Below the pieces are notes generated by a model that was given only the letters and a program-made list of their open reading frames with translations, made no database searches and was not told where the DNA came from. The position numbers and the translations under genes were made by a program. A DNA stretch of 64,000 nt, taken from NCBI RefSeq assembly GCF_000424005.1, contig NZ_AUJB01000008.1, forward strand, positions 124,001 to 188,000. The letters are read 5' to 3'. This document shows positions 1 to 64,000 of the stretch, one piece after another; within the stretch, counting starts at the first letter, position 1; each line of letters begins with the position of its first letter. The stretch comes from Pseudobutyrivibrio ruminis CF1b (GTDB lineage: Bacteria; Bacillota; Clostridia; Lachnospirales; Lachnospiraceae).

Positions 1-126
1 GCTGACAGAATAATTTTTATCGATAAGGGAGACATTGTAGAAGAGACAGAGGACGTAAAAGGCTTTTTTGCAGAGCCTGAGACAGATAGAGCTAAGAAAT
101 TTTTAAAGACTTTTGCCTATGAATAA
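1..126 (+). CDS. Amino-acid ABC transporter ATPase, C-terminal end (partial)
   Basis: Only the last 41 codons are present, open at the left window edge and ending in TAA. The peptide begins ADRIIFIDKGDIVEE and ends with a segment like the FF..P.S.R.K.FL tail. This is how GlnQ/ArtP-type polar amino-acid importer ATPases end after the switch histidine region. The Walker motifs would lie outside the window. A strong intrinsic terminator follows within ten bases, so this is the last gene of its operon. The family is assigned from the C-terminal signature alone. Confidence 0.72.
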   Translation, partial: ADRIIFIDKGDIVEETEDVKGFFAEPETDRAKKFLKTFAYE

Positions 127-133
127 TTTTTTA

Positions 134-159
134 AAAAACTCGCCTTTTGGCGAGTTTTT
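134..159 (+). terminator. Intrinsic terminator after the ABC ATPase
   Basis: An 11-bp stem (134-144 with 149-159, core ACTCGCC/GGCGAGT) with a TTTT loop runs into a T tract. It overlaps the first codons of a longer reading of the next gene, which argues that the next gene starts downstream at 191. Confidence 0.85.
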
Positions 160-190
160 GTGTATAAGTATTTGTAGGAGGGATAGGATT

Positions 191-964
191 ATGAATGTTT
201 TATTACTTGTTATGATTCCTTTTCTAGGTACTTCACTTGGTGCAGCCTGTGTATTTCTCTTTAAGAATTCCATTAATGATTCCTTACAGAGAATGTTTAC
301 AGGATTTGCTGCGGGGGTGATGGTTTCAGCTTCCTTTTTCAGTTTGCTATTACCTGCATTAGAGCAGTCAGCTAACATGGGAAGATTGGCATTCTTGCCA
401 GCAGCAATAGGCTTTGGTATAGGTATGGTATTCTTACTTGCTCTTGATATGTTGGTTCCACATACTCATATGGATAGCAGTGAAGAGGGTTTAAAGAGTG
501 GATTGAAGCGTACCACAAAGCTGGTGCTTGCTGTGACACTTCACAATATTCCAGAAGGTATGGCAGTTGGTGTTGTAGCAGCTGGATGGCTATATGGAAA
601 TGAAGCTATTTCATACATGGGAGCCCTTGCATTGGCGGTAGGTATTGCCATTCAGAATTTCCCAGAGGGTGCTATAGTTTCCATGCCTCTTATGGCAGAA
701 GGAGAGAAGAAGGGAAAGACATTTTTCTACGGAGTTCTCTCAGGTGCAGTTGAGCCACTAGGTGCTTTGATGGTTATATTTGCTTCAAGCATTTTTGTAC
801 CTGCTATGCCATATTTGCTTAGCTTTGCAGCAGGAGCCATGATTTATGTTGTAGTGGAGGAATTGATTCCTGAGATGTCTGAAGGAAAGCATTCCAATAT
901 TGGAACAATAAGCTTTTTCCTTGGATTTATAATAATGATGATACTTGATGTGTCGTTAGGATAA
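191..964 (+). CDS. ZIP family divalent metal transporter
   Basis: A 257-residue polytopic membrane protein predicted to move zinc or another divalent metal into the cytoplasm. The two metal-binding helices of the ZIP family are visible: HNIPEG at residues 118-123 and NFPEG at 156-160. A His-containing cytoplasmic loop (HTH at 91-93) precedes them. Size and hydrophobicity fit the bacterial GufA/ZupT-like branch. The start at 191 has a GGAGG 9 bases upstream. An in-frame ATG at 113 would run through the preceding terminator and is rejected. The gene is flanked by terminators on both sides and is probably monocistronic. The metal cannot be told from sequence. Confidence 0.88.
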   Translation: MNVLLLVMIPFLGTSLGAACVFLFKNSINDSLQRMFTGFAAGVMVSASFFSLLLPALEQSANMGRLAFLPAAIGFGIGMVFLLALDMLVPHTHMDSSEEGLKSGLKRTTKLVLAVTLHNIPEGMAVGVVAAGWLYGNEAISYMGALALAVGIAIQNFPEGAIVSMPLMAEGEKKGKTFFYGVLSGAVEPLGALMVIFASSIFVPAMPYLLSFAAGAMIYVVVEELIPEMSEGKHSNIGTISFFLGFIIMMILDVSLG

Positions 965-967
965 AGC

Positions 968-999
968 AAAAGCCTTCCTTAGCAAAAAGGAAGGCTTTT
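968..999. terminator. Bidirectional terminator between zip and ktrA
   Basis: A 12-bp stem (AAGCCTTCCTT arm near 969-980, AAGGAAGGCTT arm near 987-998) has A runs on one side and T runs on the other. It serves the convergent ZIP and ktr genes. Confidence 0.82.
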
Positions 1000-1002
1000 A
1001 TA

Positions 1003-1653
1003 CTATTTATTGATGCGATGAAGCTCATCACGCTCAAGAACAATAAGAAGCTCATTTTCGGCATCAAGTGGCTCTACTGGATCAAGAATCTTCCAGTGGC
1101 CGTTGTCATGATTCTTATATGCGATAACATTAATTTTGTAGTTTTTACGCAGATTAAGTTCAACCATGTTTTTTCCAACCCATTTTGGCATTGGGAACAT
1201 TTCTACCATACAAAGATTTTCATCTACTTTGAAGTAATCAAGGAAAGTATCGGAAGCAAGGATTCTTGCAGACTGTTCTCCGCCATACTCCTCAGGAACG
1301 ATAACTTTATCAGCGCCAATTTTTTTAAGAATAGAAGTCATTCTGTCTGATGAGCTTTTGGCAACAATAAGTGGAACTTTTAATTCCTTTGCAACTGCAA
1401 CAGACATGATGCTTGCCGAAAGATTGCCAGCCATGGCAACAGCTACGATATCCATATTTTTAAGACCAAGCATTTCTACTTCGTCCTCATTTGTGAGGTC
1501 AGCACATACAGAAGCTGTGCAATAACCATCCATATCCTTAAGTTTATCAGGGTCATTGTCTACTACCAAAACATCTGCGCCCATATCGTACATGCTCTTT
1601 GCAAGACTGATTCCATATTTACCTAATCCTAATACTGCTATTGTTTTTTTCAT
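1003..1653 (-). CDS. ktrA: Potassium uptake regulatory subunit KtrA (RCK protein)
   Basis: A 216-residue cytosolic RCK protein that forms the nucleotide-gated ring beneath the KtrB channel. The N-terminal Rossmann fold shows G9-x-G11-x-x-G14 followed by the acidic D32 that contacts the ribose of NAD(H) or ATP/ADP. The rest of RCK_N runs to about residue 125, and a smaller RCK_C domain fills the C-terminus (about 135-216). The length matches the family. It lies 10 bases downstream of ktrB on the same strand, so the two form one operon. Which nucleotide or c-di-AMP gates it is not readable here. Confidence 0.92.
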   Translation of the reverse strand: MKKTIAVLGLGKYGISLAKSMYDMGADVLVVDNDPDKLKDMDGYCTASVCADLTNEDEVEMLGLKNMDIVAVAMAGNLSASIMSVAVAKELKVPLIVAKSSSDRMTSILKKIGADKVIVPEEYGGEQSARILASDTFLDYFKVDENLCMVEMFPMPKWVGKNMVELNLRKNYKINVIAYKNHDNGHWKILDPVEPLDAENELLIVLERDELHRINK

Positions 1654-1663
1654 TTTTATCTCC

Positions 1664-3028
1664 TTATCCTACGAAGAAATCTCCTTCTGTGTATCTGCAT
1701 TTACTCTTATGTTGACCTCTGCCGGCGAAAAATATGGCCAAAGAAATAGGTCCGATTCGTCCCAAATACATGGCGATTATAATAATAATTTTTCCTACAT
1801 TGTTGAGGCTTGAAGTAAGTCCTCTTGATAATCCTACAGTGGCAGAGGCACTGATAACCTCATAAAGACCATCCTGCATATTAATAGGATTTGTAACGAT
1901 TAAAGCAAGAGTTAAAACAATGATTGTAAATGCAGCAACTGAAACAATAACTGTAGCTTTTCTCATGTTTTCCTCTGTTACGCGTTTGTTGAAGATGATG
2001 CTCTGGTCATCTCCACGAATATATGAATATACATTTAAAACTGCAAGAAAGATGGTAACTGTCTTAACACCACCGGCAGTTCCTATTGGAGAGCCACCGA
2101 TAAACATCAATATGTATGACATAACACAGGAGAAATCAGTCATGTTTTCCTGTGGGAAAGAGCAGAAGCCTGCAGTTCTTAAGGTGACAGATTCAAAGAA
2201 GCTGTTTATCACCTTATCCACTAAAGTCATGTCTCCGATAGTTCCGTAGTTTTTGTATTCTGAGATAAAGAAGAACAATGCTCCTGAAACTATGAGAATA
2301 GCTGTAACAGTAACTACAAGTTTGGTGTGTTCTTCAAATCTCTTGAAAATCTGAACTGGGGTGAAGCCCTTTCGGATGCCGGCTTTGATTTTCTCAGACA
2401 TATCAAACCATACTACATAACCTAAACCACCCATGATTATTAAAATCATTGTGGTACACATTACCAAAGGATTAGATTTGTAATCCATAAGGCTGTTGTT
2501 TCCAATGATATCGATTCCTGCATTACAGAAGGCTGATACGGAATGGAAGATTGAAAACCAAATGCCCTTTGCAACGCCAAATTCAGGAATAAAAGCAATG
2601 GAGTACAGAATGGCTCCAACGGCCTCGACTTTTAATACATCCTTTGAAATGCGGATTAATATTTTGAGTATTCCTACGTCAGTATTAAGATTAAGGGAAT
2701 CCTGAAGCATTTTTCTATCACCCAGTGAAAATTTCTTTTGGGTGATAAGCATTATCATGGAGATAAAGGTAATGATTCCTAGACCACCAATTTGAATCAA
2801 AAGCAGGATTATTATCTGCCCGAATAGACTGAAGTAGCTGAAGGTATCCACTACTACAAGACCTGTAACACAGGTGGAGGTGGTGGAGGTGAATAATGCT
2901 ACAAGTGGATTAGTCCAATGACCTGATGCGGATGATAATGGAAGCATTAAAATAAGCCCTCCCATTACGATGGCAATGAGAAAGCTTAAGGGTATCAATT
3001 GGACTGATGAAATTTGTTTCTTTTTCAT
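1664..3028 (-). CDS. ktrB: Potassium transporter membrane subunit KtrB
   Basis: A 454-residue membrane protein of the TrkH/KtrB superfamily that conducts K+ (often with Na+). It keeps the fourfold M1-P-M2 layout. Filter-like loops include TSTTSTCVTGL near the N-terminus, FCNAGID, RTAGF and SATVGLSRG, each carrying the conserved filter glycine. The start at 3028 (MKKKQ) is chosen because GGAG lies 8 bases upstream; the in-frame ATG 54 bases earlier has no such site and would add a non-family extension. It is cotranscribed with ktrA. Confidence 0.92.
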   Translation of the reverse strand: MKKKQISSVQLIPLSFLIAIVMGGLILMLPLSSASGHWTNPLVALFTSTTSTCVTGLVVVDTFSYFSLFGQIIILLLIQIGGLGIITFISMIMLITQKKFSLGDRKMLQDSLNLNTDVGILKILIRISKDVLKVEAVGAILYSIAFIPEFGVAKGIWFSIFHSVSAFCNAGIDIIGNNSLMDYKSNPLVMCTTMILIIMGGLGYVVWFDMSEKIKAGIRKGFTPVQIFKRFEEHTKLVVTVTAILIVSGALFFFISEYKNYGTIGDMTLVDKVINSFFESVTLRTAGFCSFPQENMTDFSCVMSYILMFIGGSPIGTAGGVKTVTIFLAVLNVYSYIRGDDQSIIFNKRVTEENMRKATVIVSVAAFTIIVLTLALIVTNPINMQDGLYEVISASATVGLSRGLTSSLNNVGKIIIIIAMYLGRIGPISLAIFFAGRGQHKSKCRYTEGDFFVG

Positions 3029-3137
3029 AAATTCTCCAAGTGGTATCTTACCAAGTAAATATTGTGCTTTCGTTAGCACCACTAAGAAGAAATATTATTA
3101 CAAGACGATTGTAAAGTAAATGTATATTTACACTAAG

Positions 3138-4502
3138 TTAATATATTGGAAACTTCAATTCAATGGTGAAATTGTCTTTTGAGGTGCGAGTCTTGCTGGC
3201 GCCCCCCTGTCTTTTCATAAGACTAGAGATACTTATGAGCCCGATTTTAGCACTTTCGTTTTTGCGAGGCTCCTTTCTAATCTTATTTGAAATAGAAAGA
3301 ACTGCATTTTCAGTGTCATGAAAAATGCGAATTCTGACTGGCTCAGCCTCGTCTGCGTATTTATCAATATTCGTAAATACGTTATTGAAGACTCTTAGCA
3401 TATCGTTCATGTTTACATGAATCAAAAAGGTGTCCATAGGATCTTCGATTTCAAATTGTAGCCCCTGTGCCTCTAAAGGAAGTGATAGCTCTGAAATAAG
3501 TTGCATAAAAAGCTCTACTCCGTCAAATTCTTCTAGGGCTTCCGCAGGGCGCTCAGGATGAGGGTCGAATGCCAGAAAATATTCAAAAAGTCTATCGGAC
3601 ATTTCTTTTATTTGATGACAGGTATCTAAGGCTGTGTTTATATATTTATCCATTTCCTCAGGAGAGTTGTAGTGATGCTCCTTTAGGATTTCAAGATAGC
3701 CCATCTGGGTGGTAAGAGGAGTGCGCAAATCATGGGACAAAGCAGTGACAAGGCTATTGTTGGCCTGAATAGCTTTTGTTTCATTTTTCATCTGCTGGTC
3801 CAAAGCTACTCTCATGGAATTAAGACTTGTGGCTACCTGTGTCAGTTCATCATTACCTTTTACAGGAATCTGATAATTAAGATTACCGCCTTCTAGAATG
3901 TTAATTCCAAAGGTAACATCCTTTATGTAGTGAATTTTGCGGCGCACGAAGGCTATAAGTATAAGGATGATAACTAAAGCTGAAATGGCGATGCTTATAT
4001 CGTGGAGAGTGTTGTATATACTGTACTGGAAATCTGCCAGAATATAGATTTTGGCCTTTGTGTCTATCAGTCTTATATCGTGGGCCCGCCTTTTAGGAAA
4101 GAATGCCTGATAGTCGTTTAGTGTATCTGTAAATTCAGTGTCATCTGCATCGAATTTAGGAACATTTCCATTTTTATCTGAATTCATAAAGGAATTGTAA
4201 AGGATGGTATTTCCTTTTCTTACATAAAAAAATACGTTTTTTTCCTTTTCCCACCAGTCTGTAAGTGGAGCAGTATTGGTGGTGCTAATTTGTTCCTTAT
4301 ATATGTAGGTTTGAAGAGAATCTAAATATACGGATATTTTATAATCAGTGTAAGAAGTTTCTGCCCATTTTGAATAAGCGATGGCCTCTGCACCCATACC
4401 TAGAAGAAGGTAACAAGCAAAGCCTATCAAAAAAGAAAAAATGACTGAGACAGTAAGCTCTATGTAAAGGGATTTAAAAATAGCGTTAATTATTTTTTTC
4501 AT
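3138..4502 (-). CDS. Sensor histidine kinase with an atypical ATP-binding domain
   Basis: A 454-residue membrane kinase. Order: TM helix (about 10-35), an extracellular sensor of roughly 130 residues, a second TM helix near 175-195, HAMP, HisKA with phospho-acceptor H257 in SHDLRTP, then a HATPase_c domain. The N-box is present as NNVFTNIDKYAD. The usual G1 box (DxGxG) is missing: the strand leads straight to SISNKIRKEPRKNESAKIGL and a G2-like segment ending in KRQGG. The ATG at 4502 overlaps the TGA of the response regulator (ATGA), so translation is coupled. Its signal is unknown; the divergent export operon suggests a toxic compound or antimicrobial peptide. Confidence 0.88.
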   Translation of the reverse strand: MKKIINAIFKSLYIELTVSVIFSFLIGFACYLLLGMGAEAIAYSKWAETSYTDYKISVYLDSLQTYIYKEQISTTNTAPLTDWWEKEKNVFFYVRKGNTILYNSFMNSDKNGNVPKFDADDTEFTDTLNDYQAFFPKRRAHDIRLIDTKAKIYILADFQYSIYNTLHDISIAISALVIILILIAFVRRKIHYIKDVTFGINILEGGNLNYQIPVKGNDELTQVATSLNSMRVALDQQMKNETKAIQANNSLVTALSHDLRTPLTTQMGYLEILKEHHYNSPEEMDKYINTALDTCHQIKEMSDRLFEYFLAFDPHPERPAEALEEFDGVELFMQLISELSLPLEAQGLQFEIEDPMDTFLIHVNMNDMLRVFNNVFTNIDKYADEAEPVRIRIFHDTENAVLSISNKIRKEPRKNESAKIGLISISSLMKRQGGASKTRTSKDNFTIELKFPIY

Positions 4503-5209
4503 TGAAGCTTGTACCCCTTTCCCCATACAGTAAGAAGGTGTCTTGGATTTGATGGATCTTCCTCGATTTTGGTACGAAGATTACGAATGTGAACCATGAT
4601 TGTAGCGTTTGAACTGTAAAAATATGGCTCGTTCCAAATGCTTTCATATATAAGCTGGGCCGGGAAAATTCTACCTGGTGAGCCGATGAGAAGCTTGAAA
4701 ATCTGATATTCTAGCTCTGATAAATCCAGTTGTATTTCCTCGCCTGTTGAATTGGTAGCATATACTTCATTTCTATCCTTTGCCACCTTGAATACGTCAT
4801 AGGTAAGGAAGTTGTCATCTACGGGAGCTTCCTTTCCTTTATATACATAGTAGCGTCTTAGAAGGGATTTTACCCTTGCTGTAAGCTCTGCATGTGAAAA
4901 AGGCTTTGAAAGATAATCATCTCCACCAATTAAAAGTCCTAAAGATTTGTCGGAATCGGTACCCTTTGCAGTGAGGAACAGGATTGGCATCTGATATTTT
5001 TCTCTTATTATTTTACAAACATCAAGTCCAGATTTGCCTGGCATCATAATGTCCAAAATAATAAGGTCTATAGAGTCGTCGACCATTGCAAGGGCAGCTT
5101 CCCCGTTCATTGCCTCAAGCACCTCATAGCCTTCGCTTTCTAATAATATCTTTATTATGTTGCGGATTTCCTCGTTATCATCAACTGTTAAAATCTTTTG
5201 TTTATTCAT
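4499..5209 (-). CDS. OmpR/PhoB-family response regulator
   Basis: A 236-residue regulator. The receiver domain has the acidic pair D10-D11, phospho-acceptor D53 in LIILDIMMPG and the conserved lysine in LTAKG. A winged-helix Trans_reg_C domain fills about residues 130-236. It is the first gene of a two-gene operon with the kinase. It is divergent from the MacAB-like export operon at 5390, with an inverted repeat in the shared intergenic region, so that operon is its most likely target. This is an inference from arrangement. Confidence 0.93.
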   Translation of the reverse strand: MNKQKILTVDDNEEIRNIIKILLESEGYEVLEAMNGEAALAMVDDSIDLIILDIMMPGKSGLDVCKIIREKYQMPILFLTAKGTDSDKSLGLLIGGDDYLSKPFSHAELTARVKSLLRRYYVYKGKEAPVDDNFLTYDVFKVAKDRNEVYATNSTGEEIQLDLSELEYQIFKLLIGSPGRIFPAQLIYESIWNEPYFYSSNATIMVHIRNLRTKIEEDPSNPRHLLTVWGKGYKLQ

Positions 5210-5297
5210 AATTCATTCCTATTTTTCCTAATTTAAAAATCTGAATCTAACTGTATAGTAGCATAAAAAAAGTGTTTAATCTTTGAAATAGTCACAT

Positions 5298-5359
5298 TTT
5301 AGATTTCTTAAGATTTACTTTAGGTTTTTCTTAAGAATCTAAATGTATCATCCTATAGT
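5298..5359 (+). promoter_or_regulatory. Putative response-regulator operator and -10 box of the export operon
   Basis: An imperfect inverted repeat pairs 5298-5313 (TTTAGATTTCTTAAGA) with 5329-5343 (TCTTAAGAATCTAAA). The core TTTCTTAAGA also recurs as a direct repeat 23 bp apart (5304, 5327). A -10-like TATAGT lies at 5354-5359 and no clear -35 is seen. This fits activation by the divergently encoded OmpR-type regulator. Confidence 0.55.
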
Positions 5360-5389
5360 AAGTTAAAAATTGCTTCGGAGGAAAAATAA

Positions 5390-7063
5390 ATGAAGTTAAA
5401 AGAAGTGTTAAACAAGATTAAGTTTTGGGAAGGTAAGGATTTAGATCTTGATGATGAAATAGACGAGAAGCTTGATGAAGTAGAAGGAGAGCTTTCAAAG
5501 AAGGATAAGAAATTTTTTAAAAAGCTAAATAAAAAAGTTGTAGCGGCAATGGTTATTGCAGCGATTTTAATTTCTAGTATTGCAGGAGTGGCTAGCTTTA
5601 AAAAGGCAAGTGCAAAAACAAATGAAGAGGATATGACAATTACTATTCCAGTGGCAAAGCAGGATATTCAAAAGACATTAGCAGCTACAGGAACAATTAT
5701 TTCTGCAGAGGAAAGCACAGAATTTGCTACAACAGGTGGTTCATATCCAGTTGAGGAAGTGTATGTAAAGGTTGGAGATGTGGTAAAGAAGGGCGATCCT
5801 CTTTACAAGCTTGATATGACATCTATGGAGCAGCAGTTAAGCTATCAGCAGCAGGCACTTAATATTCAAAATCAGCAGAATGAGCTCGCTGCCCAGACCG
5901 CAGAGGCAGCTTTAAAAAATGCTCAGGATACAGGCGCTGTAAGTATAAACGATGCAAACAGAAGTCTTGCTGAGGCTCAGCAGAATCAGTCAATTGCAAA
6001 TAGAAATAGAAAGAGTGCTGATGATGCACTTGGTGATGCAAGACGAGCAGAAGATAACGCATATAGAGCATTCAACTCAGCTAAGGAAGCTTTATCAAGA
6101 GTTGAGAGTAATCCTGATAGCACACAGGAAGAAAAAGATACTGCACAGGCAAAAGTAAATAATGCAAAGAGTGATTATGAAAATGCCGTTTCAAACAGAA
6201 AAACAGCAGAAACTAACCTTGCCTCTGCAAAGGATGCTGTAGATACAGCTAACCGTTCTTTAGATGGAGCATCACAGGCAGCCGGTAAGGCTCAGACAGA
6301 TGCCAATGCATCAGTTATAACTCAGGCACAGTCAGTAAAGTCTGGAGAGCTTACAGCAAAGGCAAGCACTATTTCAAATCAGCAGGAGATTGCAAAATCA
6401 AAGGAGGAGCTTGGCAAGGCTACAGTATTTGCATCTCAGGATGGAACAGTCACAAATGTAAATATCAAGGTTGGCCAGACCTACAGCGGAACAGATGCTA
6501 TCGTTATTGATAACGTAACAAGCCTTAAGGCTACAGCAGATATTGATGAGGCTCAGATTCCAAACATCGAGCTGGGACAGAAGGTGCAGATAAAGACAGA
6601 TGCTACTGGAGATGATGTACTAGAAGGTACAGTTACTTTCGTATCACCTACAGCGACAAAAAACAGTACAAAATCAACAGACAGTGATTCTACTACAGCC
6701 TCTGTTTCTAAGAGCCGTGCCACATATCGTGTAGACGTAACTCTTAATGGAACAAATGAGCGTCTTAGACTTGGCATGACAGCAAAGATGACATTCATTA
6801 TCGCAAATGCGAAGAATGCCTTGGCTGTTCCTTCAGCTGATATACAGACAGATTTTGATGGAAGCAAATATGTAGTGGTACAGAAGAAGGATGGTACTAC
6901 AGAAAATGTTACTGTAACAACTGGTATTTCTGATGATTTCTACACAGAGATTAAGGATGGAAAACTTAAAGAAGGCGCAGAAATCGTTGAGAATTCATCT
7001 GAAGGCGGAATAGATGCAACTTTAGATGATATGGGAGCTGATGGAGGTATTTATTTTGAGTAA
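5390..7063 (+). CDS. MacA-like periplasmic adaptor (HlyD/MFP) of an ABC exporter
   Basis: A 557-residue membrane-fusion protein. A charged cytoplasmic N-terminus of about 48 residues precedes a single TM helix (about 49-70). A lipoyl-like half (VEEVYVKVGDVVKKGDPL), a long Gln/Ala-rich coiled-coil hairpin (about 150-335), the returning lipoyl half (ATVFASQDGTVTNVNIKVGQ) and beta-barrel and membrane-proximal domains follow. In Firmicutes such adaptors work with MacB-type FtsX permeases in export of peptides or drugs. GGAGG precedes the start. The stop overlaps the ATPase gene. The long acidic/basic cytoplasmic tail is unusual for MacA. Confidence 0.88.
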   Translation: MKLKEVLNKIKFWEGKDLDLDDEIDEKLDEVEGELSKKDKKFFKKLNKKVVAAMVIAAILISSIAGVASFKKASAKTNEEDMTITIPVAKQDIQKTLAATGTIISAEESTEFATTGGSYPVEEVYVKVGDVVKKGDPLYKLDMTSMEQQLSYQQQALNIQNQQNELAAQTAEAALKNAQDTGAVSINDANRSLAEAQQNQSIANRNRKSADDALGDARRAEDNAYRAFNSAKEALSRVESNPDSTQEEKDTAQAKVNNAKSDYENAVSNRKTAETNLASAKDAVDTANRSLDGASQAAGKAQTDANASVITQAQSVKSGELTAKASTISNQQEIAKSKEELGKATVFASQDGTVTNVNIKVGQTYSGTDAIVIDNVTSLKATADIDEAQIPNIELGQKVQIKTDATGDDVLEGTVTFVSPTATKNSTKSTDSDSTTASVSKSRATYRVDVTLNGTNERLRLGMTAKMTFIIANAKNALAVPSADIQTDFDGSKYVVVQKKDGTTENVTVTTGISDDFYTEIKDGKLKEGAEIVENSSEGGIDATLDDMGADGGIYFE

Positions 7064-7805
7064 CAATGAAGAAATCCTATTAAAGGCTCGCAACATTAGA
7101 AAAAGCTACTACATAGGTACACCAAACGAGCTGGAAATTTTACACGGAATAGATTTGGATATTCGTAAAGGCGAATTTGTTTCAATAGTAGGTCAGTCGG
7201 GCTCTGGAAAAAGTACTTTAATGAATATTCTTGGCATCTTGGATAGACAAACAGTGGGAGAATATTCACTTAATGGAATCGATATTTCAAATGCTCCAGC
7301 TAAGGAGCTGGCAAAGCTTAGAAACAGACATATCGGATTTGTATTTCAGACCTACAATCTTATTGCAAGAACTGATGCTTTATCAAATGTAGAAATGCCT
7401 ATGCTTTATGCTGGTCTTTCACCAAAGGAGCGAAGAGCCAGAGCGGAGGAGCTTCTTGAAATGGTAGGTATGACTGAGCGTATGCACCACACACCTGATG
7501 AACTTTCAGGTGGACAAAAGCAAAGAGTGGCCATCGCAAGAGCTATGGCAAATAATCCTGATATTATACTTGCTGATGAGCCTACAGGAGCCCTTGATTC
7601 TGGTACAGGAAGAATGGTTATGGACATTTTCCACGACCTTCATGAAAAGCAGGGCAAGACAATAGTGCTCATCACTCATTCAAATGAGCTTGCAGCAGAG
7701 ACTCCTAGAATCATCACAATAAGTGATGGAAACATAATCTCAGAAAAGACTCAGGAGATAAAAATAATCAGACCAGCAACAGAGGAGAGGAAGGAAATAT
7801 GTTAG
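7056..7805 (+). CDS. MacB-type ABC exporter ATPase
   Basis: A 249-residue ATPase of the LolD/MacB family: Walker A GQSGSGKST from residue 46, FQTYNL Q-loop, LSGGQ signature, Walker B with ADEPTGALD, and an H-loop in LITHS. The best start is the TTG at 7056, which has GGAGGT 7 bases upstream. Two upstream in-frame ATGs (7026, 7041) lie within or before that ribosome site. The start therefore overlaps the adaptor's TAA by 8 bases, indicating translational coupling. It energises the FtsX-type permease encoded next. Confidence 0.92.
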   Translation: MSNNEEILLKARNIRKSYYIGTPNELEILHGIDLDIRKGEFVSIVGQSGSGKSTLMNILGILDRQTVGEYSLNGIDISNAPAKELAKLRNRHIGFVFQTYNLIARTDALSNVEMPMLYAGLSPKERRARAEELLEMVGMTERMHHTPDELSGGQKQRVAIARAMANNPDIILADEPTGALDSGTGRMVMDIFHDLHEKQGKTIVLITHSNELAAETPRIITISDGNIISEKTQEIKIIRPATEERKEIC

Positions 7806-9040
7806 TAGAAAATTGTAAGCTTGCCATAATAAGCATAAAGGCTAACAAAATGCGCGCCTTTCTTACCATGCTTGGTATCATCATAGGTGTTGCAGCGGTT
7901 ATCGCCATTATGACTGTGGGTAACTCTATGACAAAGGGGATACAAAAGCAGTTAGAAAGTTATGGTGTGCAAAACATCGATGTATACATTACACCGTTTG
8001 ATTATAACGCAGAGCTTTCTGATGCTGATATTGAAAATTCGAAGTTTAAGCCAGAGGTGCTTCATAAATTTAGTGATAATTTTAAGGACAAGGTTAGTGC
8101 AATTTCTGTGGAATCCAGTGTTGGAAATGGCGTCGTTCTAAAGAATGACAAGAAGGCTACGGTAGATGTGACTGGCGTTAGCGCAGGATATTTCAAGGCT
8201 AACAATCTTAAGCTTAAGGATGGAATCTACTTTGATTCTTCTGCATACGAGTTGGGCACAAATGTAGCTATAGTTTCAGATTTATTTGCAAAGCAGTTAT
8301 TTGGAGAAAACTACAGTGCTGAGACAATCCTTGGAAATGATTTCGAGGTGAATATCAATGATGAGTATATAAATATTACTCCAGTTGGTATATACGAATT
8401 TAAGGCTCAGGGTGGAGGCAAACAAAAAACATCACCAATGTATATGCCACTCAAATCGGCTTGGAATTTAAATCACGATCAGTCTATTTATTATATGACA
8501 GTGGTTGCAGCAGAAGGCCAGGATGCTGTTAAGGTTTCAGAGGATATAAAAAAATATTTCATAGATTCTCTTGCTAACCAGCTTGGGGATAAGTTTACCG
8601 TAGAGGTATACAGCAACCAGTCTATGATTAAAGAAAATACAGATATGATGAGCAAAATCACCATGGCTATTTCACTTATTGCTGCAATAGCCCTGATTGT
8701 AGGTGGAATAGGTGTTATGAATATTATGACTGTATCAATTACTGAGCGTACTCGTGAGATAGGAACCAGAAAGGCTCTTGGAGCAGAAGATTCAATGATT
8801 ATGCTCCAGTTTATAAGCGAGGCTATTATACTTTGCCTCATTGGCGGACTCATAGGAATGATAATAGGTGTGACTATCGGAGATGTTGCATCAAAGCTTA
8901 TGGGCTACGCCCCTACAATTTCATTTGCTAGTATCTATATTTCCGTAGGATTCTCAATGGCTATAGGCGTGTTTTTCGGCTACTCCCCTGCAAAACACGC
9001 AGCCAGGATGAATCCAATAGATGCCTTGAGATATGAATAA
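7799..9040 (+). CDS. MacB/FtsX-type ABC exporter permease
   Basis: A 413-residue permease with one N-terminal TM helix (MRAFLTMLGIIIGVAAVIAI), a large MacB_PCD extracellular domain (about 45-285) and three C-terminal helices of the FtsX domain with the typical TERTREIGTRKALGA turn. It overlaps the ATPase gene by 7 bases and ends in a strong terminator. It completes the three-gene export operon. Substrate unknown; the neighbouring two-component system is consistent with an efflux or antimicrobial-peptide response. Confidence 0.92.
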   Translation: MLVENCKLAIISIKANKMRAFLTMLGIIIGVAAVIAIMTVGNSMTKGIQKQLESYGVQNIDVYITPFDYNAELSDADIENSKFKPEVLHKFSDNFKDKVSAISVESSVGNGVVLKNDKKATVDVTGVSAGYFKANNLKLKDGIYFDSSAYELGTNVAIVSDLFAKQLFGENYSAETILGNDFEVNINDEYINITPVGIYEFKAQGGGKQKTSPMYMPLKSAWNLNHDQSIYYMTVVAAEGQDAVKVSEDIKKYFIDSLANQLGDKFTVEVYSNQSMIKENTDMMSKITMAISLIAAIALIVGGIGVMNIMTVSITERTREIGTRKALGAEDSMIMLQFISEAIILCLIGGLIGMIIGVTIGDVASKLMGYAPTISFASIYISVGFSMAIGVFFGYSPAKHAARMNPIDALRYE

Positions 9041-9049
9041 TATAGAAAG

Positions 9050-9079
9050 ACTCGCCTCATGATTGGAGGCGAGTTTTTT
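9050..9079 (+). terminator. Terminator of the export operon
   Basis: A 9-bp stem ACTCGCCTC (9050-9058) / GAGGCGAGT (9066-9074) is followed by six T. It overlaps the last codon region of the convergent LacI gene. Confidence 0.88.
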
Positions 9080-9878
9080 ATATGCATAAATTGTGATTTT
9101 CAATATGGATGCGCTCAGCAGCTTGTTCGTATGCCTTATATAATAATTCAAGCTTGTCAGCGGTTATGTCTGGTTCGTAGCATACATTGTATTTATCAGG
9201 GATGAAATCCAGTAAAATTTTGTTGGAAATAAGAATGTTTTCACTGGATATCTTTTCCAAATCAGATGGTTGATTCACATAAAGTACGCTGTGGAATGTG
9301 TTATTGGTAAATTCCTTTTTTTCAGTGTTAGCTGAGTCCAGCATCACATATTGATACGACTTCCCATTAAATTTCTTTTCTGCCGCAGCCTTAAGGCGTT
9401 CCAAGTTTGTATTAATCTGGAAAAACAGAGAGTCATTAATATAACAATCCAAAGCTAAAAGTGGTGCAAAGTTGCAGTCACCTAAAGAGGCAAAGGTCTT
9501 TTTATCCAAATCGTAACAGATGAGTGCATCTGCCTGACCATAGTTTTCGAAACGTGATGGAGGAATTAAGAATACATCATAGTTTTTATCTCCCATAAAC
9601 TGGGCTACAGTTTTCATAACATGCATCTGGTCTGCTGTTTTTAAAACAGATTTGGTTTCAGATATGGCAAAGCCTACCTGATTTTTTCTTTTTGACGCAA
9701 GAGCCTTTGCTGCCTGGTTAGGAGAGTAGTTTAGAAGGTTAATTACCTGCAAAACCCTTTTCCTGGTCTCATCAGATATCTTTAAATCTGTCCTTCCGTT
9801 GACCACATATGAAACTGTTGCTACTGATACACCAGCCTCTCTTGCAACGTCTTTTATGGTGACTTTTTTGCCTGCCAT
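9078..9878 (-). CDS. Short LacI-family repressor of the maltodextrin operon
   Basis: A 266-residue regulator. The N-terminal LacI helix-turn-helix and hinge are intact (TIKDVAREAGVSVATVSYVVNG, then KALASKRKNQVGFAIS). The effector-binding part is only about 200 residues against the usual 270, and the second lobe is poorly conserved, so the inducer pocket is reduced. It is divergent from the maltodextrin genes, with two LacI-type operators between them, so it probably represses that operon and possibly itself. The terminus overlaps the terminator of the convergent export operon. There is no sign of a frameshift. Confidence 0.85.
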   Translation of the reverse strand: MAGKKVTIKDVAREAGVSVATVSYVVNGRTDLKISDETRKRVLQVINLLNYSPNQAAKALASKRKNQVGFAISETKSVLKTADQMHVMKTVAQFMGDKNYDVFLIPPSRFENYGQADALICYDLDKKTFASLGDCNFAPLLALDCYINDSLFFQINTNLERLKAAAEKKFNGKSYQYVMLDSANTEKKEFTNNTFHSVLYVNQPSDLEKISSENILISNKILLDFIPDKYNVCYEPDITADKLELLYKAYEQAAERIHIENHNLCI

Positions 9879-9909
9879 TTTTCTCCTCCGAAATATTTTT
9901 TATTCTCTA

Positions 9910-9961
9910 TTGACATCGAAAAATAAAAATTATACTATGAAGATAGTTTAAACGATTAAAC
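9910..9961 (+). promoter_or_regulatory. Promoter and LacI-type operator O1 of the maltodextrin operon
   Basis: TTGACA at 9910-9915 and a TATACT/TACTAT -10 region at 9931-9938 are followed at 9946-9961 by GTTTAAACGATTAAAC, an inverted repeat with the central CG typical of LacI-family operators. The operator sits at the expected transcript start, so binding would block initiation or escape. Confidence 0.65.
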
Positions 9962-10000
9962 AAGCGATATCAAGGGCTTGTTTATATTTTTAAAATTTAA

Positions 10001-10014
10001 TTTAAACGGTTAAA
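10001..10014. promoter_or_regulatory. Second LacI-type operator O2
   Basis: TTTAAACGGTTAAA repeats the half-sites of O1 40 bases upstream. The two sites are 55 bp apart start to start, near an integral number of helical turns, so cooperative or looped binding is possible. Confidence 0.55.
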
Positions 10015-10033
10015 TAGGATGGAGGATTTTGCT

Positions 10034-10828
10034 ATGAAGAAAAGAATTGTTATGAGCTTATTACTTGGTTGCTTAGTGGTTAATTCTGTTTGTCTGACAG
10101 GCTGTGGAAGCAGTAAGGAAATGTCTACAACAGAAATTACTGCATCTACTCAGGTAGATAATAATGAGCACACTGTGACATTTTATGATTCGGATGGTTC
10201 TACAGTGCTTAAGACTGAGACAGTAGGTCATAAGGAAAATGTGGAAAGCTACGTTCCAGAAAAAGATGGATATACATTTGTTGGTTGGTTTGCCACACCA
10301 AAGCTTACAAGAGAGTTTGATTTTGACAGGGCTATTACTGAGGATACTCCTTTGTATGCAGGTTTTGTCAGCTATACTGAGGACACCAGAGAGTTTTATA
10401 TTGTAGGTTCTGGTACTTCGGATGTCTTAAGTGAATCAGACTGGGGAAAGGTTATTGGAGAATCCCAGAAGTTCACAAAAGAAGATGTGGAAAATGAAAA
10501 CGTATATACGATAACCCTTGAGCTTAACGAGGGAGATCAGTTCCAGTTTGCAACTGATTCTAATTGGTCAGATCAGAGAGGCTATGGTTATCTTGAGTCA
10601 GGAATGTTTGATGGCACTACATATTTCAAGAATGCGGGAGGCTTGGGAGATACACCTGCTGAGAAGTCGAATATCGAGGTTGCTGTTGCAGGTACATATA
10701 CCTTTGTACTTACAACTTATCCTGGTGAAGATGTGTACGACGAGGAAGATCCATACTATACAGAGGAAACAAGAGAGAATTTTAACTCAAACCCATATGA
10801 CAAGATTACCTGGAATTTCGTAGAATAA
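10034..10828 (+). CDS. Lipoprotein with InlB-type repeat and starch-binding-like domain
   Basis: A 264-residue exported lipoprotein: signal peptide with lipobox VCLTGC, a short Ser/Thr linker, one Listeria/Bacteroides (InlB B-repeat-like) domain around residues 45-110 (TVTFYDSDGS...GYTFVGWF), and a C-terminal beta domain (REFYIVGSG...FQFATDSNW) that resembles SusE/F-type glycan-binding modules. The ATG at 10034 follows GGAGG by 8 bases; the ATG at 10019 lies inside that site. It is first in the maltodextrin operon, so surface capture of starch oligosaccharides is a reasonable inference, not a demonstrated function. Confidence 0.75.
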   Translation: MKKRIVMSLLLGCLVVNSVCLTGCGSSKEMSTTEITASTQVDNNEHTVTFYDSDGSTVLKTETVGHKENVESYVPEKDGYTFVGWFATPKLTREFDFDRAITEDTPLYAGFVSYTEDTREFYIVGSGTSDVLSESDWGKVIGESQKFTKEDVENENVYTITLELNEGDQFQFATDSNWSDQRGYGYLESGMFDGTTYFKNAGGLGDTPAEKSNIEVAVAGTYTFVLTTYPGEDVYDEEDPYYTEETRENFNSNPYDKITWNFVE

Positions 10829-10839
10829 GGAGTTTTTAG

Positions 10840-12471
10840 ATGAATAAGCACGCACTGTTACATATACCAGAATCGAGATTTTGCTTTCCATTATCAAAGG
10901 AGGAGGTAGTCATCAGACTCAGAACTGCGCGAGAAGATGCAGAGGCTGGTCTGAAGGTAAAAATTATTTACGGCGTTAAATATGACTATCAACAGGAGCG
11001 ATTTACAGCAGAGGTTCCTCTTAAATATGAAGATGAGCTTTATGCATTTTATGAAGTGAAGCTACATATTAGTGATGTTCGACTGGTATATATCTTTGAG
11101 CTTGAGGAAAAAGGAAAGAAGTATTACTTCAGTGAGGATGGTCTTACAAATGACTACAACTACGATGAATGCTTTTATAATTTCTTCCAGCTTCCATATA
11201 TTAATGAAAATGATGTTATGCCTATGGTGGATTGGATGCCAGGCACAGTTTTCTATCAGATATTTGTGGATAGATTCTGCATTGGAGATGAGAACAAGGA
11301 CATGTCCTACATTGATATGAAATGGGGAGATAAACCTACCCCTAAGAACCATGCCGGTGGAGACTTAAAGGGCATTATAAAGCGACTGGATTATCTTAAG
11401 GACTTAGGTATTTCAGGTATTTATCTTACTCCTATATTTGAGTCAGAATCCAACCATAAATATAACATTGTCGACTATAAGAAAATTGACCCACAGTTTG
11501 GTACTACAGAAGATTTGGTAAAGCTTGTAGATGAGGCTCACAAGCGTGGAATTAGGATTGTTCTAGATGCTGTATTCAACCATTGCAGTGACAAGATGGC
11601 AGAGTTTTTGGATGTTGTAAAAAATGGCAGGGATTCTAAATTCTATGACTGGTTCATTATCGATGGTGACAAGCTGGATTTAAAGAAAAGAAATTATGAG
11701 TGTTTTGCTCACTGTGAATATATGCCAAAGCTTAACACAGCAGTACCGGCAGTTCAGGAATTCCTTCTTGATATTGCTACTTACTGGATTGATGTGGCAG
11801 ATATTGATGGCTGGAGACTTGATGTGGCAGATGAGGTTTCACATGATTTCTGGCGTCAGTTTAGAAAGGCTGTAAAGGCTAAGAAGAGTGATGCGGTTAT
11901 CATCGGAGAAAACTGGCATGATGCATATCCAGCTCTTATGGGAGAGCAGCAGGACAGCATTATGAACTACGCATATACGAAGGTATGCCTGGATTATTTC
12001 GCAAAAGAGAGATGTGATGAGAAGAAGACAGTTTTCCATTTGAATTCCATCTTAATGCGTAATATGGAGCAGGTAAATTATATGATGCTTAATTTGCTGG
12101 ATAGCCATGATACACTTCGCTTTTTCACTGAGATAGGTAAGGATAAGAAAAAGCTTGAGACAGCTCTAGCTCTTACCATGTTTTTCCCAGGTACACCTTG
12201 TATGTACTATGGTACTGAAATCGCCATGGAGGGAGCATATGATCCTGATTGCAGACGTTGCTTTGATTGGGATAAAAAACACTGGGATATGGAATTGATG
12301 GATGCCATTAAAGGTTTGTTGGCACTAAAGAAAAATCCTGTTTTACAGTGGGGTGATGTTTCTATAAAAGAAGAAAATGGGGCAATTAAAGTTGTAAGAA
12401 GCTACGAAGGAAAGAGCGCAGTTCTTACAATAAACAGTCCTACCGCATATACGATACAGATGAATGCATAG
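10840..12471 (+). CDS. GH13 alpha-amylase family enzyme (neopullulanase/cyclomaltodextrinase-like)
   Basis: A 543-residue cytoplasmic enzyme without a signal peptide. A CBM34-like N-terminal beta domain (about 1-125) precedes a GH13 barrel. Region I is DAVFNH. The nucleophile is D328 in DGWRLDVAD, the acid/base E357 in IIGENW, and the transition-state stabiliser D424 in LLDSHDT. The short C-terminal beta domain ends at about 543. Layout and size match GH13_20 maltogenic amylases, neopullulanases and cyclomaltodextrinases, which cut imported maltodextrins. It lies 11 bases after the lipoprotein and 11 before the binding protein, in one operon. Confidence 0.9.
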   Translation: MNKHALLHIPESRFCFPLSKEEVVIRLRTAREDAEAGLKVKIIYGVKYDYQQERFTAEVPLKYEDELYAFYEVKLHISDVRLVYIFELEEKGKKYYFSEDGLTNDYNYDECFYNFFQLPYINENDVMPMVDWMPGTVFYQIFVDRFCIGDENKDMSYIDMKWGDKPTPKNHAGGDLKGIIKRLDYLKDLGISGIYLTPIFESESNHKYNIVDYKKIDPQFGTTEDLVKLVDEAHKRGIRIVLDAVFNHCSDKMAEFLDVVKNGRDSKFYDWFIIDGDKLDLKKRNYECFAHCEYMPKLNTAVPAVQEFLLDIATYWIDVADIDGWRLDVADEVSHDFWRQFRKAVKAKKSDAVIIGENWHDAYPALMGEQQDSIMNYAYTKVCLDYFAKERCDEKKTVFHLNSILMRNMEQVNYMMLNLLDSHDTLRFFTEIGKDKKKLETALALTMFFPGTPCMYYGTEIAMEGAYDPDCRRCFDWDKKHWDMELMDAIKGLLALKKNPVLQWGDVSIKEENGAIKVVRSYEGKSAVLTINSPTAYTIQMNA

Positions 12472-12482
12472 GGGGAATTAGA

Positions 12483-13940
12483 ATGAAACGAAAGATAGCA
12501 ATGGTGCTTGTGGCAGCAATGTCTCTTGGTCTACTAAATGGTTGCGGCAGTAATGGGAATAATGGAGACAAAACAAGTGAAGGTACCACAACAAATGGAA
12601 TCTTCTCTGGAGAGCTTGAAGAAAATGTCACTATACAGGTTTTGGAAAATGACACTGCCATTTCAAAGGGATACTTTAGTCAGCTTATTGAAGCCTTTAA
12701 TAAGGAATATGAACAGTATGGTATAACAGCTGTTGATGCAAATATGGATCAATACCTGGATTTAGCAAACGATGGCCCTTACGGTTATGGCCCGGATGTG
12801 CTTTATCAGGCAAATGATGTGATTATGCAGTATGCTCAGGGAAAACATATTTTGCCACTTCCAGTGGAGAAATTAGATTGTTATTCCCAAATCCCAAAGG
12901 CTGCATGGCAGGCATATGAGGTTTCTGTAGAAGGAAATACATATACATGCGGAGTTCCTGTGAATGTTCAGGCACCAATGCTTTATTACCGAAAGGATTT
13001 ACTTCCTGATAATTGGAAAGACAACTGGGATTCTAATTCCAATGATGTTCCGGATATGATTGAGGACTGGAATGATATGTATAATTTTTCAGTTCAGCGT
13101 CATCAGGAAAATCCAAATCAGTATGGATACATGAAATCCTTATATGACGTGTATTTCTCCAGCGGATTTCTTTTTTCATATGGCGGATATATCTTTGGAG
13201 AGAACAATACAAATCCAGAGGACATCGGATTTGCTGCATGCGATTCCGCAAAAGGAGCCATGGTGCTCAGTCAGCTTGCAGGTGTTATGAATGAGGATTG
13301 TATCGATGATACAATCACTACAAATGCTTATAGTAAGCTTGCGGATGGTACTTATTTTGCTACACTTTCCACACCGGATACATACTCAACATTTTATGAT
13401 GAATTAGTTAATGAGTATGTGGGACAGGGTAAGGCTCAGGAAGAAGCAGAGGAGATGGCTAAGGAAAATCTTGTTATGACAGGACTTCCAAAGCTTCCTG
13501 AAAGTGGAAATCTTACTGAAGATGACCCTAAGCTTGTGGATAGCAAATCAATGGGTGGCGTAAATGGATATGCTATCAGTTCTTACACTAAATATCCTAA
13601 TGCTTGCCTTGCCTTCGTAGATTTTGCTACCAGCTATGAGATGATTATGCTCAGAAACGAAACACTTGGAATAGCACCAGCTAGAGAGGATGCTGCATCA
13701 GATTTAGGTGGTCTTTCGAAGAATATGTTTGACGAGCTTGATAAAGGAAATATTGTGCTCATGCCATCCATTAAAGAGGTCAGCCAGATTTGGACTCCTG
13801 GCCAAACATTCTTTACTGATTTGGCAAAGGATGCATTTAGAAGTGAATCTGAGAAGAAATACAAAGACTTGGATTCCATGAAGACTGGACTGGAGGATAT
13901 GTGCAGCCAGATTCATGATGCGATTTACACCTTGGAATAG
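12483..13940 (+). CDS. malE: Maltodextrin ABC importer binding lipoprotein
   Basis: A 485-residue CUT1-type extracellular solute-binding protein anchored through the lipobox LLNGC (Cys21). The body has the type 1 SBP fold features around NGYAISSYTKYPNACLAFVDFATSYE. It is followed at 11 bases by MalF- and MalG-like permeases and preceded by a GH13 enzyme, which together point to maltose or maltodextrins. It is somewhat longer than E. coli MalE (about 395), as is common in clostridia. Substrate inferred from context. Confidence 0.85.
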   Translation: MKRKIAMVLVAAMSLGLLNGCGSNGNNGDKTSEGTTTNGIFSGELEENVTIQVLENDTAISKGYFSQLIEAFNKEYEQYGITAVDANMDQYLDLANDGPYGYGPDVLYQANDVIMQYAQGKHILPLPVEKLDCYSQIPKAAWQAYEVSVEGNTYTCGVPVNVQAPMLYYRKDLLPDNWKDNWDSNSNDVPDMIEDWNDMYNFSVQRHQENPNQYGYMKSLYDVYFSSGFLFSYGGYIFGENNTNPEDIGFAACDSAKGAMVLSQLAGVMNEDCIDDTITTNAYSKLADGTYFATLSTPDTYSTFYDELVNEYVGQGKAQEEAEEMAKENLVMTGLPKLPESGNLTEDDPKLVDSKSMGGVNGYAISSYTKYPNACLAFVDFATSYEMIMLRNETLGIAPAREDAASDLGGLSKNMFDELDKGNIVLMPSIKEVSQIWTPGQTFFTDLAKDAFRSESEKKYKDLDSMKTGLEDMCSQIHDAIYTLE

Positions 13941-13951
13941 AGGGAAGGATA

Positions 13952-15271
13952 ATGTTAGAAGGACTTAAAAATCACATAGGAGTTTTAAAAAACAGCTCAT
14001 GGCGGGTGAAGCTATCGGCGCTGATAATGGGTAGCGGTCAGATTTTTTATGGGTGCATTGCCAAAGGTATTATTTTCCTGCTTTTGGAAATTGGATTTAT
14101 ATCATATATGGTTTCAAGAGGCTGTGATGATATAGAGGGATTTTTTACTTTGGGAACTCAAAAGGCTGACGCCTGGCTTGGTATAGCAGGAGATAATTCT
14201 GTTGTTATGCTTCTGATGGGAATCTTTGCCTGGATAATAGTGGCTCTTTTTATTGGAATATATTTCACAAATATAAAGGATGTCATTAATATCGAAAATA
14301 CGATAATTTCAGGAAAGCAGCCAAAGGGATTTATTGATGAGCTAAAGGGATTAGTAGATAGAAAATTCTATGTGACTGTATTGGTTTTACCTGTGATTGG
14401 AGTATGCATTTTTAATATTCTTCCAATTATATTTATGATACTTATATCATTTACTAATTATGGTGGAAGCGTAGTTCCGCCCGAGCTTGTAGACTGGGTT
14501 GGGGTGGATAATTTTAAAAAGATACTTACACTCTCAAAGTTTGCGCCCACCTTTATTAGAATATTGGGCTGGAATATTTTATGGGCAGTGGTTTCTACAA
14601 CACTTAATTATTTTGCCGGAATAGGTCTGGCCCTGTTATTAAATAAAGATTGTGTAAAGGGAAAAGCATTTTTCAGAGCATTTCCAGTTTTAGCTTATGC
14701 TATCCCTGGATTTATTACACTGTTGGCCTTTAAGTTTATGTTTTCATATGGTGGCCCTATAAATCATATGATTAAAAGTGCAGGCGGTGTGCCAATTGGA
14801 TTTTTAGATTTGGATGCCAAGTGGATAGCAAGACTGATAGGTCTTTTGGTTAATTGTTGGATAAGTGTTCCATCCATTATGCTGTTGGCCACAGGCCATT
14901 TGTCAAACAGAGATATGTCTTTATATGAGGCAGCAAAAATAGATGGTGCCACTCCTTTTCAGCAGTTTAAAAAGCTGACTTTACCATTTATGCTTTTTGC
15001 CACCATGCCAGTATTGCTGGGACAGTTCATTGGAAATTTCAATAATTTTGGAATCTTCTATTTCCTTAGAGGCGGATTATATCTGGATGGATATTTCCTG
15101 GCAAGTGATACAGATTTGTTAATAAACTGGCTTTATAATCTTTCAATTGATAACAACTATTACTGCATAGGTGCAGCTATCAGTTTGATAATCTTTATTA
15201 TCACTTCTGTGATTTCACTTTTGGTTTATGTGAATTCACCATCATTTAAAGAGGAGGATACGTTCCAATGA
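13952..15271 (+). CDS. malF: Maltodextrin ABC importer permease, MalF-like
   Basis: A 439-residue permease. An extended N-terminal region with extra helices before the core is typical of MalF proteins. The EAA loop reads YEAAKIDGATPFQQFKKLTLP, which docks on the shared ATPase. The last codons overlap the start of malG by 4 bases, so they are translationally coupled. No ATPase gene accompanies it. Confidence 0.9.
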   Translation: MLEGLKNHIGVLKNSSWRVKLSALIMGSGQIFYGCIAKGIIFLLLEIGFISYMVSRGCDDIEGFFTLGTQKADAWLGIAGDNSVVMLLMGIFAWIIVALFIGIYFTNIKDVINIENTIISGKQPKGFIDELKGLVDRKFYVTVLVLPVIGVCIFNILPIIFMILISFTNYGGSVVPPELVDWVGVDNFKKILTLSKFAPTFIRILGWNILWAVVSTTLNYFAGIGLALLLNKDCVKGKAFFRAFPVLAYAIPGFITLLAFKFMFSYGGPINHMIKSAGGVPIGFLDLDAKWIARLIGLLVNCWISVPSIMLLATGHLSNRDMSLYEAAKIDGATPFQQFKKLTLPFMLFATMPVLLGQFIGNFNNFGIFYFLRGGLYLDGYFLASDTDLLINWLYNLSIDNNYYCIGAAISLIIFIITSVISLLVYVNSPSFKEEDTFQ

Positions 15272-16107
15272 TAAAAAAGCATAGCGTTGTCAAAGTCGTA
15301 GATGCATTGTGGACATATGCCCTTCTTATAGCTGTGGGATTTGTATTTTTCTTCCCATGCCTTTGGATAGTGTTGGCCTCATTTTCAAAATCAGGAAGTA
15401 TCTATTCCTTTGAAGGGTTCTTTCCAAGCACCTACAGCATAGATACTTTTAAGAAATTATTTACCGACACTACAATGTACAATTACCCAAGATGGTTTTT
15501 CAATACTTTCTTTGTGGCAGTAGGAAGTTGTATTTTAGGAACATTTCTCACAATTCTTACAGCATATACCATGTCGAGATTTGAGTTTAAAGCAAGAAAA
15601 CCAATGATGAAAACGACAATGGTTCTTGGCATGTTTCCATCCTTTATGGGAATGACAGCAGTGTATATTTTGATGACACAGTTTGGTTTGATTAATCAGA
15701 TTTGGGGGCTTATCTTAATCTATGCAGCTGGCGCACCAATGGGATATCTGACACAAAAGGGATTTTTTGACACCATCCCAAAGGCCATAGATGAGGCGGC
15801 AAAAATAGATGGAGCAAATTCTGCTCAGATATTTTGGAAAATCAATTTACCATTGGCAAAGCCTATTATCGTATATACGGCACTGACTTCTTTCACATGG
15901 CCATGGTCGGATTTCATTTTGCCAAAGCTTTTACTGAAGGAAAAGGACTTATACACAGTGGCAGTAGGGCTTATGAGTCTTGATGAAACTGAATTTGCCA
16001 GGTTTGCAGCAGGCAGTGTGTTTATTGCAGTTCCTATTGTTATTTTGTATTTTGCCCTTGTGAAAAACATGGTTAATGGCATAGCAGAGGGAGCAGTAAA
16101 GGGCTAA
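15268..16107 (+). CDS. malG: Maltodextrin ABC importer permease, MalG-like
   Basis: A 279-residue inner-membrane permease with six predicted helices. Its EAA loop is DEAAKIDGANSAQIFWKINLP, and the C-terminus MVNGIAEGAVKG is characteristic of MalG family members, whose tail reaches into the ATPase dimer. GAGG (GAGGAGG) overlaps the end of malF. It is followed after 18 bases by an AAC(3)-like acetyltransferase gene on the same strand. Confidence 0.92.
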   Translation: MIKKHSVVKVVDALWTYALLIAVGFVFFFPCLWIVLASFSKSGSIYSFEGFFPSTYSIDTFKKLFTDTTMYNYPRWFFNTFFVAVGSCILGTFLTILTAYTMSRFEFKARKPMMKTTMVLGMFPSFMGMTAVYILMTQFGLINQIWGLILIYAAGAPMGYLTQKGFFDTIPKAIDEAAKIDGANSAQIFWKINLPLAKPIIVYTALTSFTWPWSDFILPKLLLKEKDLYTVAVGLMSLDETEFARFAAGSVFIAVPIVILYFALVKNMVNGIAEGAVKG

Positions 16108-16125
16108 GACATTAGGGGGATAATT

Positions 16126-16908
16126 ATGAAACCGGTTATGAAAAATGAAATCATAGATGCTTTAAGAAACGTGGGTCTGACTGCAGGTGATGCTGTTATG
16201 GTCCACACATCTTTAAGTCATATAGGATATGTTTGTGGAGGTGCCCAGACTATTATTGAAGCACTGATAGACGTAGTTGGCCAAGAGGGTACCATTATAA
16301 TGCCAACTCAGTCATGGAAGAATCTTGATCCTGCGACAGGAGTACACTGGGATGTAGATGAGCAGTACTGGGATTTGATACGCCAGCACTGGCCAGCCTA
16401 TGACAAAAATATTACCCCTACAAATACCATGGGCGCAGTTGCTGAGATGTTTAGAAAATGGCCAGGAGCTGTTCGAAGTGATCATCCTGCCAGGTCCGTT
16501 GCAGCGTGGGGAAAGCATGCCAGATATATCACAGAGAATCATGACTTATGTGATATTTTTGGGGATGATTCGCCAGTAGGAAAGCTTTATAAATTGGGTG
16601 GAAAGGTGCTGCTTATAGGTGTGGATTATGACAAGAACACATCTATTCATTTGGCAGATGTGAGAGCTGAATACGATAGCAAGCACAACACCATTGAGCA
16701 CAGCGCTGTGATGGAAGATGGAAAACGTGTCTGGAAATCATACGAGACGTTGTTTGTAGATGGCGAGGATTTTATTGAGATTGGACATGCCTTTGAAGAA
16801 GAGCATGTTGTTAACAAAATAAAATTAGGTCACGGTGAGCTAAGATGTATGGCTCAACGTGACCTGGTAGATTTCGCTGTTAAGTGGATTGAAAATAATA
16901 GAAAATAG
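16126..16908 (+). CDS. Aminoglycoside N3-acetyltransferase (AAC(3)/YokD) family protein
   Basis: A 260-residue acetyl-CoA-dependent acetyltransferase of the AAC(3) family. Visible marks are VHTSLSHIGYVCGGAQTIIEAL near the N-terminus, IIMPTQSW, the PTNTMGAVAEMFRKWPGAVRSDHPARSVAAWG core with the catalytic His-containing region, and LLIGVDYDKNTSIHLAD. GGGGG lies 8 bases before the ATG, and it follows malG in the same operon. Many chromosomal members do not confer resistance, so acetylation of an amino sugar or a housekeeping amine is an equally good reading. It ends only 2 bases from the convergent GH25 gene. Confidence 0.88.
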   Translation: MKPVMKNEIIDALRNVGLTAGDAVMVHTSLSHIGYVCGGAQTIIEALIDVVGQEGTIIMPTQSWKNLDPATGVHWDVDEQYWDLIRQHWPAYDKNITPTNTMGAVAEMFRKWPGAVRSDHPARSVAAWGKHARYITENHDLCDIFGDDSPVGKLYKLGGKVLLIGVDYDKNTSIHLADVRAEYDSKHNTIEHSAVMEDGKRVWKSYETLFVDGEDFIEIGHAFEEEHVVNKIKLGHGELRCMAQRDLVDFAVKWIENNRK

Positions 16909-16910
16909 TT

Positions 16911-18071
16911 TTAGTAGTAAGCTACAGACATATCAACTGGCTTTGGTGCACCTGGAACAACTGCTTTATCTGTGTATTGCCACATAGAGCATTTTCCGCT
17001 ATAGCTTGGACCTGATTCCAATGTGGAGAGGTCCTTGCTATACCATGCCAGCCATACCATATAATTCTGCTCAATCTGAGAAATATTCCATTTTGCATTA
17101 TTTAAAAGTTCATATCGATTAGCATAAAACATTGGTGTATATCCACGGCTTTGTACCTGAGCAAGAAATGCCATCGCAATGTTGCTTCGTTCATCCTTTG
17201 AAAGGTTGTACTGTCTGCTGGTAGGTTTTTCGTAGTTCTCACAGTTATATACAACTGGAAGTGAAATAGAATAGCCAGAAATATAATCTGCAACCCAATT
17301 TGCCTCTGTCACAGCCTCCTCCTGAGTGGTGGCAGTGGAGAAGAAGTAAACACCTACTTTGATACCGTTATTGATGGCGCCCTGTAAGTTGGCTTTAGCA
17401 TTTCCGTCTTCTAAAATCTCTCCAGTAGTAGATTTTCTAAGTCCCACACGGATAATGGCACTATCGATACCAGATGCAGCTACCTGAGCCCAATCAATAG
17501 AACCCTGATATACAGAAACATCTATTACCTTTCTTGCATTTGAACCCTGATTTGCCTTTGCAGCTTCGGCCTGTGCGGCTTTTTCCTTCTCGGCTTTTTC
17601 AAGTGCTTCCTGTTCAGCTTTCTTTTGTTCCTCTAAAAGCTTGGCTTCTTCGGCTTTTTTAGCTTCTTCAGCCTTTTTTGCTTCTTCAGCTTTCTTAGCC
17701 TCCTCAGCCTTTTTAGCTTCCTCGGCTTTCTTTGCTTCTTCAGCTTTCTTTTTTTCTAATTCTGCAGCTTTTTCTTCTTCGGTAGGTTCGTTAACAACAA
17801 CTTCGATTTTTACATCGCCATAATCTATAGGCTCTGGTGTTGGCTCAGCTTCCACAACGGGTGTTGGCTCTGGCTGCTCGTAAGCAACAATTTCTTCTTC
17901 CTCCATATCAGTGGAAAGCTTTTGGGCAAAAACAAAACCGCCCACACCAAGTGAAATAACAGCAACAGTAACACCACCGATAAGAAGTCTGCGCTTTAAA
18001 ACTCTCATTTTGCGACGCTTCTCGCCCAGTGCTACCTTCTGTTTATAATCAAGATCTTTATAATTCTTCAC
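16911..18071 (-). CDS. Membrane-anchored GH25-like protein with altered catalytic motif
   Basis: A 386-residue protein: cytoplasmic N-terminus, TM anchor (about 28-50), Pro/Glu-rich linker, a low-complexity KKAEEA coiled stretch (about 105-165), and a C-terminal GH25 (lysozyme-type muramidase) domain from about 178. The GTG start at 18071 is chosen because GGAGG lies 5 bases upstream; the in-frame ATG 30 bases earlier has no ribosome site. In GH25 the catalytic pair is D-x-E. Here the position reads VVYNCEN, with Asn276 replacing Asp (codon AAC), while Glu278 remains. Activity may be reduced or lost. A cell-wall role is inferred. Confidence 0.82.
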   Translation of the reverse strand: MKNYKDLDYKQKVALGEKRRKMRVLKRRLLIGGVTVAVISLGVGGFVFAQKLSTDMEEEEIVAYEQPEPTPVVEAEPTPEPIDYGDVKIEVVVNEPTEEEKAAELEKKKAEEAKKAEEAKKAEEAKKAEEAKKAEEAKKAEEAKLLEEQKKAEQEALEKAEKEKAAQAEAAKANQGSNARKVIDVSVYQGSIDWAQVAASGIDSAIIRVGLRKSTTGEILEDGNAKANLQGAINNGIKVGVYFFSTATTQEEAVTEANWVADYISGYSISLPVVYNCENYEKPTSRQYNLSKDERSNIAMAFLAQVQSRGYTPMFYANRYELLNNAKWNISQIEQNYMVWLAWYSKDLSTLESGPSYSGKCSMWQYTDKAVVPGAPKPVDMSVAYY

Positions 18072-18171
18072 AATATCCTCCAATAACAATAGATAAATCA
18101 CAACTTAACTATACCGTGATTATCCAACATGTGTACCATAATAACACATTTTGAGGTATAACGCACATAAG

Positions 18172-18183
18172 TAAAACGTTTTA
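18172..18183. promoter_or_regulatory. LacI-type operator upstream of lacI at 18266
   Basis: TAAAACGTTTTA is a perfect 12-bp palindrome with the central CG of LacI-family sites, 83 bases before the regulator's start codon. Related half-sites (GTGAAACGATTTTG at 19408-19421, GTAAAACGATAC at 19528-19539) occur upstream of the binding-protein gene at 19613. Confidence 0.5.
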
Positions 18184-18265
18184 GCGGCCGAAATGTTTAC
18201 ATTTTTTAACTTTATGTTAGAATTATGAATAAAAATGGTAAAGTTTTACTTGGGGGAAGTATAAT

Positions 18266-19339
18266 ATGCCTAGAAAAGCAATGGAGAATTCTATTACTAT
18301 CAAGGATATTGCTGCGCTTTGCAACGTATCCATTTCTACCGTATCTAATGTATTGAATGGCAGGACTAATAAGGTCAGTGCAGAAGTATACCAAAGGATT
18401 ATGAAGGTGGTGAAGGAGACAGGTTACAAGCCTAATTATCTGGCTAAGAACCTGAGAGCCACTTCCACTAAGACAATTGGTGTTATCGTGGAAGATCTGA
18501 TTATCTTTTCTACTGCACCTATTGTAGAAGGCCTTATGAAGAAGGCCGAAGAACTTGGGTATAGTGTAGTTATCGAAAACATGAGGCTCTTTGGCAGATG
18601 GAGCGATGGCTGGATGAACGATAAGGCTATGCTTCAGGCATCACTGGAGCCAGCTATTAACAAAATGGAAGCCATCAATGTAGATGGAATTGTCTATATT
18701 GCCGGCTATGAACATGTTGTAGATATAGACAGAAGACCGGAGAATATTCCATTTGTTATCGTCTATGCCAATTCTTCTGACGAAACCATTCCAAGCTTTA
18801 AGCTTGATGATGAAAAAGGTGGATATATCTCCTATAAGTATCTTTATTCAATGGGGCACAGAAATATAGGAATAATAGCAGGAGAGCCATCCAGTCCTCA
18901 TACCGTCAACAGATTGCGAGGCATTCAGCGTGCAATGTTTGAGGTGGGAGAGCTGTTTAATCCATCTATGGTTATGTACCAGACCTGGAATAAAGAGGGT
19001 GGCTACAATGGCATGAAGCAGCTGGATGGAATGGATATTACAGCTGTGCTTTGTCTGTCGGATTTGATTGCATCTGGAGTTTACCAATATCTACAGGAAA
19101 GAAATTTGAAGCCTGGACGGGATATATCAGTTATTGGTTATGACAACCACGAGGTTTCATGGCTTTTATATCCTACACTTACTACAGTGCCTCTAGCATT
19201 GGTGGAGCTGGGAGATGCAGCTACTACATGGCTTATCAATAAGTGTGAAAGCAAAGATAATAATGAAGAGAATAAGCCTGTTCATTTCAGTATCGCAGGA
19301 GAATTGATTGAACGAGAATCAGTTCTAAAAATAGAATAA
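18266..19339 (+). CDS. LacI-family transcriptional regulator
   Basis: A 357-residue regulator. The N-terminal HTH reads TIKDIAALCNVSISTVSNVLNG, with a hinge near LRATSTKTIGVIVEDL and a full periplasmic-binding-like effector domain to the C-terminus. GGGGGAAG lies 7 bases upstream of the ATG. It stands immediately before the LplABC-type importer on the same strand, with its own terminator between, so local control of that importer is likely. The effector sugar is not readable from sequence. Confidence 0.9.
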   Translation: MPRKAMENSITIKDIAALCNVSISTVSNVLNGRTNKVSAEVYQRIMKVVKETGYKPNYLAKNLRATSTKTIGVIVEDLIIFSTAPIVEGLMKKAEELGYSVVIENMRLFGRWSDGWMNDKAMLQASLEPAINKMEAINVDGIVYIAGYEHVVDIDRRPENIPFVIVYANSSDETIPSFKLDDEKGGYISYKYLYSMGHRNIGIIAGEPSSPHTVNRLRGIQRAMFEVGELFNPSMVMYQTWNKEGGYNGMKQLDGMDITAVLCLSDLIASGVYQYLQERNLKPGRDISVIGYDNHEVSWLLYPTLTTVPLALVELGDAATTWLINKCESKDNNEENKPVHFSIAGELIERESVLKIE

Positions 19340-19355
19340 CAAAGTAAAAACTATT

Positions 19356-19396
19356 GGGTTTACCTGAGAAATAAGGGTAAGCCCTTTATTTTTTTT
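19356..19396 (+). terminator. Terminator after lacI
   Basis: Stem GGGTTTACC (19356-19364) / GGTAAGCCC (19376-19384), one G-T pair, followed by TTTATTTTTTTT. Confidence 0.85.
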
Positions 19397-19612
19397 GCCC
19401 GATATTAGTGAAACGATTTTGTTAATTTACGAACAATTTGTGAAAACATAACAAATTATTATGCATTTTAACGGGAAAATACACAATTGACTATATTGAT
19501 TTCGAAAAATATAATAATTTACATAAGGTAAAACGATACACCAATTAGGCGTTGGAGTATCGAGGGGAATAATAAAAATATATATTAGAGAACACGAATG
19601 GAGGAGAAAGGA

Positions 19613-21226
19613 ATGGGTTTAAGAAAACGCTTTATGTCTACGATGCTCATTGCATCTATGGCAGCAACACTTTTTGGCTGTGGAAGTGCCAGCAGCGATT
19701 CTGCAACAGAGAGTGCACAGGTAGCTGAAGAGGCTAAGGCTAATGGTGCAGATGTTGCACAGGCAGTTATCGATGCCAGAAAAGCAAAGGCTGAAGAAAC
19801 AGGTGAATATCAGAAGGTTATTGTTTCCTTCTTTGATTGGACAGGAGCACCTGCAGGAATCGACAGAATTAACGAGGCAATCAGTGAGCACACACGTGAG
19901 ACACTTGGACTTGATGTTGAATTGATGATTATTGATTCAGCTGCTTACAGTGATGATATTAAGCTTATGCTTTCATCAGGTGAGCAGGTTGATCTGTTCT
20001 CAACTTGCGGACCAGGATACATGACATGTGTTAACAATGGTTACACATTAGACCTGGAGGAAGACGATTTACTTGCTACTTACGGTGCAGAGCTTAAAAA
20101 TTTAATTAGAGCAGATTATCTGGATGCATGCCGAGTAGGCGGCGTTTTATACGGTGTTCCACCTATTAAGGATTACGCTATTCAGACAGCTACAATTCTC
20201 GTAGGTACAGAATATCTCGAGGGTGCTGGATATGATGTTTCTAAATTTGAAAAGGATGAGCTGGGATATTACAAAGCAACATGGGATGATGTGGATGAAA
20301 TCTTCGCAGCAATCCACAAGGCATTCCCAGATAAGACAGTTTTCTCTACACAGGACAACCTTTTAACTCAGGGAAGCTGTGTTGATAACGTAGCTGGTGA
20401 TTATTACGGAACACTCCTTGATCCAGCTAACAGCCTTAAGATTGAAAATGTATATGAGTCAGATTTATTTAAAGAGTGGGCTGAAAGAGCTTACGCATGG
20501 AATCAGGCTGGATATATTTCAGGCGATGCTATGAGTGATAAGACAGGTGCTTCTGCAAGAATCAAGTCAGGTTCTTTCATGGCTATGATGTCACAGAGCA
20601 AGCCAGCTTATCAGAATCAGATTAACGGAGAGTGTGGTCGAGACATGACAATTTTTGATGTTGGCGAAGCATTTATGTCATCATCAGCAGTATCATCATT
20701 CCCTTGGTGTATCAATCAGTCAACAGAGGATCCAATTGCAGCTATGCAGGTGTTAACAGCTCTTTACACAGATCCAGAAGTTGCAAATCTTGTTTGCTGG
20801 GGCCAGGAAGGTGTTGAGTATAAGGTAAATTCTGACACATCTATCAACTGGGCAGACGGTGTAAACGCAGACAATTCTGAGTACTATCCAAACGTACTTT
20901 GGATGATGCCTAACCAGTATGCAGCTCACGTTTGGGAAGGTGACCCAATCGATGTTGGTCAGCAGACAGCTGATTTCAATGATAACTGTGCAGTTAAGTC
21001 AAAGGCTCTTGGATTTACATGGGACAATACAGATTACTCAGCTGAGTTTACAGCTCTTAAGAATGCATACGAAGAGTTCAGTGGACAGGTTGTATACGGC
21101 TTCGTTGATCCTAAGACTGGCTTGAAGGAACTTAATGATGCTTTATATGCTGCAGGACTTCAGGATTATATGGATGCTAAGCAGGCAGCACTTGATGAAT
21201 GGGCAGCAGAGAACGGTATTAAATAG
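19613..21226 (+). CDS. Oligosaccharide-binding lipoprotein (LplA-like) of a CUT1 importer
   Basis: A 537-residue secreted lipoprotein with a short signal peptide and lipobox TLFGC (Cys23). The size is typical of LplA/YtcQ-like binding proteins that accompany LplB/LplC permeases and usually serve polysaccharide-derived oligomers. The ATG at 19613 has GGAGGAGAAAGGA upstream; an in-frame ATG at 19598 lies in that site. A GC-rich hairpin separates it from the permease genes. The substrate is unknown; no glycosidase is adjacent. Confidence 0.85.
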   Translation: MGLRKRFMSTMLIASMAATLFGCGSASSDSATESAQVAEEAKANGADVAQAVIDARKAKAEETGEYQKVIVSFFDWTGAPAGIDRINEAISEHTRETLGLDVELMIIDSAAYSDDIKLMLSSGEQVDLFSTCGPGYMTCVNNGYTLDLEEDDLLATYGAELKNLIRADYLDACRVGGVLYGVPPIKDYAIQTATILVGTEYLEGAGYDVSKFEKDELGYYKATWDDVDEIFAAIHKAFPDKTVFSTQDNLLTQGSCVDNVAGDYYGTLLDPANSLKIENVYESDLFKEWAERAYAWNQAGYISGDAMSDKTGASARIKSGSFMAMMSQSKPAYQNQINGECGRDMTIFDVGEAFMSSSAVSSFPWCINQSTEDPIAAMQVLTALYTDPEVANLVCWGQEGVEYKVNSDTSINWADGVNADNSEYYPNVLWMMPNQYAAHVWEGDPIDVGQQTADFNDNCAVKSKALGFTWDNTDYSAEFTALKNAYEEFSGQVVYGFVDPKTGLKELNDALYAAGLQDYMDAKQAALDEWAAENGIK

Positions 21227-21237
21227 TAGTAATTATG

Positions 21238-21260
21238 AGCCGGCTGAAATATAGCCGGCT
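21238..21260 (+). terminator. Intercistronic hairpin, binding protein to permeases
   Basis: AGCCGGCT at 21238-21245 and again at 21253-21260 form an 8-bp stem with a 7-base loop. The T run after it is weak, so partial termination or 3'-end protection of the binding-protein message is more likely than full stop. Confidence 0.6.
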
Positions 21261-21287
21261 CTATTATTAGAAGAAGATGGTGAAGAC

Positions 21288-22232
21288 ATGAGTGGGAAGA
21301 CTAAAAGTGAAAATGAAAAGAAAAATCTGAAGAGGCGTCTGAAGAAGTATTTTCCGATCTATATCATGGCGCTTCCAGGATTAATTTATCTGTTTATAAA
21401 TAACTATATGCCCCTTCCAGGATTGATTTTGGCATTTAAAAAATATAATGCCAGAAAGGGTATATTTGGTTCGGATTTTGTAGGTTTTAAAAACTTTAAA
21501 TATCTCTTTGCAACGAGAGATGCCTTTGTAATTACCAGAAATACCATATGTTATAATCTTGCATTTATTATCGTAAATACGATACTGGCAGTGTTTGTGG
21601 CCATATTGATCGCAGAGATGACATCAAAATGGAAGAAGGTTTATCAGTGTCTTATTCTTTTGCCATATATGGTTTCAATGGTTATCGTAAGTTACCTGGT
21701 ATATGGATTTTTGTCTAACGACAATGGTTTCATTAATAATACAATACTTCCATTGTTTGGGGCAGATCCAGTACAGTGGTATATGGAAAAGAAATACTGG
21801 CCGTTTTTCCTGACATTCGTAAATGCGTGGAAGGTAATCGGATACAATTCCATCATTTACATATCAACTATTTTGGGAATAGACAGAGGCATTTATGAAT
21901 CTGCAGCTATTGATGGCGCAAGCAAATGGATGCAGATAAAGAAAATTACAATACCTTTGCTAAAGCCAACAGTAATTATGATGACACTGCTTGCAGTAGG
22001 AAGAATTTTCTATTCAGATTTTGGACTGTTCTACCAGGTTCCACAGAATCAGGGCTCCCTATTTGCTGTAACAAATACAATCGATACTTACGTCTACCGA
22101 GGATTGTTGGAGCTTGGTGATATGTCCATGTCTGCTGCGGCTGGTTTGTATCAGTCTATCGTTGGATTTATTTTGATTTTGGCTGCTAATTATTCTGTCA
22201 GAAGAATTAATCCTGACAGCGCATTATTTTAA
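21288..22232 (+). CDS. LplB-type sugar ABC importer permease
   Basis: A 314-residue permease with six TM helices. The N-terminal signature MALPGLIYLFINNYMPLPGLILAFKKYN is shared by LplB/YtdP-region permeases. The EAA loop is YESAAIDGASKWMQIKKITIP. It lies 15 bases before the second permease and has no ATPase partner nearby. Confidence 0.9.
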   Translation: MSGKTKSENEKKNLKRRLKKYFPIYIMALPGLIYLFINNYMPLPGLILAFKKYNARKGIFGSDFVGFKNFKYLFATRDAFVITRNTICYNLAFIIVNTILAVFVAILIAEMTSKWKKVYQCLILLPYMVSMVIVSYLVYGFLSNDNGFINNTILPLFGADPVQWYMEKKYWPFFLTFVNAWKVIGYNSIIYISTILGIDRGIYESAAIDGASKWMQIKKITIPLLKPTVIMMTLLAVGRIFYSDFGLFYQVPQNQGSLFAVTNTIDTYVYRGLLELGDMSMSAAAGLYQSIVGFILILAANYSVRRINPDSALF

Positions 22233-22247
22233 GGGAGGAGAAGATAA

Positions 22248-23138
22248 ATGAAAGACGAAAAGAAATTTCAGATTTTTGCTCACGTAGTACTTATCATCTT
22301 ATCGTTACTTGCAATACTCCCTATGATTTTAATGTTGATGAGTTCTTTTACAGATAACGATGTTTTGATAGCTGAGGGATACAAATTTATCCCAAGCAAA
22401 TTATCTACATATGCATACGAATACATTTTCAACACAGGCAATTCTGTTATAAGAGCATACGGTGTTTCTGTTGTCCTTACCACAGTAGGAACCTGCCTAT
22501 CACTGGCTATTACAACTATGCTTGCCTACGCGATTTCCATAAAAGATTTGCCAGGAAAGAAGTGGATTACATTTGCAATCGTATTTTCCATGTTGTTTAA
22601 TGGAGGACTTGTTCCTACATATATGGTATATACGAATATTTTTAATTTGAAAAATACCTTCTTTGCATTGTTGTTCCCAGGTTTGATGATGAATGCATTT
22701 AATATTATGCTGATGAAATCATATTTTGTATCAAGTATTCCGTCAGAAATTTTAGATGCAGCATACATTGATGGGGCATCACAGACTATGACATTTTTCA
22801 AGATAGTGGTTCCATTGTCAAAACCTATTATGGCAACGGTAGCGCTTTTTGCAGGTATTGGTTACTGGAATGACTGGATGAATGGTTACATTTACATAAC
22901 CAAGAGAACGGAGCTTTATTCTGTTCAGAACCTTCTTAACAGGATGATGCAGAATATCCAGTTCCTGTCACAGTCCAGCTCAAATGTACAGAATGCCAAT
23001 GCTGGATTATCGGCTATTCCTCTTGCATCAGTCAGAATGGCAATGGCTACTGTAGGTATTTTGCCGATTATCATTATGTATCCATTTGTACAGAAGTACT
23101 TTGTAAAAGGCATTACACTTGGCGGCGTAAAGGGATAA
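22248..23138 (+). CDS. LplC/YtcP-type sugar ABC importer permease
   Basis: A 296-residue permease. The EAA loop is LDAAYIDGASQTMTFFKIVVP, and the C-terminal KYFVKGITLGGVKG is the typical LplC tail. A GGGAGGAG site precedes the ATG. It forms a heterodimeric channel with the upstream permease. It ends the importer operon; the diguanylate-cyclase-like gene follows after about 90 bases. Confidence 0.9.
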   Translation: MKDEKKFQIFAHVVLIILSLLAILPMILMLMSSFTDNDVLIAEGYKFIPSKLSTYAYEYIFNTGNSVIRAYGVSVVLTTVGTCLSLAITTMLAYAISIKDLPGKKWITFAIVFSMLFNGGLVPTYMVYTNIFNLKNTFFALLFPGLMMNAFNIMLMKSYFVSSIPSEILDAAYIDGASQTMTFFKIVVPLSKPIMATVALFAGIGYWNDWMNGYIYITKRTELYSVQNLLNRMMQNIQFLSQSSSNVQNANAGLSAIPLASVRMAMATVGILPIIIMYPFVQKYFVKGITLGGVKG

Positions 23139-23227
23139 AAGAGTTTTATTCTTACGTCACATTTCTTAAATATATTCTTGGTAAAATGCTACCATGAGCA
23201 TTGTGTATTTCTCATGGAGGCATGATT

Positions 23228-24430
23228 ATGATAGTACAGTTGGAGTCACAGATTAAACCGTTCATACTTTTGATTCTTGCGGTATGTCTGGTATCCTTGA
23301 ATATTATTTTCGCAAAAACCAATGAAAGCATAGGTAGCAAACGAGAAGTTATGTCATTCAGGGGTATGCTTGTATCATTCATGATATATGCCCTTGTGGA
23401 TATACGACTTCTTATTGGAGATGGATTTTACACAATGTTCCCAAGACCAATTGTACATTTTATTGTGGCAGTTGGTTTTGGGGTAATGTCTCTTGCCTGC
23501 TATTTTTGGTTTCTTCATGTATCTTCGAATATTCATCCAAAGTTAAAAAATAAGAAGGTAAAAACACTGAGATTGTGGGATATTCTTGCATTAATTCCTT
23601 TGGCAATTGTTGTCATTTTGCTATTTACACCACTTCATGTTTTTGTGTATGAAATAGTGGATGGAATGGTAGTGTTTTATCCTATGCTTTCATTCATCTT
23701 GTTTTTGGATTACGTATATCTGATAACGGCCACTGTAATCTCAATACAAAACAGAAGAAGAGCTAAGAACAGACTGGAAAAGAAAAAATATGGCAGCCAG
23801 ATTTTGTTTATTGTTTTCTTTACCATAAGTGGAATGCTTATTGGATTTTTAATAAATCTTCCTGCAATAGAGCTGTGTGTTATTCCTGTTGTTATCAAGC
23901 TGTTTGTGGAGCTTCAGGATTCACAGATTTACACGGATGCCTTAACCAAGCTGAATAATCGTAGAAGATTAAAAGAATATATTCACAATGAATTGCAATC
24001 ATGTAGTGAAGATAATCCTTTGACAGTTATTATGGTGGATTTGGATTATTTTAAAAGCATCAACGACATTTTAGGTCATGACGAGGGAGACAGAGCCTTG
24101 ATAGCATTTTCCCATGCATTAAAAGATACCTTTAAAGGTAACGATGCAGTGATTGCCAGATGGGGTGGAGATGAATTTATTGTGGCAGGTAAAGATAAAA
24201 ATCTGGCCACAGACTTGCGAGAAAGACTAGAAGATGTTTTGAAGCGAAAGAGCGGATTGGATTATCCTGTATCATTTAGTTTAGGTATTTTTAATTGCGT
24301 TTCACCTGATATGACCGGTGAGCAGATTTTAGTAGAAGCAGACGCATTGCTGTATAAAGATAAAGAAGTTCAGCATAAAAAAGGCATAGATTTTAACGAG
24401 CAGCTTAAAGCAGTTAAAAACAAAAAGTAA
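23228..24430 (+). CDS. Membrane-bound diguanylate cyclase (GGDEF)
   Basis: A 400-residue protein with about six N-terminal TM helices, a short linker and a C-terminal GGDEF domain. The active-site loop is intact (ARWGGDEF, GGDEF at residues 313-317), as are DALTKLNNRR and DLDYFKSINDILGHDEGD. It should make c-di-GMP. The inhibitory I-site, normally RxxD five residues before the motif, reads KGND, so product inhibition may be weakened. The start is set at 23228, which has GGAGG 7 bases upstream; earlier in-frame starts lie within that site. Confidence 0.88.
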   Translation: MIVQLESQIKPFILLILAVCLVSLNIIFAKTNESIGSKREVMSFRGMLVSFMIYALVDIRLLIGDGFYTMFPRPIVHFIVAVGFGVMSLACYFWFLHVSSNIHPKLKNKKVKTLRLWDILALIPLAIVVILLFTPLHVFVYEIVDGMVVFYPMLSFILFLDYVYLITATVISIQNRRRAKNRLEKKKYGSQILFIVFFTISGMLIGFLINLPAIELCVIPVVIKLFVELQDSQIYTDALTKLNNRRRLKEYIHNELQSCSEDNPLTVIMVDLDYFKSINDILGHDEGDRALIAFSHALKDTFKGNDAVIARWGGDEFIVAGKDKNLATDLRERLEDVLKRKSGLDYPVSFSLGIFNCVSPDMTGEQILVEADALLYKDKEVQHKKGIDFNEQLKAVKNKK

Positions 24431-24537
24431 TAGATTTTCACCTGGTCTTCAGAAAAAGTTAAGAAATATTTAAGAGTTATTTAATGGTATTCGTCACATT
24501 AAACCTTTACCATATAAGTATGGAAAAGGAAATGATA

Positions 24538-24809
24538 ATGGACGAAACGATTTCCGTTACGGAGATTGTTTCCATAGGGAATTCATACGAAAATAATATG
24601 GCTCGAATAGCTGCTATGGAAGATGAGTTTTCTCACACCATTGATCCTATACTTAGGATGTACAATGCAGCTATGAATCTTTATCTGGCAATTTAGATTC
24701 GCTGGATGCTATGGAAATCGATTTTGAGGATGAGCTCCTTCAGGCAGCGGAGCTTATATATTCAGCACAGCAGAAGCTGGAGATGATGAATTCTATAATG
24801 GAGAAATAA
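24538..24809 (+). pseudogene. Small helical protein gene interrupted by a frameshift
   Basis: An ATG at 24538 with AAAAGGA 7 bases upstream opens a frame (MDETISVTEIVSIGNSYENN...) that stops at 24694. In the minus-one frame the text continues without a stop from before 24684 to TAA at 24807 (SGNLDSLDAMEIDFEDELLQ...NSIMEK). Joined, they give an acidic, helical protein of about 90 residues with uniform composition, followed at once by a terminator. One missing base near 24680-24693 would explain it; a sequencing error or a programmed shift cannot be excluded. No family recognised. Confidence 0.5.
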
Positions 24810-24816
24810 AAAGGAG

Positions 24817-24845
24817 ATAGCCGCCGTGCAGGCGGTTATTTTTAT
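24817..24845 (+). terminator. Terminator after the small frame-disrupted gene
   Basis: Stem ATAGCCGCC (24817-24825) / GGCGGTTAT (24831-24839), loop GTGCA, then TTTTTATT. Its position right after the TAA at 24807 supports the second half of the split gene being the real 3' end. Confidence 0.85.
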
Positions 24846-24852
24846 TGTTAAA

Positions 24853-24904
24853 TTGATTTTATACTTCTGTGGAGTTATAATATATATACTTCCACAGAAG
24901 TATA
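24853..24904 (+). promoter_or_regulatory. Promoter framed by a perfect 14-bp inverted repeat
   Basis: TTGATT (24853-24858), a 17-bp spacer and TATAAT (24876-24881) form a near-consensus promoter. TATACTTCTGTGGA (24860-24873) and its exact reverse complement (24891-24904) flank the -10 box with 17 bp between. A transcript starting near 24888 would contain only the right arm, so the repeat is best read as a DNA operator. The ribosome site AGGAGGA touches the right arm. Confidence 0.75.
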
Positions 24905-24915
24905 GGAGGATAACA

Positions 24916-25587
24916 ATGTCAAAAATACGTCTTTATCATGGCTCACAAATGATAATAGAAAAGCCTGAGTATAAGGGAGGAAAAATTCATAATGATTATG
25001 GTCAGGGCTTTTACTGCACTAAACATATAGAGCTGGCTAAAGAGTGGGCTGTAGATGAAGACTTTGATGGATATGTAAATACATATGAAATAGATTTGTC
25101 AGGTCTAAAGATTTTAAATCTGAACGATGACAAATATTCTATTTTGCATTGGCTAACAATTTTACTTGAACATAGGACTATGCGAATGAACGGTCCAGTA
25201 GCAGAGGATGGTTTGGATTTTTTGAAGAAACATTATCACATAGATATATCTGGTTATGACGCGATAATTGGTTATAGAGCAGATGATTCATATTTTTCTT
25301 TTGCAAGGGCATTTATAGCTAACTCAATTAGTATTGCCCAGTTGGAAAGGGCGATGTATCTAGGTGAGCTTGGTGAACAGTATTTTATTCAGAGTGAAAA
25401 AGCCTTTTCAAAGCTTATTTTTAAAGAATATATTGAGGTGGCTAGTTCTGATTATTATCCTCTAAAAAAATCCAGGGATAATAAGGCAAGGAGTGATTTC
25501 AACTATATTACCAGATCATTAGATAAAGAGGGCACTTTTATTTTGGATTTAATGAGAGAGGAGAGAGAAAATGGCACATCCTTATAA
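24916..25587 (+). CDS. DUF3990 family protein, predicted ADP-ribosyltransferase-like toxin
   Basis: A 223-residue cytosolic protein. The start LYHGS (His8), then GQGFYCT (Tyr33) and a later QYFIQSEKAF segment (Gln159, Glu161) match the DUF3990 pattern. They also fit the H-Y-E layout of ADP-ribosyltransferase-type folds. The ATG at 24916 follows AGGAGGATAACA; a longer in-frame start at 24826 lies in the upstream terminator. Its 3' end overlaps by 17 bases a gene for an HTH protein, the tight arrangement seen in toxin/antitoxin pairs. The family is recognised with fair confidence; the enzymatic and toxin roles are inferred. Confidence 0.7.
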   Translation: MSKIRLYHGSQMIIEKPEYKGGKIHNDYGQGFYCTKHIELAKEWAVDEDFDGYVNTYEIDLSGLKILNLNDDKYSILHWLTILLEHRTMRMNGPVAEDGLDFLKKHYHIDISGYDAIIGYRADDSYFSFARAFIANSISIAQLERAMYLGELGEQYFIQSEKAFSKLIFKEYIEVASSDYYPLKKSRDNKARSDFNYITRSLDKEGTFILDLMREERENGTSL

Positions 25588-26308
25588 TCAAATGTATTTG
25601 AATGATGCAATGAGTAATTTGGCTGAGGCTGTGGAGGTTGCCCGTTTTATCTATAGATTTGAGTTAAATTCATTCATGAACTTATTCATTACATCAGGCG
25701 TATCGCATCAGTTTGAAATAGGAAATCCTAAATATATTGTTGGAAAATCAGGAACTGAGTTAGTGGATGAAATTGTATATAGAATATTTGGTCCATCAAA
25801 AGTTCTTGCATCCGATTCATACTATTCAGCTCCCGGTTCAGAATATTGGGCAGGATGGGTGCTTGCATATTATCAGTGGGTTACAGGAAAGACATTTAAA
25901 GAAATACAAAATATAATGACTCTACAGGAAATATATAATCATTACAATCCATATCATGAAATGGATGAGGAACAAATGGTGGAATTAATTAATAAAAAAG
26001 CAAACGAACCTACTGTTAACATATCTGGTGTAAGACGTTTACAAGCTTATAGAAAATTCTGGGGGTTATCGCAGAGCCAGTTGGCTAGAGAGGCAAATGT
26101 AAATCTTAGAACATTGCAACAGTATGAGATAGGTGCAAAAGATTTGGGGAAGGCATCAGCAAATACAGTTCTTGCATTATGCGAGGTTCTAAATTGTGAA
26201 CCCAAGGATTTGATTACAACACCAGCACATAAAAGTTATGAGGAGCGTTTAGCTGAGTGTGGTGGTGTTGCTCAGCCATACAAATTTGATTGGCGTGATT
26301 CATTATGA
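25571..26308 (+). CDS. HTH_3 (XRE) protein, predicted antitoxin/autoregulator
   Basis: A 245-residue protein. The first 150 residues are an unrecognised helical domain rich in aromatic residues (GPSKVLASDSYYSAPGSEYWAGWVLAYYQWVTG). A Cro/C1-type helix-turn-helix follows at about 153-212 (LQAYRKFWGLSQSQLAREANVNLRTLQQYEIG), then a short tail. The start codon lies within the preceding gene (17-base overlap), preceded by GAGAGGAGAGAG. With the operator-like inverted repeat upstream, it is the natural candidate for both antitoxin and repressor. The large N-terminal domain sets it apart from minimal HigA-type antitoxins. Confidence 0.75.
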   Translation: MAHPYNQMYLNDAMSNLAEAVEVARFIYRFELNSFMNLFITSGVSHQFEIGNPKYIVGKSGTELVDEIVYRIFGPSKVLASDSYYSAPGSEYWAGWVLAYYQWVTGKTFKEIQNIMTLQEIYNHYNPYHEMDEEQMVELINKKANEPTVNISGVRRLQAYRKFWGLSQSQLAREANVNLRTLQQYEIGAKDLGKASANTVLALCEVLNCEPKDLITTPAHKSYEERLAECGGVAQPYKFDWRDSL

Positions 26309-26400
26309 TTTAACTTCATATAAACAGAATATTAATATGCATATAGTTATTGAGTATTATTTGATATAATATATTCAATGTATTTGGGAGGAAGAAAGCT

Positions 26401-27297
26401 ATGTCATTTCAGACTTTTATGTTTAAGCATATGGCTAAGAAATCAGACGCAAAGAGAGATGCTAATCTTGTTGTGCCTGATAATATCCACATGGACAGAG
26501 ATATTAATTACCTTAATAATGGGGATGAATGGAATCTTTTGGATGTTTATTATGAGAAGCATACAGAAGGGGTTCAGCCTACAATCATAAGTATTCATGG
26601 CGGTGGATACATATATGGTACAAAGGAGATTTATAAACACTATGGTGTATATCTGGCTGGCCTGGGATATACTTTTGTGAATTTCAATTATCACCTGGCT
26701 CCAAAGGCCAAGTTCCCATCTCAGCTTACAGAGATTAATCAGGTGATGGAGTGGGTAGTAAAGAATGGTGAGGAATATCACATAGATATTAATAATGTAT
26801 TTCTGGTAGGTGATTCTGCTGGGGCACAGATGTGCAGTCACTATGCGGCAATAGCTACCAATCCAGACTTCGAAAAGGAATTCGCATTTACGGTACCAAA
26901 GGAACTTAAGATTAGAGCTATCGGCTTGAATTGTGGAATGTATAAATTTGATCCTAATTCAGCAGAAGGCCCAATGGCTAAGATGAATAAGGATATATAT
27001 AAAATGTATCTTGGTAAAGATACATCAGGACTTACAAAACAGATTGACGTACTAGGTCACATCACAAAGGATTATCCACCTTCATACATTATGACTTCAT
27101 ACTATGATTTCTTAAGGGGAAATGCAGAGCCTATGCATCAGTTCCTTCAGAAAAAAGGCGTGGATTCTGTCTGCAAATGCTATGGCAAGGAAGGACAAGA
27201 GTACATGGGACATGTTTGCCATGTAAATATGAACCTTGCTGAGGCCAAGCAGATTAATCAGGATGAGGTGGCCTTTTTTGAAAAATACATAGTTTAG
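26401..27297 (+). CDS. Alpha/beta hydrolase, HSL-type esterase
   Basis: A 298-residue cytosolic hydrolase. The oxyanion-hole motif HGGGY starts at His66 and the nucleophile elbow is GDSAG with Ser139. Both are marks of the hormone-sensitive-lipase/CE10-like esterases. The catalytic Asp and His lie in the C-terminal half (SYYDF and GHVCHVNM regions). In rumen and gut Lachnospiraceae such enzymes often deacetylate sugars or cut small acyl esters; here no glycan gene is adjacent. GGGAGG lies 12 bases before the ATG and a terminator follows. Confidence 0.85.
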   Translation: MSFQTFMFKHMAKKSDAKRDANLVVPDNIHMDRDINYLNNGDEWNLLDVYYEKHTEGVQPTIISIHGGGYIYGTKEIYKHYGVYLAGLGYTFVNFNYHLAPKAKFPSQLTEINQVMEWVVKNGEEYHIDINNVFLVGDSAGAQMCSHYAAIATNPDFEKEFAFTVPKELKIRAIGLNCGMYKFDPNSAEGPMAKMNKDIYKMYLGKDTSGLTKQIDVLGHITKDYPPSYIMTSYYDFLRGNAEPMHQFLQKKGVDSVCKCYGKEGQEYMGHVCHVNMNLAEAKQINQDEVAFFEKYIV

Positions 27298-27309
27298 TGG
27301 ACAAGAAAC

Positions 27310-27338
27310 GGGATTCCAGAAATGGAATCCCTTATTTT
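27310..27338 (+). terminator. Terminator after the esterase
   Basis: Perfect 9-bp stem GGGATTCCA (27310-27318) / TGGAATCCC (27323-27331), loop GAAA, then TTATTTTT. Confidence 0.88.
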
Positions 27339-27436
27339 TATAGAGTTTTCAGAAATTTAACCATTTAAACATATATTTGTCGTATAATTCCTTTGTGGTG
27401 TGCGATGGGGCTGCTTTTCAGTAAAGGAGAGGGAAC

Positions 27437-29485
27437 ATGGCAAAGAAACCAAAAACAATGAATCCGAAGAATCAGTCTGGGATTAAGGCGAAAGACAGTG
27501 TAAAGACCAAACTAATTTGCATTATGGCAATGCTTGTGGCAGTACCACTGATTGTTGCTATTGTTATTAGTTATGTATCATCAACTAACAAGGCAAAGAA
27601 CGATGCTTTGGAATTGCTTGATACTACAGCTAAGTTTGTAGAAACTGAATATGAAGAGATTATAAAAGAGAATGTTGATTCACTCCAGATGTTTGCCACA
27701 GCACCAAGTACCCAGAATTTTATGGAGTATTACGGAAGAGAAGGAAGTAATATTCCACCTGCTGCTATTCAGGCACATATGGCTCAGATTAATACCATAA
27801 TTAATGATGGAAATGATAGTGTTGTTCTGACATTACTTTCAGGTGACCAAATTCTTAGAACTGACGGTGGTGATTGTGTTAATATAGCCGACCGTGAATT
27901 CTTCCAGAGAGCAACCACTACAGGAAAGCCTGCTGTCTCAGGTGTTATCGTAAGTAAATCTTCAGGTGCCAGAGTAGCTATTATTGCTGTTCCTATTTTC
28001 AGTGAGGCAGGACAGGTTATCGGTGAGTGTCAGAGAAGTATTGACCTGACTGTACTCCATGAATTTTTAGCAAATAATATTAGTGATGGTTACATCGTTG
28101 ATCAGAATGGTATTATGGCTGCTCATGCCCAGTTTGATATCGCTGCAGAAGAGGAATACGACATGAGTTCAGGAGAGTTCTGTACTTCTTCTGAGTCTAG
28201 TGGTTTATTTGAGCAGGCATTTAGTGGAGTTAACACTTATAATTCATGGGTAAAAGAGCCTATAACTGGATATTCTGTTATTGTTGCAAAGCAGGAACAG
28301 GAAATTATGGGCGAGGCTAACAAGGCTGCTTTTTTAGTAGTTATTATTGGAATTATCCTTTTACTTGTAGCTATAGTTATTTCCCTTGTTATGGCAACAA
28401 GTTTTACAAACCCAATCCTTGCTGTTACAAATACAATTACAGAACTTGCAGATGGTCGTTTTAAGAAAATTGATGGATATGTTGGTCGTAAGGATGAATT
28501 TGGAGAGATTGTTCGAAGTACCAATTCCGTTATTGATAAATTAGGTGATATTGTTTCTGCTATTAAGCATTCAGCTGCCACAGTTACAACATCTTCTGAG
28601 GATTTGGCTGATATGGCAAATCAGATTGCTTCTACAACAGATACTGTTGCAACAGCCGTTCAGGAAATCGCAACAGGAGCTGTTCAGCAGGCTGAGGAGA
28701 TTCAGGAAGCAGCGGAAAATGTTGGTAAGATTACAGATGCTGTAACAGGAGTACAGAACTCTACAGATAACATGGAAAGTCTTGCAGGTAAGATGAAGGA
28801 AGCTTCACAGACCTCAAGTAAATCACTTCTTAATCTTCAGGATTCAAGTAGTGATATGACAGAGAAGATTGAAGAAATCGCCAGAACAATTTCAGCTACA
28901 AAGGATGCGGTTACAAGTATCAATGAGAGCGTAGAAGGAATTTCAGGCATTGCTTCACAGACAAACCTTCTTTCACTTAATGCTTCAATCGAGGCAGCTC
29001 GTGCTGGTGAAGCTGGTAAGGGCTTCGCAGTTGTAGCCGAGGAAATCAGAAAGCTTGCTGATGATTCAGATAGTATGGCTCAGGATATCAGAACTCAGAT
29101 GGATATTCTGCTTAAGCAGTCTGAGGCAGCCGTTGCAGCAGCTAACCTTGTTAAGCAGGGCAACTTAGAGCAGCAGGAAGCTATCGGTGGAACACTTGAA
29201 TCAGTTAATGGCATGATTGAGGATATCAACGGAACTGTTGATGGTGTTAAGGAGATTGCAGGAGGGGCTGAGACCTGTGTATCTTCTAATGATATTGTTT
29301 CTGATGCAATGTCATCTCTTTCAGCAATTTCAGAAGAGAATGCTGCATCATCAGAGACAACAGGTGCTTCTGTTCAGGAGCTTTCAGCTACAGTTTCAAG
29401 CCTTGCAAATTCGGCTGATGATTTGAAGGATATTGCTGTTAAGCTTAATGAAGAGATTTCATTCTTCAAAGATGATACAGAATAA
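27437..29485 (+). CDS. Methyl-accepting chemotaxis protein 1 (dCache sensor)
   Basis: A 682-residue receptor: TM1 at about 25-47, a dCache-type extracellular sensor to about residue 285, TM2 near 292-315, HAMP, then a long cytoplasmic coiled coil. The hairpin tip for CheA/CheW contact ([40 protein letters not shown]) is intact. A TATAAT at 27383 in the context GTCGTATAATTC resembles GTCATATAATTC before the next receptor gene and may be a shared promoter type. Its signalling half is almost identical to that of the next gene, while the sensors differ. Ligand unknown. Confidence 0.93.
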
Positions 29486-29556
29486 GAGAAATTTCTGTCA
29501 TATAATTCACTATGTTATCAATAGTAACCTGCTGATTTTGTATGAGGAGTTGAACT

Positions 29557-31617
29557 ATGGAAAATAAAAAGGATAAGAGCCAGAAGGTCGCTAAAACTGG
29601 CAAGTCAGGTATTGCTTTTAAGGATAGTATCAAGACAAAGCTTATTATAATCATGGCTTTGCTTGTGGCTGTTCCTTTGCTTATAGCTATTCTTATTAGC
29701 TATCGAAATTCTACAACTAAGTCCAAGGATGATGCTTTGGAATTACTTGCTATGACTGGCGAGATGGTAGAAACAGAATTTTCTGAGATTATCTCCCTAA
29801 ATACTAGTGCCTTGGAAACCTTTGCAACAGCGCCAAGTACTGTAAATTATATCGAGTATTATCATACTGAGACACAGCCTGTTCCAGATGAAGTTATGTT
29901 GGCTCATATGGATGCCATCAACGATTACATTAATGATGGTAATAAGAGTATTATTTTGACATTGGCCAGCGGAGACCAGATTCTTAGAACAGATAGAAAA
30001 GAAAATGCAAACACCTCGGATCGAGATTATTTCCAGCAGGCTGTTACTACTGGACAGATAGCAATATCAAATGTTCAGGTTAGTAAAAAAGCTGGTAATC
30101 GTATCATGATTATGTGTGTTCCAATTTATGATGAGGCACATTCTAAGGTTATTGCTACAATTCAGCGAAGCTATGATTTGAATAACCTTCATGAGTTCTT
30201 GGCAGCTAATATCGAAGATGGATATATCGTAGATAGAGCTGGTATTATGGTATCTCATGCTAAGATGGAAATTGGTCCTGAAGATGAATATGATCTTAGT
30301 TCATATGAATTTATGTCTTCATCTGATGAATCAGGTGTAATGACATCTACATTTGATGGTGATCTTACCTACATGTCATGGACCAGAGAGCCTAAGAGTG
30401 GCTATGTTGTTGCTGTTTCAAAGGGAAATAGCGCAATAATGGCATCTGCAAACAAAGCGGCAATGGCTACTGTATTGGTAGGTGTTGTTCTATTAGTTAT
30501 TTCTGTAATTATTTCGCTTATGATTGCAACAAGCTTCACAAAACCTATACTTGCTGTTACTGCAACTATTTCCCAGTTGGCAGATGGTCGTTTTAAGAAG
30601 ATTGATGTTCATGAAAAACGTAAAGATGAATTTGGCGAAATTGTTCGTAGTACAAACTCCGTTATTGATAGATTAGGAGGCATTGTTTTATCAATTAAGC
30701 ATTCTGCCGCCAATGTAACAACCTCTTCAGAGGATTTGGCAGAGATGGCAAATCAGATTGCAGCCACAACGGATACTGTAGCAAATGCAGTTCAGGAAAT
30801 TGCCACAGGTGCTGTACAGCAGGCTGAGGAAATCCAGTCAGCAGCAGAGAATGTTGGTAAGATTACTGATGCCGTTTCGGGTGTTCAGACATCTACAGAA
30901 AATATGGAAAATCTTGCTGGCAAGATGAAAGAGGCCTCACAGACCTCCAGCAAATCACTTCTTAATCTTCAGGATTCAAGTAGTGATATGACAGCAAAGA
31001 TTGAAGAGATTGCAAAAACAATTTCTGCTACAAAGGACGCTGTTACAAGTATCAATGATAGTGTAGAAGGTATTTCTGGAATCGCTTCACAGACAAATCT
31101 TCTTTCACTTAATGCTTCTATTGAGGCAGCACGTGCTGGTGAAGCTGGTAAGGGCTTCGCGGTTGTTGCTGAGGAAATCAGAAAGCTTGCCGATGATTCT
31201 GATAGCATGGCTCAGGATATCAGAACTCAGATGGATATTTTGCTTAAGCAGTCTGAGGCAGCGGTTGCAGCAGCTAACCTCGTGAAGCAGGGCAACTTAG
31301 AGCAGCAGGAAGCTATCGGTGGAACCCTTGAATCAGTTAATGGCATGATTGAGGATATCAACGGAACTGTTGATGGTGTTAAGGAAATCGCCGGCGGTGC
31401 TGAGACCTGCGTATCTTCAAATGATATAGTTTCTGATGCAATGTCATCTCTTTCAGCAATTTCAGAAGAGAATGCAGCATCTTCAGAAACAACGGGTGCT
31501 TCTGTTCAGGAGCTTTCAGCTACAGTTTCTACACTTGCTGCTTCTGCAGATGACTTGAAGGAAATTGCCGTTAAGCTTAATGAAGAGATTTCATTCTTCA
31601 AGGATGATACTGAATAG
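29557..31617 (+). CDS. Methyl-accepting chemotaxis protein 2 (dCache sensor), paralogue of the first
   Basis: A 686-residue receptor of the same plan: TM1 about 27-48, dCache sensor, TM2 near 295-317, HAMP and signalling coiled coil ending in [10 protein letters not shown]. From the [10 protein letters not shown] segment to QELSATVS, roughly 170 residues, it matches the preceding receptor residue for residue, and the DNA is also very close. The extracellular domains are clearly related but diverged. It lies 71 bases after gene 1 with its own GAGGAG site and a possible -10 at 29501. Tandem duplication followed by sensor divergence or gene conversion is inferred. Confidence 0.93.
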
Positions 31618-31647
31618 TAGTGCTTTATTAGTAATTTAGGAGCGGAA

Positions 31648-33699
31648 ATGAAAATCAAGAAAATTTCGGTTCGCATTACCATACACATCATTATATGTAC
31701 CACTATTGCCATGGTAGTCATGAGCTTTTTGGCTTCATACAGTTTGGTAAACATAATGAAAAACGAAGCAGCTGTTGAGCTTTCAGGGGTAAGCGAATCA
31801 TCTTCATCTCGCTTGAGTGCCCTTATTCAAAAGGAATATGCTTATCTGGATGGATTTATGGCATCTCAGGATATGAAAGCACTTATAGATAATCCTGATG
31901 ATCCAGATATTCAGGCAGCCGCTCAGGCATATACTCAGTACTATGGAAGTATCATACCTGATATGAAAAGTATGTTTTATGTTGAGTATCAGGGGAAAGT
32001 TTTGACCCATACTCTTCCTGAAATGATAGGATATATGAATAATCCTGACCTTGTGAAAATGATTCAGGGTCTTTACTATAATGACCAAGGCAACACTGTA
32101 TACAATAGTGTTACAGCTGTATCTCCTGCAACTAGTGAGATAAGTATGATTTTTGCAAGATCATCATACAACTCAAATGGTAAGCCTGCAGGTTATGTTT
32201 CGGTGGAAGTGGATAAGACAGAGTTTTACAATCTTTTGGAATCTGCAATTCATATTTGCGAGAATCAGGAGGTTGTTCTTACTGGCGTCAATAATCCAGT
32301 GGTTTATTATTCGACAAATCCAGATGAAATAACCCTTTCCAGTGAGAAGCCAATAATAAATTCTCTTATTGCTGATATTTCAAATGGTGCTGTTGAGAAT
32401 GAAGGATTTATTGATTATATAGATGACGCAACCGGCGAAAAAATGCTGGGATACTATACTTATTTGAGTGACAATGATTGGCTGTTGCTGGTTGGTGCTC
32501 AGGAAAAAGAGCTTTACGGAAATGCATATCATTATTCAAACTTGATAATTATCTATGGCGCAGTTATTACCATACTTATAGCCTTGATTCTGGTATTTAT
32601 CATTAGCAAGTTAGTAAAGCCTATTACAAATATTCAAACTGCCCTTACACGAGTAGCAGCCTTTGATATAACAGATAATAAAGATATTGTTAAATATGAA
32701 AAGCGAGCTGATGAGATAGGAAAACTGGCTGTTGCTACCCGTACTGTAATAATAAGCTTAAAGGGTGCGGTTAGCGTATTTAGAGAATACAATGATATGC
32801 TTGAGAAGGATTCAAAGAATCTTGAAAATGCATCTACAATGCTAAGTGAGGTTACAAATGATAACCAGGGTATTGCAGATTCTTTGGCATATAAAATCAA
32901 TGAGACGAACTCAGCTATTGAGTCCATTCGAAACGAAATTGATAACATATTGGAATTAGTTTCTACTGTAAACGAAAAGGTTGAAACAGGCCAGAATGAC
33001 TCCACTGAGCTTATAGCTTCAGCCACTAAGATGAATGACCAGATTAACACAGAAATCAATAAAAATATGTCAATGCTACAGGAAACTATGGCTAGTATGG
33101 AGACTGCCTTAGATAGTTTAAATGCTGTTGAGCAGATTAATACTTTGGCAGAGGATATTATGTCCATTACTTCTCAGACAAATCTTTTATCTTTGAATGC
33201 CTCTATTGAAGCTGCCAGAGCTGGTGAAGCAGGCAAGGGCTTTGCTGTAGTAGCAGGAGAAATTGGACAATTGGCTGAACAGTCAAAAGAAACAGCCATG
33301 AATATTACAGAGATAGTAGCAGCCAGCAATGAATCTGTTGCCAATGTAAGAAGTCAGGTGTCTTCACTTATAGATTTCATTAAGAATGATGTTATCTCAA
33401 GCTTTGAGATTTTCTCTTCTCAAAGTAAACATTATGATGAGGGTATTTCCACCATTGAACAGTCTGTTTCAGATATAGGAAATGCCATGGAATCTCTTAA
33501 TGAATCAATAAATGAAATAGCAAAACAGATTAAGGCAGTTAATGATGCTTCTGTGGAAAATACTGACGGTGTTTCTAATATTCTGGGCAAAAATGTTCAG
33601 GCTATAGATGTTTCCAAGAACATAGAAGAGATAGCTGAGAATAGTAAGAACAACGCTAACGATTTGAAGTTTGCTATTAATCAGTTCAAGACAGAATAG
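31648..33699 (+). CDS. Methyl-accepting chemotaxis protein 3 (dCache sensor)
   Basis: A 683-residue receptor with TM1 at about 11-32, a dCache-type sensor (about 40-290) that is unlike those of the two preceding receptors, TM2 near 296-318, HAMP and a signalling domain whose tip ([28 protein letters not shown]) is canonical. Outside the tip the coiled coil differs from its neighbours, so it is not part of the recent duplication. TTAGGAG precedes the start 30 bases after gene 2, so it is probably cotranscribed. A strong terminator follows after about 50 bases. Confidence 0.92.
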   Translation: MKIKKISVRITIHIIICTTIAMVVMSFLASYSLVNIMKNEAAVELSGVSESSSSRLSALIQKEYAYLDGFMASQDMKALIDNPDDPDIQAAAQAYTQYYGSIIPDMKSMFYVEYQGKVLTHTLPEMIGYMNNPDLVKMIQGLYYNDQGNTVYNSVTAVSPATSEISMIFARSSYNSNGKPAGYVSVEVDKTEFYNLLESAIHICENQEVVLTGVNNPVVYYSTNPDEITLSSEKPIINSLIADISNGAVENEGFIDYIDDATGEKMLGYYTYLSDNDWLLLVGAQEKELYGNAYHYSNLIIIYGAVITILIALILVFIISKLVKPITNIQTALTRVAAFDITDNKDIVKYEKRADEIGKLAVATRTVIISLKGAVSVFREYNDMLEKDSKNLENASTMLSEVTNDNQGIADSLAYKINETNSAIESIRNEIDNILELVSTVNEKVETGQNDSTELIASATKMNDQINTEINKNMSMLQETMASMETALDSLNAVEQINTLAEDIMSITSQTNLLSLNASIEAARAGEAGKGFAVVAGEIGQLAEQSKETAMNITEIVAASNESVANVRSQVSSLIDFIKNDVISSFEIFSSQSKHYDEGISTIEQSVSDIGNAMESLNESINEIAKQIKAVNDASVENTDGVSNILGKNVQAIDVSKNIEEIAENSKNNANDLKFAINQFKTE

Positions 33700-33749
33700 T
33701 AAGTTCGCTATCTGGTAATTGATAAAATGTCGCAATAAAGGATTTTTTG

Positions 33750-33785
33750 AGAATCACCCATTGACTAAGTGGGTGATTCTTTTTA
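33750..33785 (+). terminator. Terminator of the chemoreceptor cluster
   Basis: Perfect 11-bp stem AGAATCACCCA (33750-33760) / TGGGTGATTCT (33770-33780), 9-base loop, then TTTTTAT. Confidence 0.92.
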
Positions 33786-33803
33786 TATTATATAAGCATA
33801 CTA

Positions 33804-33814
33804 AACTAGTAGGT
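33804..33814. promoter_or_regulatory. AACTAGTAGGT box upstream of iscS
   Basis: AACTAGTAGGT followed by AA is nearly the same as ACCTAGTAGGT followed by AA at 36262-36272 upstream of the metY-cysK operon. Both precede sulfur-metabolism genes, which suggests a common regulator, such as an Rrf2-family (CymR/IscR-like) protein. No such regulator is encoded in the window. Confidence 0.45.
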
Positions 33815-33859
33815 AAATATGCAATGATTACAGGTTATAGAAAAGGAGAGTAAAAGGAG

Positions 33860-35065
33860 ATGTTTGTATACGCAGATAATGCAGCTACTACAGCTGTTTC
33901 ACCTAAGGTAGTGGAAGCAATGCTACCATATTTTACAGAAGTTTATGGAAACCCATCCAGTTTATATTCAGTAGGACAGAAGGCAAAGGAGGAGCTTGAG
34001 GAAGCAAGAGAAAGAATCGCAAAGGTTCTTGGTGCATCACCACGTGAAATCTATTTCACATCAGGTGGCAGCGAGGCAGACAATCAGGCTATCATCTCAG
34101 CTGCACGAATTGGAGAGAAGAAGGGCAAGAAGCACATTATTTCTACTAAGTTTGAGCATCATGCAGTGCTTCATACACTTCAGGCACTTGAGAAGGAAGG
34201 CTTCGAGATAGAGCTTCTTGACGTACATTCAAACGGCGTTGTTACAGCAGAGCAGGTTAAGGATGCAATTCGTGAGGATACAGCACTTGTAACTATCATG
34301 TATGCTAACAACGAGATTGGAACAGTTCAGCCAATTCCAGAAATCGGAGCAGTATGTAAAGAAAAGGGAGTTATCTTTCATACAGATGCAGTTCAGGCTG
34401 TAAGCCATCTTCATATTGATGTGAAGGAGCAGAACATTGATATGCTTTCAATTTCAGCTCACAAGTTCCACGGCCCTAAGGGTGTAGGCGTGCTTTACGC
34501 AAGAGGGGGAATCATCCTTACAAACGTAATCAATGGTGGAGCACAGGAAAGAGGCAAGAGAGCAGGTACAGAGAATCTTGCTGGTATTGTTGGAATGGCG
34601 GTAGCACTTGAGGACGCGGTAGCTCACATTGATGAGAACAATGAGAAGTTTGCAAAGCTTCAGGACAGACTTATCGAAGGTCTTTCAAAGATTCCATACT
34701 CTGAGCTTAACGGTGATAGAAATCAGAGAGTAAAGTCAAATGTAAACTTCTGCTTTGAAGGTATCGAGGGAGAGTCATTACTTCTTCTTTTAGATGATAA
34801 GGGAGTGGCCGTTTCATCTGGTTCTGCCTGCACATCAGGTTCACTTGATCCTAGCCATGTGCTTCTTGCAATTGGTCGTCCACATGAGGTAGCTCACGGT
34901 TCACTTCGTATCTCTCTTGGAGAGGATGCAACAGAGGAGCAGGTAGACTACATCATTAAGTCTGTGACAGAAGTAGTTGAGTATCTCAGAGGTTTTTCAC
35001 CTTTCTGGGGTGACTTGGTAAGTGGCAAGAGAGAACATATTTTTGCAGAGCACACAGTAGCTTAA
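33860..35065 (+). CDS. iscS: Cysteine desulfurase
   Basis: A 401-residue PLP enzyme that takes sulfur from cysteine as an enzyme-bound persulfide, releasing alanine. The PLP lysine is K202 in SAHKFHGPKGVG. The persulfide cysteine is C324 in the long flexible loop SSGSACTSGSLDPSHVL, which marks group I (NifS/IscS) enzymes. GGAG precedes the ATG. The scaffold gene iscU follows after 35 bases, so the pair builds Fe-S clusters. A possible sulfur-responsive box lies 46 bases upstream. NifS is the alternative name in clostridia; no nitrogenase genes are seen. Confidence 0.95.
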   Translation: MFVYADNAATTAVSPKVVEAMLPYFTEVYGNPSSLYSVGQKAKEELEEARERIAKVLGASPREIYFTSGGSEADNQAIISAARIGEKKGKKHIISTKFEHHAVLHTLQALEKEGFEIELLDVHSNGVVTAEQVKDAIREDTALVTIMYANNEIGTVQPIPEIGAVCKEKGVIFHTDAVQAVSHLHIDVKEQNIDMLSISAHKFHGPKGVGVLYARGGIILTNVINGGAQERGKRAGTENLAGIVGMAVALEDAVAHIDENNEKFAKLQDRLIEGLSKIPYSELNGDRNQRVKSNVNFCFEGIEGESLLLLLDDKGVAVSSGSACTSGSLDPSHVLLAIGRPHEVAHGSLRISLGEDATEEQVDYIIKSVTEVVEYLRGFSPFWGDLVSGKREHIFAEHTVA

Positions 35066-35100
35066 TTCATATAGAGAGATTAATTTGGAGGAATTGAAAA

Positions 35101-35535
35101 ATGGCATTATATAGCGAAAAGGTAATGGATCACTTTAGAAACCCAAGAAACGTAGGGGTTATCGAGAACGCAGATGGTGTTGGTGAGGTAGGTAACCCAG
35201 TCTGTGGTGACATCATGAAAATTTATCTTAAGATTAATGATGAACAGGTAATCGAGGATGTTAAGTTTGAGACATTTGGATGCGGATCAGCCATCGCATC
35301 ATCTTCAATGGCAACAGAGCTCATTATGGGTAAGCCACTATCAGAAGCTCTTCAGCTTACAAACAAGGCAGTAACAGAAGCCCTTGACGGACTTCCAGCC
35401 CACAAGCTCCATTGCTCAGTACTTGCTGAGGAGGCTATCAAGTCTGCAGTAAGAGACTACTACGACAAGAACGGAATCGAATACGACCCTAAGGATTTCC
35501 CAGACCCTGAGGTTGAGGCGTGTCATATGCACTAA
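35101..35535 (+). CDS. iscU: Fe-S cluster assembly scaffold IscU/NifU-like
   Basis: A 144-residue scaffold with the three conserved cysteines C35 (PVCGD), C61 (FGCGSAIA) and C105 (LHCSVLA) that hold the nascent [2Fe-2S] cluster. The conserved Asp after C35 is present. It matches the N-terminal scaffold domain of NifU and full-length IscU, with a short C-terminal extension ending in CHMH. It follows iscS in the same operon behind a GGAGG site. A very structured GC-rich region follows directly. Confidence 0.94.
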   Translation: MALYSEKVMDHFRNPRNVGVIENADGVGEVGNPVCGDIMKIYLKINDEQVIEDVKFETFGCGSAIASSSMATELIMGKPLSEALQLTNKAVTEALDGLPAHKLHCSVLAEEAIKSAVRDYYDKNGIEYDPKDFPDPEVEACHMH

Positions 35536-35554
35536 GGAGGCTTCCCCTTGAGGG

Positions 35555-35657
35555 TTGCTAGGCTCCAGTGGAGCCTGTTTAGCAACGACCGAGCCGGAAG
35601 GCGAGACAAGGTGGCCGAAGGCCGGATGAGGTGTCTCATCTGGTCTTTTTTCTTTTT
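35555..35657 (+). terminator. Complex GC-rich hairpin region and terminator after iscU
   Basis: TTGCTAGGCTCC (35555-35566) pairs with GGAGCC (35570-35575) and TAGCAA (35580-35585). A second structure has GAGACA (35603-35608) with TGTCTC (35633-35638) around a GGCCGAAGGCC hairpin, closed by GACC/GGTC and followed by TTTTTTCTTTTT. The base composition is well above that of neighbouring DNA, so this may be part of a repeated element as well as the operon terminator. Confidence 0.6.
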
Positions 35658-35661
35658 CCCT

Positions 35662-35767
35662 CCTGCTTGACACATCATATCAGCCCAGTCTCGGTGTCAA
35701 TGATTCCCTTTGGCGCTTCGCGTCATTGACACCTCGCCTTTAGGCTGATATTTGGTAATCAAGCAGG
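35662..35767. repeat. 106-bp three-tier inverted repeat
   Basis: Three nested perfect arms share one centre: CCTGCTTGA 35662-35670 with TCAAGCAGG 35759-35767; ATATCAGCC 35677-35685 with GGCTGATAT 35743-35751; GGTGTCAATGA 35693-35703 with TCATTGACACC 35723-35733. Internal loops lie between tiers. There is no coding capacity. It could be a structured RNA, a MITE-like remnant or a cruciform; the sequence does not decide. Confidence 0.8.
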
Positions 35768-35805
35768 GGTGAAAATGGGGCTGTGGCGGAGCCGCAAAGC
35801 CACTT

Positions 35806-35844
35806 ATGCATCCCGATGGTATAAAAGTGGCATTTGGGATGCAT
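35806..35844. repeat. 9-bp inverted repeat next to the TACGGGT array
   Basis: ATGCATCCC (35806-35814) and GGGATGCAT (35836-35844) are exact reverse complements with a 21-base spacer. It ends 4 bases before the first array site. Confidence 0.6.
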
Positions 35845-35847
35845 TTA

Positions 35848-36156
35848 TACGGGTGTGATATTGGAGAGTATCTGTATGACCCGTAAATTAAAAGTATGGT
35901 TCAAACCCTTTACGGGTAAAATGGGAAGATTCTTTGGATTTACCCGTAAAAAATTGTCACTTTTAAAGATATTTACGGGCGAGATTAGGAAGCACACTAA
36001 TCTACCCGTAATCAATATTCACAATTGTTAAAATATGGGGAAATACTTTCAGATTTTACGGGTGTATGGAAGGAAGCTACAGGGTTACCCGTAAGTTTCA
36101 AAAACCAATTTTTTTTCTTACGGGTACAATTGCATTTCTTATACCTAGTACCCGTA
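35848..36156. repeat. Ten-site alternating TACGGGT/ACCCGTA array with helical spacing
   Basis: The 7-mer occurs ten times with centres at 35851, 35882, 35914, 35945, 35977, 36007, 36060, 36090, 36122 and 36153. Sites 1, 3, 5, 7 and 9 read TACGGGT (site 5 ends in C) and sites 2, 4, 6, 8 and 10 read ACCCGTA, without exception. Steps are 31, 32, 31, 32, 30, 53, 30, 32 and 31 bp. These are close to three helical turns, with one step of five turns, so all sites face the same side. Most sites have flanking TTT/AAA. The DNA between sites is not repeated. Protein-binding array or switchable RNA hairpins are both possible. Confidence 0.85.
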
Positions 36157-36165
36157 AATAGAACC

Positions 36166-36230
36166 TGTGGCTTGCCACAATCACAGTGAAACTAAGGATA
36201 GCCTTAGCTATCAATTCCCTTGATAGCCAG
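36166..36230. repeat. Small hairpins between the array and the metY promoter
   Basis: TGTGGC/GCCACA (36166-36179) forms a 6-bp hairpin. GATAGC (36197-36202) with GCTATC (36207-36212), and a further GATAGC..GCTAT near 36222, form overlapping short hairpins. Function unknown. Confidence 0.45.
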
Positions 36231-36258
36231 CTATAATTTTTACCCATATTAAAACCTA

Positions 36259-36287
36259 TTGACCTAGTAGGTAATATAATTTATTAT
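36259..36287 (+). promoter_or_regulatory. Promoter of the metY-cysK operon with ACCTAGTAGGT box
   Basis: TTGACC (36259-36264), a 17-bp spacer and TATTAT (36282-36287) make a good promoter. ACCTAGTAGGT (36262-36272), a 5-bp inverted repeat around one base, overlaps the -35 and resembles the box before iscS. A repressor bound here would block RNA polymerase; a sulfur regulator is the obvious candidate. Confidence 0.55.
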
Positions 36288-36330
36288 AATCCCAACAAGA
36301 AAAACATAGCGAAAGGGTAGGTAATTCAAA

Positions 36331-36417
36331 ATGAAAAATCTTTTAATTTCTTTTGTAAGACACAACTGTAAAAACGGCCGAATGCAGGGCTCAAGAGATT
36401 ATTGTTACTGTTGTTAA
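36331..36417 (+). CDS. Cysteine-codon leader peptide of the metY-cysK operon
   Basis: A 28-codon ORF with AGGGTAGG about 8 bases before its ATG. It is basic in the middle (VRHNCKNGRMQGSRD) and ends D-Y-C-Y-C-C-stop, so three of its last four codons are Cys (four Cys in all). It lies between the operon promoter and the metY ribosome site, which starts 17 bases after its stop. Such leaders sense charged tRNA-Cys through ribosome stalling. No terminator hairpin fits in the short gap, so control of metY translation by the stalled ribosome is more likely than transcription attenuation. Function inferred. Confidence 0.75.
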   Translation: MKNLLISFVRHNCKNGRMQGSRDYCYCC

Positions 36418-36450
36418 AAATATTATTGATAAGCAAAGGAGATTAAAATT

Positions 36451-37782
36451 ATGAGTAATTATAGATTCGAGACATTAGCACTTCACGTAGGACAGGAAAA
36501 CCCAGATCCAGCATCTGATGCAAGAGCAGTACCTATTTATCAGACAACATCTTATGTGTTCAGAGATTCACAGCATGCAGCAGACAGATTTGGTCTTGCA
36601 GATGCAGGTAACATTTACGGAAGACTTACAAACTCAACACAGGGAGTTTTAGAGCAGAGAGTAGCAGCTATTGAAGGCGGAGCAGCAGCCCTTGCAGTTG
36701 CATCAGGAGCAGCAGCAATCACATACACAATTGAGGCTCTTGCAGCAGGCGGCGGACACATAGTAGCACAGAAGACAATCTACGGCGGAAGCTACAACTT
36801 ACTTGCTCACACACTTCCACAGTACGGCGTAACAGCTACATTCGTAGATGCTCACAACCTTAAAGAGGTTGAGGATGCAATTAAGGACGATACAAAGGCA
36901 ATCTACATTGAGACACTTGGAAATCCAAATTCAGATATTCCAGATATTGATGCACTTGCAGAGATTGCTCACAGACACGATCTTCCACTTGTAGTTGATA
37001 ACACATTTGGTGCAGCTTACTGGGTACGTCCAATCGAGCATGGCGCAGACATAGTAGTTCATTCAGCAACAAAGTTCTTCGGTGGACACGGAACAACACT
37101 TGGTGGTGTTATCGTAGAGGCAGGCACATATGACTGGAAGAAGAGTGGCAAGTTCCCTGCAATTGCAGAGCCAAATCCAAGCTACCACGGAATCTCATTT
37201 GCAGATGCTACTGCACCTGCTGCATTCGTTACATACATTAGAGCAATCCTTCTTCGCGACACAGGAGCTACAATCTCACCATTCAATGCATTCCTTCTTT
37301 TGCAGGGAATTGAGACATTACCACTTCGCTTAGATAGACATGCAGAGAATACAACAAAGGTTGTAGAGTTCCTTAAGAATCATCCAAAGGTTGCAAAGGT
37401 AAATCATCCTTCACTTGAGGATCATCCAGATCACGAGTTATATAAGAAGTATTTCCCTAAGAATGGCGGAAGCATCTTCACATTTGAAATCAAGGGCGGC
37501 AAGGAAGCAGCTTACAAGTTCATCGACAATCTTCAGATTTTCTCAATCCTTGCAAATGTAGCTGATGTTAAGAGCTTAGTAATTCACCCAGCGACAACAA
37601 CACATTCCCAGCTTACAGAAGAGGAGCTTCTTGACCAGGGAATCACACAGTCTACAATCAGACTTTCAATTGGTACAGAGCACATTGATGACATCATTGA
37701 AGATCTTGAAAAGGGCTTTGCAGCAATTGACGGAATTCAGGGTTCAGTTAATGAATCAAACGTTGATATAAAGGCAGTTTAA
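36451..37782 (+). CDS. metY: O-acetylhomoserine sulfhydrylase (MetY)
   Basis: A 443-residue PLP enzyme of the Cys/Met metabolism family that makes homocysteine from O-acetylhomoserine and sulfide. The N-terminal FETLALHVGQE..PDPASDARAVPIYQTTSY and the length (about 430) are typical of MetY rather than MetB/MetC. The PLP lysine is K208 in HSATKFFGGHG. AAAGGAG lies 9 bases before the ATG. It is the first enzyme gene after the cysteine-rich leader peptide and is cotranscribed with cysK (41-base gap). Confidence 0.94.
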   Translation: MSNYRFETLALHVGQENPDPASDARAVPIYQTTSYVFRDSQHAADRFGLADAGNIYGRLTNSTQGVLEQRVAAIEGGAAALAVASGAAAITYTIEALAAGGGHIVAQKTIYGGSYNLLAHTLPQYGVTATFVDAHNLKEVEDAIKDDTKAIYIETLGNPNSDIPDIDALAEIAHRHDLPLVVDNTFGAAYWVRPIEHGADIVVHSATKFFGGHGTTLGGVIVEAGTYDWKKSGKFPAIAEPNPSYHGISFADATAPAAFVTYIRAILLRDTGATISPFNAFLLLQGIETLPLRLDRHAENTTKVVEFLKNHPKVAKVNHPSLEDHPDHELYKKYFPKNGGSIFTFEIKGGKEAAYKFIDNLQIFSILANVADVKSLVIHPATTTHSQLTEEELLDQGITQSTIRLSIGTEHIDDIIEDLEKGFAAIDGIQGSVNESNVDIKAV

Positions 37783-37823
37783 GCTATAATATTTATTAGT
37801 AATTATGTACGGAGGATAATGAA

Positions 37824-38756
37824 ATGGCAAACATTTACAAGAGCGCATCAGAGCTCATTGGAAACACACCACTTGTAGAAGTTACAAATATTGAGAAGGA
37901 GCTTGGTCTTGAGGCTACAGTTTTAGTTAAGCTTGAGTACTTTAATCCAGCAGGATCTGTTAAGGATAGAGTAGCGCTTGCTATGATCGAGGATGCAGAG
38001 CAGAAGGGACTTCTTAAAGCAGGTTCAGTAATCATAGAGCCAACATCAGGAAACACAGGTATCGGTCTTGCAGCTATCGCAGCAGCAAAGGGATACAGAG
38101 CAATCCTTACAATGCCTGAGACAATGTCTGTAGAGCGTAGAAACATTCTTAAGGCATACGGCGCAGAAATCGTTCTTACAGAAGGCGCAAAGGGAATGAA
38201 GGGAGCTATCGCAAAGGCTGAGGAGCTTGCTGCAGAAATCGAAGGCAGCTGGATTCCAGGTCAGTTCGTTAACCCTGCAAACTCAGCAGCACACCGTGCA
38301 ACAACTGGTCCAGAAATCTGGAAGGATACAGATGGAAAGGTTGATATCTTTATTGCAGGTGTTGGTACAGGCGGAACTGTTACAGGTGTTGGTGAGTACT
38401 TAAAGTCTCAGAACTCTAATGTTAAGGTTGTTGCTCTTGAACCAAAGGATTCTCCAGTGCTTTCAGAGGGCAGAGCAGGTGCTCATAAGATTCAGGGTAT
38501 CGGCGCTGGATTCGTTCCAGATGTTCTTAATACAGAAGTTTATGATGAGATTTTCGTAGCAGACAGTGATGATGCATTCGCAGCAGCAAAGCTTCTTGCA
38601 AAGAAGGAAGGTATCTCAGTAGGTATCTCTTCAGGTGCAGCACTTCACGGAGCTATCGAGCTCGCAAAGAAGCCAGAGAACAAGGGCAAGACTATCGTAG
38701 CTCTTCTTCCAGACTCAGGTGACAGATACTACTCTACACCACTTTTCACAGAATAA
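37824..38756 (+). CDS. cysK: Cysteine synthase A (O-acetylserine sulfhydrylase)
   Basis: A 310-residue PLP enzyme that combines O-acetylserine with sulfide to give cysteine. The PLP lysine is K47 in GSVKDRVA; the substrate loop PTSGNTGIGLA and the phosphate loop GTGGTVTGVG are intact. The C-terminal domain ends PDSGDRYYST. Length and motifs match CysK rather than CysM. It forms with metY a two-enzyme sulfide-assimilation operon controlled upstream by the leader peptide. A terminator follows. Confidence 0.95.
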   Translation: MANIYKSASELIGNTPLVEVTNIEKELGLEATVLVKLEYFNPAGSVKDRVALAMIEDAEQKGLLKAGSVIIEPTSGNTGIGLAAIAAAKGYRAILTMPETMSVERRNILKAYGAEIVLTEGAKGMKGAIAKAEELAAEIEGSWIPGQFVNPANSAAHRATTGPEIWKDTDGKVDIFIAGVGTGGTVTGVGEYLKSQNSNVKVVALEPKDSPVLSEGRAGAHKIQGIGAGFVPDVLNTEVYDEIFVADSDDAFAAAKLLAKKEGISVGISSGAALHGAIELAKKPENKGKTIVALLPDSGDRYYSTPLFTE

Positions 38757-38790
38757 CTTGGATTTCTAATTAAAATACTCCTTTTACTAC

Positions 38791-38827
38791 ACCCTCAGGT
38801 ATGCCAGTGCCTGGGGGTATTTTTTTG
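38791..38827 (+). terminator. Terminator of the metY-cysK operon
   Basis: Stem ACCCTCAGG (38791-38799) / CCTGGGGGT (38810-38818) with a G-T pair, followed by ATTTTTTT. The rest of the gap 38828-38970 shows no gene. Confidence 0.82.
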
Positions 38828-38970
38828 CAATCTATGTGTAACCGATTTCATATGTCATGCGGATAATACAAACGAGTTAACCTAATTTGCCCTTATTTTA
38901 TTGTAATTATGCACAAAAATAACGCTACGAATTAAGCCGAAATTTACAAAATCGATATTTTTAGCTGCAA

Positions 38971-39016
38971 AATATATGTCAACCGGTTGACATATATTAA
39001 CAGGCAATGGTATCAT
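38971..39016 (+). promoter_or_regulatory. 28-bp perfect palindrome and promoter of the sucrose cluster
   Basis: Positions 38971-38998 form a perfect palindrome centred on AACC|GGTT, with inner core TGTCAACCGGTTGACA. The right half supplies the -35 TTGACA (38987-38992); an 18-bp spacer leads to TATCAT (39011-39016). A LacI-family dimer bound here would cover the -35. The LacI gene at 43843 in the same cluster is the likely partner. Confidence 0.75.
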
Positions 39017-39062
39017 CCTAACATCAAAAACAAACAGACCTTTTGAAGGAGGGGTAATTGAA

Positions 39063-40355
39063 ATGAAGAAAAAGTTAGTTTCATTAGTTATGGTTGCAGC
39101 TATGGGCTTGTCTATGGTTGCATGTGGTTCAGCTTCAGGCTCAGGCGATGGGGCAGCAAAGGGTGATGGTGTTTCTATCACAATCTTAAACTCTAAGACA
39201 GAGATTCAGACTCAGTTTGAAGAGATGGCAGAAGAGTATGAGGCAAACACAGGTGTACACGTTGAGGTTTACAATGCTGATACAGATACAACAGTTGCTT
39301 CACAGGTAGCAACAAGATATGCATCAAACGATCCATACACACTTACAATGGTTGATGCAAAGGATATCTACTCACTTGCAGATGATTATGCTTATGATCT
39401 TTCAAATGAAGATTGGGCTAGCCACACAACACTCGGTATCACAGTAAACAATAAGCTTGCTGGTTTCCCAGTTTGTGTAGAGGCAAGAGGTATTCTTTAC
39501 AACGCAGATGCAATTAAGAAGGTAACAGGTAAGGATTTTGATCCTTCATCAGTAGCAACACTTGATGACTTCCAGAAGCTTCTTGATGAGCTTGTAGCTG
39601 GTGGAATGGAAGCTCCAGTTGGTATTCTTTCAGAGTACTGGTCACTTGGTGCTCACTGGTTCCCAATGATTTACGAAGAGCAGGCTGATCCAGATGCATT
39701 CGTAAACGGACTTCTTGCTGGTTCTGAAGACCTTGCTGGAAATGAGAAGTTCAACTCAATCATGGATACATTCGAGACACTTGTTAAGTACAACTACGCT
39801 AAGGGTTCTGCTTCAAACGCTGACCGTGAAGAAACATCAATGAAGTTTGCTCAGGGAGACATCGCATTTATGTTTGGTGGTAACTGGGATTGGTCAGTAA
39901 TCAACCAGTATGACTACACAGAGAACCTTGGTATGATGCCAGTTCCACAGAACACAACAGACGGCACAAACGCAAAGCTTGTTGGTGGTGGTTCTAAGTA
40001 CATCTTCGTAGATAGCTCAGATGCTACAAGCGAGGAGCAGAGACAGGCAGCTCTTGATTTCCTTAACTGGTTAGTAAGCGATGCAGAAGGTAATGCTTTC
40101 CTTACAGAGAAGTGTGCTTTAGTTCCTGCATTCGATAACATTGATGCTTCAGCACTTGATCCACTTTCACTTTCAGTTAAGTCATACGCTGATGCTGGAA
40201 ACCTTGTACCAAACTACAACTACCTTCCAGATGATCACATGACAGTAGTAGGTCAGGAGATTATGCAGAAATACCTTGATGAGGCTATTGATAGAGCAGA
40301 AGTTGCTAAGGAAGTTACAGAATACTTCAAGACAGCTACTCCAATTGCCCACTAA
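39063..40355 (+). CDS. Sucrose-type ABC importer binding lipoprotein
   Basis: A 430-residue CUT1 binding protein with lipobox SMVAC and a Gly/Ser linker. It stands at the head of a run of importer permeases, sucrose phosphorylase, LacI regulator and fructokinase, so sucrose is the most likely substrate. Its N-terminal region (ITILNSKTEIQTQFEEMAEEY, then EDWASHT and GFPVCVEA) is clearly related to the orphan binding protein at 59826. A GC-rich hairpin separates it from the first permease, which would favour higher expression of the binding protein. Confidence 0.85.
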   Translation: MKKKLVSLVMVAAMGLSMVACGSASGSGDGAAKGDGVSITILNSKTEIQTQFEEMAEEYEANTGVHVEVYNADTDTTVASQVATRYASNDPYTLTMVDAKDIYSLADDYAYDLSNEDWASHTTLGITVNNKLAGFPVCVEARGILYNADAIKKVTGKDFDPSSVATLDDFQKLLDELVAGGMEAPVGILSEYWSLGAHWFPMIYEEQADPDAFVNGLLAGSEDLAGNEKFNSIMDTFETLVKYNYAKGSASNADREETSMKFAQGDIAFMFGGNWDWSVINQYDYTENLGMMPVPQNTTDGTNAKLVGGGSKYIFVDSSDATSEEQRQAALDFLNWLVSDAEGNAFLTEKCALVPAFDNIDASALDPLSLSVKSYADAGNLVPNYNYLPDDHMTVVGQEIMQKYLDEAIDRAEVAKEVTEYFKTATPIAH

Positions 40356-40416
40356 TTATGCTGTGAGCGCCAGGCCATAGGCAATAAAAAATGGCGCGAA
40401 CTACCTTGTTCACAAC

Positions 40417-40447
40417 GGGGCCTCAGAAAAATAAGTAACTGAGGCCC
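40417..40447 (+). terminator. Intercistronic hairpin in the sucrose importer operon
   Basis: GGGCCTCAG (about 40418-40426) pairs with CTGAGGCCC (40439-40447), 9 bp, followed by TATTATTTT. It looks like a leaky terminator or stabilising 3' hairpin between binding protein and permeases. Confidence 0.65.
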
Positions 40448-40470
40448 TATTATTTTGAAAGGTGATGTTT

Positions 40471-41349
40471 ATGAAAACGAATACACTGGGGTATAAATTT
40501 AGACAGTACTTACTTTTTGCAGGAGTATCTACAGTTATTTTTGCAAGCGTGGTAATCATTCCTTTTATTTATGGTCTTTATCTTACATTTACAAGTTGGG
40601 ATGGAGTTTCACGCAATAAGCCATTCGTTGGCGTTGAAAATTATGTTAATGCGTTTGGAGATTCAGGATATTGGGTATCTCTTGGACGTACATTTATCTA
40701 CTCAGCAATCGCTGTTATTTTGGTAAATGCAGTGGCCTTCATTATCGCTTATATGGTAACAAGCGGAATCAAGGGCCAGAATTTCTTTAGAGCAGGTTTC
40801 TTTGTTCCAAACCTTATCGGTGGTATCGTACTTGGTTATGTTTGGAAATTTGTATTTAATAAGGCATTAGTTTCACTGTCAGCTTCTATAGCAAGTGGAG
40901 ATGCCAAATCACTCCTTGCTACAGAAACAGGTGCAATTGCAGCACTTATTATTGTTTCAGTTTGGCAGTATGCAGGCTATATGATGCTTATTTATGTGGC
41001 AGGCTTTATGAGTGTTTCAGAAGATGTTATTGAGGCGGCTAAAATTGATGGCTGTACGGGGACACAGTCAATCATTCATATATCAATTCCACTTATGACA
41101 GCATCATTTGTACAGTGTTTATTCCTTACAATCACAAGATGCTTCATGGTATACGATGTAAACCTTTCACTGACAAACGGTGATCCATACGGAAGCTCAG
41201 CACTTGCTGCTATGCACGTATACAACCAGGCTTTCATCAACAAGAACTATGGTACAGGTCAGGCAGAGGCACTTATCCTCTTTGTAATCTGCGCTATTAT
41301 CGGTGGAATTCAAGTATACGTTGGTAAGAAAGGGGAGGTGCAGGCATAA
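40471..41349 (+). CDS. Sucrose-type ABC importer permease, MalF-like
   Basis: A 292-residue six-helix permease with EAA loop IEAAKIDGCTGTQSIIHISIP. The ATG at 40471 is preferred because GAAAGG lies 8 bases upstream; GTG (40462) and ATG (40465) in the same frame sit in or next to that site. Its stop codon shares one base with the next ATG (TAATG), so the two permeases are coupled. Confidence 0.9.
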   Translation: MKTNTLGYKFRQYLLFAGVSTVIFASVVIIPFIYGLYLTFTSWDGVSRNKPFVGVENYVNAFGDSGYWVSLGRTFIYSAIAVILVNAVAFIIAYMVTSGIKGQNFFRAGFFVPNLIGGIVLGYVWKFVFNKALVSLSASIASGDAKSLLATETGAIAALIIVSVWQYAGYMMLIYVAGFMSVSEDVIEAAKIDGCTGTQSIIHISIPLMTASFVQCLFLTITRCFMVYDVNLSLTNGDPYGSSALAAMHVYNQAFINKNYGTGQAEALILFVICAIIGGIQVYVGKKGEVQA

Positions 41350-42203
41350 TGGAAAACGAAAAAGCAGCTCGCAATAAAAAAATAAGACACGCCATTATGA
41401 TTATCGTACTTGCGATATTATTTGTAGCATTTATTTTCCCTTTCATAATGGTAATCATAAATGTATTTAAGGTTAAGGCAGATATCACTGCAAATCCACT
41501 TGCTCTTATAGGTAAGCACGGATTCACATTAGAGAATTTCCCTAATGCTATTAAGAAAATGAATTTCTGGAATTCATTTGGAAATTCACTCTTTATTACA
41601 ATTTTCTCAACAATCGGTACAATCATTCTTTCATCAATGACTGCATACCTGATTGTTAGAAATAACTGGAAAGCAAATAAGATTTTATTTGTAACTATGA
41701 TTGCATCAATGGTAATTCCATTCCAGGTACTTATGGTTCCTCTTGTTTCTTTATACGGTGGAATATTTGGAATATTAAATCACAGAATTACACTTATTTT
41801 TATGCACATCGGTTTCTCACTTTCAATGGCAACATTTATGTTCCACGGAAGTATTCACACAAACGTACCTATCTCACTTGAGGAGGCAGCAACAATTGAT
41901 GGCTGTAACAAATGGCAGATTTTCTCACAAATCGTATTTCCGATATTAAAGCCAACAATTGCAACAGTAGCAATCATTGATGCAATGGCATTCTGGAATG
42001 ACTACTTACTTCCATCTCTTGTACTTGGACGTAAAGAGCTTTACACAATTCCTATCGCAACAAAGGTATTCTACGGTACTTATTCAACAGATACAGGATT
42101 AATTATGGCTGCACTGTTACTTGCAATGCTTCCAATCCTTCTTCTGTACTTATTCCTTCAGAGATACATCGTGGAAGGTATTACAGCAGGTGCCGTTAAA
42201 TAG
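41349..42203 (+). CDS. Sucrose-type ABC importer permease, MalG-like
   Basis: A 284-residue six-helix permease. The EAA loop is LEEAATIDGCNKWQIFSQIVFP and the tail is YIVEGITAGAVK, typical of the MalG side. GGGGAGG overlaps the end of the first permease. It is followed by two strong hairpins and then sucrose phosphorylase. No ATPase is encoded in the cluster. Confidence 0.91.
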   Translation: MENEKAARNKKIRHAIMIIVLAILFVAFIFPFIMVIINVFKVKADITANPLALIGKHGFTLENFPNAIKKMNFWNSFGNSLFITIFSTIGTIILSSMTAYLIVRNNWKANKILFVTMIASMVIPFQVLMVPLVSLYGGIFGILNHRITLIFMHIGFSLSMATFMFHGSIHTNVPISLEEAATIDGCNKWQIFSQIVFPILKPTIATVAIIDAMAFWNDYLLPSLVLGRKELYTIPIATKVFYGTYSTDTGLIMAALLLAMLPILLLYLFLQRYIVEGITAGAVK

Positions 42204-42273
42204 GCAATACTTTATCGAAGATAAGGTATTGCAGGATGTGCCATTTGCCGCAGGCAAATCTTTAAATGGCACA
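42204..42273 (+). terminator. Two consecutive hairpins before sucrose phosphorylase
   Basis: GCAATACTTTATC (42204-42216) pairs with GATAAGGTATTGC (42220-42232), 13 bp with one G-T pair and a GAA loop. TGTGCCATTT (42237-42246) pairs with AAATGGCACA (42264-42273) around an inner GCC/GGC. Neither is followed by a long T run, so RNA processing or stability control is more likely than termination. Confidence 0.6.
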
Positions 42274-42307
42274 CCTTCCTATAAAATAATAAAAAGGATT
42301 GAATAAA

Positions 42308-43723
42308 ATGAAAAAGTTAGAAAACAAATGTATGCTCATCACTTATGCTGACAGCATGGGTAACAACCTGACAGACTTAACAACAGTAATGAATAAGCAT
42401 TTCAAAGATGCAGTTGGTGGAATTCACATCCTTCCATTCTTCCCATCATCAGGAGACAGAGGCTTTGCTCCAATGGATTACCACGTAGTTGATCCAGCAT
42501 TTGGTGATTGGAATGATATCGAAAAGTTAGCAGAAGATTATTATCTCATGGCTGATTACATGATTAATCATATTTCAGCCCAGAGTGAATACTATAAGGA
42601 TTTCCTTGCAAAGAAGGACGATTCTAAGTACAAAGACCTTTTTATTCGTTACAAGGATTTCTGGGAGAATGGCGAGCCTACACAGGCAGAGGTAGATGCA
42701 ATCTACAAGAGAAAGCCAAGAGCTCCATACGTAGATGCGAATTTTGCAGATGGCACTACTGAGAAGGTATGGTGTACATTTGATGAGCAGCAGATTGACA
42801 TAAACTGTAAATCTGCTACAGCAAAGGAATTTATCAGGGATAATCTTGAGACACTTTGTAAGCATGGTCTTGCAATGATCAGATTAGATGCCTTTGCTTA
42901 TGCTACTAAAAAGGCAGGCTCTTCATGCTTTTTCATTGAGCCAGAGGTTTGGGAGCTTATGGATGAATCAGCTAAGATTGTTGAGCCATATGGTGTAACA
43001 CTTCTTCCAGAGATTCATGAGCACTATACAATGCAGCAGAAGATTGAAAGTCATGATTATTATGTATATGATTTTGCGCTTCCTATGCTTCTTATTAACG
43101 GCCTTTACTATGGACAGTCACAGTACTTAAAGCACTGGCTTGAGATTTGCCCAAGAAAGCAGTTTACAACACTTGATACACACGATGGAATCGGAGTTGT
43201 AGACGTTAAGGATCTTCTTCCTGATGAGGAAATCGAACGTACAAAGGAAGACATCTTTAAATTCGGCGCTAATGTTAAAAAGATTTACAACACAGCAGCA
43301 TACAATAACCTTGATATTTATCAGGTTAACTGCAGCTACTATTCAGCACTTGGTGATGATGACGATGCTTATCTTCTCGCAAGAGCAGTTCAGTTCTTTG
43401 CACCAGGTATTCCACAGGTTTATTATGTTGGACTTCTTGCAGGAAAGAACGATCTTCAGCTTTTAGAGGAGACAAAGGTTGGTAGAAATATTAATCGTCA
43501 CTACTACAAGCTTGATGAAATCGACCGCGAGGTTGAAAGACCAGTGGTTAAGAAATTACTTGAGCTTATGAAGTTTAGAAATGAGCATCCAGCTTTTGAT
43601 GGAGAGTTCATATTAGAGGATTGCAGCGATGAAGAGCTTGTTATTCTCAGACAAAAGGGAGATGCTTTTGCAAGACTTAAAGCTAACTTAAAAACTAAGA
43701 AGTTTACTATTGAACATTCATAA
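42308..43723 (+). CDS. gtfA: Sucrose phosphorylase (GH13 subfamily 18)
   Basis: A 471-residue cytosolic enzyme that converts sucrose and phosphate to glucose-1-phosphate and fructose, saving one ATP. The GH13_18 pattern is clear: IHILPFFPSSGDRGFAPMDY at the N-terminus, nucleophile D194 in IRLDAFAYA, acid/base E235 in LLPEIHEH and D293 in LDTHDGIG. AAAAAGGA lies about 10 bases before ATG 42308. The fructokinase downstream consumes the released fructose. A close alternative is sucrose 6-phosphate phosphorylase, but no PTS is present. Confidence 0.93.
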   Translation: MKKLENKCMLITYADSMGNNLTDLTTVMNKHFKDAVGGIHILPFFPSSGDRGFAPMDYHVVDPAFGDWNDIEKLAEDYYLMADYMINHISAQSEYYKDFLAKKDDSKYKDLFIRYKDFWENGEPTQAEVDAIYKRKPRAPYVDANFADGTTEKVWCTFDEQQIDINCKSATAKEFIRDNLETLCKHGLAMIRLDAFAYATKKAGSSCFFIEPEVWELMDESAKIVEPYGVTLLPEIHEHYTMQQKIESHDYYVYDFALPMLLINGLYYGQSQYLKHWLEICPRKQFTTLDTHDGIGVVDVKDLLPDEEIERTKEDIFKFGANVKKIYNTAAYNNLDIYQVNCSYYSALGDDDDAYLLARAVQFFAPGIPQVYYVGLLAGKNDLQLLEETKVGRNINRHYYKLDEIDREVERPVVKKLLELMKFRNEHPAFDGEFILEDCSDEELVILRQKGDAFARLKANLKTKKFTIEHS

Positions 43724-43730
43724 ATAAAAA

Positions 43731-43762
43731 CGGCAATGCACAGTAGGGTATTGCCGATTTTT
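43731..43762 (+). terminator. Terminator after sucrose phosphorylase
   Basis: CGGCAAT (43731-43737) pairs with ATTGCCG (43750-43756), followed by ATTTTTAT. It separates transport and phosphorolysis genes from the regulator-kinase pair. Confidence 0.75.
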
Positions 43763-43842
43763 ATGATAAAATGTGGGCATGGAGTTAAGCATAGATTTTT
43801 GTTTTTCCTCAGAAAAACAAGAAGCTATAATTTGGAGGGAAA

Positions 43843-44823
43843 ATGGCAACATTAAAGGATGTGGCAGCAAAGTGCGGATTGACTGTCACCACAGTATCGA
43901 GAGTACTAAATAACAGAGGATACATTTCCGAAGAGACTAGAGCAAAGGTTTATGCGGCCATGGAAGAGCTTAACTATCAACCAAATGAGGTGGCAAGATC
44001 TTTATCCAAGAAGTCTACAAAAACCATAGGGGTTATAGTCCCACATATCAGACATCCTTACTTTTCGGAAATGATTAGTAATATTGAAAACGCAGCAAAT
44101 AAACAAGGATATAAAATAATCCTTGCCAACTCAAAAGGGGCAAAACACAAGGAGAAGGAATATCTAGACATGTGTACAAGTAATCGAGTGGCAGGTGTTA
44201 TTTTGTTTTCTCCCAGTGTACAGGTATCGGAATTTGCAGATAGCAAAATTCCGCTTGTCACTGTAGAGCGTTTTATAGAAAATGGAACTGCAGCCGTAGA
44301 GTGTGACAATGAACAGGGGGGAATGCTGGCAGCCCAGGCTCTTATTGATTCAGGATGTAAGAATGTTCTTATGATTTCAGGTGTTGTTAATAATTCAATG
44401 CCTGCGGACGATCGTGTAAAAGGTTTTGCAAAAGTTTGTGAAAAAAATGGTATTTCATATAAGGAAATAGTCACCAGTCAGGATCAGTACGAAAGCCTGG
44501 ATTATCATTCACTTTTAGATAGTGCTTTAAAGCTTGATTCTGATATTGATGGTGTATTTGCCAGTTCTGATTTAATTGCAGCACAAGTGCTTCAGGTTTG
44601 TGGTAAAATAGGAAAAAAGGTACCAGAAGATATAAAGCTGGTGGGATTTGATGATGTTATGATTTCACGAATTACCACACCACCTATTTCTACTATTCAC
44701 CAGCCAATTAAAGAGATGGCAGAGTCGGCAGTAGAACTTGTTATAGCAGCTTCAGAGGGAAAGGTTGTGCCTAAGCGCACTCTTTTACCGGTATCGTATA
44801 TAGAAAGGGAAAGCACAATATAA
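43843..44823 (+). CDS. scrR: LacI-family regulator of the sucrose cluster
   Basis: A 326-residue repressor with HTH TLKDVAAKCGLTVTTVSRVLNNRG, hinge RSLSKKSTKTIGVIVPH and a complete effector domain. It lies between sucrose phosphorylase and fructokinase and shares one base with the kinase gene (TAATG), so it belongs to the sucrose system. The 28-bp palindrome at 38971 is its likely operator. The name scrR is used by analogy; the effector has not been shown. Confidence 0.85.
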   Translation: MATLKDVAAKCGLTVTTVSRVLNNRGYISEETRAKVYAAMEELNYQPNEVARSLSKKSTKTIGVIVPHIRHPYFSEMISNIENAANKQGYKIILANSKGAKHKEKEYLDMCTSNRVAGVILFSPSVQVSEFADSKIPLVTVERFIENGTAAVECDNEQGGMLAAQALIDSGCKNVLMISGVVNNSMPADDRVKGFAKVCEKNGISYKEIVTSQDQYESLDYHSLLDSALKLDSDIDGVFASSDLIAAQVLQVCGKIGKKVPEDIKLVGFDDVMISRITTPPISTIHQPIKEMAESAVELVIAASEGKVVPKRTLLPVSYIERESTI

Positions 44824-45752
44824 TGAAAAGATTTGACGTAATAGCATTAGGAGAGATTTTAATTGACATGGCTCCAGGTGAGCAATCATCACAGGGCAAT
44901 GATACCTTTGAGGCATGTCCAGGTGGAGCACCTTGTAATGTATTATCACTTCTTACAAAGGCTGGTCACAAGACAGCTTTCATCGGTAAAGTTGGCGAGG
45001 ATATGTTTGGACATATGCTTACAGACACAATCAAGGAGCTTGGGATCGAGACTTCAGGTGTAGTATTTGATAAAGAGGTACGTACAACACTTGCCTTTGT
45101 TAAGAAGCTTCCTAACGGAGATAGAGACTTTAGCTTCTACAGAAATCCAGGAGCAGATATGATGCTTAATGCATCAGAGGTTAAATTTGATTTAATCGAG
45201 GATTCAAAGATTTTCCATTTTGGAACACTTTCAATGACATCTGAGTGTGCTAAGGAAGCTACAAAAAAAGCTGTAGCATTTGCAAAGGAAAAGGGACTTC
45301 TTGTTTCCTTTGATCCAAACTTAAGAGAGCCACTTTGGGCTAATCTTGGGGATGCAAAGGCTGCAATCAAGTGGGGAATGGAAAACTGCGATATTCTTAA
45401 AATCTCAGATAACGAAGTAGAATTTATGACAGGTCTTTCAGATATGGAAGCTGGATATATGGCTATAAAAGAAATGTCATCAGCTAAGCAGGTGTTCGTT
45501 ACACTTGGCCCAGATGGAAGTATCGGAATGGCTGATGGTCAGTTGGTTAAGGTGAGTGGTGTTAAGATGGAATCAGTAGTAGACACTACAGGAGCTGGAG
45601 ATACATTTATGGGTTGTGCTCTTCATTACATCTTAGGTCATGGAATAGAGCTTTCAGCAGACCAGATTAAAGAGTTGCTTACAATTGCAAATGCAACAGC
45701 TGCAAAGGTAACTCAGGTTAAGGGTGCATTAAAGGTAATGCCTGAAATTTAA
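44823..45752 (+). CDS. scrK: Fructokinase (PfkB/ribokinase family)
   Basis: A 309-residue sugar kinase that phosphorylates fructose at C6. The N-terminal PfkB signature is LGEILIDMAPGEQS..EACPGGAPCNVL, and the ATP and catalytic loop reads DTTGAGDTFMGCAL with the catalytic Asp in GAGD. The length is normal for the family. It is translationally coupled to the LacI gene and takes the fructose made by sucrose phosphorylase into glycolysis. A terminator follows. Confidence 0.92.
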   Translation: MKRFDVIALGEILIDMAPGEQSSQGNDTFEACPGGAPCNVLSLLTKAGHKTAFIGKVGEDMFGHMLTDTIKELGIETSGVVFDKEVRTTLAFVKKLPNGDRDFSFYRNPGADMMLNASEVKFDLIEDSKIFHFGTLSMTSECAKEATKKAVAFAKEKGLLVSFDPNLREPLWANLGDAKAAIKWGMENCDILKISDNEVEFMTGLSDMEAGYMAIKEMSSAKQVFVTLGPDGSIGMADGQLVKVSGVKMESVVDTTGAGDTFMGCALHYILGHGIELSADQIKELLTIANATAAKVTQVKGALKVMPEI

Positions 45753-45766
45753 AACACATAGTTATG

Positions 45767-45794
45767 GACTGGTGATGACACCAGTCCTTTTTTA
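45767..45794. terminator. Terminator between scrK and the MATE gene
   Basis: GGACTGGT (45767-45774) pairs with ACCAGTCC (45781-45788), followed by TTTTTTAA. It ends the sucrose cluster and lies just before the convergent MATE gene's end. Confidence 0.88.
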
Positions 45795-45799
45795 ATCCT

Positions 45800-47161
45800 T
45801 TAATACAAATCCTCTTGTGCAACTTCCTGTAAAACCAGGGATTCACTTTCGCCTCTGATTTTTCTTAACTTCCAGCTGTTTAGAACGAAACGTAAGATTT
45901 CATCTACAACAACAAGTCCGAAGATTTCAAGTATTCCCCTATGAAATACCATTACTATAACTGAGCTCATAGCCACTACGAAGAAGGTTCCAAAAAGCTG
46001 AGTCTTTAACATCCAGGAAGGCTCACCATAGCCTTTGATTCCAGAACCGAAAATAATATTTCCACTTTTAGGGAATAAATCCAAACCAACAATTAAAAGA
46101 TATAATGGCGCTGCAGCAAGTACTGCTTTGTCTTTAGTAAATATTCCTAATATCTGATTTGGGAACAGCAGGAAAAATACAAGATTAATCACTGAAAATC
46201 CCCAGGCAAGATAAGAGGAACACATTACCACATCCCACACACCTTTTACATTTTTTCTGCCTGTCTCGTAGCCTGAAAGTGTAAGAGCGGCAGTACCAAA
46301 TGAACCAGATACAACAACTGCGATTAGCTCTACACTAAATACAATAGAATGTATTCCTGCAGCTTCTACGGAAATCTTGTTGAGCATTGCTATAAGATAT
46401 AAATGTCCAAGATTCCAAGCGAATTCTTCGCAGGCTGCTGGTGCGCCGAACTTAATTGTATCAGTGTATAGCGAAAGCTTTGCTTCTAAGATCTGAATGA
46501 ACTTTGGCCTGATTACAATATCCTTTGCAGTTAATACATAAACAAGAACGATTGCATCACCAAGTAATTCAGCTAATGTTGTGGCAATAGCTGCACCCTT
46601 TACTCCCATGGCAGGAAGACCAAAGTGGCCAAAAATCAATATATAATCTAGCACTACATTTGCCAGTGATCTGGATACTCCGTACCATACCATAATCTGA
46701 GTCTTCTGGCTTACCTGCAGCATACAGCTGATAGATGCACCGATACCGGTAAGAATAAATATTGGAGCAAAGTAGTGAGCATAATCAATACTCATACCGA
46801 TGATGCTCTCATCAACGCCAATAAGGTTGAAAGCCACCTGTGGTGTGAAAAACCAGAACAGGAAAAGAATAATTCCTATACCATTATTAAATTTAAATAC
46901 TGAAGCCAGTGTTGCTGTTGCTTTATCAAGCTCATTTGCACCATATAGCTGACTTACTAGGATTGTGGCACCTGTAGTTAGTGCAAAAATGATGCTCATT
47001 GTGGTCCACATTGGCGTAGAAGCATTTCCTACTGCACTCATACTTTCGAGTGACAGTCTGCCGATGAAAACCTTATCAATTAACATCTGTAGCTGCGATA
47101 TCAGATTTGAAAGCATTATGGGAACAGCAATAGCAAGTATTTTCTTAATATAGTCTTTCAT
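45800..47161 (-). CDS. MATE family multidrug/metabolite exporter
   Basis: A 453-residue, twelve-helix antiporter with MATE signatures (AVPIMLSNLISQLQMLIDKVFIGRL at the N-terminus, VGNASTPMW, and the symmetric second half with GTAALTLSGYETGRKN). Such proteins export cationic drugs or metabolites using H+ or Na+. It is divergent from an XRE/zinc-ribbon regulator with a 177-bp gap, which makes that regulator a candidate controller. Substrate not readable. Confidence 0.9.
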   Translation of the reverse strand: MKDYIKKILAIAVPIMLSNLISQLQMLIDKVFIGRLSLESMSAVGNASTPMWTTMSIIFALTTGATILVSQLYGANELDKATATLASVFKFNNGIGIILFLFWFFTPQVAFNLIGVDESIIGMSIDYAHYFAPIFILTGIGASISCMLQVSQKTQIMVWYGVSRSLANVVLDYILIFGHFGLPAMGVKGAAIATTLAELLGDAIVLVYVLTAKDIVIRPKFIQILEAKLSLYTDTIKFGAPAACEEFAWNLGHLYLIAMLNKISVEAAGIHSIVFSVELIAVVVSGSFGTAALTLSGYETGRKNVKGVWDVVMCSSYLAWGFSVINLVFFLLFPNQILGIFTKDKAVLAAAPLYLLIVGLDLFPKSGNIIFGSGIKGYGEPSWMLKTQLFGTFFVVAMSSVIVMVFHRGILEIFGLVVVDEILRFVLNSWKLRKIRGESESLVLQEVAQEDLY

Positions 47162-47270
47162 AAATTTTCATATCTTTCTGTATCCAATCATCTACACTGT
47201 TTTCGGTTACTTAGGTCCAATTATATCATTTTAATAAAGAAGGATAGTGAAAATTCCTTGTCTTCAAATG

Positions 47271-47285
47271 GCAACTGTCAGTTGC
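47271..47285. promoter_or_regulatory. Short inverted repeat between MATE and XRE genes
   Basis: GCAACT-GTC-AGTTGC is a 6-bp inverted repeat in the divergent intergenic region, about 55 bases before the XRE start codon. It is a possible regulator site, but too short to be sure. Confidence 0.3.
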
Positions 47286-47338
47286 GTGCATTAAATATAT
47301 CTTCATAATATAATCTATTTGTGAGGAGGTGTTAATCT

Positions 47339-48103
47339 ATGAGTACACAGGAAGTTTTATTAGAGCTTAGAACAAAAAATGGTTTTTCTCAGGATGAATT
47401 AGCCGAAAAGGTTTTTGTCACAAGACAGGCTGTATCTCGCTGGGAAAATGGAGATACTGTTCCCAATACAGAGACACTGAAGCTTTTATCAAATCTTTAT
47501 AATGTATCAATCAATACATTGCTTGGTTCGCCAAACAAGCTAATCTGCCAGTGCTGCGGCATGCCACTTGAGGATGAGATTATTGGTCGCAATAAAGATG
47601 GAAGCCTGAATGAGGAATATTGCAAGTGGTGCTACGCCGATGGTACATACACATACAGCGATATGGATGATTTGATTGAGATTTGTGTGCCGCACATGGT
47701 TGGTGAAAATTTCACTGAGGAGCAGGCTCGCTCTTATCTTAAGATTGAGCTGCCTAAGCTAAATTACTGGAAGAAATACGATGAGCTCAGTGATGGGGGA
47801 CAGTTCGAGGAGTTTAAAAAGCAGCTGATTGATGAGATAAATGCCCTTGGCATAGAGGGCATGCCAAAGCTGGAAAAGCTGAACGCTTTGGTTGGTAGTT
47901 ATGTGAATTTAGAGTATAAGCTGCCTAGCGGAATGAAAGTGAAGTATCTTGATGATGCAACCACATACCTTGGAAATCAGCTGGAGTCAGAAATTGTTCC
48001 GGGGCTCTGCTTTGGAATAGTTGCAAATATGGATTTCATCCTTGTTTGCACCTACGAGGCAGAGGGAGCAAACCCGGAAGTGCTGGTGTATAAGAAGAGA
48101 TAA
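47339..48103 (+). CDS. XRE regulator with zinc-ribbon-like domain
   Basis: A 254-residue protein. Residues 1-60 form a Cro/C1-type HTH (LRTKNGFSQDELAEKVFVTRQAVSRWENGDTVP). Residues about 70-150 carry a putative zinc-ribbon domain with cysteine pairs CQCCGMPL and CKWCY. The last 100 residues (LVGSYVNLEYKLPSGMKVKYLDD...) are an unrecognised domain. The zinc-ribbon portion is found in many Firmicute regulators and stand-alone proteins. GAGGAGG precedes the ATG. It may sense a small molecule or oxidant through the cysteines; this is inference. Confidence 0.8.
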   Translation: MSTQEVLLELRTKNGFSQDELAEKVFVTRQAVSRWENGDTVPNTETLKLLSNLYNVSINTLLGSPNKLICQCCGMPLEDEIIGRNKDGSLNEEYCKWCYADGTYTYSDMDDLIEICVPHMVGENFTEEQARSYLKIELPKLNYWKKYDELSDGGQFEEFKKQLIDEINALGIEGMPKLEKLNALVGSYVNLEYKLPSGMKVKYLDDATTYLGNQLESEIVPGLCFGIVANMDFILVCTYEAEGANPEVLVYKKR

Positions 48104-48499
48104 ATTGGGAAAATCCCAAAATGGTGTTGTGGAAATTGGAGTTGTAGGGCATTTATCAAAAACAAATGTGATAGCCCGCATATTTATGTTATTGATTGAT
48201 AAAAAAACTTGCTAAATCTAGGCACAACCCAATTATTATCAAAATATATCTTGAAAGCCTTGAGTTTAGGTTGGGCTTTGATAAAAATGAAGCTTTGATT
48301 TTCATTTAGCCTGAAAATTTATCAGTAGTCAACATAGTTATGCGGTTTTGAAGAGTTCATTTTGATAACAGTATTTTAGAAAACTTTTAAATGTGAAATC
48401 AGTGATAAACAGACCTAATGTAGTGTAAGCATAGGTCTGTTTTTTCTATGTGATATATGATGGAGACCAATCTAGTGGTACAATTTTGTTGATTTTGGG
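48104..48499. other. Intergenic region with an orphan terminator, no gene seen
   Basis: No ORF with a ribosome site is evident. A short TTGGGA/TCCCAA hairpin (48105-48119) follows the XRE gene. The frame continuing from 48118 (GVVEIGVVGHLSKTNVIAR...) has no start or site and could be a remnant. Near 48409 there is a good intrinsic terminator with no gene in front of it. Confidence 0.45.
48409..48446 (+). terminator. Orphan intrinsic terminator
   Basis: ACAGACCTA (48409-48417) pairs with TAGGTCTGT (48432-48440), followed by TTTTTCT. The nearest upstream gene ends 300 bases earlier, so it may end a small RNA or a lost gene. Confidence 0.75.
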
Positions 48500-48643
48500 T
48501 ATAATCAATATTATCCTTAAGTATGCGATGCCGAATTTCATCAGAAATTCAGCATCCGTAACAGGCATGATTTTTGGATAACAAAAATCATGTCTCAATT
48601 TATAGAAATTTCCGAATGCATTTTCCTATTTTGCATTCGGAAA
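48500..48643 (+). promoter_or_regulatory. Promoter-like TATAAT and three-hairpin leader of the hydrolase gene
   Basis: TATAAT at 48500-48505 lacks a clear -35. Three inverted repeats follow in series: 48527-48538 with 48545-48556 (12 bp, one mismatch), 48566-48576 with 48582-48592 (CATGATTTTTG, 11 bp perfect), and 48609-48620 with 48632-48643 (TTTCCGAATGCA, 12 bp perfect). The last ends 12 bases before the AAGGAG site. A structured, possibly regulatory leader is suggested. No known riboswitch class was recognised. Confidence 0.5.
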
Positions 48644-48666
48644 CCTATGCGAATAAGGAGAAAGTG

Positions 48667-49350
48667 ATGTTTGATTGGATTTGTTTAATAATATTGGCTG
48701 TAGCTCACTATGGTCAGTCTGCTTCCTTTGTATTTGAGGATGGCAAAAGCACAGGTCCTAGCATAATATTTATAAAGCAAATGACATCATTGGATCCTGA
48801 AAATAATCCAGAGGAAGCATTTGAGGTTTACAAGGAATGGATGGATATTCGTACCACTGACCTGAATACTGTCATGGATGATTACATCACAAAAAATGGC
48901 AAAACTGAATTTGTTGCTATGGGGCATTCCCTTGGCGGAAGTGCAGCCTATGCTATGGCAAGAATCAGAAGTGATGTGATAGGTGTTGTAGCTCTTGAGT
49001 CACCATTCATGTATGACATTGAAGGTGTTGAAAACGGTAAATACGTATTTAATCAGGAAGATTATAATGTGCCACTTTTAAACATCTACTCAGACTCAGT
49101 CTACCCACATCTTTTTGAGGCTGATTTTTCCGAATATGCCAATAATAAATTATTTTTAGAGCGTTCGAACGAACAGTACACAACTATCCATTACGAGGGT
49201 GTGGGACACATGGGACTTTGCGACTTATCACGACAGTCACCAATCTTAGCAGCTATGTTTAGTGGTGGCTTCCAGAAAGTAAATGCCAGAATACAGCTGG
49301 ATACTCTAAATAAAGATTGCCTGGAATGGATAGAAAATCTGAGCAAATAG
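48667..49350 (+). CDS. Alpha/beta hydrolase, probably shortened at the N-terminus
   Basis: A 227-residue protein. The nucleophile elbow GHSLGGSAAYAMAR is clear, an acidic residue region follows near NIYSDSVYPH, and a candidate catalytic His lies in GVGHMGLCDLS. AAGGAG precedes ATG 48667. The frame is open further upstream to about 48574, but that part runs through two hairpins and has no ribosome site. The protein enters the fold late (the usual first strands and oxyanion segment before FVFEDGKS are reduced), so it may be a truncated family member. Substrate unknown. Confidence 0.7.
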   Translation: MFDWICLIILAVAHYGQSASFVFEDGKSTGPSIIFIKQMTSLDPENNPEEAFEVYKEWMDIRTTDLNTVMDDYITKNGKTEFVAMGHSLGGSAAYAMARIRSDVIGVVALESPFMYDIEGVENGKYVFNQEDYNVPLLNIYSDSVYPHLFEADFSEYANNKLFLERSNEQYTTIHYEGVGHMGLCDLSRQSPILAAMFSGGFQKVNARIQLDTLNKDCLEWIENLSK

Positions 49351-49430
49351 ATTTTTTACATCGCGGGGGGAATGAAATGGTTACAACTGCAAGATTTGCT
49401 GTGTCATAGACTTGAAATAAGAGGGAAAAA

Positions 49431-50090
49431 ATGAATTATAAAATTATTGATAAAGAAAAATATTACAGACAGGGTGTCTTTCGACATTTCATGGAGGACT
49501 GTAAGTGCTCAACATCAATTACTGCAAAGATTGATGTTACTGAGCTTGTAAATTATTCAAAGCATACAGATACTAAATTTTACATTAATTTTTTGTATCT
49601 GTTATCAAAGGTTTTAAACTCTAGAGACGATTATAAAATGGGATTTTTATGGGAAAGTGGAGACTTGATTTGCTATGAAACAGTGAATCCTATTCAGTAC
49701 ATTTTTCATGAGGATACAGAGACCTGTACACCGGTTTATACTACCTACTATGAAAACTATGAGACATTCTACGTAAATGCGATAAATGATGTTGAAAAAG
49801 CAAAGGAAACAAGAGAGTATCAATTAGATATGATGAATCATCCAAATTGGTTTGATGCATCATACATTTCATGGCTTTCATATGATGCTTTACATGTTGA
49901 ACTTCCAGATGGATATCCTCACTTTGCACCTATTATTAATTGGGGCAAGTATAGCCAGCAGGATGGAAGATTTATGATGCCACTGACAGTTAGGTTGAAT
50001 CATGCTATTGCAGACGGTTATTTAGTTTCATTGGTATATAGACTTTTGGAGAAGGAAATAGCTTCTTTTTGCAGAGGTAATAAGGGATGA
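49431..50090 (+). CDS. Chloramphenicol acetyltransferase-like (CAT) protein
   Basis: A 219-residue protein of the type A CAT family that transfers acetyl from acetyl-CoA. The catalytic motif HHAxxDG appears as NHAIADG, with His191 and Asp195; the first His is replaced by Asn. The N-terminal YYRQGVFRHFM..CSTSITAKIDVT and the PIINWGKY segment also match. True resistance enzymes usually have HHAVCDG, so activity on chloramphenicol is uncertain. GAGGG precedes the ATG. It overlaps the next GNAT gene by 4 bases. Confidence 0.85.
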   Translation: MNYKIIDKEKYYRQGVFRHFMEDCKCSTSITAKIDVTELVNYSKHTDTKFYINFLYLLSKVLNSRDDYKMGFLWESGDLICYETVNPIQYIFHEDTETCTPVYTTYYENYETFYVNAINDVEKAKETREYQLDMMNHPNWFDASYISWLSYDALHVELPDGYPHFAPIINWGKYSQQDGRFMMPLTVRLNHAIADGYLVSLVYRLLEKEIASFCRGNKG

Positions 50091-50602
50091 GAATAGAGAC
50101 AGAACGACTAATAATTACAGAAATGACTATGGACATGGCTATGGATGTACATAAGAATTCTCTTGACGAAGATATCAGAAGGTATGTACCAGATGAAGTA
50201 TTTGAATCATTAGAGGAAGCAGAAGAAACTATAGAGTTCATAATCTCTCAATATGGGCATACAGAGGGACCTTTAATATATGCTTTACTTACAAAAGAGA
50301 CAGATAAAAACATAGGATATGTACAGTTGGTTCCAATCGGAGAAGGTAAATGGGAGATTGGCTACCATGTTGCAAAAACATTTACCAGAAATGGATATGC
50401 AACTGAAGCGGTCAAGGCATTTCTTCCTGTGATATCAGAGTATGTTGGAATAACTGAAGTATACGGAATTCGACTAAAGGAAAATGTTGCCTCAGGGCGT
50501 GTTTTGGAGAAATGCGGTTTTAAAACATTTTTTGAGGGAGAAGGACCTTATCATGATGGAGTATATGAGATAAGTAAGAGTGTTTGGAGAAAAATTTGCT
50601 GA
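50087..50602 (+). CDS. GNAT acetyltransferase, RimJ/RimL-like
   Basis: A 171-residue acetyltransferase beginning MRIETERLIITEM, the usual opening of RimJ/RimL-type GNAT proteins. The acetyl-CoA-binding segment appears as IGYHVAKTFTRNGYATEAVKAFL, and the ENVASGRVLEKCGF motif closes the domain. It is translationally coupled to the CAT-like gene (ATGA overlap). The target could be a protein N-terminus or a small amine; sequence does not decide. Confidence 0.87.
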   Translation: MRIETERLIITEMTMDMAMDVHKNSLDEDIRRYVPDEVFESLEEAEETIEFIISQYGHTEGPLIYALLTKETDKNIGYVQLVPIGEGKWEIGYHVAKTFTRNGYATEAVKAFLPVISEYVGITEVYGIRLKENVASGRVLEKCGFKTFFEGEGPYHDGVYEISKSVWRKIC

Positions 50603-50623
50603 AGATAGGAGAATTTTATAGTT

Positions 50624-51463
50624 ATGCGAGTAAATGATAGCTGTGCAAAGTGTATGTATGACCGACAATGTGCTAAAAATGACAATAAGGAGTATCTTTC
50701 TGAGATAAAAAAGCTTCTTGATAATAGACCAGAGGATATAACTAGTGCTGAGCTTAATATGGAGTTTAATAGACTTCATGAGAAATATATTGGAAAGCTG
50801 CCAGATTTTAAAGATGAAAAGAAGCAGTTTAATGATTTGGTTCTATCTATGGAATCGGATTTACGTAAAGAAATAGAGGCAAGTGAAGATCCTCTTGCAA
50901 CAGCTATTATTATGGCAAGAATCGGGAATTATATCGATTTTCCAGTACTTGGGAATGTTGATCCAGATGAGTTCCTGCAGCTATTTGATAATACGCAAAT
51001 GCGAAATGATGAATTGGATGTATATCATTCATTTTGTAAGCAATGTGCAGAGGCAAAAAGCTTCTTGCTTCTCACAGATAATTGCGGTGAGATAGTATTG
51101 GATAAGCTGATGTTGGAGCAGCTGAAAAAGCGATTCCCAAATATGGAATTAACTGTAATGGTTAGAGGAGAAGATGTTTCAAATGATGCTACCATGGAAG
51201 ATGCCACTTATGTTGGTATAGATAAAGTGGCAAATGTAATTACAAATGGAAGAAAAATGGCAGGAACAGTGTATGAACTTGTTTCTGATGAGGCAAGGGA
51301 AGCAATTGATAATGCAGATGTAATATTATCAAAGGGGCAGGCTAACTTTGAGTCATTTTCAGGTGATGGCCGTCATGCCTTCTATACATTTTTATGTAAG
51401 TGCCAGTTATTTATAAATAGATTTCAAGTGCCTAAATTTACAGGAATGCTTGTGGAAGAATAA
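50624..51463 (+). CDS. DUF89 / ARMT1-like damage-control phosphatase
   Basis: A 279-residue protein. The N-terminal cysteines (SCAKCMYDRQC) and the core LLLTDNCGEIVLDKLMLEQL, ADVILSKGQANFES and the C-terminal LFINRFQVPKF match DUF89 metal-dependent phosphatases. The metal-binding Asp/Asn residues lie in DNCGEIVLD. These enzymes remove damaged phosphometabolites such as phosphorylated sugars. It lies 21 bases after the GNAT gene and 19 before the DUF1653 gene. Confidence 0.85.
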   Translation: MRVNDSCAKCMYDRQCAKNDNKEYLSEIKKLLDNRPEDITSAELNMEFNRLHEKYIGKLPDFKDEKKQFNDLVLSMESDLRKEIEASEDPLATAIIMARIGNYIDFPVLGNVDPDEFLQLFDNTQMRNDELDVYHSFCKQCAEAKSFLLLTDNCGEIVLDKLMLEQLKKRFPNMELTVMVRGEDVSNDATMEDATYVGIDKVANVITNGRKMAGTVYELVSDEAREAIDNADVILSKGQANFESFSGDGRHAFYTFLCKCQLFINRFQVPKFTGMLVEE

Positions 51464-51482
51464 AAAAATATAGGAGAATAAA

Positions 51483-51728
51483 ATGCAAGAATTAGTATTA
51501 CACAGAGTGTATAAGCACTTTAAAGGTGATTATTATTTAGTGGAAGATGTGGCCCGTGATTCTGAAACACAGGAGGAAATGGTTGTGTATCGCAAGCTTT
51601 ATGATGATGGTTCTCTATGGGTCAGACCTAAGGAGATGTTTTTATCTGAAGTAGATCATGAAAAGTATCCTGAAGTAAAGCAGAAGTATAGATTTGAGCT
51701 TCAGGAAATTGCAAGTAAAAAACATTAA
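51483..51728 (+). CDS. DUF1653 family small protein
   Basis: An 81-residue protein consisting of one DUF1653 domain ([45 protein letters not shown]). The family is widespread and short, with no proven function. AGGAG lies 7 bases upstream of the ATG. It follows the DUF89 gene with a 19-base gap, suggesting one transcript from the CAT-like gene onward. Confidence 0.85.
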
Positions 51729-51860
51729 GCTATTTAAGAAGAGATTTTTTTGAAGATAAAAAATTCACACTTTTAATTTTCAGTGTATGATATAATAACT
51801 TTGCTAGAAAGAATTTTGTACATGGGGTTATTAATTTGGCGTTAATAAAAGGGGGTTATT

Positions 51861-52505
51861 ATGCTAAAAGAGTATACTAAAATTCCTGCACCACTTAATT
51901 CAGAAGTTGCACTGAAGATTATTCCTGGTCACTTCGCTACCAACCACTCACACATCACTAATTATATGGAGATTGGTACAATGAAGACCAGATGCAACGA
52001 GGCACAGGGTGTTGCCCAGCTTCTTGCAATGCATTATTCAGTACAGACTCCCGTTGACACAATCGTATGTGCCGATGACATGGAGGTTGTTGGAACATTT
52101 TTAGCTATGGAACTTACAAAAGCCGGTGTTGCTAACTACAATCAGCACAAGACTATTTACGTAACATCACCAGAGCTTACCTCAACAGGACAGAGTATTT
52201 TCCGTGATAATATGCAGCTGACAGTCCGTGATAAAAATGTGCTTTTACTCTTTGGCTCTCTTTCAACTGGACGAACAGTAGAAAGTCTTGCAGAATGCGT
52301 TAAGTATTATGGAGCTAAGATTAGCGGAGCATGTGCTATTTTCTCAGCTGTACGCCAGGTTGCTGGTATCGACATTACAGCAGTATTCCATGATGAGGAC
52401 ATACCAAATTATGCATCTTATCCTCTTCATGATTGCCCACTTTGCAAGCAGGGAGTACCAATCGATGCCATTGTAAATTCATTTGGATATTCGGAATTAC
52501 GATAA
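51861..52505 (+). CDS. Phosphoribosyltransferase-like protein with degenerate PRPP loop
   Basis: A 214-residue protein related to orotate phosphoribosyltransferases. The fold pattern is visible (MKTRCNEAQGVAQLLA, VDTIVCADDMEVVGTFLA), but the PRPP motif, normally VDD followed by TGxT, reads LLLFGSLSTGRT, with Phe-Gly in place of the acidic pair. A Cys pair (CPLC) sits near the C-terminus. It may bind nucleotide without catalysis, as regulators such as PyrR-like or PurR-like proteins do. It has its own upstream region with GGGGG before ATG and a terminator after it. Confidence 0.7.
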   Translation: MLKEYTKIPAPLNSEVALKIIPGHFATNHSHITNYMEIGTMKTRCNEAQGVAQLLAMHYSVQTPVDTIVCADDMEVVGTFLAMELTKAGVANYNQHKTIYVTSPELTSTGQSIFRDNMQLTVRDKNVLLLFGSLSTGRTVESLAECVKYYGAKISGACAIFSAVRQVAGIDITAVFHDEDIPNYASYPLHDCPLCKQGVPIDAIVNSFGYSELR

Positions 52506-52511
52506 TCAATC

Positions 52512-52540
52512 AAGCCACCTCAACCGAGGTGGCTTATTTT
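52512..52540 (+). terminator. Terminator after the phosphoribosyltransferase-like gene
   Basis: AAGCCACCT (52512-52520) pairs with AGGTGGCTT (52527-52535), followed by ATTTTTTG. A TATAAT at 52613 in the following gap is a candidate -10 for the GH94 gene. Confidence 0.88.
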
Positions 52541-52659
52541 TTGAAAAATGTTTTCGGTTCACAAATCTGATATTAAATCATGGATTTGATAACAATTTTC
52601 AAAATCGCAGCGTATAATACGACACATCATAAGAAAACAAATTTTGTGAGGGGTATGGT

Positions 52660-55374
52660 ATGTTAAAAACAATCAATACAGATAAGTTTGAGTTTTTAGA
52701 TGACAAAGGAAGCTTTAAAATTGGCAGAGCTGAAGACACAAGCTACCTATATTTTCCTATAGCTGGTGAGAAAGGATTGAAGTCATCTGTCACACCTAAT
52801 CTTGGTGGTGACGCTATGGTGAATCAGGAAACATTCCTTCTTGAGCCAGTGAGCGTGGAGAATCTTCACAATAATAAAAATGGCCGTAACTTCTGGCTGT
52901 ATATGGATAATGGTTCAGTATGGTCAGCAGTTGGTACTTCTGCAGAGCAGGAGAGTAAGAAATTCACTATGGAGCAGGATGAAAGTCTTGTTTCAGCAGG
53001 ATTCATGTGGCATACAGCTACAAGAGCAAATAGCAGTTTTGGCGTATTGGCAGAGATTACATCATTTGTCCCAGTGGATTTAAATGTTGAAGTCATGTCA
53101 GTAACAATAAAAAATATCTCCGATCAGACAAAGGTTATAACCCCTATCGCAGCAATTCCTATTTTTGGACGTTCTGCGGATAACCTTCGTGACCATAGAA
53201 ATGTTACATCAATGCTCCATCGAATTTCTACTATAGATGAAGGTGTTACTGTTAAGCCTACCATGTCTTTCGATGAGAAGGGACATAGACTTAACAATAA
53301 GACATATTTTGTAATTGGATTTGACGAGAATGGCAAAAAGCCAGAGTCATTCTTCCCTACTGTAGAGTCATTTATCGGTGAGGGCGGAAGCTTTTCAAAG
53401 CCAAGAAGTGTATATCGCCAGGAATCAGGATGTGGCGCTGGGGAAAACTTCGCCGGTCTTGAGGCTGTTGGTGGATTAAAGTTTGCCAAAGCAACACTTG
53501 CACCAAAGGAGGAAATCGTATATACGGTTTTAATCGGTGTAGCTGAGGATGAGGCAGAGCTTGAGGCTGCAAAGAAAAAGCTTGCATCAAAGGATGATGT
53601 TGAAAAGGCTCTTGAAGCTACAAAGAAATATTGGAGCGACAAGGTAAATGTAAGCTTCCACACAGGCAATAAGGAATTTGATCAGTTTATGGCATGGGTA
53701 GCTTTCCAGCCATTCCTTAGAAGAGTATATGGCTGCTCATTCCTTCCATACCATGATTATGGTAGAGGTGGAAGAGGCTGGAGAGATTTATGGCAGGACT
53801 GCCTGGCACTTCTCTTCATGGAGCCAGATGATGTTCGCAAGATGTTAGTTGCAAACTTTGGTGGTGTCAGAATGGACGGAAGCAATGCAACAATCATAGG
53901 TGACGGTCTTGGTAACTTTATTGCAGACAGAAATGGAATCGCAAGAGTCTGGATGGATCATGCATATTGGCCACTTAAGACATTGCTTCTATATATTCAC
54001 CAGTCAGGTGATTATGAGATTCTCAAGGAGAAGGTTCCTTACTTTAAGGATTCCATCGTACACAGAGGAAATCTCATAGATAAGAAGTTTGAGACAGAGG
54101 GCAACCACCAGTACCGTGAAGATGGCAAGGTTTACGAGGGCTCTATTATCGAGCACCTTCTTGTTCAGAATCTCTGTGCATTCTACGAGGTGGGAGAGCA
54201 CAATACATTAAAGCTTCGTGGTGCTGACTGGAACGATGCTCTTGATATGGCATCACACAATGGAGAGTCAGTTGCATTCTCATATGCATATGCAGGAAAT
54301 CTTAAAGATCTTGCTATCCTAATCCAGGAATATGCTAAGAATGTAGGCATCGACACTATTTCCATTGCATCTGAGTTAAATGTGCTTTTGGATTCTCAGG
54401 TTCGTATTTACGAATCAGTAGCAGAGAAGACAGAGCTTCTAAATAATTATTGTAAGCTTGTAGAAGGTGATGTCTCTGGTAAGCAGATTTCACTGCCAGT
54501 TTCAACACTTGTAGCTAAGCTTATGGAAATGTCAGAGTGGTTCACAGCACACTTGAATAAGCAGGAGTGGATTTCAGGTGATGAGGGCCAGGGATGGTTC
54601 AACAGCTACTATGATGACAGCTGCCGCAGAGTAGAGTGCTACGACATTGATGATGAAAAAACTCGCATGATGCTGACAGGTCAGGTATTTGCAATTATGG
54701 GTAATGTGGCAACTGACCAGCAGATAGAATATATAAGTAAGGCCGCTGACAGATATTTGTACAGGGAAGAGATTGGAGGTTACAGATTAAACACTGACTT
54801 CCATGAACTCAAGGGAGACCTTGGCAGAATGTTTGGCTTTGCTTACGGGGAGAAAGAAAATGGCGCGGTATTTTCACATATGGCTGTAATGTATGGAAAT
54901 GCATTGTATAGAAGAGGCTTCGCAAAGGAAGGTTTCAAAGCATTAAATGCTCTTTCTGAAGCATCAATGAATTTCAATGTAAGTCACATGTATCCTGGTA
55001 TCCCTGAGTATTTTGATGCTAAGGGACGAGGCAAATATCCTTACCTGACTGGGGCAGCATCATGGTATTTATTGACTATGATTACTGAAGTATTTGGTGT
55101 AAAGGGTGAAGCAGGAAATCTGTGTCTTGAGCCAGCTCTTTTAAAAGAGCAGTTTGATGAAGCCGGTGAGGCTAAGATTAGTTTGAACTTTGCTGACAAG
55201 AGATTTGATATCGTATATGCGAATCCATCAAAGTTCCAGCATGGTACATATAAAATAAAGGCGGCCAGCCTTAACGATGGTCAGCTCGCCTTTAATGATT
55301 CTAAGGTTACTATCTCGCGAGATGTTATTGATAACCTACCAAAATGCAATAGCATTATCGTGACTTTAGGATAA
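52660..55374 (+). CDS. GH94 glycoside phosphorylase (laminaribiose/cellodextrin type)
   Basis: A 904-residue cytosolic enzyme that phosphorolyses a beta-glucoside to glucose-1-phosphate. N-terminal beta-sandwich (about 1-300), helical linker and an (alpha/alpha)6 barrel with FLPYHDYGRGGRGWRDLWQDCLALL; catalytic acid D526 in LRGADWNDALD; phosphate-binding residues around the SHMYPGIPEYF region. The length is closer to laminaribiose phosphorylase (about 910) than to cellobiose phosphorylase (about 810), so a beta-1,3 substrate is suggested but not proven. GAGGGG precedes the start. It is convergent with the AraC gene. Confidence 0.88.
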   Translation: MLKTINTDKFEFLDDKGSFKIGRAEDTSYLYFPIAGEKGLKSSVTPNLGGDAMVNQETFLLEPVSVENLHNNKNGRNFWLYMDNGSVWSAVGTSAEQESKKFTMEQDESLVSAGFMWHTATRANSSFGVLAEITSFVPVDLNVEVMSVTIKNISDQTKVITPIAAIPIFGRSADNLRDHRNVTSMLHRISTIDEGVTVKPTMSFDEKGHRLNNKTYFVIGFDENGKKPESFFPTVESFIGEGGSFSKPRSVYRQESGCGAGENFAGLEAVGGLKFAKATLAPKEEIVYTVLIGVAEDEAELEAAKKKLASKDDVEKALEATKKYWSDKVNVSFHTGNKEFDQFMAWVAFQPFLRRVYGCSFLPYHDYGRGGRGWRDLWQDCLALLFMEPDDVRKMLVANFGGVRMDGSNATIIGDGLGNFIADRNGIARVWMDHAYWPLKTLLLYIHQSGDYEILKEKVPYFKDSIVHRGNLIDKKFETEGNHQYREDGKVYEGSIIEHLLVQNLCAFYEVGEHNTLKLRGADWNDALDMASHNGESVAFSYAYAGNLKDLAILIQEYAKNVGIDTISIASELNVLLDSQVRIYESVAEKTELLNNYCKLVEGDVSGKQISLPVSTLVAKLMEMSEWFTAHLNKQEWISGDEGQGWFNSYYDDSCRRVECYDIDDEKTRMMLTGQVFAIMGNVATDQQIEYISKAADRYLYREEIGGYRLNTDFHELKGDLGRMFGFAYGEKENGAVFSHMAVMYGNALYRRGFAKEGFKALNALSEASMNFNVSHMYPGIPEYFDAKGRGKYPYLTGAASWYLLTMITEVFGVKGEAGNLCLEPALLKEQFDEAGEAKISLNFADKRFDIVYANPSKFQHGTYKIKAASLNDGQLAFNDSKVTISRDVIDNLPKCNSIIVTLG

Positions 55375-55386
55375 CAATATATATCT

Positions 55387-56172
55387 TCATTCTTCATGGG
55401 GGATGTAATCCATTATGTCCCCCGCAGTTCCTTTCCAATGAGTACCGTAATACTTTTCACGGTACTTTTTTGGTGTAAGGCCAGTTTCTTTTTGGAAGAG
55501 CTGGCAGAAATGACTCTGAGATGTAAATGAAAAATAATTTGCTATATCAACAAGAGAGTAATCGCTATATCTAAGAAGATTCTTTGAAGCTTCCAATTTC
55601 GCATTTCTAATATAATCGCTGGTGGAAACACCTAATTCCTCTTTGAAAAGACGAGAAATATAGCTGGCTGAGTTGCTAGTGTACTCAGCGAGATCCTTTA
55701 CGGTGATACGATCCTTTAAATGTGAATAGATGTAATTCATACATTCTGTCATAGGACGGGAAAGTCCAGCGTTCTGACGAATGATTTTCATCTTATATGT
55801 ATAATCAGTAACCATTTTGTCGTGGAGTTGTTCCATCATTTCTATAGAAGTAATATCATCCAAACGCTGGATGTAAAAATCACTTAGTCTATAAGATTTT
55901 TCCATTTCCATTCCATTATCTACGCATAAGCGAGAGATGATGGCAACAGAAACTACAAAATGATATTTAAGATTCTGAAGGGGATCTTTGGAAAGCTGAC
56001 CTACACCAGCCTGATTTAAAAACTCATGATTAAGACAGTTATCACGAATGGCGTCGATATCGCCTTTTGCAACCTGCTGATAGAATAGCAGCTCGGCATT
56101 CTGATGACGATGAACAATAGTTTCATCATCGTCGTTGACATTGTAAATAAAGAAATCTTTTTCCGCTTTCAT
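55387..56172 (-). CDS. AraC-family transcriptional regulator
   Basis: A 261-residue activator. The N-terminal part (about 1-155) is an unrecognised effector or dimerisation domain. The C-terminal 100 residues hold two HTH motifs (VKDLAEYTSNSASYISRLFKEELG and LVDIANYFSFTSQSHFCQLFQKETGLTPKKYREKY). It is divergent from the importer at 56343 and convergent with GH94, and so is placed to control both. GGAGG precedes the ATG. The inducer is unknown; a sugar is likely. Confidence 0.9.
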   Translation of the reverse strand: MKAEKDFFIYNVNDDDETIVHRHQNAELLFYQQVAKGDIDAIRDNCLNHEFLNQAGVGQLSKDPLQNLKYHFVVSVAIISRLCVDNGMEMEKSYRLSDFYIQRLDDITSIEMMEQLHDKMVTDYTYKMKIIRQNAGLSRPMTECMNYIYSHLKDRITVKDLAEYTSNSASYISRLFKEELGVSTSDYIRNAKLEASKNLLRYSDYSLVDIANYFSFTSQSHFCQLFQKETGLTPKKYREKYYGTHWKGTAGDIMDYIPHEE

Positions 56173-56280
56173 AACATTACCTCCGCGGGTGGCCTAACAA
56201 AATTTTTATAAAGCATAGCATGAATTTATTATTTTCGCAATGAATTTGATATTAAAAAAATCGCCGAAAAATTAATATAG

Positions 56281-56290
56281 TAAACGTTTA
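56281..56290. promoter_or_regulatory. TAAACGTTTA palindrome upstream of the importer
   Basis: A perfect 10-bp palindrome with the central CG of LacI/CcpA-type sites, about 52 bases before the binding-protein start. The local regulator is AraC-type, so this site would belong to a LacI-family protein encoded elsewhere. Confidence 0.4.
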
Positions 56291-56342
56291 AGGGAGATAA
56301 AAAAGAAATCCCAAAGTAGTTTTCTTTAAGGAGGAAAAAGTA

Positions 56343-57752
56343 ATGAAAAAAAGAGTAGTTAGTCTTATGCTTGCCTTCTCGATGGTAGCAGGACTTACAG
56401 CTTGCGGGGGAGACGCAGCTGGCGCGGGCAGCGGTGCAGCAGATGCTGGTGCGGACAGCAGCTACGTTGCAGCAGGCGAAGAAGGAAAGGTAATTAACAT
56501 TTACTGCTGGAACGACGAGTTCAGAACAAGGGTAGAAGCAGTTTATGACAAGGTTGATCACACATCTGACGATGGAACAATCACATACCTTACAGATGGT
56601 ACAGAGATTCACTGGACAGTAAATCCTAACCAGGATGGTGTATATCAGTCAAAGCTTGATGAGGGTCTTTTAAATCAGGCAACAGCAGCTGATGATGACA
56701 AGATTGATATGTTCCTTTCAGAGACAGATTATGTTGTTAAGTATACAGATGCTGCAGCTGATGTAGCAATTCCACTTACAGACCTCGGTATTGACCCAGC
56801 AACAGATTTAGCTGATCAGTATGATTTCACAAAGACAGTTGCTTCTGATGCTAATGGTGTACAGAGAGGTTCTACATGGCAGGCTTGCCCATGTCTTTTC
56901 GTTTATCGTAGAGACATCGCTCAGGATACATTTGGAACAGATGATCCAGACGAGATTCACGCAAAGGTTGCTGATTGGGCAACAATGAAGGCTTCTGGTG
57001 AGGAGCTTAAGGCTAAGGGTTACTACACACTTGCAGGTTACGCAGATACATTCCGTGCTTATGGAAACAGCATTGCAAATCCATGGGTTGAGGAAGGTTC
57101 AACAGAGATTAACGTAGATTCACAGATCATCAACTGGATCAACGATTCAAAGGATTGGCTTGATGCAGGTCTTCTTGACAAGAACATCAAGGGTCAGTGG
57201 ACAGATGATTGGAATAAGTCAATGGGTTCTGCTTCAAAGGTATTTGGTTTCTTACTTCCAGCTTGGGGTATCGATTTCGTACTTAATCCAAACTGGGATG
57301 GCGAAGCTGGTGCTTGGGCTGTAACAGATGGTCCACAGGCATTCAACTGGGGTGGTTCTTTCGTTCACGGTTGTGCTGGAACAGATAACCCAGAGCACGT
57401 TAAGGAAATCATCCTTGCAGTTACAGCAAACAAGGATAACCTTATGAAGATCACAAAGGATTACCTTGATTTCACAAACACAACTTCAGGTATGAAGGAA
57501 ATCGCAGAAGATGACAGCTTTGGTGCAGAGTTCCTTGGTGGTGAGAACCCATTCAAGTACTTCCAGCCAGCAGCAGCTTCTATTGAGATGACAACACTTT
57601 CACCTTACGATCAGGGTTGCGTTGAGCTTATCCAGAGTTCATTTGGTGATTACTTCCAGGGACAGGTTGATTTCGATACAGCTAAGGCAAACTTCGAAAA
57701 GGCTATCATGGAGAGATATCCAGATATCACAGCTGTAAATTGGCCTGAGTAA
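56343..57752 (+). CDS. Sugar ABC importer binding lipoprotein
   Basis: A 469-residue CUT1 binding protein with signal peptide and lipobox GLTAC, then a Gly/Ala/Asp-rich linker. The mature start KVINIYCWNDEFRTRVEAVYDK is typical of clostridial oligosaccharide binders. AAGGAGG precedes the ATG. A GC-rich hairpin follows before the permeases. The neighbouring AraC regulator, GH94 and GH31 suggest a gluco-oligosaccharide substrate, which remains an inference. Confidence 0.87.
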   Translation: MKKRVVSLMLAFSMVAGLTACGGDAAGAGSGAADAGADSSYVAAGEEGKVINIYCWNDEFRTRVEAVYDKVDHTSDDGTITYLTDGTEIHWTVNPNQDGVYQSKLDEGLLNQATAADDDKIDMFLSETDYVVKYTDAAADVAIPLTDLGIDPATDLADQYDFTKTVASDANGVQRGSTWQACPCLFVYRRDIAQDTFGTDDPDEIHAKVADWATMKASGEELKAKGYYTLAGYADTFRAYGNSIANPWVEEGSTEINVDSQIINWINDSKDWLDAGLLDKNIKGQWTDDWNKSMGSASKVFGFLLPAWGIDFVLNPNWDGEAGAWAVTDGPQAFNWGGSFVHGCAGTDNPEHVKEIILAVTANKDNLMKITKDYLDFTNTTSGMKEIAEDDSFGAEFLGGENPFKYFQPAAASIEMTTLSPYDQGCVELIQSSFGDYFQGQVDFDTAKANFEKAIMERYPDITAVNWPE

Positions 57753-57794
57753 GAATATTAAGTAGCTTTCTCTATTCATCCCAAATATATAAAT

Positions 57795-57816
57795 GGGGCA
57801 GGCTTAAGTCTGCCCC
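57795..57816 (+). terminator. Intercistronic hairpin, binding protein to permeases
   Basis: GGGGCAG (57795-57801) pairs with CTGCCCC (57810-57816), loop of 8, followed by GAATTTTTAAGGAG. The T run ends in the permease ribosome site, so it may be a leaky terminator or stabiliser. Confidence 0.68.
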
Positions 57817-57839
57817 GAATTTTTAAGGAGATTTACATT

Positions 57840-58802
57840 ATGAAAAAAGCAAAAAGTATAAGCCGTGCAAAGTATGGCTACCTCTTTATCTTGCCTTTCT
57901 TTGTGACTTATTTCATTTTTTCATTGATACCACTGTTAGACACGATTAGGTATAGTTTTTATGAATATTACCGCTCTGGTCTTCGTATCGTAGGACCATC
58001 TTTCGTGGGATTTGATAACTATATCAATGTGATGGGTGCGGATTTCTTCACATATATGGGAAATACCTTTATCCTTTGGATGATTGGATTTGTTCCACAG
58101 ATTATCATCGCACTTTTACTTGCTTCATGGTTTGTAGATGTTCGATTGAAAATCCATTGCGAACAGTTCTTCAAGGTGGTGATATATTTACCAAATCTTA
58201 TTATGGCATCAGCTTTTGCAATGTTGTTCTTTACACTGTTTTCTACTTCAGGTCCTGTTAACAACATCCTTACAGGTCTTGGACTTGTAAATGGCCCAAT
58301 CGATTTCATGGGTACACCAGTAGGAACAAGACTTCTTATTGCACTTATGAATTTCCTTATGTGGTTTGGTAATACAACAATCATGCTTATGGCGGCAATT
58401 ATGGGGATCAGCCCTGACATTTTCGAGGCTGCATCAATCGACGGCTGCACACCTAGACAGTCATTCTTCCACATTACATTGCCACTTATCAGACCTATTT
58501 TGACTTACACATTAATCACATCACTTATCGGTGGTCTTCAGATGTTTGACGTTCCTCAGATACTCACAAACGGACAGGGAAATCCAAACAGAACAAGCTA
58601 TACACTTATTATGTGGCTTAACAACTTACTTCGCGCTCCAGATTACGGTCGCGCAGGTGCACTTTCAGTTTATCTGTTTATTGTCAGCGGTATTCTTTGT
58701 CTCTTTGTTTATAAGATGGTAAACGGACAGGATAATGATGCCAAGGCTGAAAAGAAAGCTGCCAAGAAGAGAATGAAGGCAGCGAAGGGAGGAAAGAACT
58801 AA
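57840..58802 (+). CDS. Sugar ABC importer permease, MalF-like
   Basis: A 320-residue six-helix permease. The EAA loop is FEAASIDGCTPRQSFFHITLP. The C-terminus is a basic KAEKKAAKKRMKAAKGGKN tail, longer than usual. AAGGAG precedes the ATG. The last base of its stop is the first base of the next start (TAATG), so the two permeases are coupled. Confidence 0.91.
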   Translation: MKKAKSISRAKYGYLFILPFFVTYFIFSLIPLLDTIRYSFYEYYRSGLRIVGPSFVGFDNYINVMGADFFTYMGNTFILWMIGFVPQIIIALLLASWFVDVRLKIHCEQFFKVVIYLPNLIMASAFAMLFFTLFSTSGPVNNILTGLGLVNGPIDFMGTPVGTRLLIALMNFLMWFGNTTIMLMAAIMGISPDIFEAASIDGCTPRQSFFHITLPLIRPILTYTLITSLIGGLQMFDVPQILTNGQGNPNRTSYTLIMWLNNLLRAPDYGRAGALSVYLFIVSGILCLFVYKMVNGQDNDAKAEKKAAKKRMKAAKGGKN

Positions 58803-59650
58803 TGGCAAGAAAAGATTTTGCGGGAGTTGCAAGAAGCTTCATAGCACATTTAGTTTTAATTATTCTTGCTTTTATGTGCTTATTCTTCTTCTATATTTTG
58901 ATTATTAATTCTACATGTTCACATGCGGATTTACAGAAGGGCTTCTCAGCTCTTCCAAAGAATTACTTCGGTAAGAATTTTAGCGCAGTTGCTAATGACG
59001 GTACATTCCCAATGATGAAGGGTATCGGAAACAGTATTATCGTATCCAGCCTGTGCGCTGCAATCTGTACATACTTCTCAGCTCTTACAGCTTATGGACT
59101 TTATGTTTATGACTTTAAGCTTAAGAAGGTGGCATTTACATTCATCATGATTATCCTTGTAATGCCTACACAGGTTACAGCACTTGGTTTCCTTCGTCTT
59201 ATTACAAATATGGGATTATACGATACATTAATCCCACTTATTTTACCTTCGATTGCAAGTCCAGCTGTTTTCTACTTCATGTACAGCTACCTTCAGTCAA
59301 ATCTTCAGCTTTCACTTGTAGAGGCTGCAAGAATTGATGGATGCGGCGAGATGAAGATATTCAATAGAATTATCTTCCCTATCATGAAGCCGGCTGTTGC
59401 AGTACAGGCTATCTTCACATTCGTAGGTTCATGGAATAACTACTTCGTTCCAGCCCTTGTCCTCCAGTCAAAGGAGAAGGCTACAGTACCTATTCTTATT
59501 GCTACTCTTCGTGGTGCTGATTATATGAACTTCGATATGGGTAAGGTTTACATGATGATTACAGTTGCAATCGTACCTATTATCATCGCGTACTTGTTCC
59601 TTTCTAAATTCATCATTGCAGGAGTTGCTCTTGGTGGTGTAAAGGAATAG
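58802..59650 (+). CDS. Sugar ABC importer permease, MalG-like
   Basis: A 282-residue six-helix permease. The EAA loop is VEAARIDGCGEMKIFNRIIFP, ending in FIIAGVALGGVKE. GGGAGG overlaps the end of the preceding gene. It forms the import channel with the upstream permease and ends the operon at a terminator. No ATPase gene is present. Confidence 0.91.
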   Translation: MARKDFAGVARSFIAHLVLIILAFMCLFFFYILIINSTCSHADLQKGFSALPKNYFGKNFSAVANDGTFPMMKGIGNSIIVSSLCAAICTYFSALTAYGLYVYDFKLKKVAFTFIMIILVMPTQVTALGFLRLITNMGLYDTLIPLILPSIASPAVFYFMYSYLQSNLQLSLVEAARIDGCGEMKIFNRIIFPIMKPAVAVQAIFTFVGSWNNYFVPALVLQSKEKATVPILIATLRGADYMNFDMGKVYMMITVAIVPIIIAYLFLSKFIIAGVALGGVKE

Positions 59651-59666
59651 TGCTCCTTTAATTATT

Positions 59667-59693
59667 GAGTCTCCTTCGGGAGGCTCTTTTTTT
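59667..59693 (+). terminator. Terminator of the importer operon
   Basis: GAGTCTCC (59667-59674) pairs with GGAGGCTC (59679-59686), with a very stable TTCG loop and one G-T pair, followed by TTTTTTT. Confidence 0.92.
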
Positions 59694-59825
59694 GCCTAGG
59701 ATAATTATCAGATAATACTCTCTAAAACTGTGAAATTTAATAGATAATTCACAGTTTTTTAATCTATGTTCCGTATACTAATTGGGGAGACATATGCTTA
59801 CTAATAGGGCAGGAGGGGAAAACTT

Positions 59826-61133
59826 ATGAGAAAGCAGATTAGTGTGTGGATGTGCTTGTTCCTGGTTATGGCCACTGTTTTGGGTGGTTGTGGAAAGCAG
59901 GAAGAGGCAGCAAGTGGTGATACTGGTGATACATCTGCTGGTGGCTCAATTACGATGGTAAACATCAAAAGTGAGATTAATTCTCAGGTTGAAGAGCTTG
60001 CTAAGGCTTATCAGGCAGCCACTGGCGTGGAGGTAAAGGTGATTAATGTCCCAGCTGGTGTTGATGCACAGGCAACATTAAAGGGATATTATCTGTCTGA
60101 TCAGATGCCAGATATTATTGCCTGCGAGGCATCGGGCTTTGGCAATTGGGAAGGTCTGCTTGTAGATATGAGCGATCAGGATTGGGCAAAGAAGACAGAG
60201 GCAGCTTATGTGGACAGTACATATGGAACGTTGGGATTTCCATATACTACTGAGGCCATCGGCTTGGCATATAATGCTGATATTTTAGAGAAGTGCGGTG
60301 TTGATCCTGCTTCCATTACAGGACCAGATGCTCTTCGTGCTGCTTTCGAAGCAGTAGCTGCTAATAAGGATGCATTAGGACTTAAAGCAGTAATTGGTTA
60401 TTGTGCAGAGCCAGTTAATTTAGGCTGGTCAGCTGGTAATCATATTACTGGTGCATATATAGATTCTGGATTGGCACGTGATGATACAACCTACATCGAT
60501 ATGATTGCAAATGATAAGAAGGTGGATGATTCCAGATTCCTAAATTTTGCAAATATGATAGGTTTGTTTAATCAATACTCTGACCCAGAGCTTTTAACAA
60601 CTGGTATTTACGATGATCAGGTTGCAAATTTCGCAGCTGGAAAGTACGCATTTATCACACAGGGTTCATGGATTGGTGCATCTCTTACCTCTTCTGAAGC
60701 TTATGCAGCCGCAGGAAGCTTCAAGGTAGGAATGGTTCCATATGCATTTGAGGATGGAATGGAGACAATACTTACAGCGGCACCTTCATGGTGGGCAGTA
60801 TTCAAGGAAGGAAATGTGGCAGCATCTGAGGCGTTTCTTCAGTGGTGTTCAGAGGATGCAGGCCAGAAGATTTTGGTAGAATCAGCAGGTTGTGTAAGCC
60901 CATTTACAGATTGCAAGTATGTGGCTTCAGATCCATTCGCACAGACTATTTCAGACTACATTGCGTCAGGAAAAACCTCCAACTGGCATTGGATGAACCT
61001 ACCTGAAGGTATTGGTAACGGAGAAGGAGGCTTCTGCTACAGCTATTATAGATATGCAAGTGGAGAGCTTACTGCGGAAGGCTTTAGGGATGAGTTCAAT
61101 CGTACCATTGAAGAATGGTACGCTAAATTGTAG
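59826..61133 (+). CDS. Orphan sugar-binding lipoprotein paired with a chemoreceptor
   Basis: A 435-residue CUT1-type binding protein with lipobox LGGC. It is paralogous to the sucrose-cluster binding protein at 39063: both share ITMVN/ITILN-K-EI-Q-EE-A-Y, an A-TGV-V segment, DWA..T and GFP..EA..YNADI. No permease genes follow. Instead an MCP gene begins 16 bases after its stop. This arrangement suggests the loaded protein is read by the receptor, or that it feeds an importer encoded elsewhere. GGAGGGG precedes the ATG. Confidence 0.83.
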
Positions 61134-61149
61134 GAAAGGGGGGATTATA

Positions 61150-62913
61150 GTGAACGAGAATAAAAAAGTAAAAGTAAGCGGAATTCATTCTATTATTGTT
61201 CAGATATCAACCCTAAATGTAGCAATGCTTATTTCGTTCCTGGTTGTTATGAGTTTGAGTATGAGGGCTATGAATACCTCTACAAGCAGCAGTGTGGAGA
61301 TGTTTGACTCAATGATGGCGCAGACTACTCATGAATCAAATCTTAAAACTGATGTTATGACCCTATACGATCAGGTTATTGGATACGTTGCATCAGGATC
61401 GGTAGAAACCCAGGAAGCCCTCCTTCCTCAGATTGAAGTTGCAAAATCAAATATTGAACAGGATATTGCTGATTTAAAGAATGATTTTACTACATATCAC
61501 AATGAGGCAGCAGTAGCACAGCTTGAGGAAATATCCGGTCAGTATACAAGAATGTGCAAATTTATAGATAACGCAATTGCAAAGAGCGATGCAGGTGATC
61601 AGGAAAATGCTTATGCGTTGCTTTTTGATAAGGCTGAAATCCAAAAGGTAGCAATTATTCATTCCATGAAGGTGCTTGATGAAGCTATCAGCGCTAATGC
61701 CGAAAGCACTAAGGCTGATATGAATTATTTGCTTAATAGAGGCACGATAGTAGCAGCTATCGGTACAATAGTTATTATTCTCCTTCTCACAGTCAACTTC
61801 ATCATCAGCTACAGAAGTATTGTTCTTAGAATTAAGCAGATTAGCGATGAGGTTAACGGAATTATTGATAACATCCAGAAGGGACAGGGTGACCTTACAG
61901 CAAGAATTAATACAAAGACCAGATCAGAGCTTCTTTATATCAAGAATGGTATAAATCATTTCATTGAGACACTTCAGGGAATCATGAAGGATGTTAAGGA
62001 CGGTACAGTTGTCCTTACAGAAAGCTCTGAGGAGGTTAATTCGCAGCTTCAAATTGCAGATGACAACGTAACAAGTTCTTCTGCAGCTCTTGAGGAGCTT
62101 TCAGCTAACATGGAATCTGTAGTTGGCATTCTTGCATCTATTAATCAGAGTGTAGAGGATGTTAAGGAAGCTGCTGAGAAGATTACAAATCAGGCTGAGG
62201 AAGGCGCGCAGACAGCAAACGAAATTAAGACTGAGGCAGATGAGCTTCAGATTAAGGTTAATACCAAGAAGTCAGATGTAGGCATTAAGATGGCAAATCT
62301 TTCAGAGACACTTGAAAAGTCAGTTAAGGATTCAGAGAAAGTTGATCAGATTAGTGATCTTACAAATGATATTTTGGACATTGCCAGCCAGACAAATCTT
62401 CTTGCTCTTAATGCTTCTATTGAGGCTGCAAGAGCAGGTGAAGCAGGAAAGGGCTTCGCAGTTGTTGCTGATGAGATTAGTAAGCTTGCTGCTAATTCAA
62501 GACAGACCGCAGCTACTATTCAGGAGATAGCCAGTGAAGTTACAGCGGCAGTTAAGACTTTGGCTTCCAGTGCAGAAGAGGTTCTTGATTTCATCAATGG
62601 AACTGTAATCGGAGATTATGATGAGTTCGTTGATACTGGCGAGAAGTATGGACATACTGCAGAAGTTATGAACGAGATGCTTACTGAGTTTACAGAAAAA
62701 GCTGAGAGCCTCAACGTGATAATGAAAGATATGGTTGATTCTGTAGATACAATTACAAATTCCGTTCAGGAGAGCTCTACAGCAATTACAATGAGTGCTG
62801 AAAATTCGGCTGAGATTGTTACCGGTATCAAGAACATTTTCAAAGCAATGGACAAGAATACCGAGGTTACAGAGCAGCTGAACGATACAACTCAGAAATT
62901 TACATCTCTGTAA
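61150..62913 (+). CDS. Methyl-accepting chemotaxis protein with four-helix-bundle sensor
   Basis: A 587-residue receptor. TM1 (about 14-38), a periplasmic-type helical sensor of about 165 residues resembling 4HB_MCP, TM2 near 200-222, HAMP and a signalling coiled coil with intact tip ([32 protein letters not shown]). The GTG at 61150 is chosen as start because AAAGGGGGG lies just upstream; the longer frame from 61012 overlaps the binding-protein gene. Helical-bundle sensors can bind ligand-loaded binding proteins, as Tar does with MalE. That fits the upstream gene, but is inferred. Confidence 0.9.
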
Positions 62914-62921
62914 AATAATAG

Positions 62922-62950
62922 TTGCAATTAGATTTGGTGCAACGTATAAT
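62922..62950 (+). promoter_or_regulatory. Promoter upstream of the GH31 gene
   Basis: TTGCAA (62922-62927), exactly 17 bp, then TATAAT (62945-62950). GTTGCA (62921-62926) and TGCAAC (62938-62943) form an inverted repeat across the spacer, a possible operator. Confidence 0.72.
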
Positions 62951-62963
62951 ACGGACATGGGTT

Positions 62964-62997
62964 AAAAGGTTTTCGCTTATTATGGCGAAAACCTTTT
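62964..62997 (+). terminator. 13-bp hairpin in the 5' leader of the GH31 gene
   Basis: AAAAGGTTTTCGC (62964-62976) pairs with GCGAAAACCTTTT (62985-62997), 8-base loop, followed by GTTGTC rather than a clean T tract. It could terminate the MCP operon and, lying about 7 bases after the predicted start of the next transcript, may also act as a leader hairpin. Confidence 0.65.
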
Positions 62998-63088
62998 GTT
63001 GTCTAAAATTCTTTTTTATCTCTTTTTATCCCCAACAAAAGGTTCGAGCTCTGTAATTATAGTTTTATGTAGTAGAGAGAGGTCGACG

Positions 63089-64000
63089 ATGACAATTGGA
63101 AATAAATATAGAATAACTGTGCTTACCAGCAGGCTTATTCGAATGGAGTATCAGGCTGATTATGATTTTGTTGATGCCCCAACTCAGATGGTGGTGAACA
63201 GATCATTTCCTAAGGTGGAGTACACAACCCTTCACAAGGATGGACTCCTTATTTTAGAGACAGATGATTTGATTTTTAAATACGATGGCAGGGAGTTTTC
63301 CACAGATGGTCTGACTATTGAGCTAAAAGAAAACGGCGAGGTTTGGCATTATAGCATCGTATATGGTAATTCTGACAGAAATCTTTACGGCACTGCCCGT
63401 ACACTTGATAACGCAGATGGTGGTGTCTGTCTTGAATATGGAATTTTTGGAGAAAAGGGTTTTGCTGTCCTTGATGACAGTGACAGTGCATTGCTGATTG
63501 ATGGAGAATTTGTAGCAAGAGAAAATAAAGGGCATGATCTTTATTTCTTTGGATATGGAAAGGATTACAGAGGCGGATTGAAGGATTTCTTCACACTCTG
63601 TGGAAAAACACCTATGCTGCCTAGATATGCGCTTGGCAACTGGTGGAGCCGTTATTATGCCTATTCAGCAGAGGAATACAATCAGCTTTTAGATAAAATG
63701 GAGCAGGAGAATATCCCTGTTTCAGTGGCAGTTTTGGATATGGACTGGCATGTTACAAATGTTGATCCAAAGTACGGAACTGGCTGGACAGGCTATACCT
63801 GGAATGAAGATTTATTTCCGGATTATAAGGGCTTTTTGAAGGGACTAAAAAATAGGGGACTTGCAACAACACTTAATTTACATCCAGCAGATGGAATCAG
63901 AGCATTTGAGTCAATGTATGAAAAGATGGCAAAGAGACTGGGAGTGGATCCTGCCAGTGAAAGACCAATTGAATTTGATTTTTCAGATGCTGAATTTAGA
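63089..64000 (+). CDS. GH31 alpha-glucosidase-type enzyme, N-terminal part (cut by window end)
   Basis: A 304-codon open frame from ATG 63089 runs to the right edge without a stop. GAGAGAGG lies 6 bases upstream. The N-terminal beta-sandwich (residues 1-175) is followed by the GH31 barrel entrance PRYALGNWWSRYYAYSAEEY and VAVLDMDWHVT. The catalytic Asp in the later WxDxxE region is beyond the window. GH31 enzymes cut alpha-glucosides or alpha-xylosides; no signal peptide is seen, so it is cytosolic. Confidence 0.9.
   Translation, partial: MTIGNKYRITVLTSRLIRMEYQADYDFVDAPTQMVVNRSFPKVEYTTLHKDGLLILETDDLIFKYDGREFSTDGLTIELKENGEVWHYSIVYGNSDRNLYGTARTLDNADGGVCLEYGIFGEKGFAVLDDSDSALLIDGEFVARENKGHDLYFFGYGKDYRGGLKDFFTLCGKTPMLPRYALGNWWSRYYAYSAEEYNQLLDKMEQENIPVSVAVLDMDWHVTNVDPKYGTGWTGYTWNEDLFPDYKGFLKGLKNRGLATTLNLHPADGIRAFESMYEKMAKRLGVDPASERPIEFDFSDAEFR

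Follow-up and report, generated by a model that had tools for sequence, protein, structure and literature searches.

MITEs are short, gene-less elements with inverted terminal repeats that are dispersed between genes. For REPIN-RAYT systems, two published accounts propose that recognition of the repeats keeps the elements going (PMC3116915, PMC8049555); RAYT is an IS200/IS605-like HUH Y1 tyrosine transposase, and REPs are conserved palindromic 16-mers arranged in inverted doublets. TIGR-Tas is described as RNA-guided, with a Nop domain, dual repeats of 8-12 nt, 9-nt spacers and 36-nt RNAs (PMC12045711). As in REPIN-RAYT, the system analysed here has a nuclease-type gene fixed in place with its own repeat class adjacent (70 of 94 loci) and inverted-repeat elements of that class, without a gene, scattered through intergenic DNA; repeats and protein diversify together, and repeats tend to be more numerous in the presence of the gene. 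It departs from REPIN-RAYT in its protein, which is PD-(D/E)XK-like, in its sites, which are 7-9-mers with free spacers and helical phasing, and in its arrays, which reach about 24 sites and often cover the promoter region of the gene itself. Like those of TIGR-Tas, the arrays are associated with a nuclease, and their repeats vary from locus to locus but not within one; the TACGGGT pairs here, however, have gaps of 22-24 nt. Pfam gave no match above the cut-off, and no Nop protein appeared among the best 50 of 302 Foldseek matches. Several of the elements resemble MITEs in having inverted terminal repeats, the copy described first below retaining a possible remnant only; unlike in MITEs, the internal array appears to be the recognised feature. 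No target-site duplication was seen at the ends of eight elements. The C-terminal nuclease domain is homologous to that of PDC-S68 (PADLOC), the models of which are about 1200 aa long, whereas the protein here has 270 aa and an N-terminal part of its own. Among the matches listed from the open-access literature, within the text available for them, no such array-nuclease system is described; the best reading would be a REPIN-RAYT-like logic built from unrelated parts. Our preferred explanation, which we regard as probable, is that the array consists of double-stranded DNA sites of an autorepressing nuclease family, with copies residing in gene-less elements that the nuclease mobilises.

The array lies at positions 35848-36156 of the window (the whole 64-kb stretch of DNA that was analysed), within a 915-bp gap between a gene that we take to be iscU (35101-35535), a name carried over from the initial annotation, and a metY-like gene (36451-37782), the product of which is a Cys/Met-metabolism PLP enzyme according to Pfam. 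The initial annotation described ten copies of one 7-mer in alternating orientation; the alternation is indeed strict at every step, but only nine copies are exact TACGGGT, the tenth being TACGGGC. The steps from site to site are 31, 32, 31, 32, 30, 53, 30, 32 and 31 bp. Two further features had escaped the initial annotation, namely a pair of sites of a second motif, ATGCATCCC/GGGATGCAT (35806-35844), which directly abuts the array, and a long palindrome (fold z of -6.55) to the left of it. The features are as follows:

35646..35795, strand +: left flank of the element, a long imperfect palindrome (terminal repeat) with a CTGTGGC..GCCAC stem
35806..35814, strand -: ATGCATCCC site, second motif (GGGATGCAT family)
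35836..35844, strand +: GGGATGCAT site, paired in inverted orientation with 35806-35814 at a distance of 30 bp
35848..36156, no strand assigned: alternating ten-site TACGGGT array
35848..35854, strand +: array site 1, TACGGGT
35879..35885, strand -: array site 2
35911..35917, strand +: array site 3
35942..35948, strand -: array site 4
35974..35980, strand +: array site 5, TACGGGC, one mismatch
36004..36010, strand -: array site 6
36057..36063, strand +: array site 7
36087..36093, strand -: array site 8
36119..36125, strand +: array site 9
36150..36156, strand -: array site 10
36165..36186, strand -: possible remnant of a right terminal repeat (CTGTGGC TTGCCAC), judged by eye against the right end of element L187 of genome G019

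Exact TACGGGT occurs 10 times in the 64 kb, compared with a mean of 1.65 in shuffled sequences (at least 10 in 0 of 100 shuffles), and one of these copies, at 32737, lies outside the array. A sliding scan of the window for alternating 7-mers (400-bp windows, score of at least 5) revealed no second array. In the genome as a whole, TTTACGGGT is as frequent as its reversed control word (n = 27 for both) and is hence not over-represented. The initial annotation had considered that the 7-mer might turn out to be a common genome-wide word with random spacing, which is not what we observed, 22 of the 27 copies being clustered within five arrays. Together, the five arrays of this 3.27-Mb genome (G000), located in the window and at C1:570.6 kb, C6:61.1 kb, C7:56.8 kb and C7:94.1 kb, contain 18 exact TACGGGT pairs; steps within pairs are 30-32 bp, and the other steps are 21, 31, 41, 52, 63, 93 and 125 bp, that of 93 bp separating two sites of the same orientation. 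The possibility of a sulfur-gene regulon was rejected, the other four arrays adjoining an integrase, sugar-transport genes, a kinase/acetyltransferase gene and a Big_2 protein, with no common theme seen. When 26 metY loci were compared, with up to about 1.5 kb of flank per locus, iscU adjoined metY only in this genome and in G021, which has no array there, and no clean empty site for the array was found among them.

At least one exact TACGGGT pair is present in 7 of 29 genomes of the genus, this genome included. A search for a three-site pattern in 84,980 genomes of named species yielded 22 stretches, with Lachnospiraceae and Clostridiales titles, several of them from rumen or gut, one from Butyrivibrio and one from a Treponema metagenome bin; 20 of the 22 are clusters of at least 4 and up to 25 sites (one mismatch allowed), mostly with a period of 62-63 bp. 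The array in the Treponema bin (L047:197-552) reflects either horizontal transfer or a binning error. Carriage by phages was considered and dismissed: in two viral contigs that fit the three-site pattern, the sites are arranged differently and fall within an open frame, and these contigs were judged unrelated; scanning viral contigs for the protein family described below yielded 30 pattern matches and no relative. The array at G000:C1:570650-570844 (L005:6651-6845) is flanked by genes for a tyrosine integrase and a SAP-domain protein, and G019 has an identical pair; from this integrase-adjacent position, arrays may ride on mobile islands.

Comparison of the open frames adjoining 37 array loci revealed that one protein family recurs most widely, beside 8 of them. 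In G000, the predicted start of a gene of this family (L007:5944-6765; G000:C7:55946-56764) is a few bases from the array at C7:56.8 kb; no member was found within the 64-kb window. The proteins, of approximately 265-275 aa, gave no match above the cut-off in Pfam, transposase models included, or in NCBIfam, only weak matches in PHROGs and no sequence match among solved structures. Their C-terminal half, however, matches HEAT_CxxC_PDDEXK and the end of PDC-S68 (best E values of 8e-29 to 8e-26 for seven proteins), the latter match covering the model only from about position 1074 onwards. A structure model built from five sequences, of moderate quality (pLDDT 75.9, pTM 0.45), begins with a helix followed by three strands and a long helix, which a linker of low prediction quality connects to an alpha-beta domain. 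The best Foldseek matches of this domain are PD-(D/E)XK endonucleases, for example Bax1 (E value of 4.7e-3, probability of 1.00), none of the best 50 of 302 reaching an E value of 0.001. Eight residues, E162, E179, D193, E208, H209, G211, Y218 and E245, are invariant in all 119 aligned proteins of at least 240 aa (shorter ones were dropped); E162, D193 and E208 form the acidic core expected of PD-(D/E)XK enzymes, in agreement with the modelled alpha-beta fold. In our reading of the alignment, histidine would replace the usual motif lysine (E208-H209). With moderate confidence, we thus assign the C-terminal half as a putative PD-(D/E)XK-type nuclease domain.

Matches to the family are present in 28 of 29 genomes of the genus, with up to 11 in each, some partial or broken, and in 110 of 299 genomes of the same taxonomic family (E value of 0.001 or better, some weak). 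In a phylum sample of 398 genomes, 22 match: five, from the same taxonomic family, are full-length, and of the remaining 17, 16 match with the C-terminal part only and one weakly with the N-terminal part. The complete two-domain protein is confined to Lachnospiraceae in this sample.

To call arrays at the nuclease genes, we compared the highest-scoring 7-mer, counted on both strands, in the 600 bp to either side (score of at least 5) with 40 dinucleotide-resampled nulls at 95 loci, 90 from the genus, the 29 sampled genomes of which include incomplete ones, and 5 from stretches of the species collection. Arrays were called upstream of the gene at 70 of 94 loci (0 of 40 nulls) and downstream at 7 of 93, leaving 24 of the 94 without an upstream array at this threshold. 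In a hold-out set from other genera (28 loci, the best match of each genome, 26 of them with sufficient upstream DNA), arrays were found upstream at 15 of 26 loci, with 11 lacking one, and downstream at 3 of 27. The repeated word depends on the locus: besides TACGGGT, we found GGGATGCAT, TACGGTCA, TACGTGGA, TACGTCTA, TACGGAATA, TACAGTG, TACTACCT, TACTATCT, TACTGCC, GACACGC and others, many of which have TAC at the outer end in common, and at L036 a second paralog has a separate TACGCGC array. Arrays at nuclease genes end 2-359 bp before the predicted start codon, and most of the paralogs examined would, most likely, repress their own gene through an array over or adjoining the promoter region.

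Neighbourhoods recur at about 36 of the 95 loci. Thirteen loci have a common upstream gene, a guaA-like synthase, and carry arrays of TACGGGT, GGGATGCAT, TACAGTT, ATACAGTG or TACGGAATA; a comEC-like gene adjoins another 13 loci and a methyltransferase-like gene a further 10, with several words in each of these groups too (these gene names are our presumption, from reading some of the sequences). Since the same neighbours are accompanied by different words, the gene remains in place there while its word changes, and a mobile nuclease gene is disfavoured where identical neighbours recur.

The words follow the phylogeny of the nuclease. On a FastTree tree of 91 proteins, the 38 words of 76 rows require 38 changes, compared with a mean of 63.4, and never fewer than 59, in 200 shuffles of the labels; the words were assigned by hand, 15 rows without a usable word were excluded, and those of L073, L098 and L107 are below the array threshold. 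Because close relatives inherit their upstream DNA, this fit reflects linkage rather than many independent events. We then compared alignment columns between 58 same-word and 524 different-word pairs of proteins with 45-75% identity. The columns that best follow the word are 38, 89, 36, 41, 42, 43, 58, 65, 61, 1, 7, 156, 72, 111 and 68, 10 of the 15 falling within 36-72, a range that takes in the strands and the first part of the long helix. Same-word pairs are more alike on average (0.67 versus 0.53), so that the evidence lies in the contrast among regions rather than in its absolute size: 0.34 at columns 31-45, 0.30 at 61-75 and 0.04-0.20 elsewhere. We infer from this distribution that the N-terminal part reads the DNA word; the helix, beta-sheet and long helix would bind the 7-mer, with the C-terminal domain acting as the PD-(D/E)XK-type nuclease. 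The promoter-like position of the arrays at nuclease genes, with the last site 2-359 bp from the start codon, would also suit operators of another regulator, the nuclease gene being one of its targets. We consider this improbable, given that the motif tracks the nuclease tree by clade and that the specificity-like columns are mostly N-terminal. Furthermore, the two orphan arrays checked for position are not over promoters: that of the window ends approximately 100 bp short of the likely metY promoter (by eye), and that of L008 sits between convergent gene ends.

The spacing of the sites points to recognition on double-stranded DNA. Distances between sites of the same orientation in 70 arrays (n = 451, with each distance entered once per locus) are most strongly periodic at 10.4-10.45 bp (R = 0.667). 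When multiples of the locus minimum are set aside, the other 168 distances peak at 10.45 bp (R = 0.63), whereas R did not exceed 0.16 in 200 draws of random distances; the hold-out loci (76 distances) peak at 10.65 bp (R = 0.525). Sites are also far better conserved than spacers. In 16 pairs of related arrays with 80-97% identity (pairs above 97% or with fewer than 200 aligned bases were excluded), we counted 6 differences in 1015 site positions and 774 in 7338 spacer positions; defining the sites on a single sequence would by itself reduce the site count roughly by half, and the pairs are not all independent. The two orphan pairs among the 16 behave likewise, with 1 of 56 and 0 of 35 differences in sites and 68 of 301 and 22 of 220 in spacers. 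Pairs of lower identity agree, with a site mismatch of up to 0.14, although there the sites guide the alignment. The initial annotation had offered two interpretations, a protein-binding array and an RNA with alternative hairpins, and had named relatives that keep the spacing but not the sites as a refuting outcome; related arrays in fact retain their sites, which together with the periodicity and the diverged spacers favours the protein-binding branch.

The RNA branch, in which a transcribed repeat RNA would form a stem-loop at each pair and could adopt alternative registers, fared differently. The array region does fold better than shuffled sequences (z of -4.8 and -5.1), as any inverted repeat would, but similarly on both strands. 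Both sites are exact in 286 of 429 inverted pairs, a single site is changed in 118, and of the 25 pairs in which both are changed, only 3 have complementary changes; Rfam gave no match, and sites spaced by whole helical turns do not suit such an RNA. These patterns make the RNA interpretation very improbable, leaving the initial interpretation partly supported, and suggest that the sites act as double-stranded DNA sites, RNA folding being unsupported. An even more doubtful alternative, to which we attach hardly any credence, is a CRISPR- or TIGR-like guide-RNA array with the spacers as guides: short repeats, variable spacers and an adjacent nuclease gene recall such arrays, but spacer lengths rise by helical turns, and the spacers drift between species or are tandem copies. 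In addition, the TIGR unit comprises two repeats, 9-nt spacers and a Nop protein (PMC12045711). On double-stranded DNA, a dimer, or two dimers, of the nuclease would probably bridge each inverted pair of the form TACnnnn-N22-24-nnnnGTA, with the two sites three helical turns apart on one face of the helix, and additional pairs would join at whole helical turns.

Arrays also occur away from nuclease genes. Pairs of GGGATGCAT were found in 18 of 29 genomes of the genus and pairs of TACTAYCT in 15 of 29, with up to 56 per genome. TACTAYCT arrays are present in 9 of 9 genomes with the cognate nuclease and in 6 of 20 in which it is missing or unsampled (p = 0.0005), and TACGGGT arrays in 3 of 3 with the cognate nuclease versus 4 of 26 others (p = 0.0096); for GGGATGCAT, the difference (9 of 11 versus 9 of 18 without one found) is not significant (p = 0.09). 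The palindrome of the window has 36 matches in 9 of 29 genomes of the genus. Thirty palindrome loci were looked at, two of them being second views of one element, and arrays, with differing words, lie on the inner side of the palindrome in 19 of 29 copies and on the outer side in 0 of 29. An inverted second palindrome closes the far end in several elements (L249, L251, L253, L265 and L267). In G019, a genome with a GGGATGCAT nuclease, the copy of the window element has four exact GGGATGCAT pairs; the copy in the window has TACGGGT pairs, matching a nuclease locus of G000, and a single GGGATGCAT pair as a leftover. Aligned with the window element, the C6 array of G000 is a diverged copy in which the order is preserved.

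Across the 27 palindrome elements compared with nuclease loci of their own genome (one additional element was too short and left out), 14 have at least 3 sites in common with such a locus, compared with 5.9 expected (0 of 5000 permutations); as 5 of the 14 come from G027 and 4 from G000, they are not independent and the permutation overstates the certainty, and the assignments of L252 and L269 are based on words that are not clearly array words. The other 13 elements match no sampled nuclease of their own genome. They include three from G012, an 81% complete draft with one nuclease locus, and the GACACGC elements of G003, which have no matching gene among the seven sampled there. In G004:C1, two places (L223:3670-3943 and L224:3572-3845) contain the same 274-bp array unit, 96% identical and with unrelated flanks. 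This is a recent copy, and the only clean case found of a recent array copy at a second site; in a search for the corresponding empty site, the left junction alone was comparable (with G013).

That orphan arrays lie off promoters and that their words often go with a nuclease would be expected if recognition sustains the element, as for REPINs and RAYTs. We accordingly propose, within the preferred explanation, that the orphan array of the window forms the centre of what looks like a passenger-type element, dispersed and gene-less, which has palindromic ends and carries sites for a resident nuclease, that the nuclease could act on such elements in trans, cutting and repair leading to copying and spread, and that the elements would track changes in nuclease specificity. 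A more detailed version, the odds of which we put a little below even, holds that this is a new kind of intragenomic genetic system, in which several PD-(D/E)XK nucleases per genome, each with a short word of its own recognised by an N-terminal sheet, drive populations of phased arrays that lack the gene, and that a switch of the word by a resident nuclease in place, as at the guaA-like locus, is followed by a rewriting of both its own and the dispersed arrays, with old words left as fossils such as the GGGATGCAT pair. The main rival to mobilisation is sequestration of a defence nuclease, in which the same partner binds the sites and orphan arrays serve as host sinks or anchors that restrain an antiphage nuclease until infection, with no mobilisation. 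The match of the C-terminal domain to the candidate defence proteins PDC-S68, the recurrence of the nuclease genes at the same positions, the location of the examined orphan arrays outside promoters and the retention of sites in the two orphan pairs compared would all fit a sink, but shared palindromic ends at many positions and an array copied elsewhere are needless for a pure one, and we hold it to be unlikely.

An odd repeat is now tied to an unnamed nuclease family, which provides dozens of natural pairs of protein and DNA word. Such pairs allow the study of specificity change in a DNA-reading domain and of the joint rewriting of a ten-site array and its protein. They also bear on whether non-HUH nucleases sustain dispersed bacterial repeats, and the system may account for unassigned intergenic repeats of gut and rumen Lachnospiraceae.

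Several minor observations concern individual loci. The 274-bp unit of G004 has AAGCATT/AATGCTT close to its ends. The element at L253:1501-2483 (G002:C15), of about 1 kb, has full palindromic ends and an array that passes from GACACGC to GACACGAA from end to end, as if a change of word were under way. An orphan GGGATGCAT array is seemingly shortened in G001, with loss between ATGCATCC sites of the same orientation (L175 compared with L188, by eye). At L224:3119-4415 and L237-L244, a DUF3784 gene is followed by a sequence that differs in each genome compared, perhaps marking a hot spot of accessory genes. Downstream of the array in the window, an inverted repeat (TAGCTATC..GATAGCCAGCTATA, 36200-36245) is located directly 5' of the likely metY promoter and is similar in relatives (by eye). 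A 28-codon leader frame 5' of metY (36331-36417) has a Cys-rich end (YCYCC, by eye) and looks like a cysteine-sensing attenuator; in several relatives, metY is preceded by different leaders, which by eye also have Cys-rich ends.
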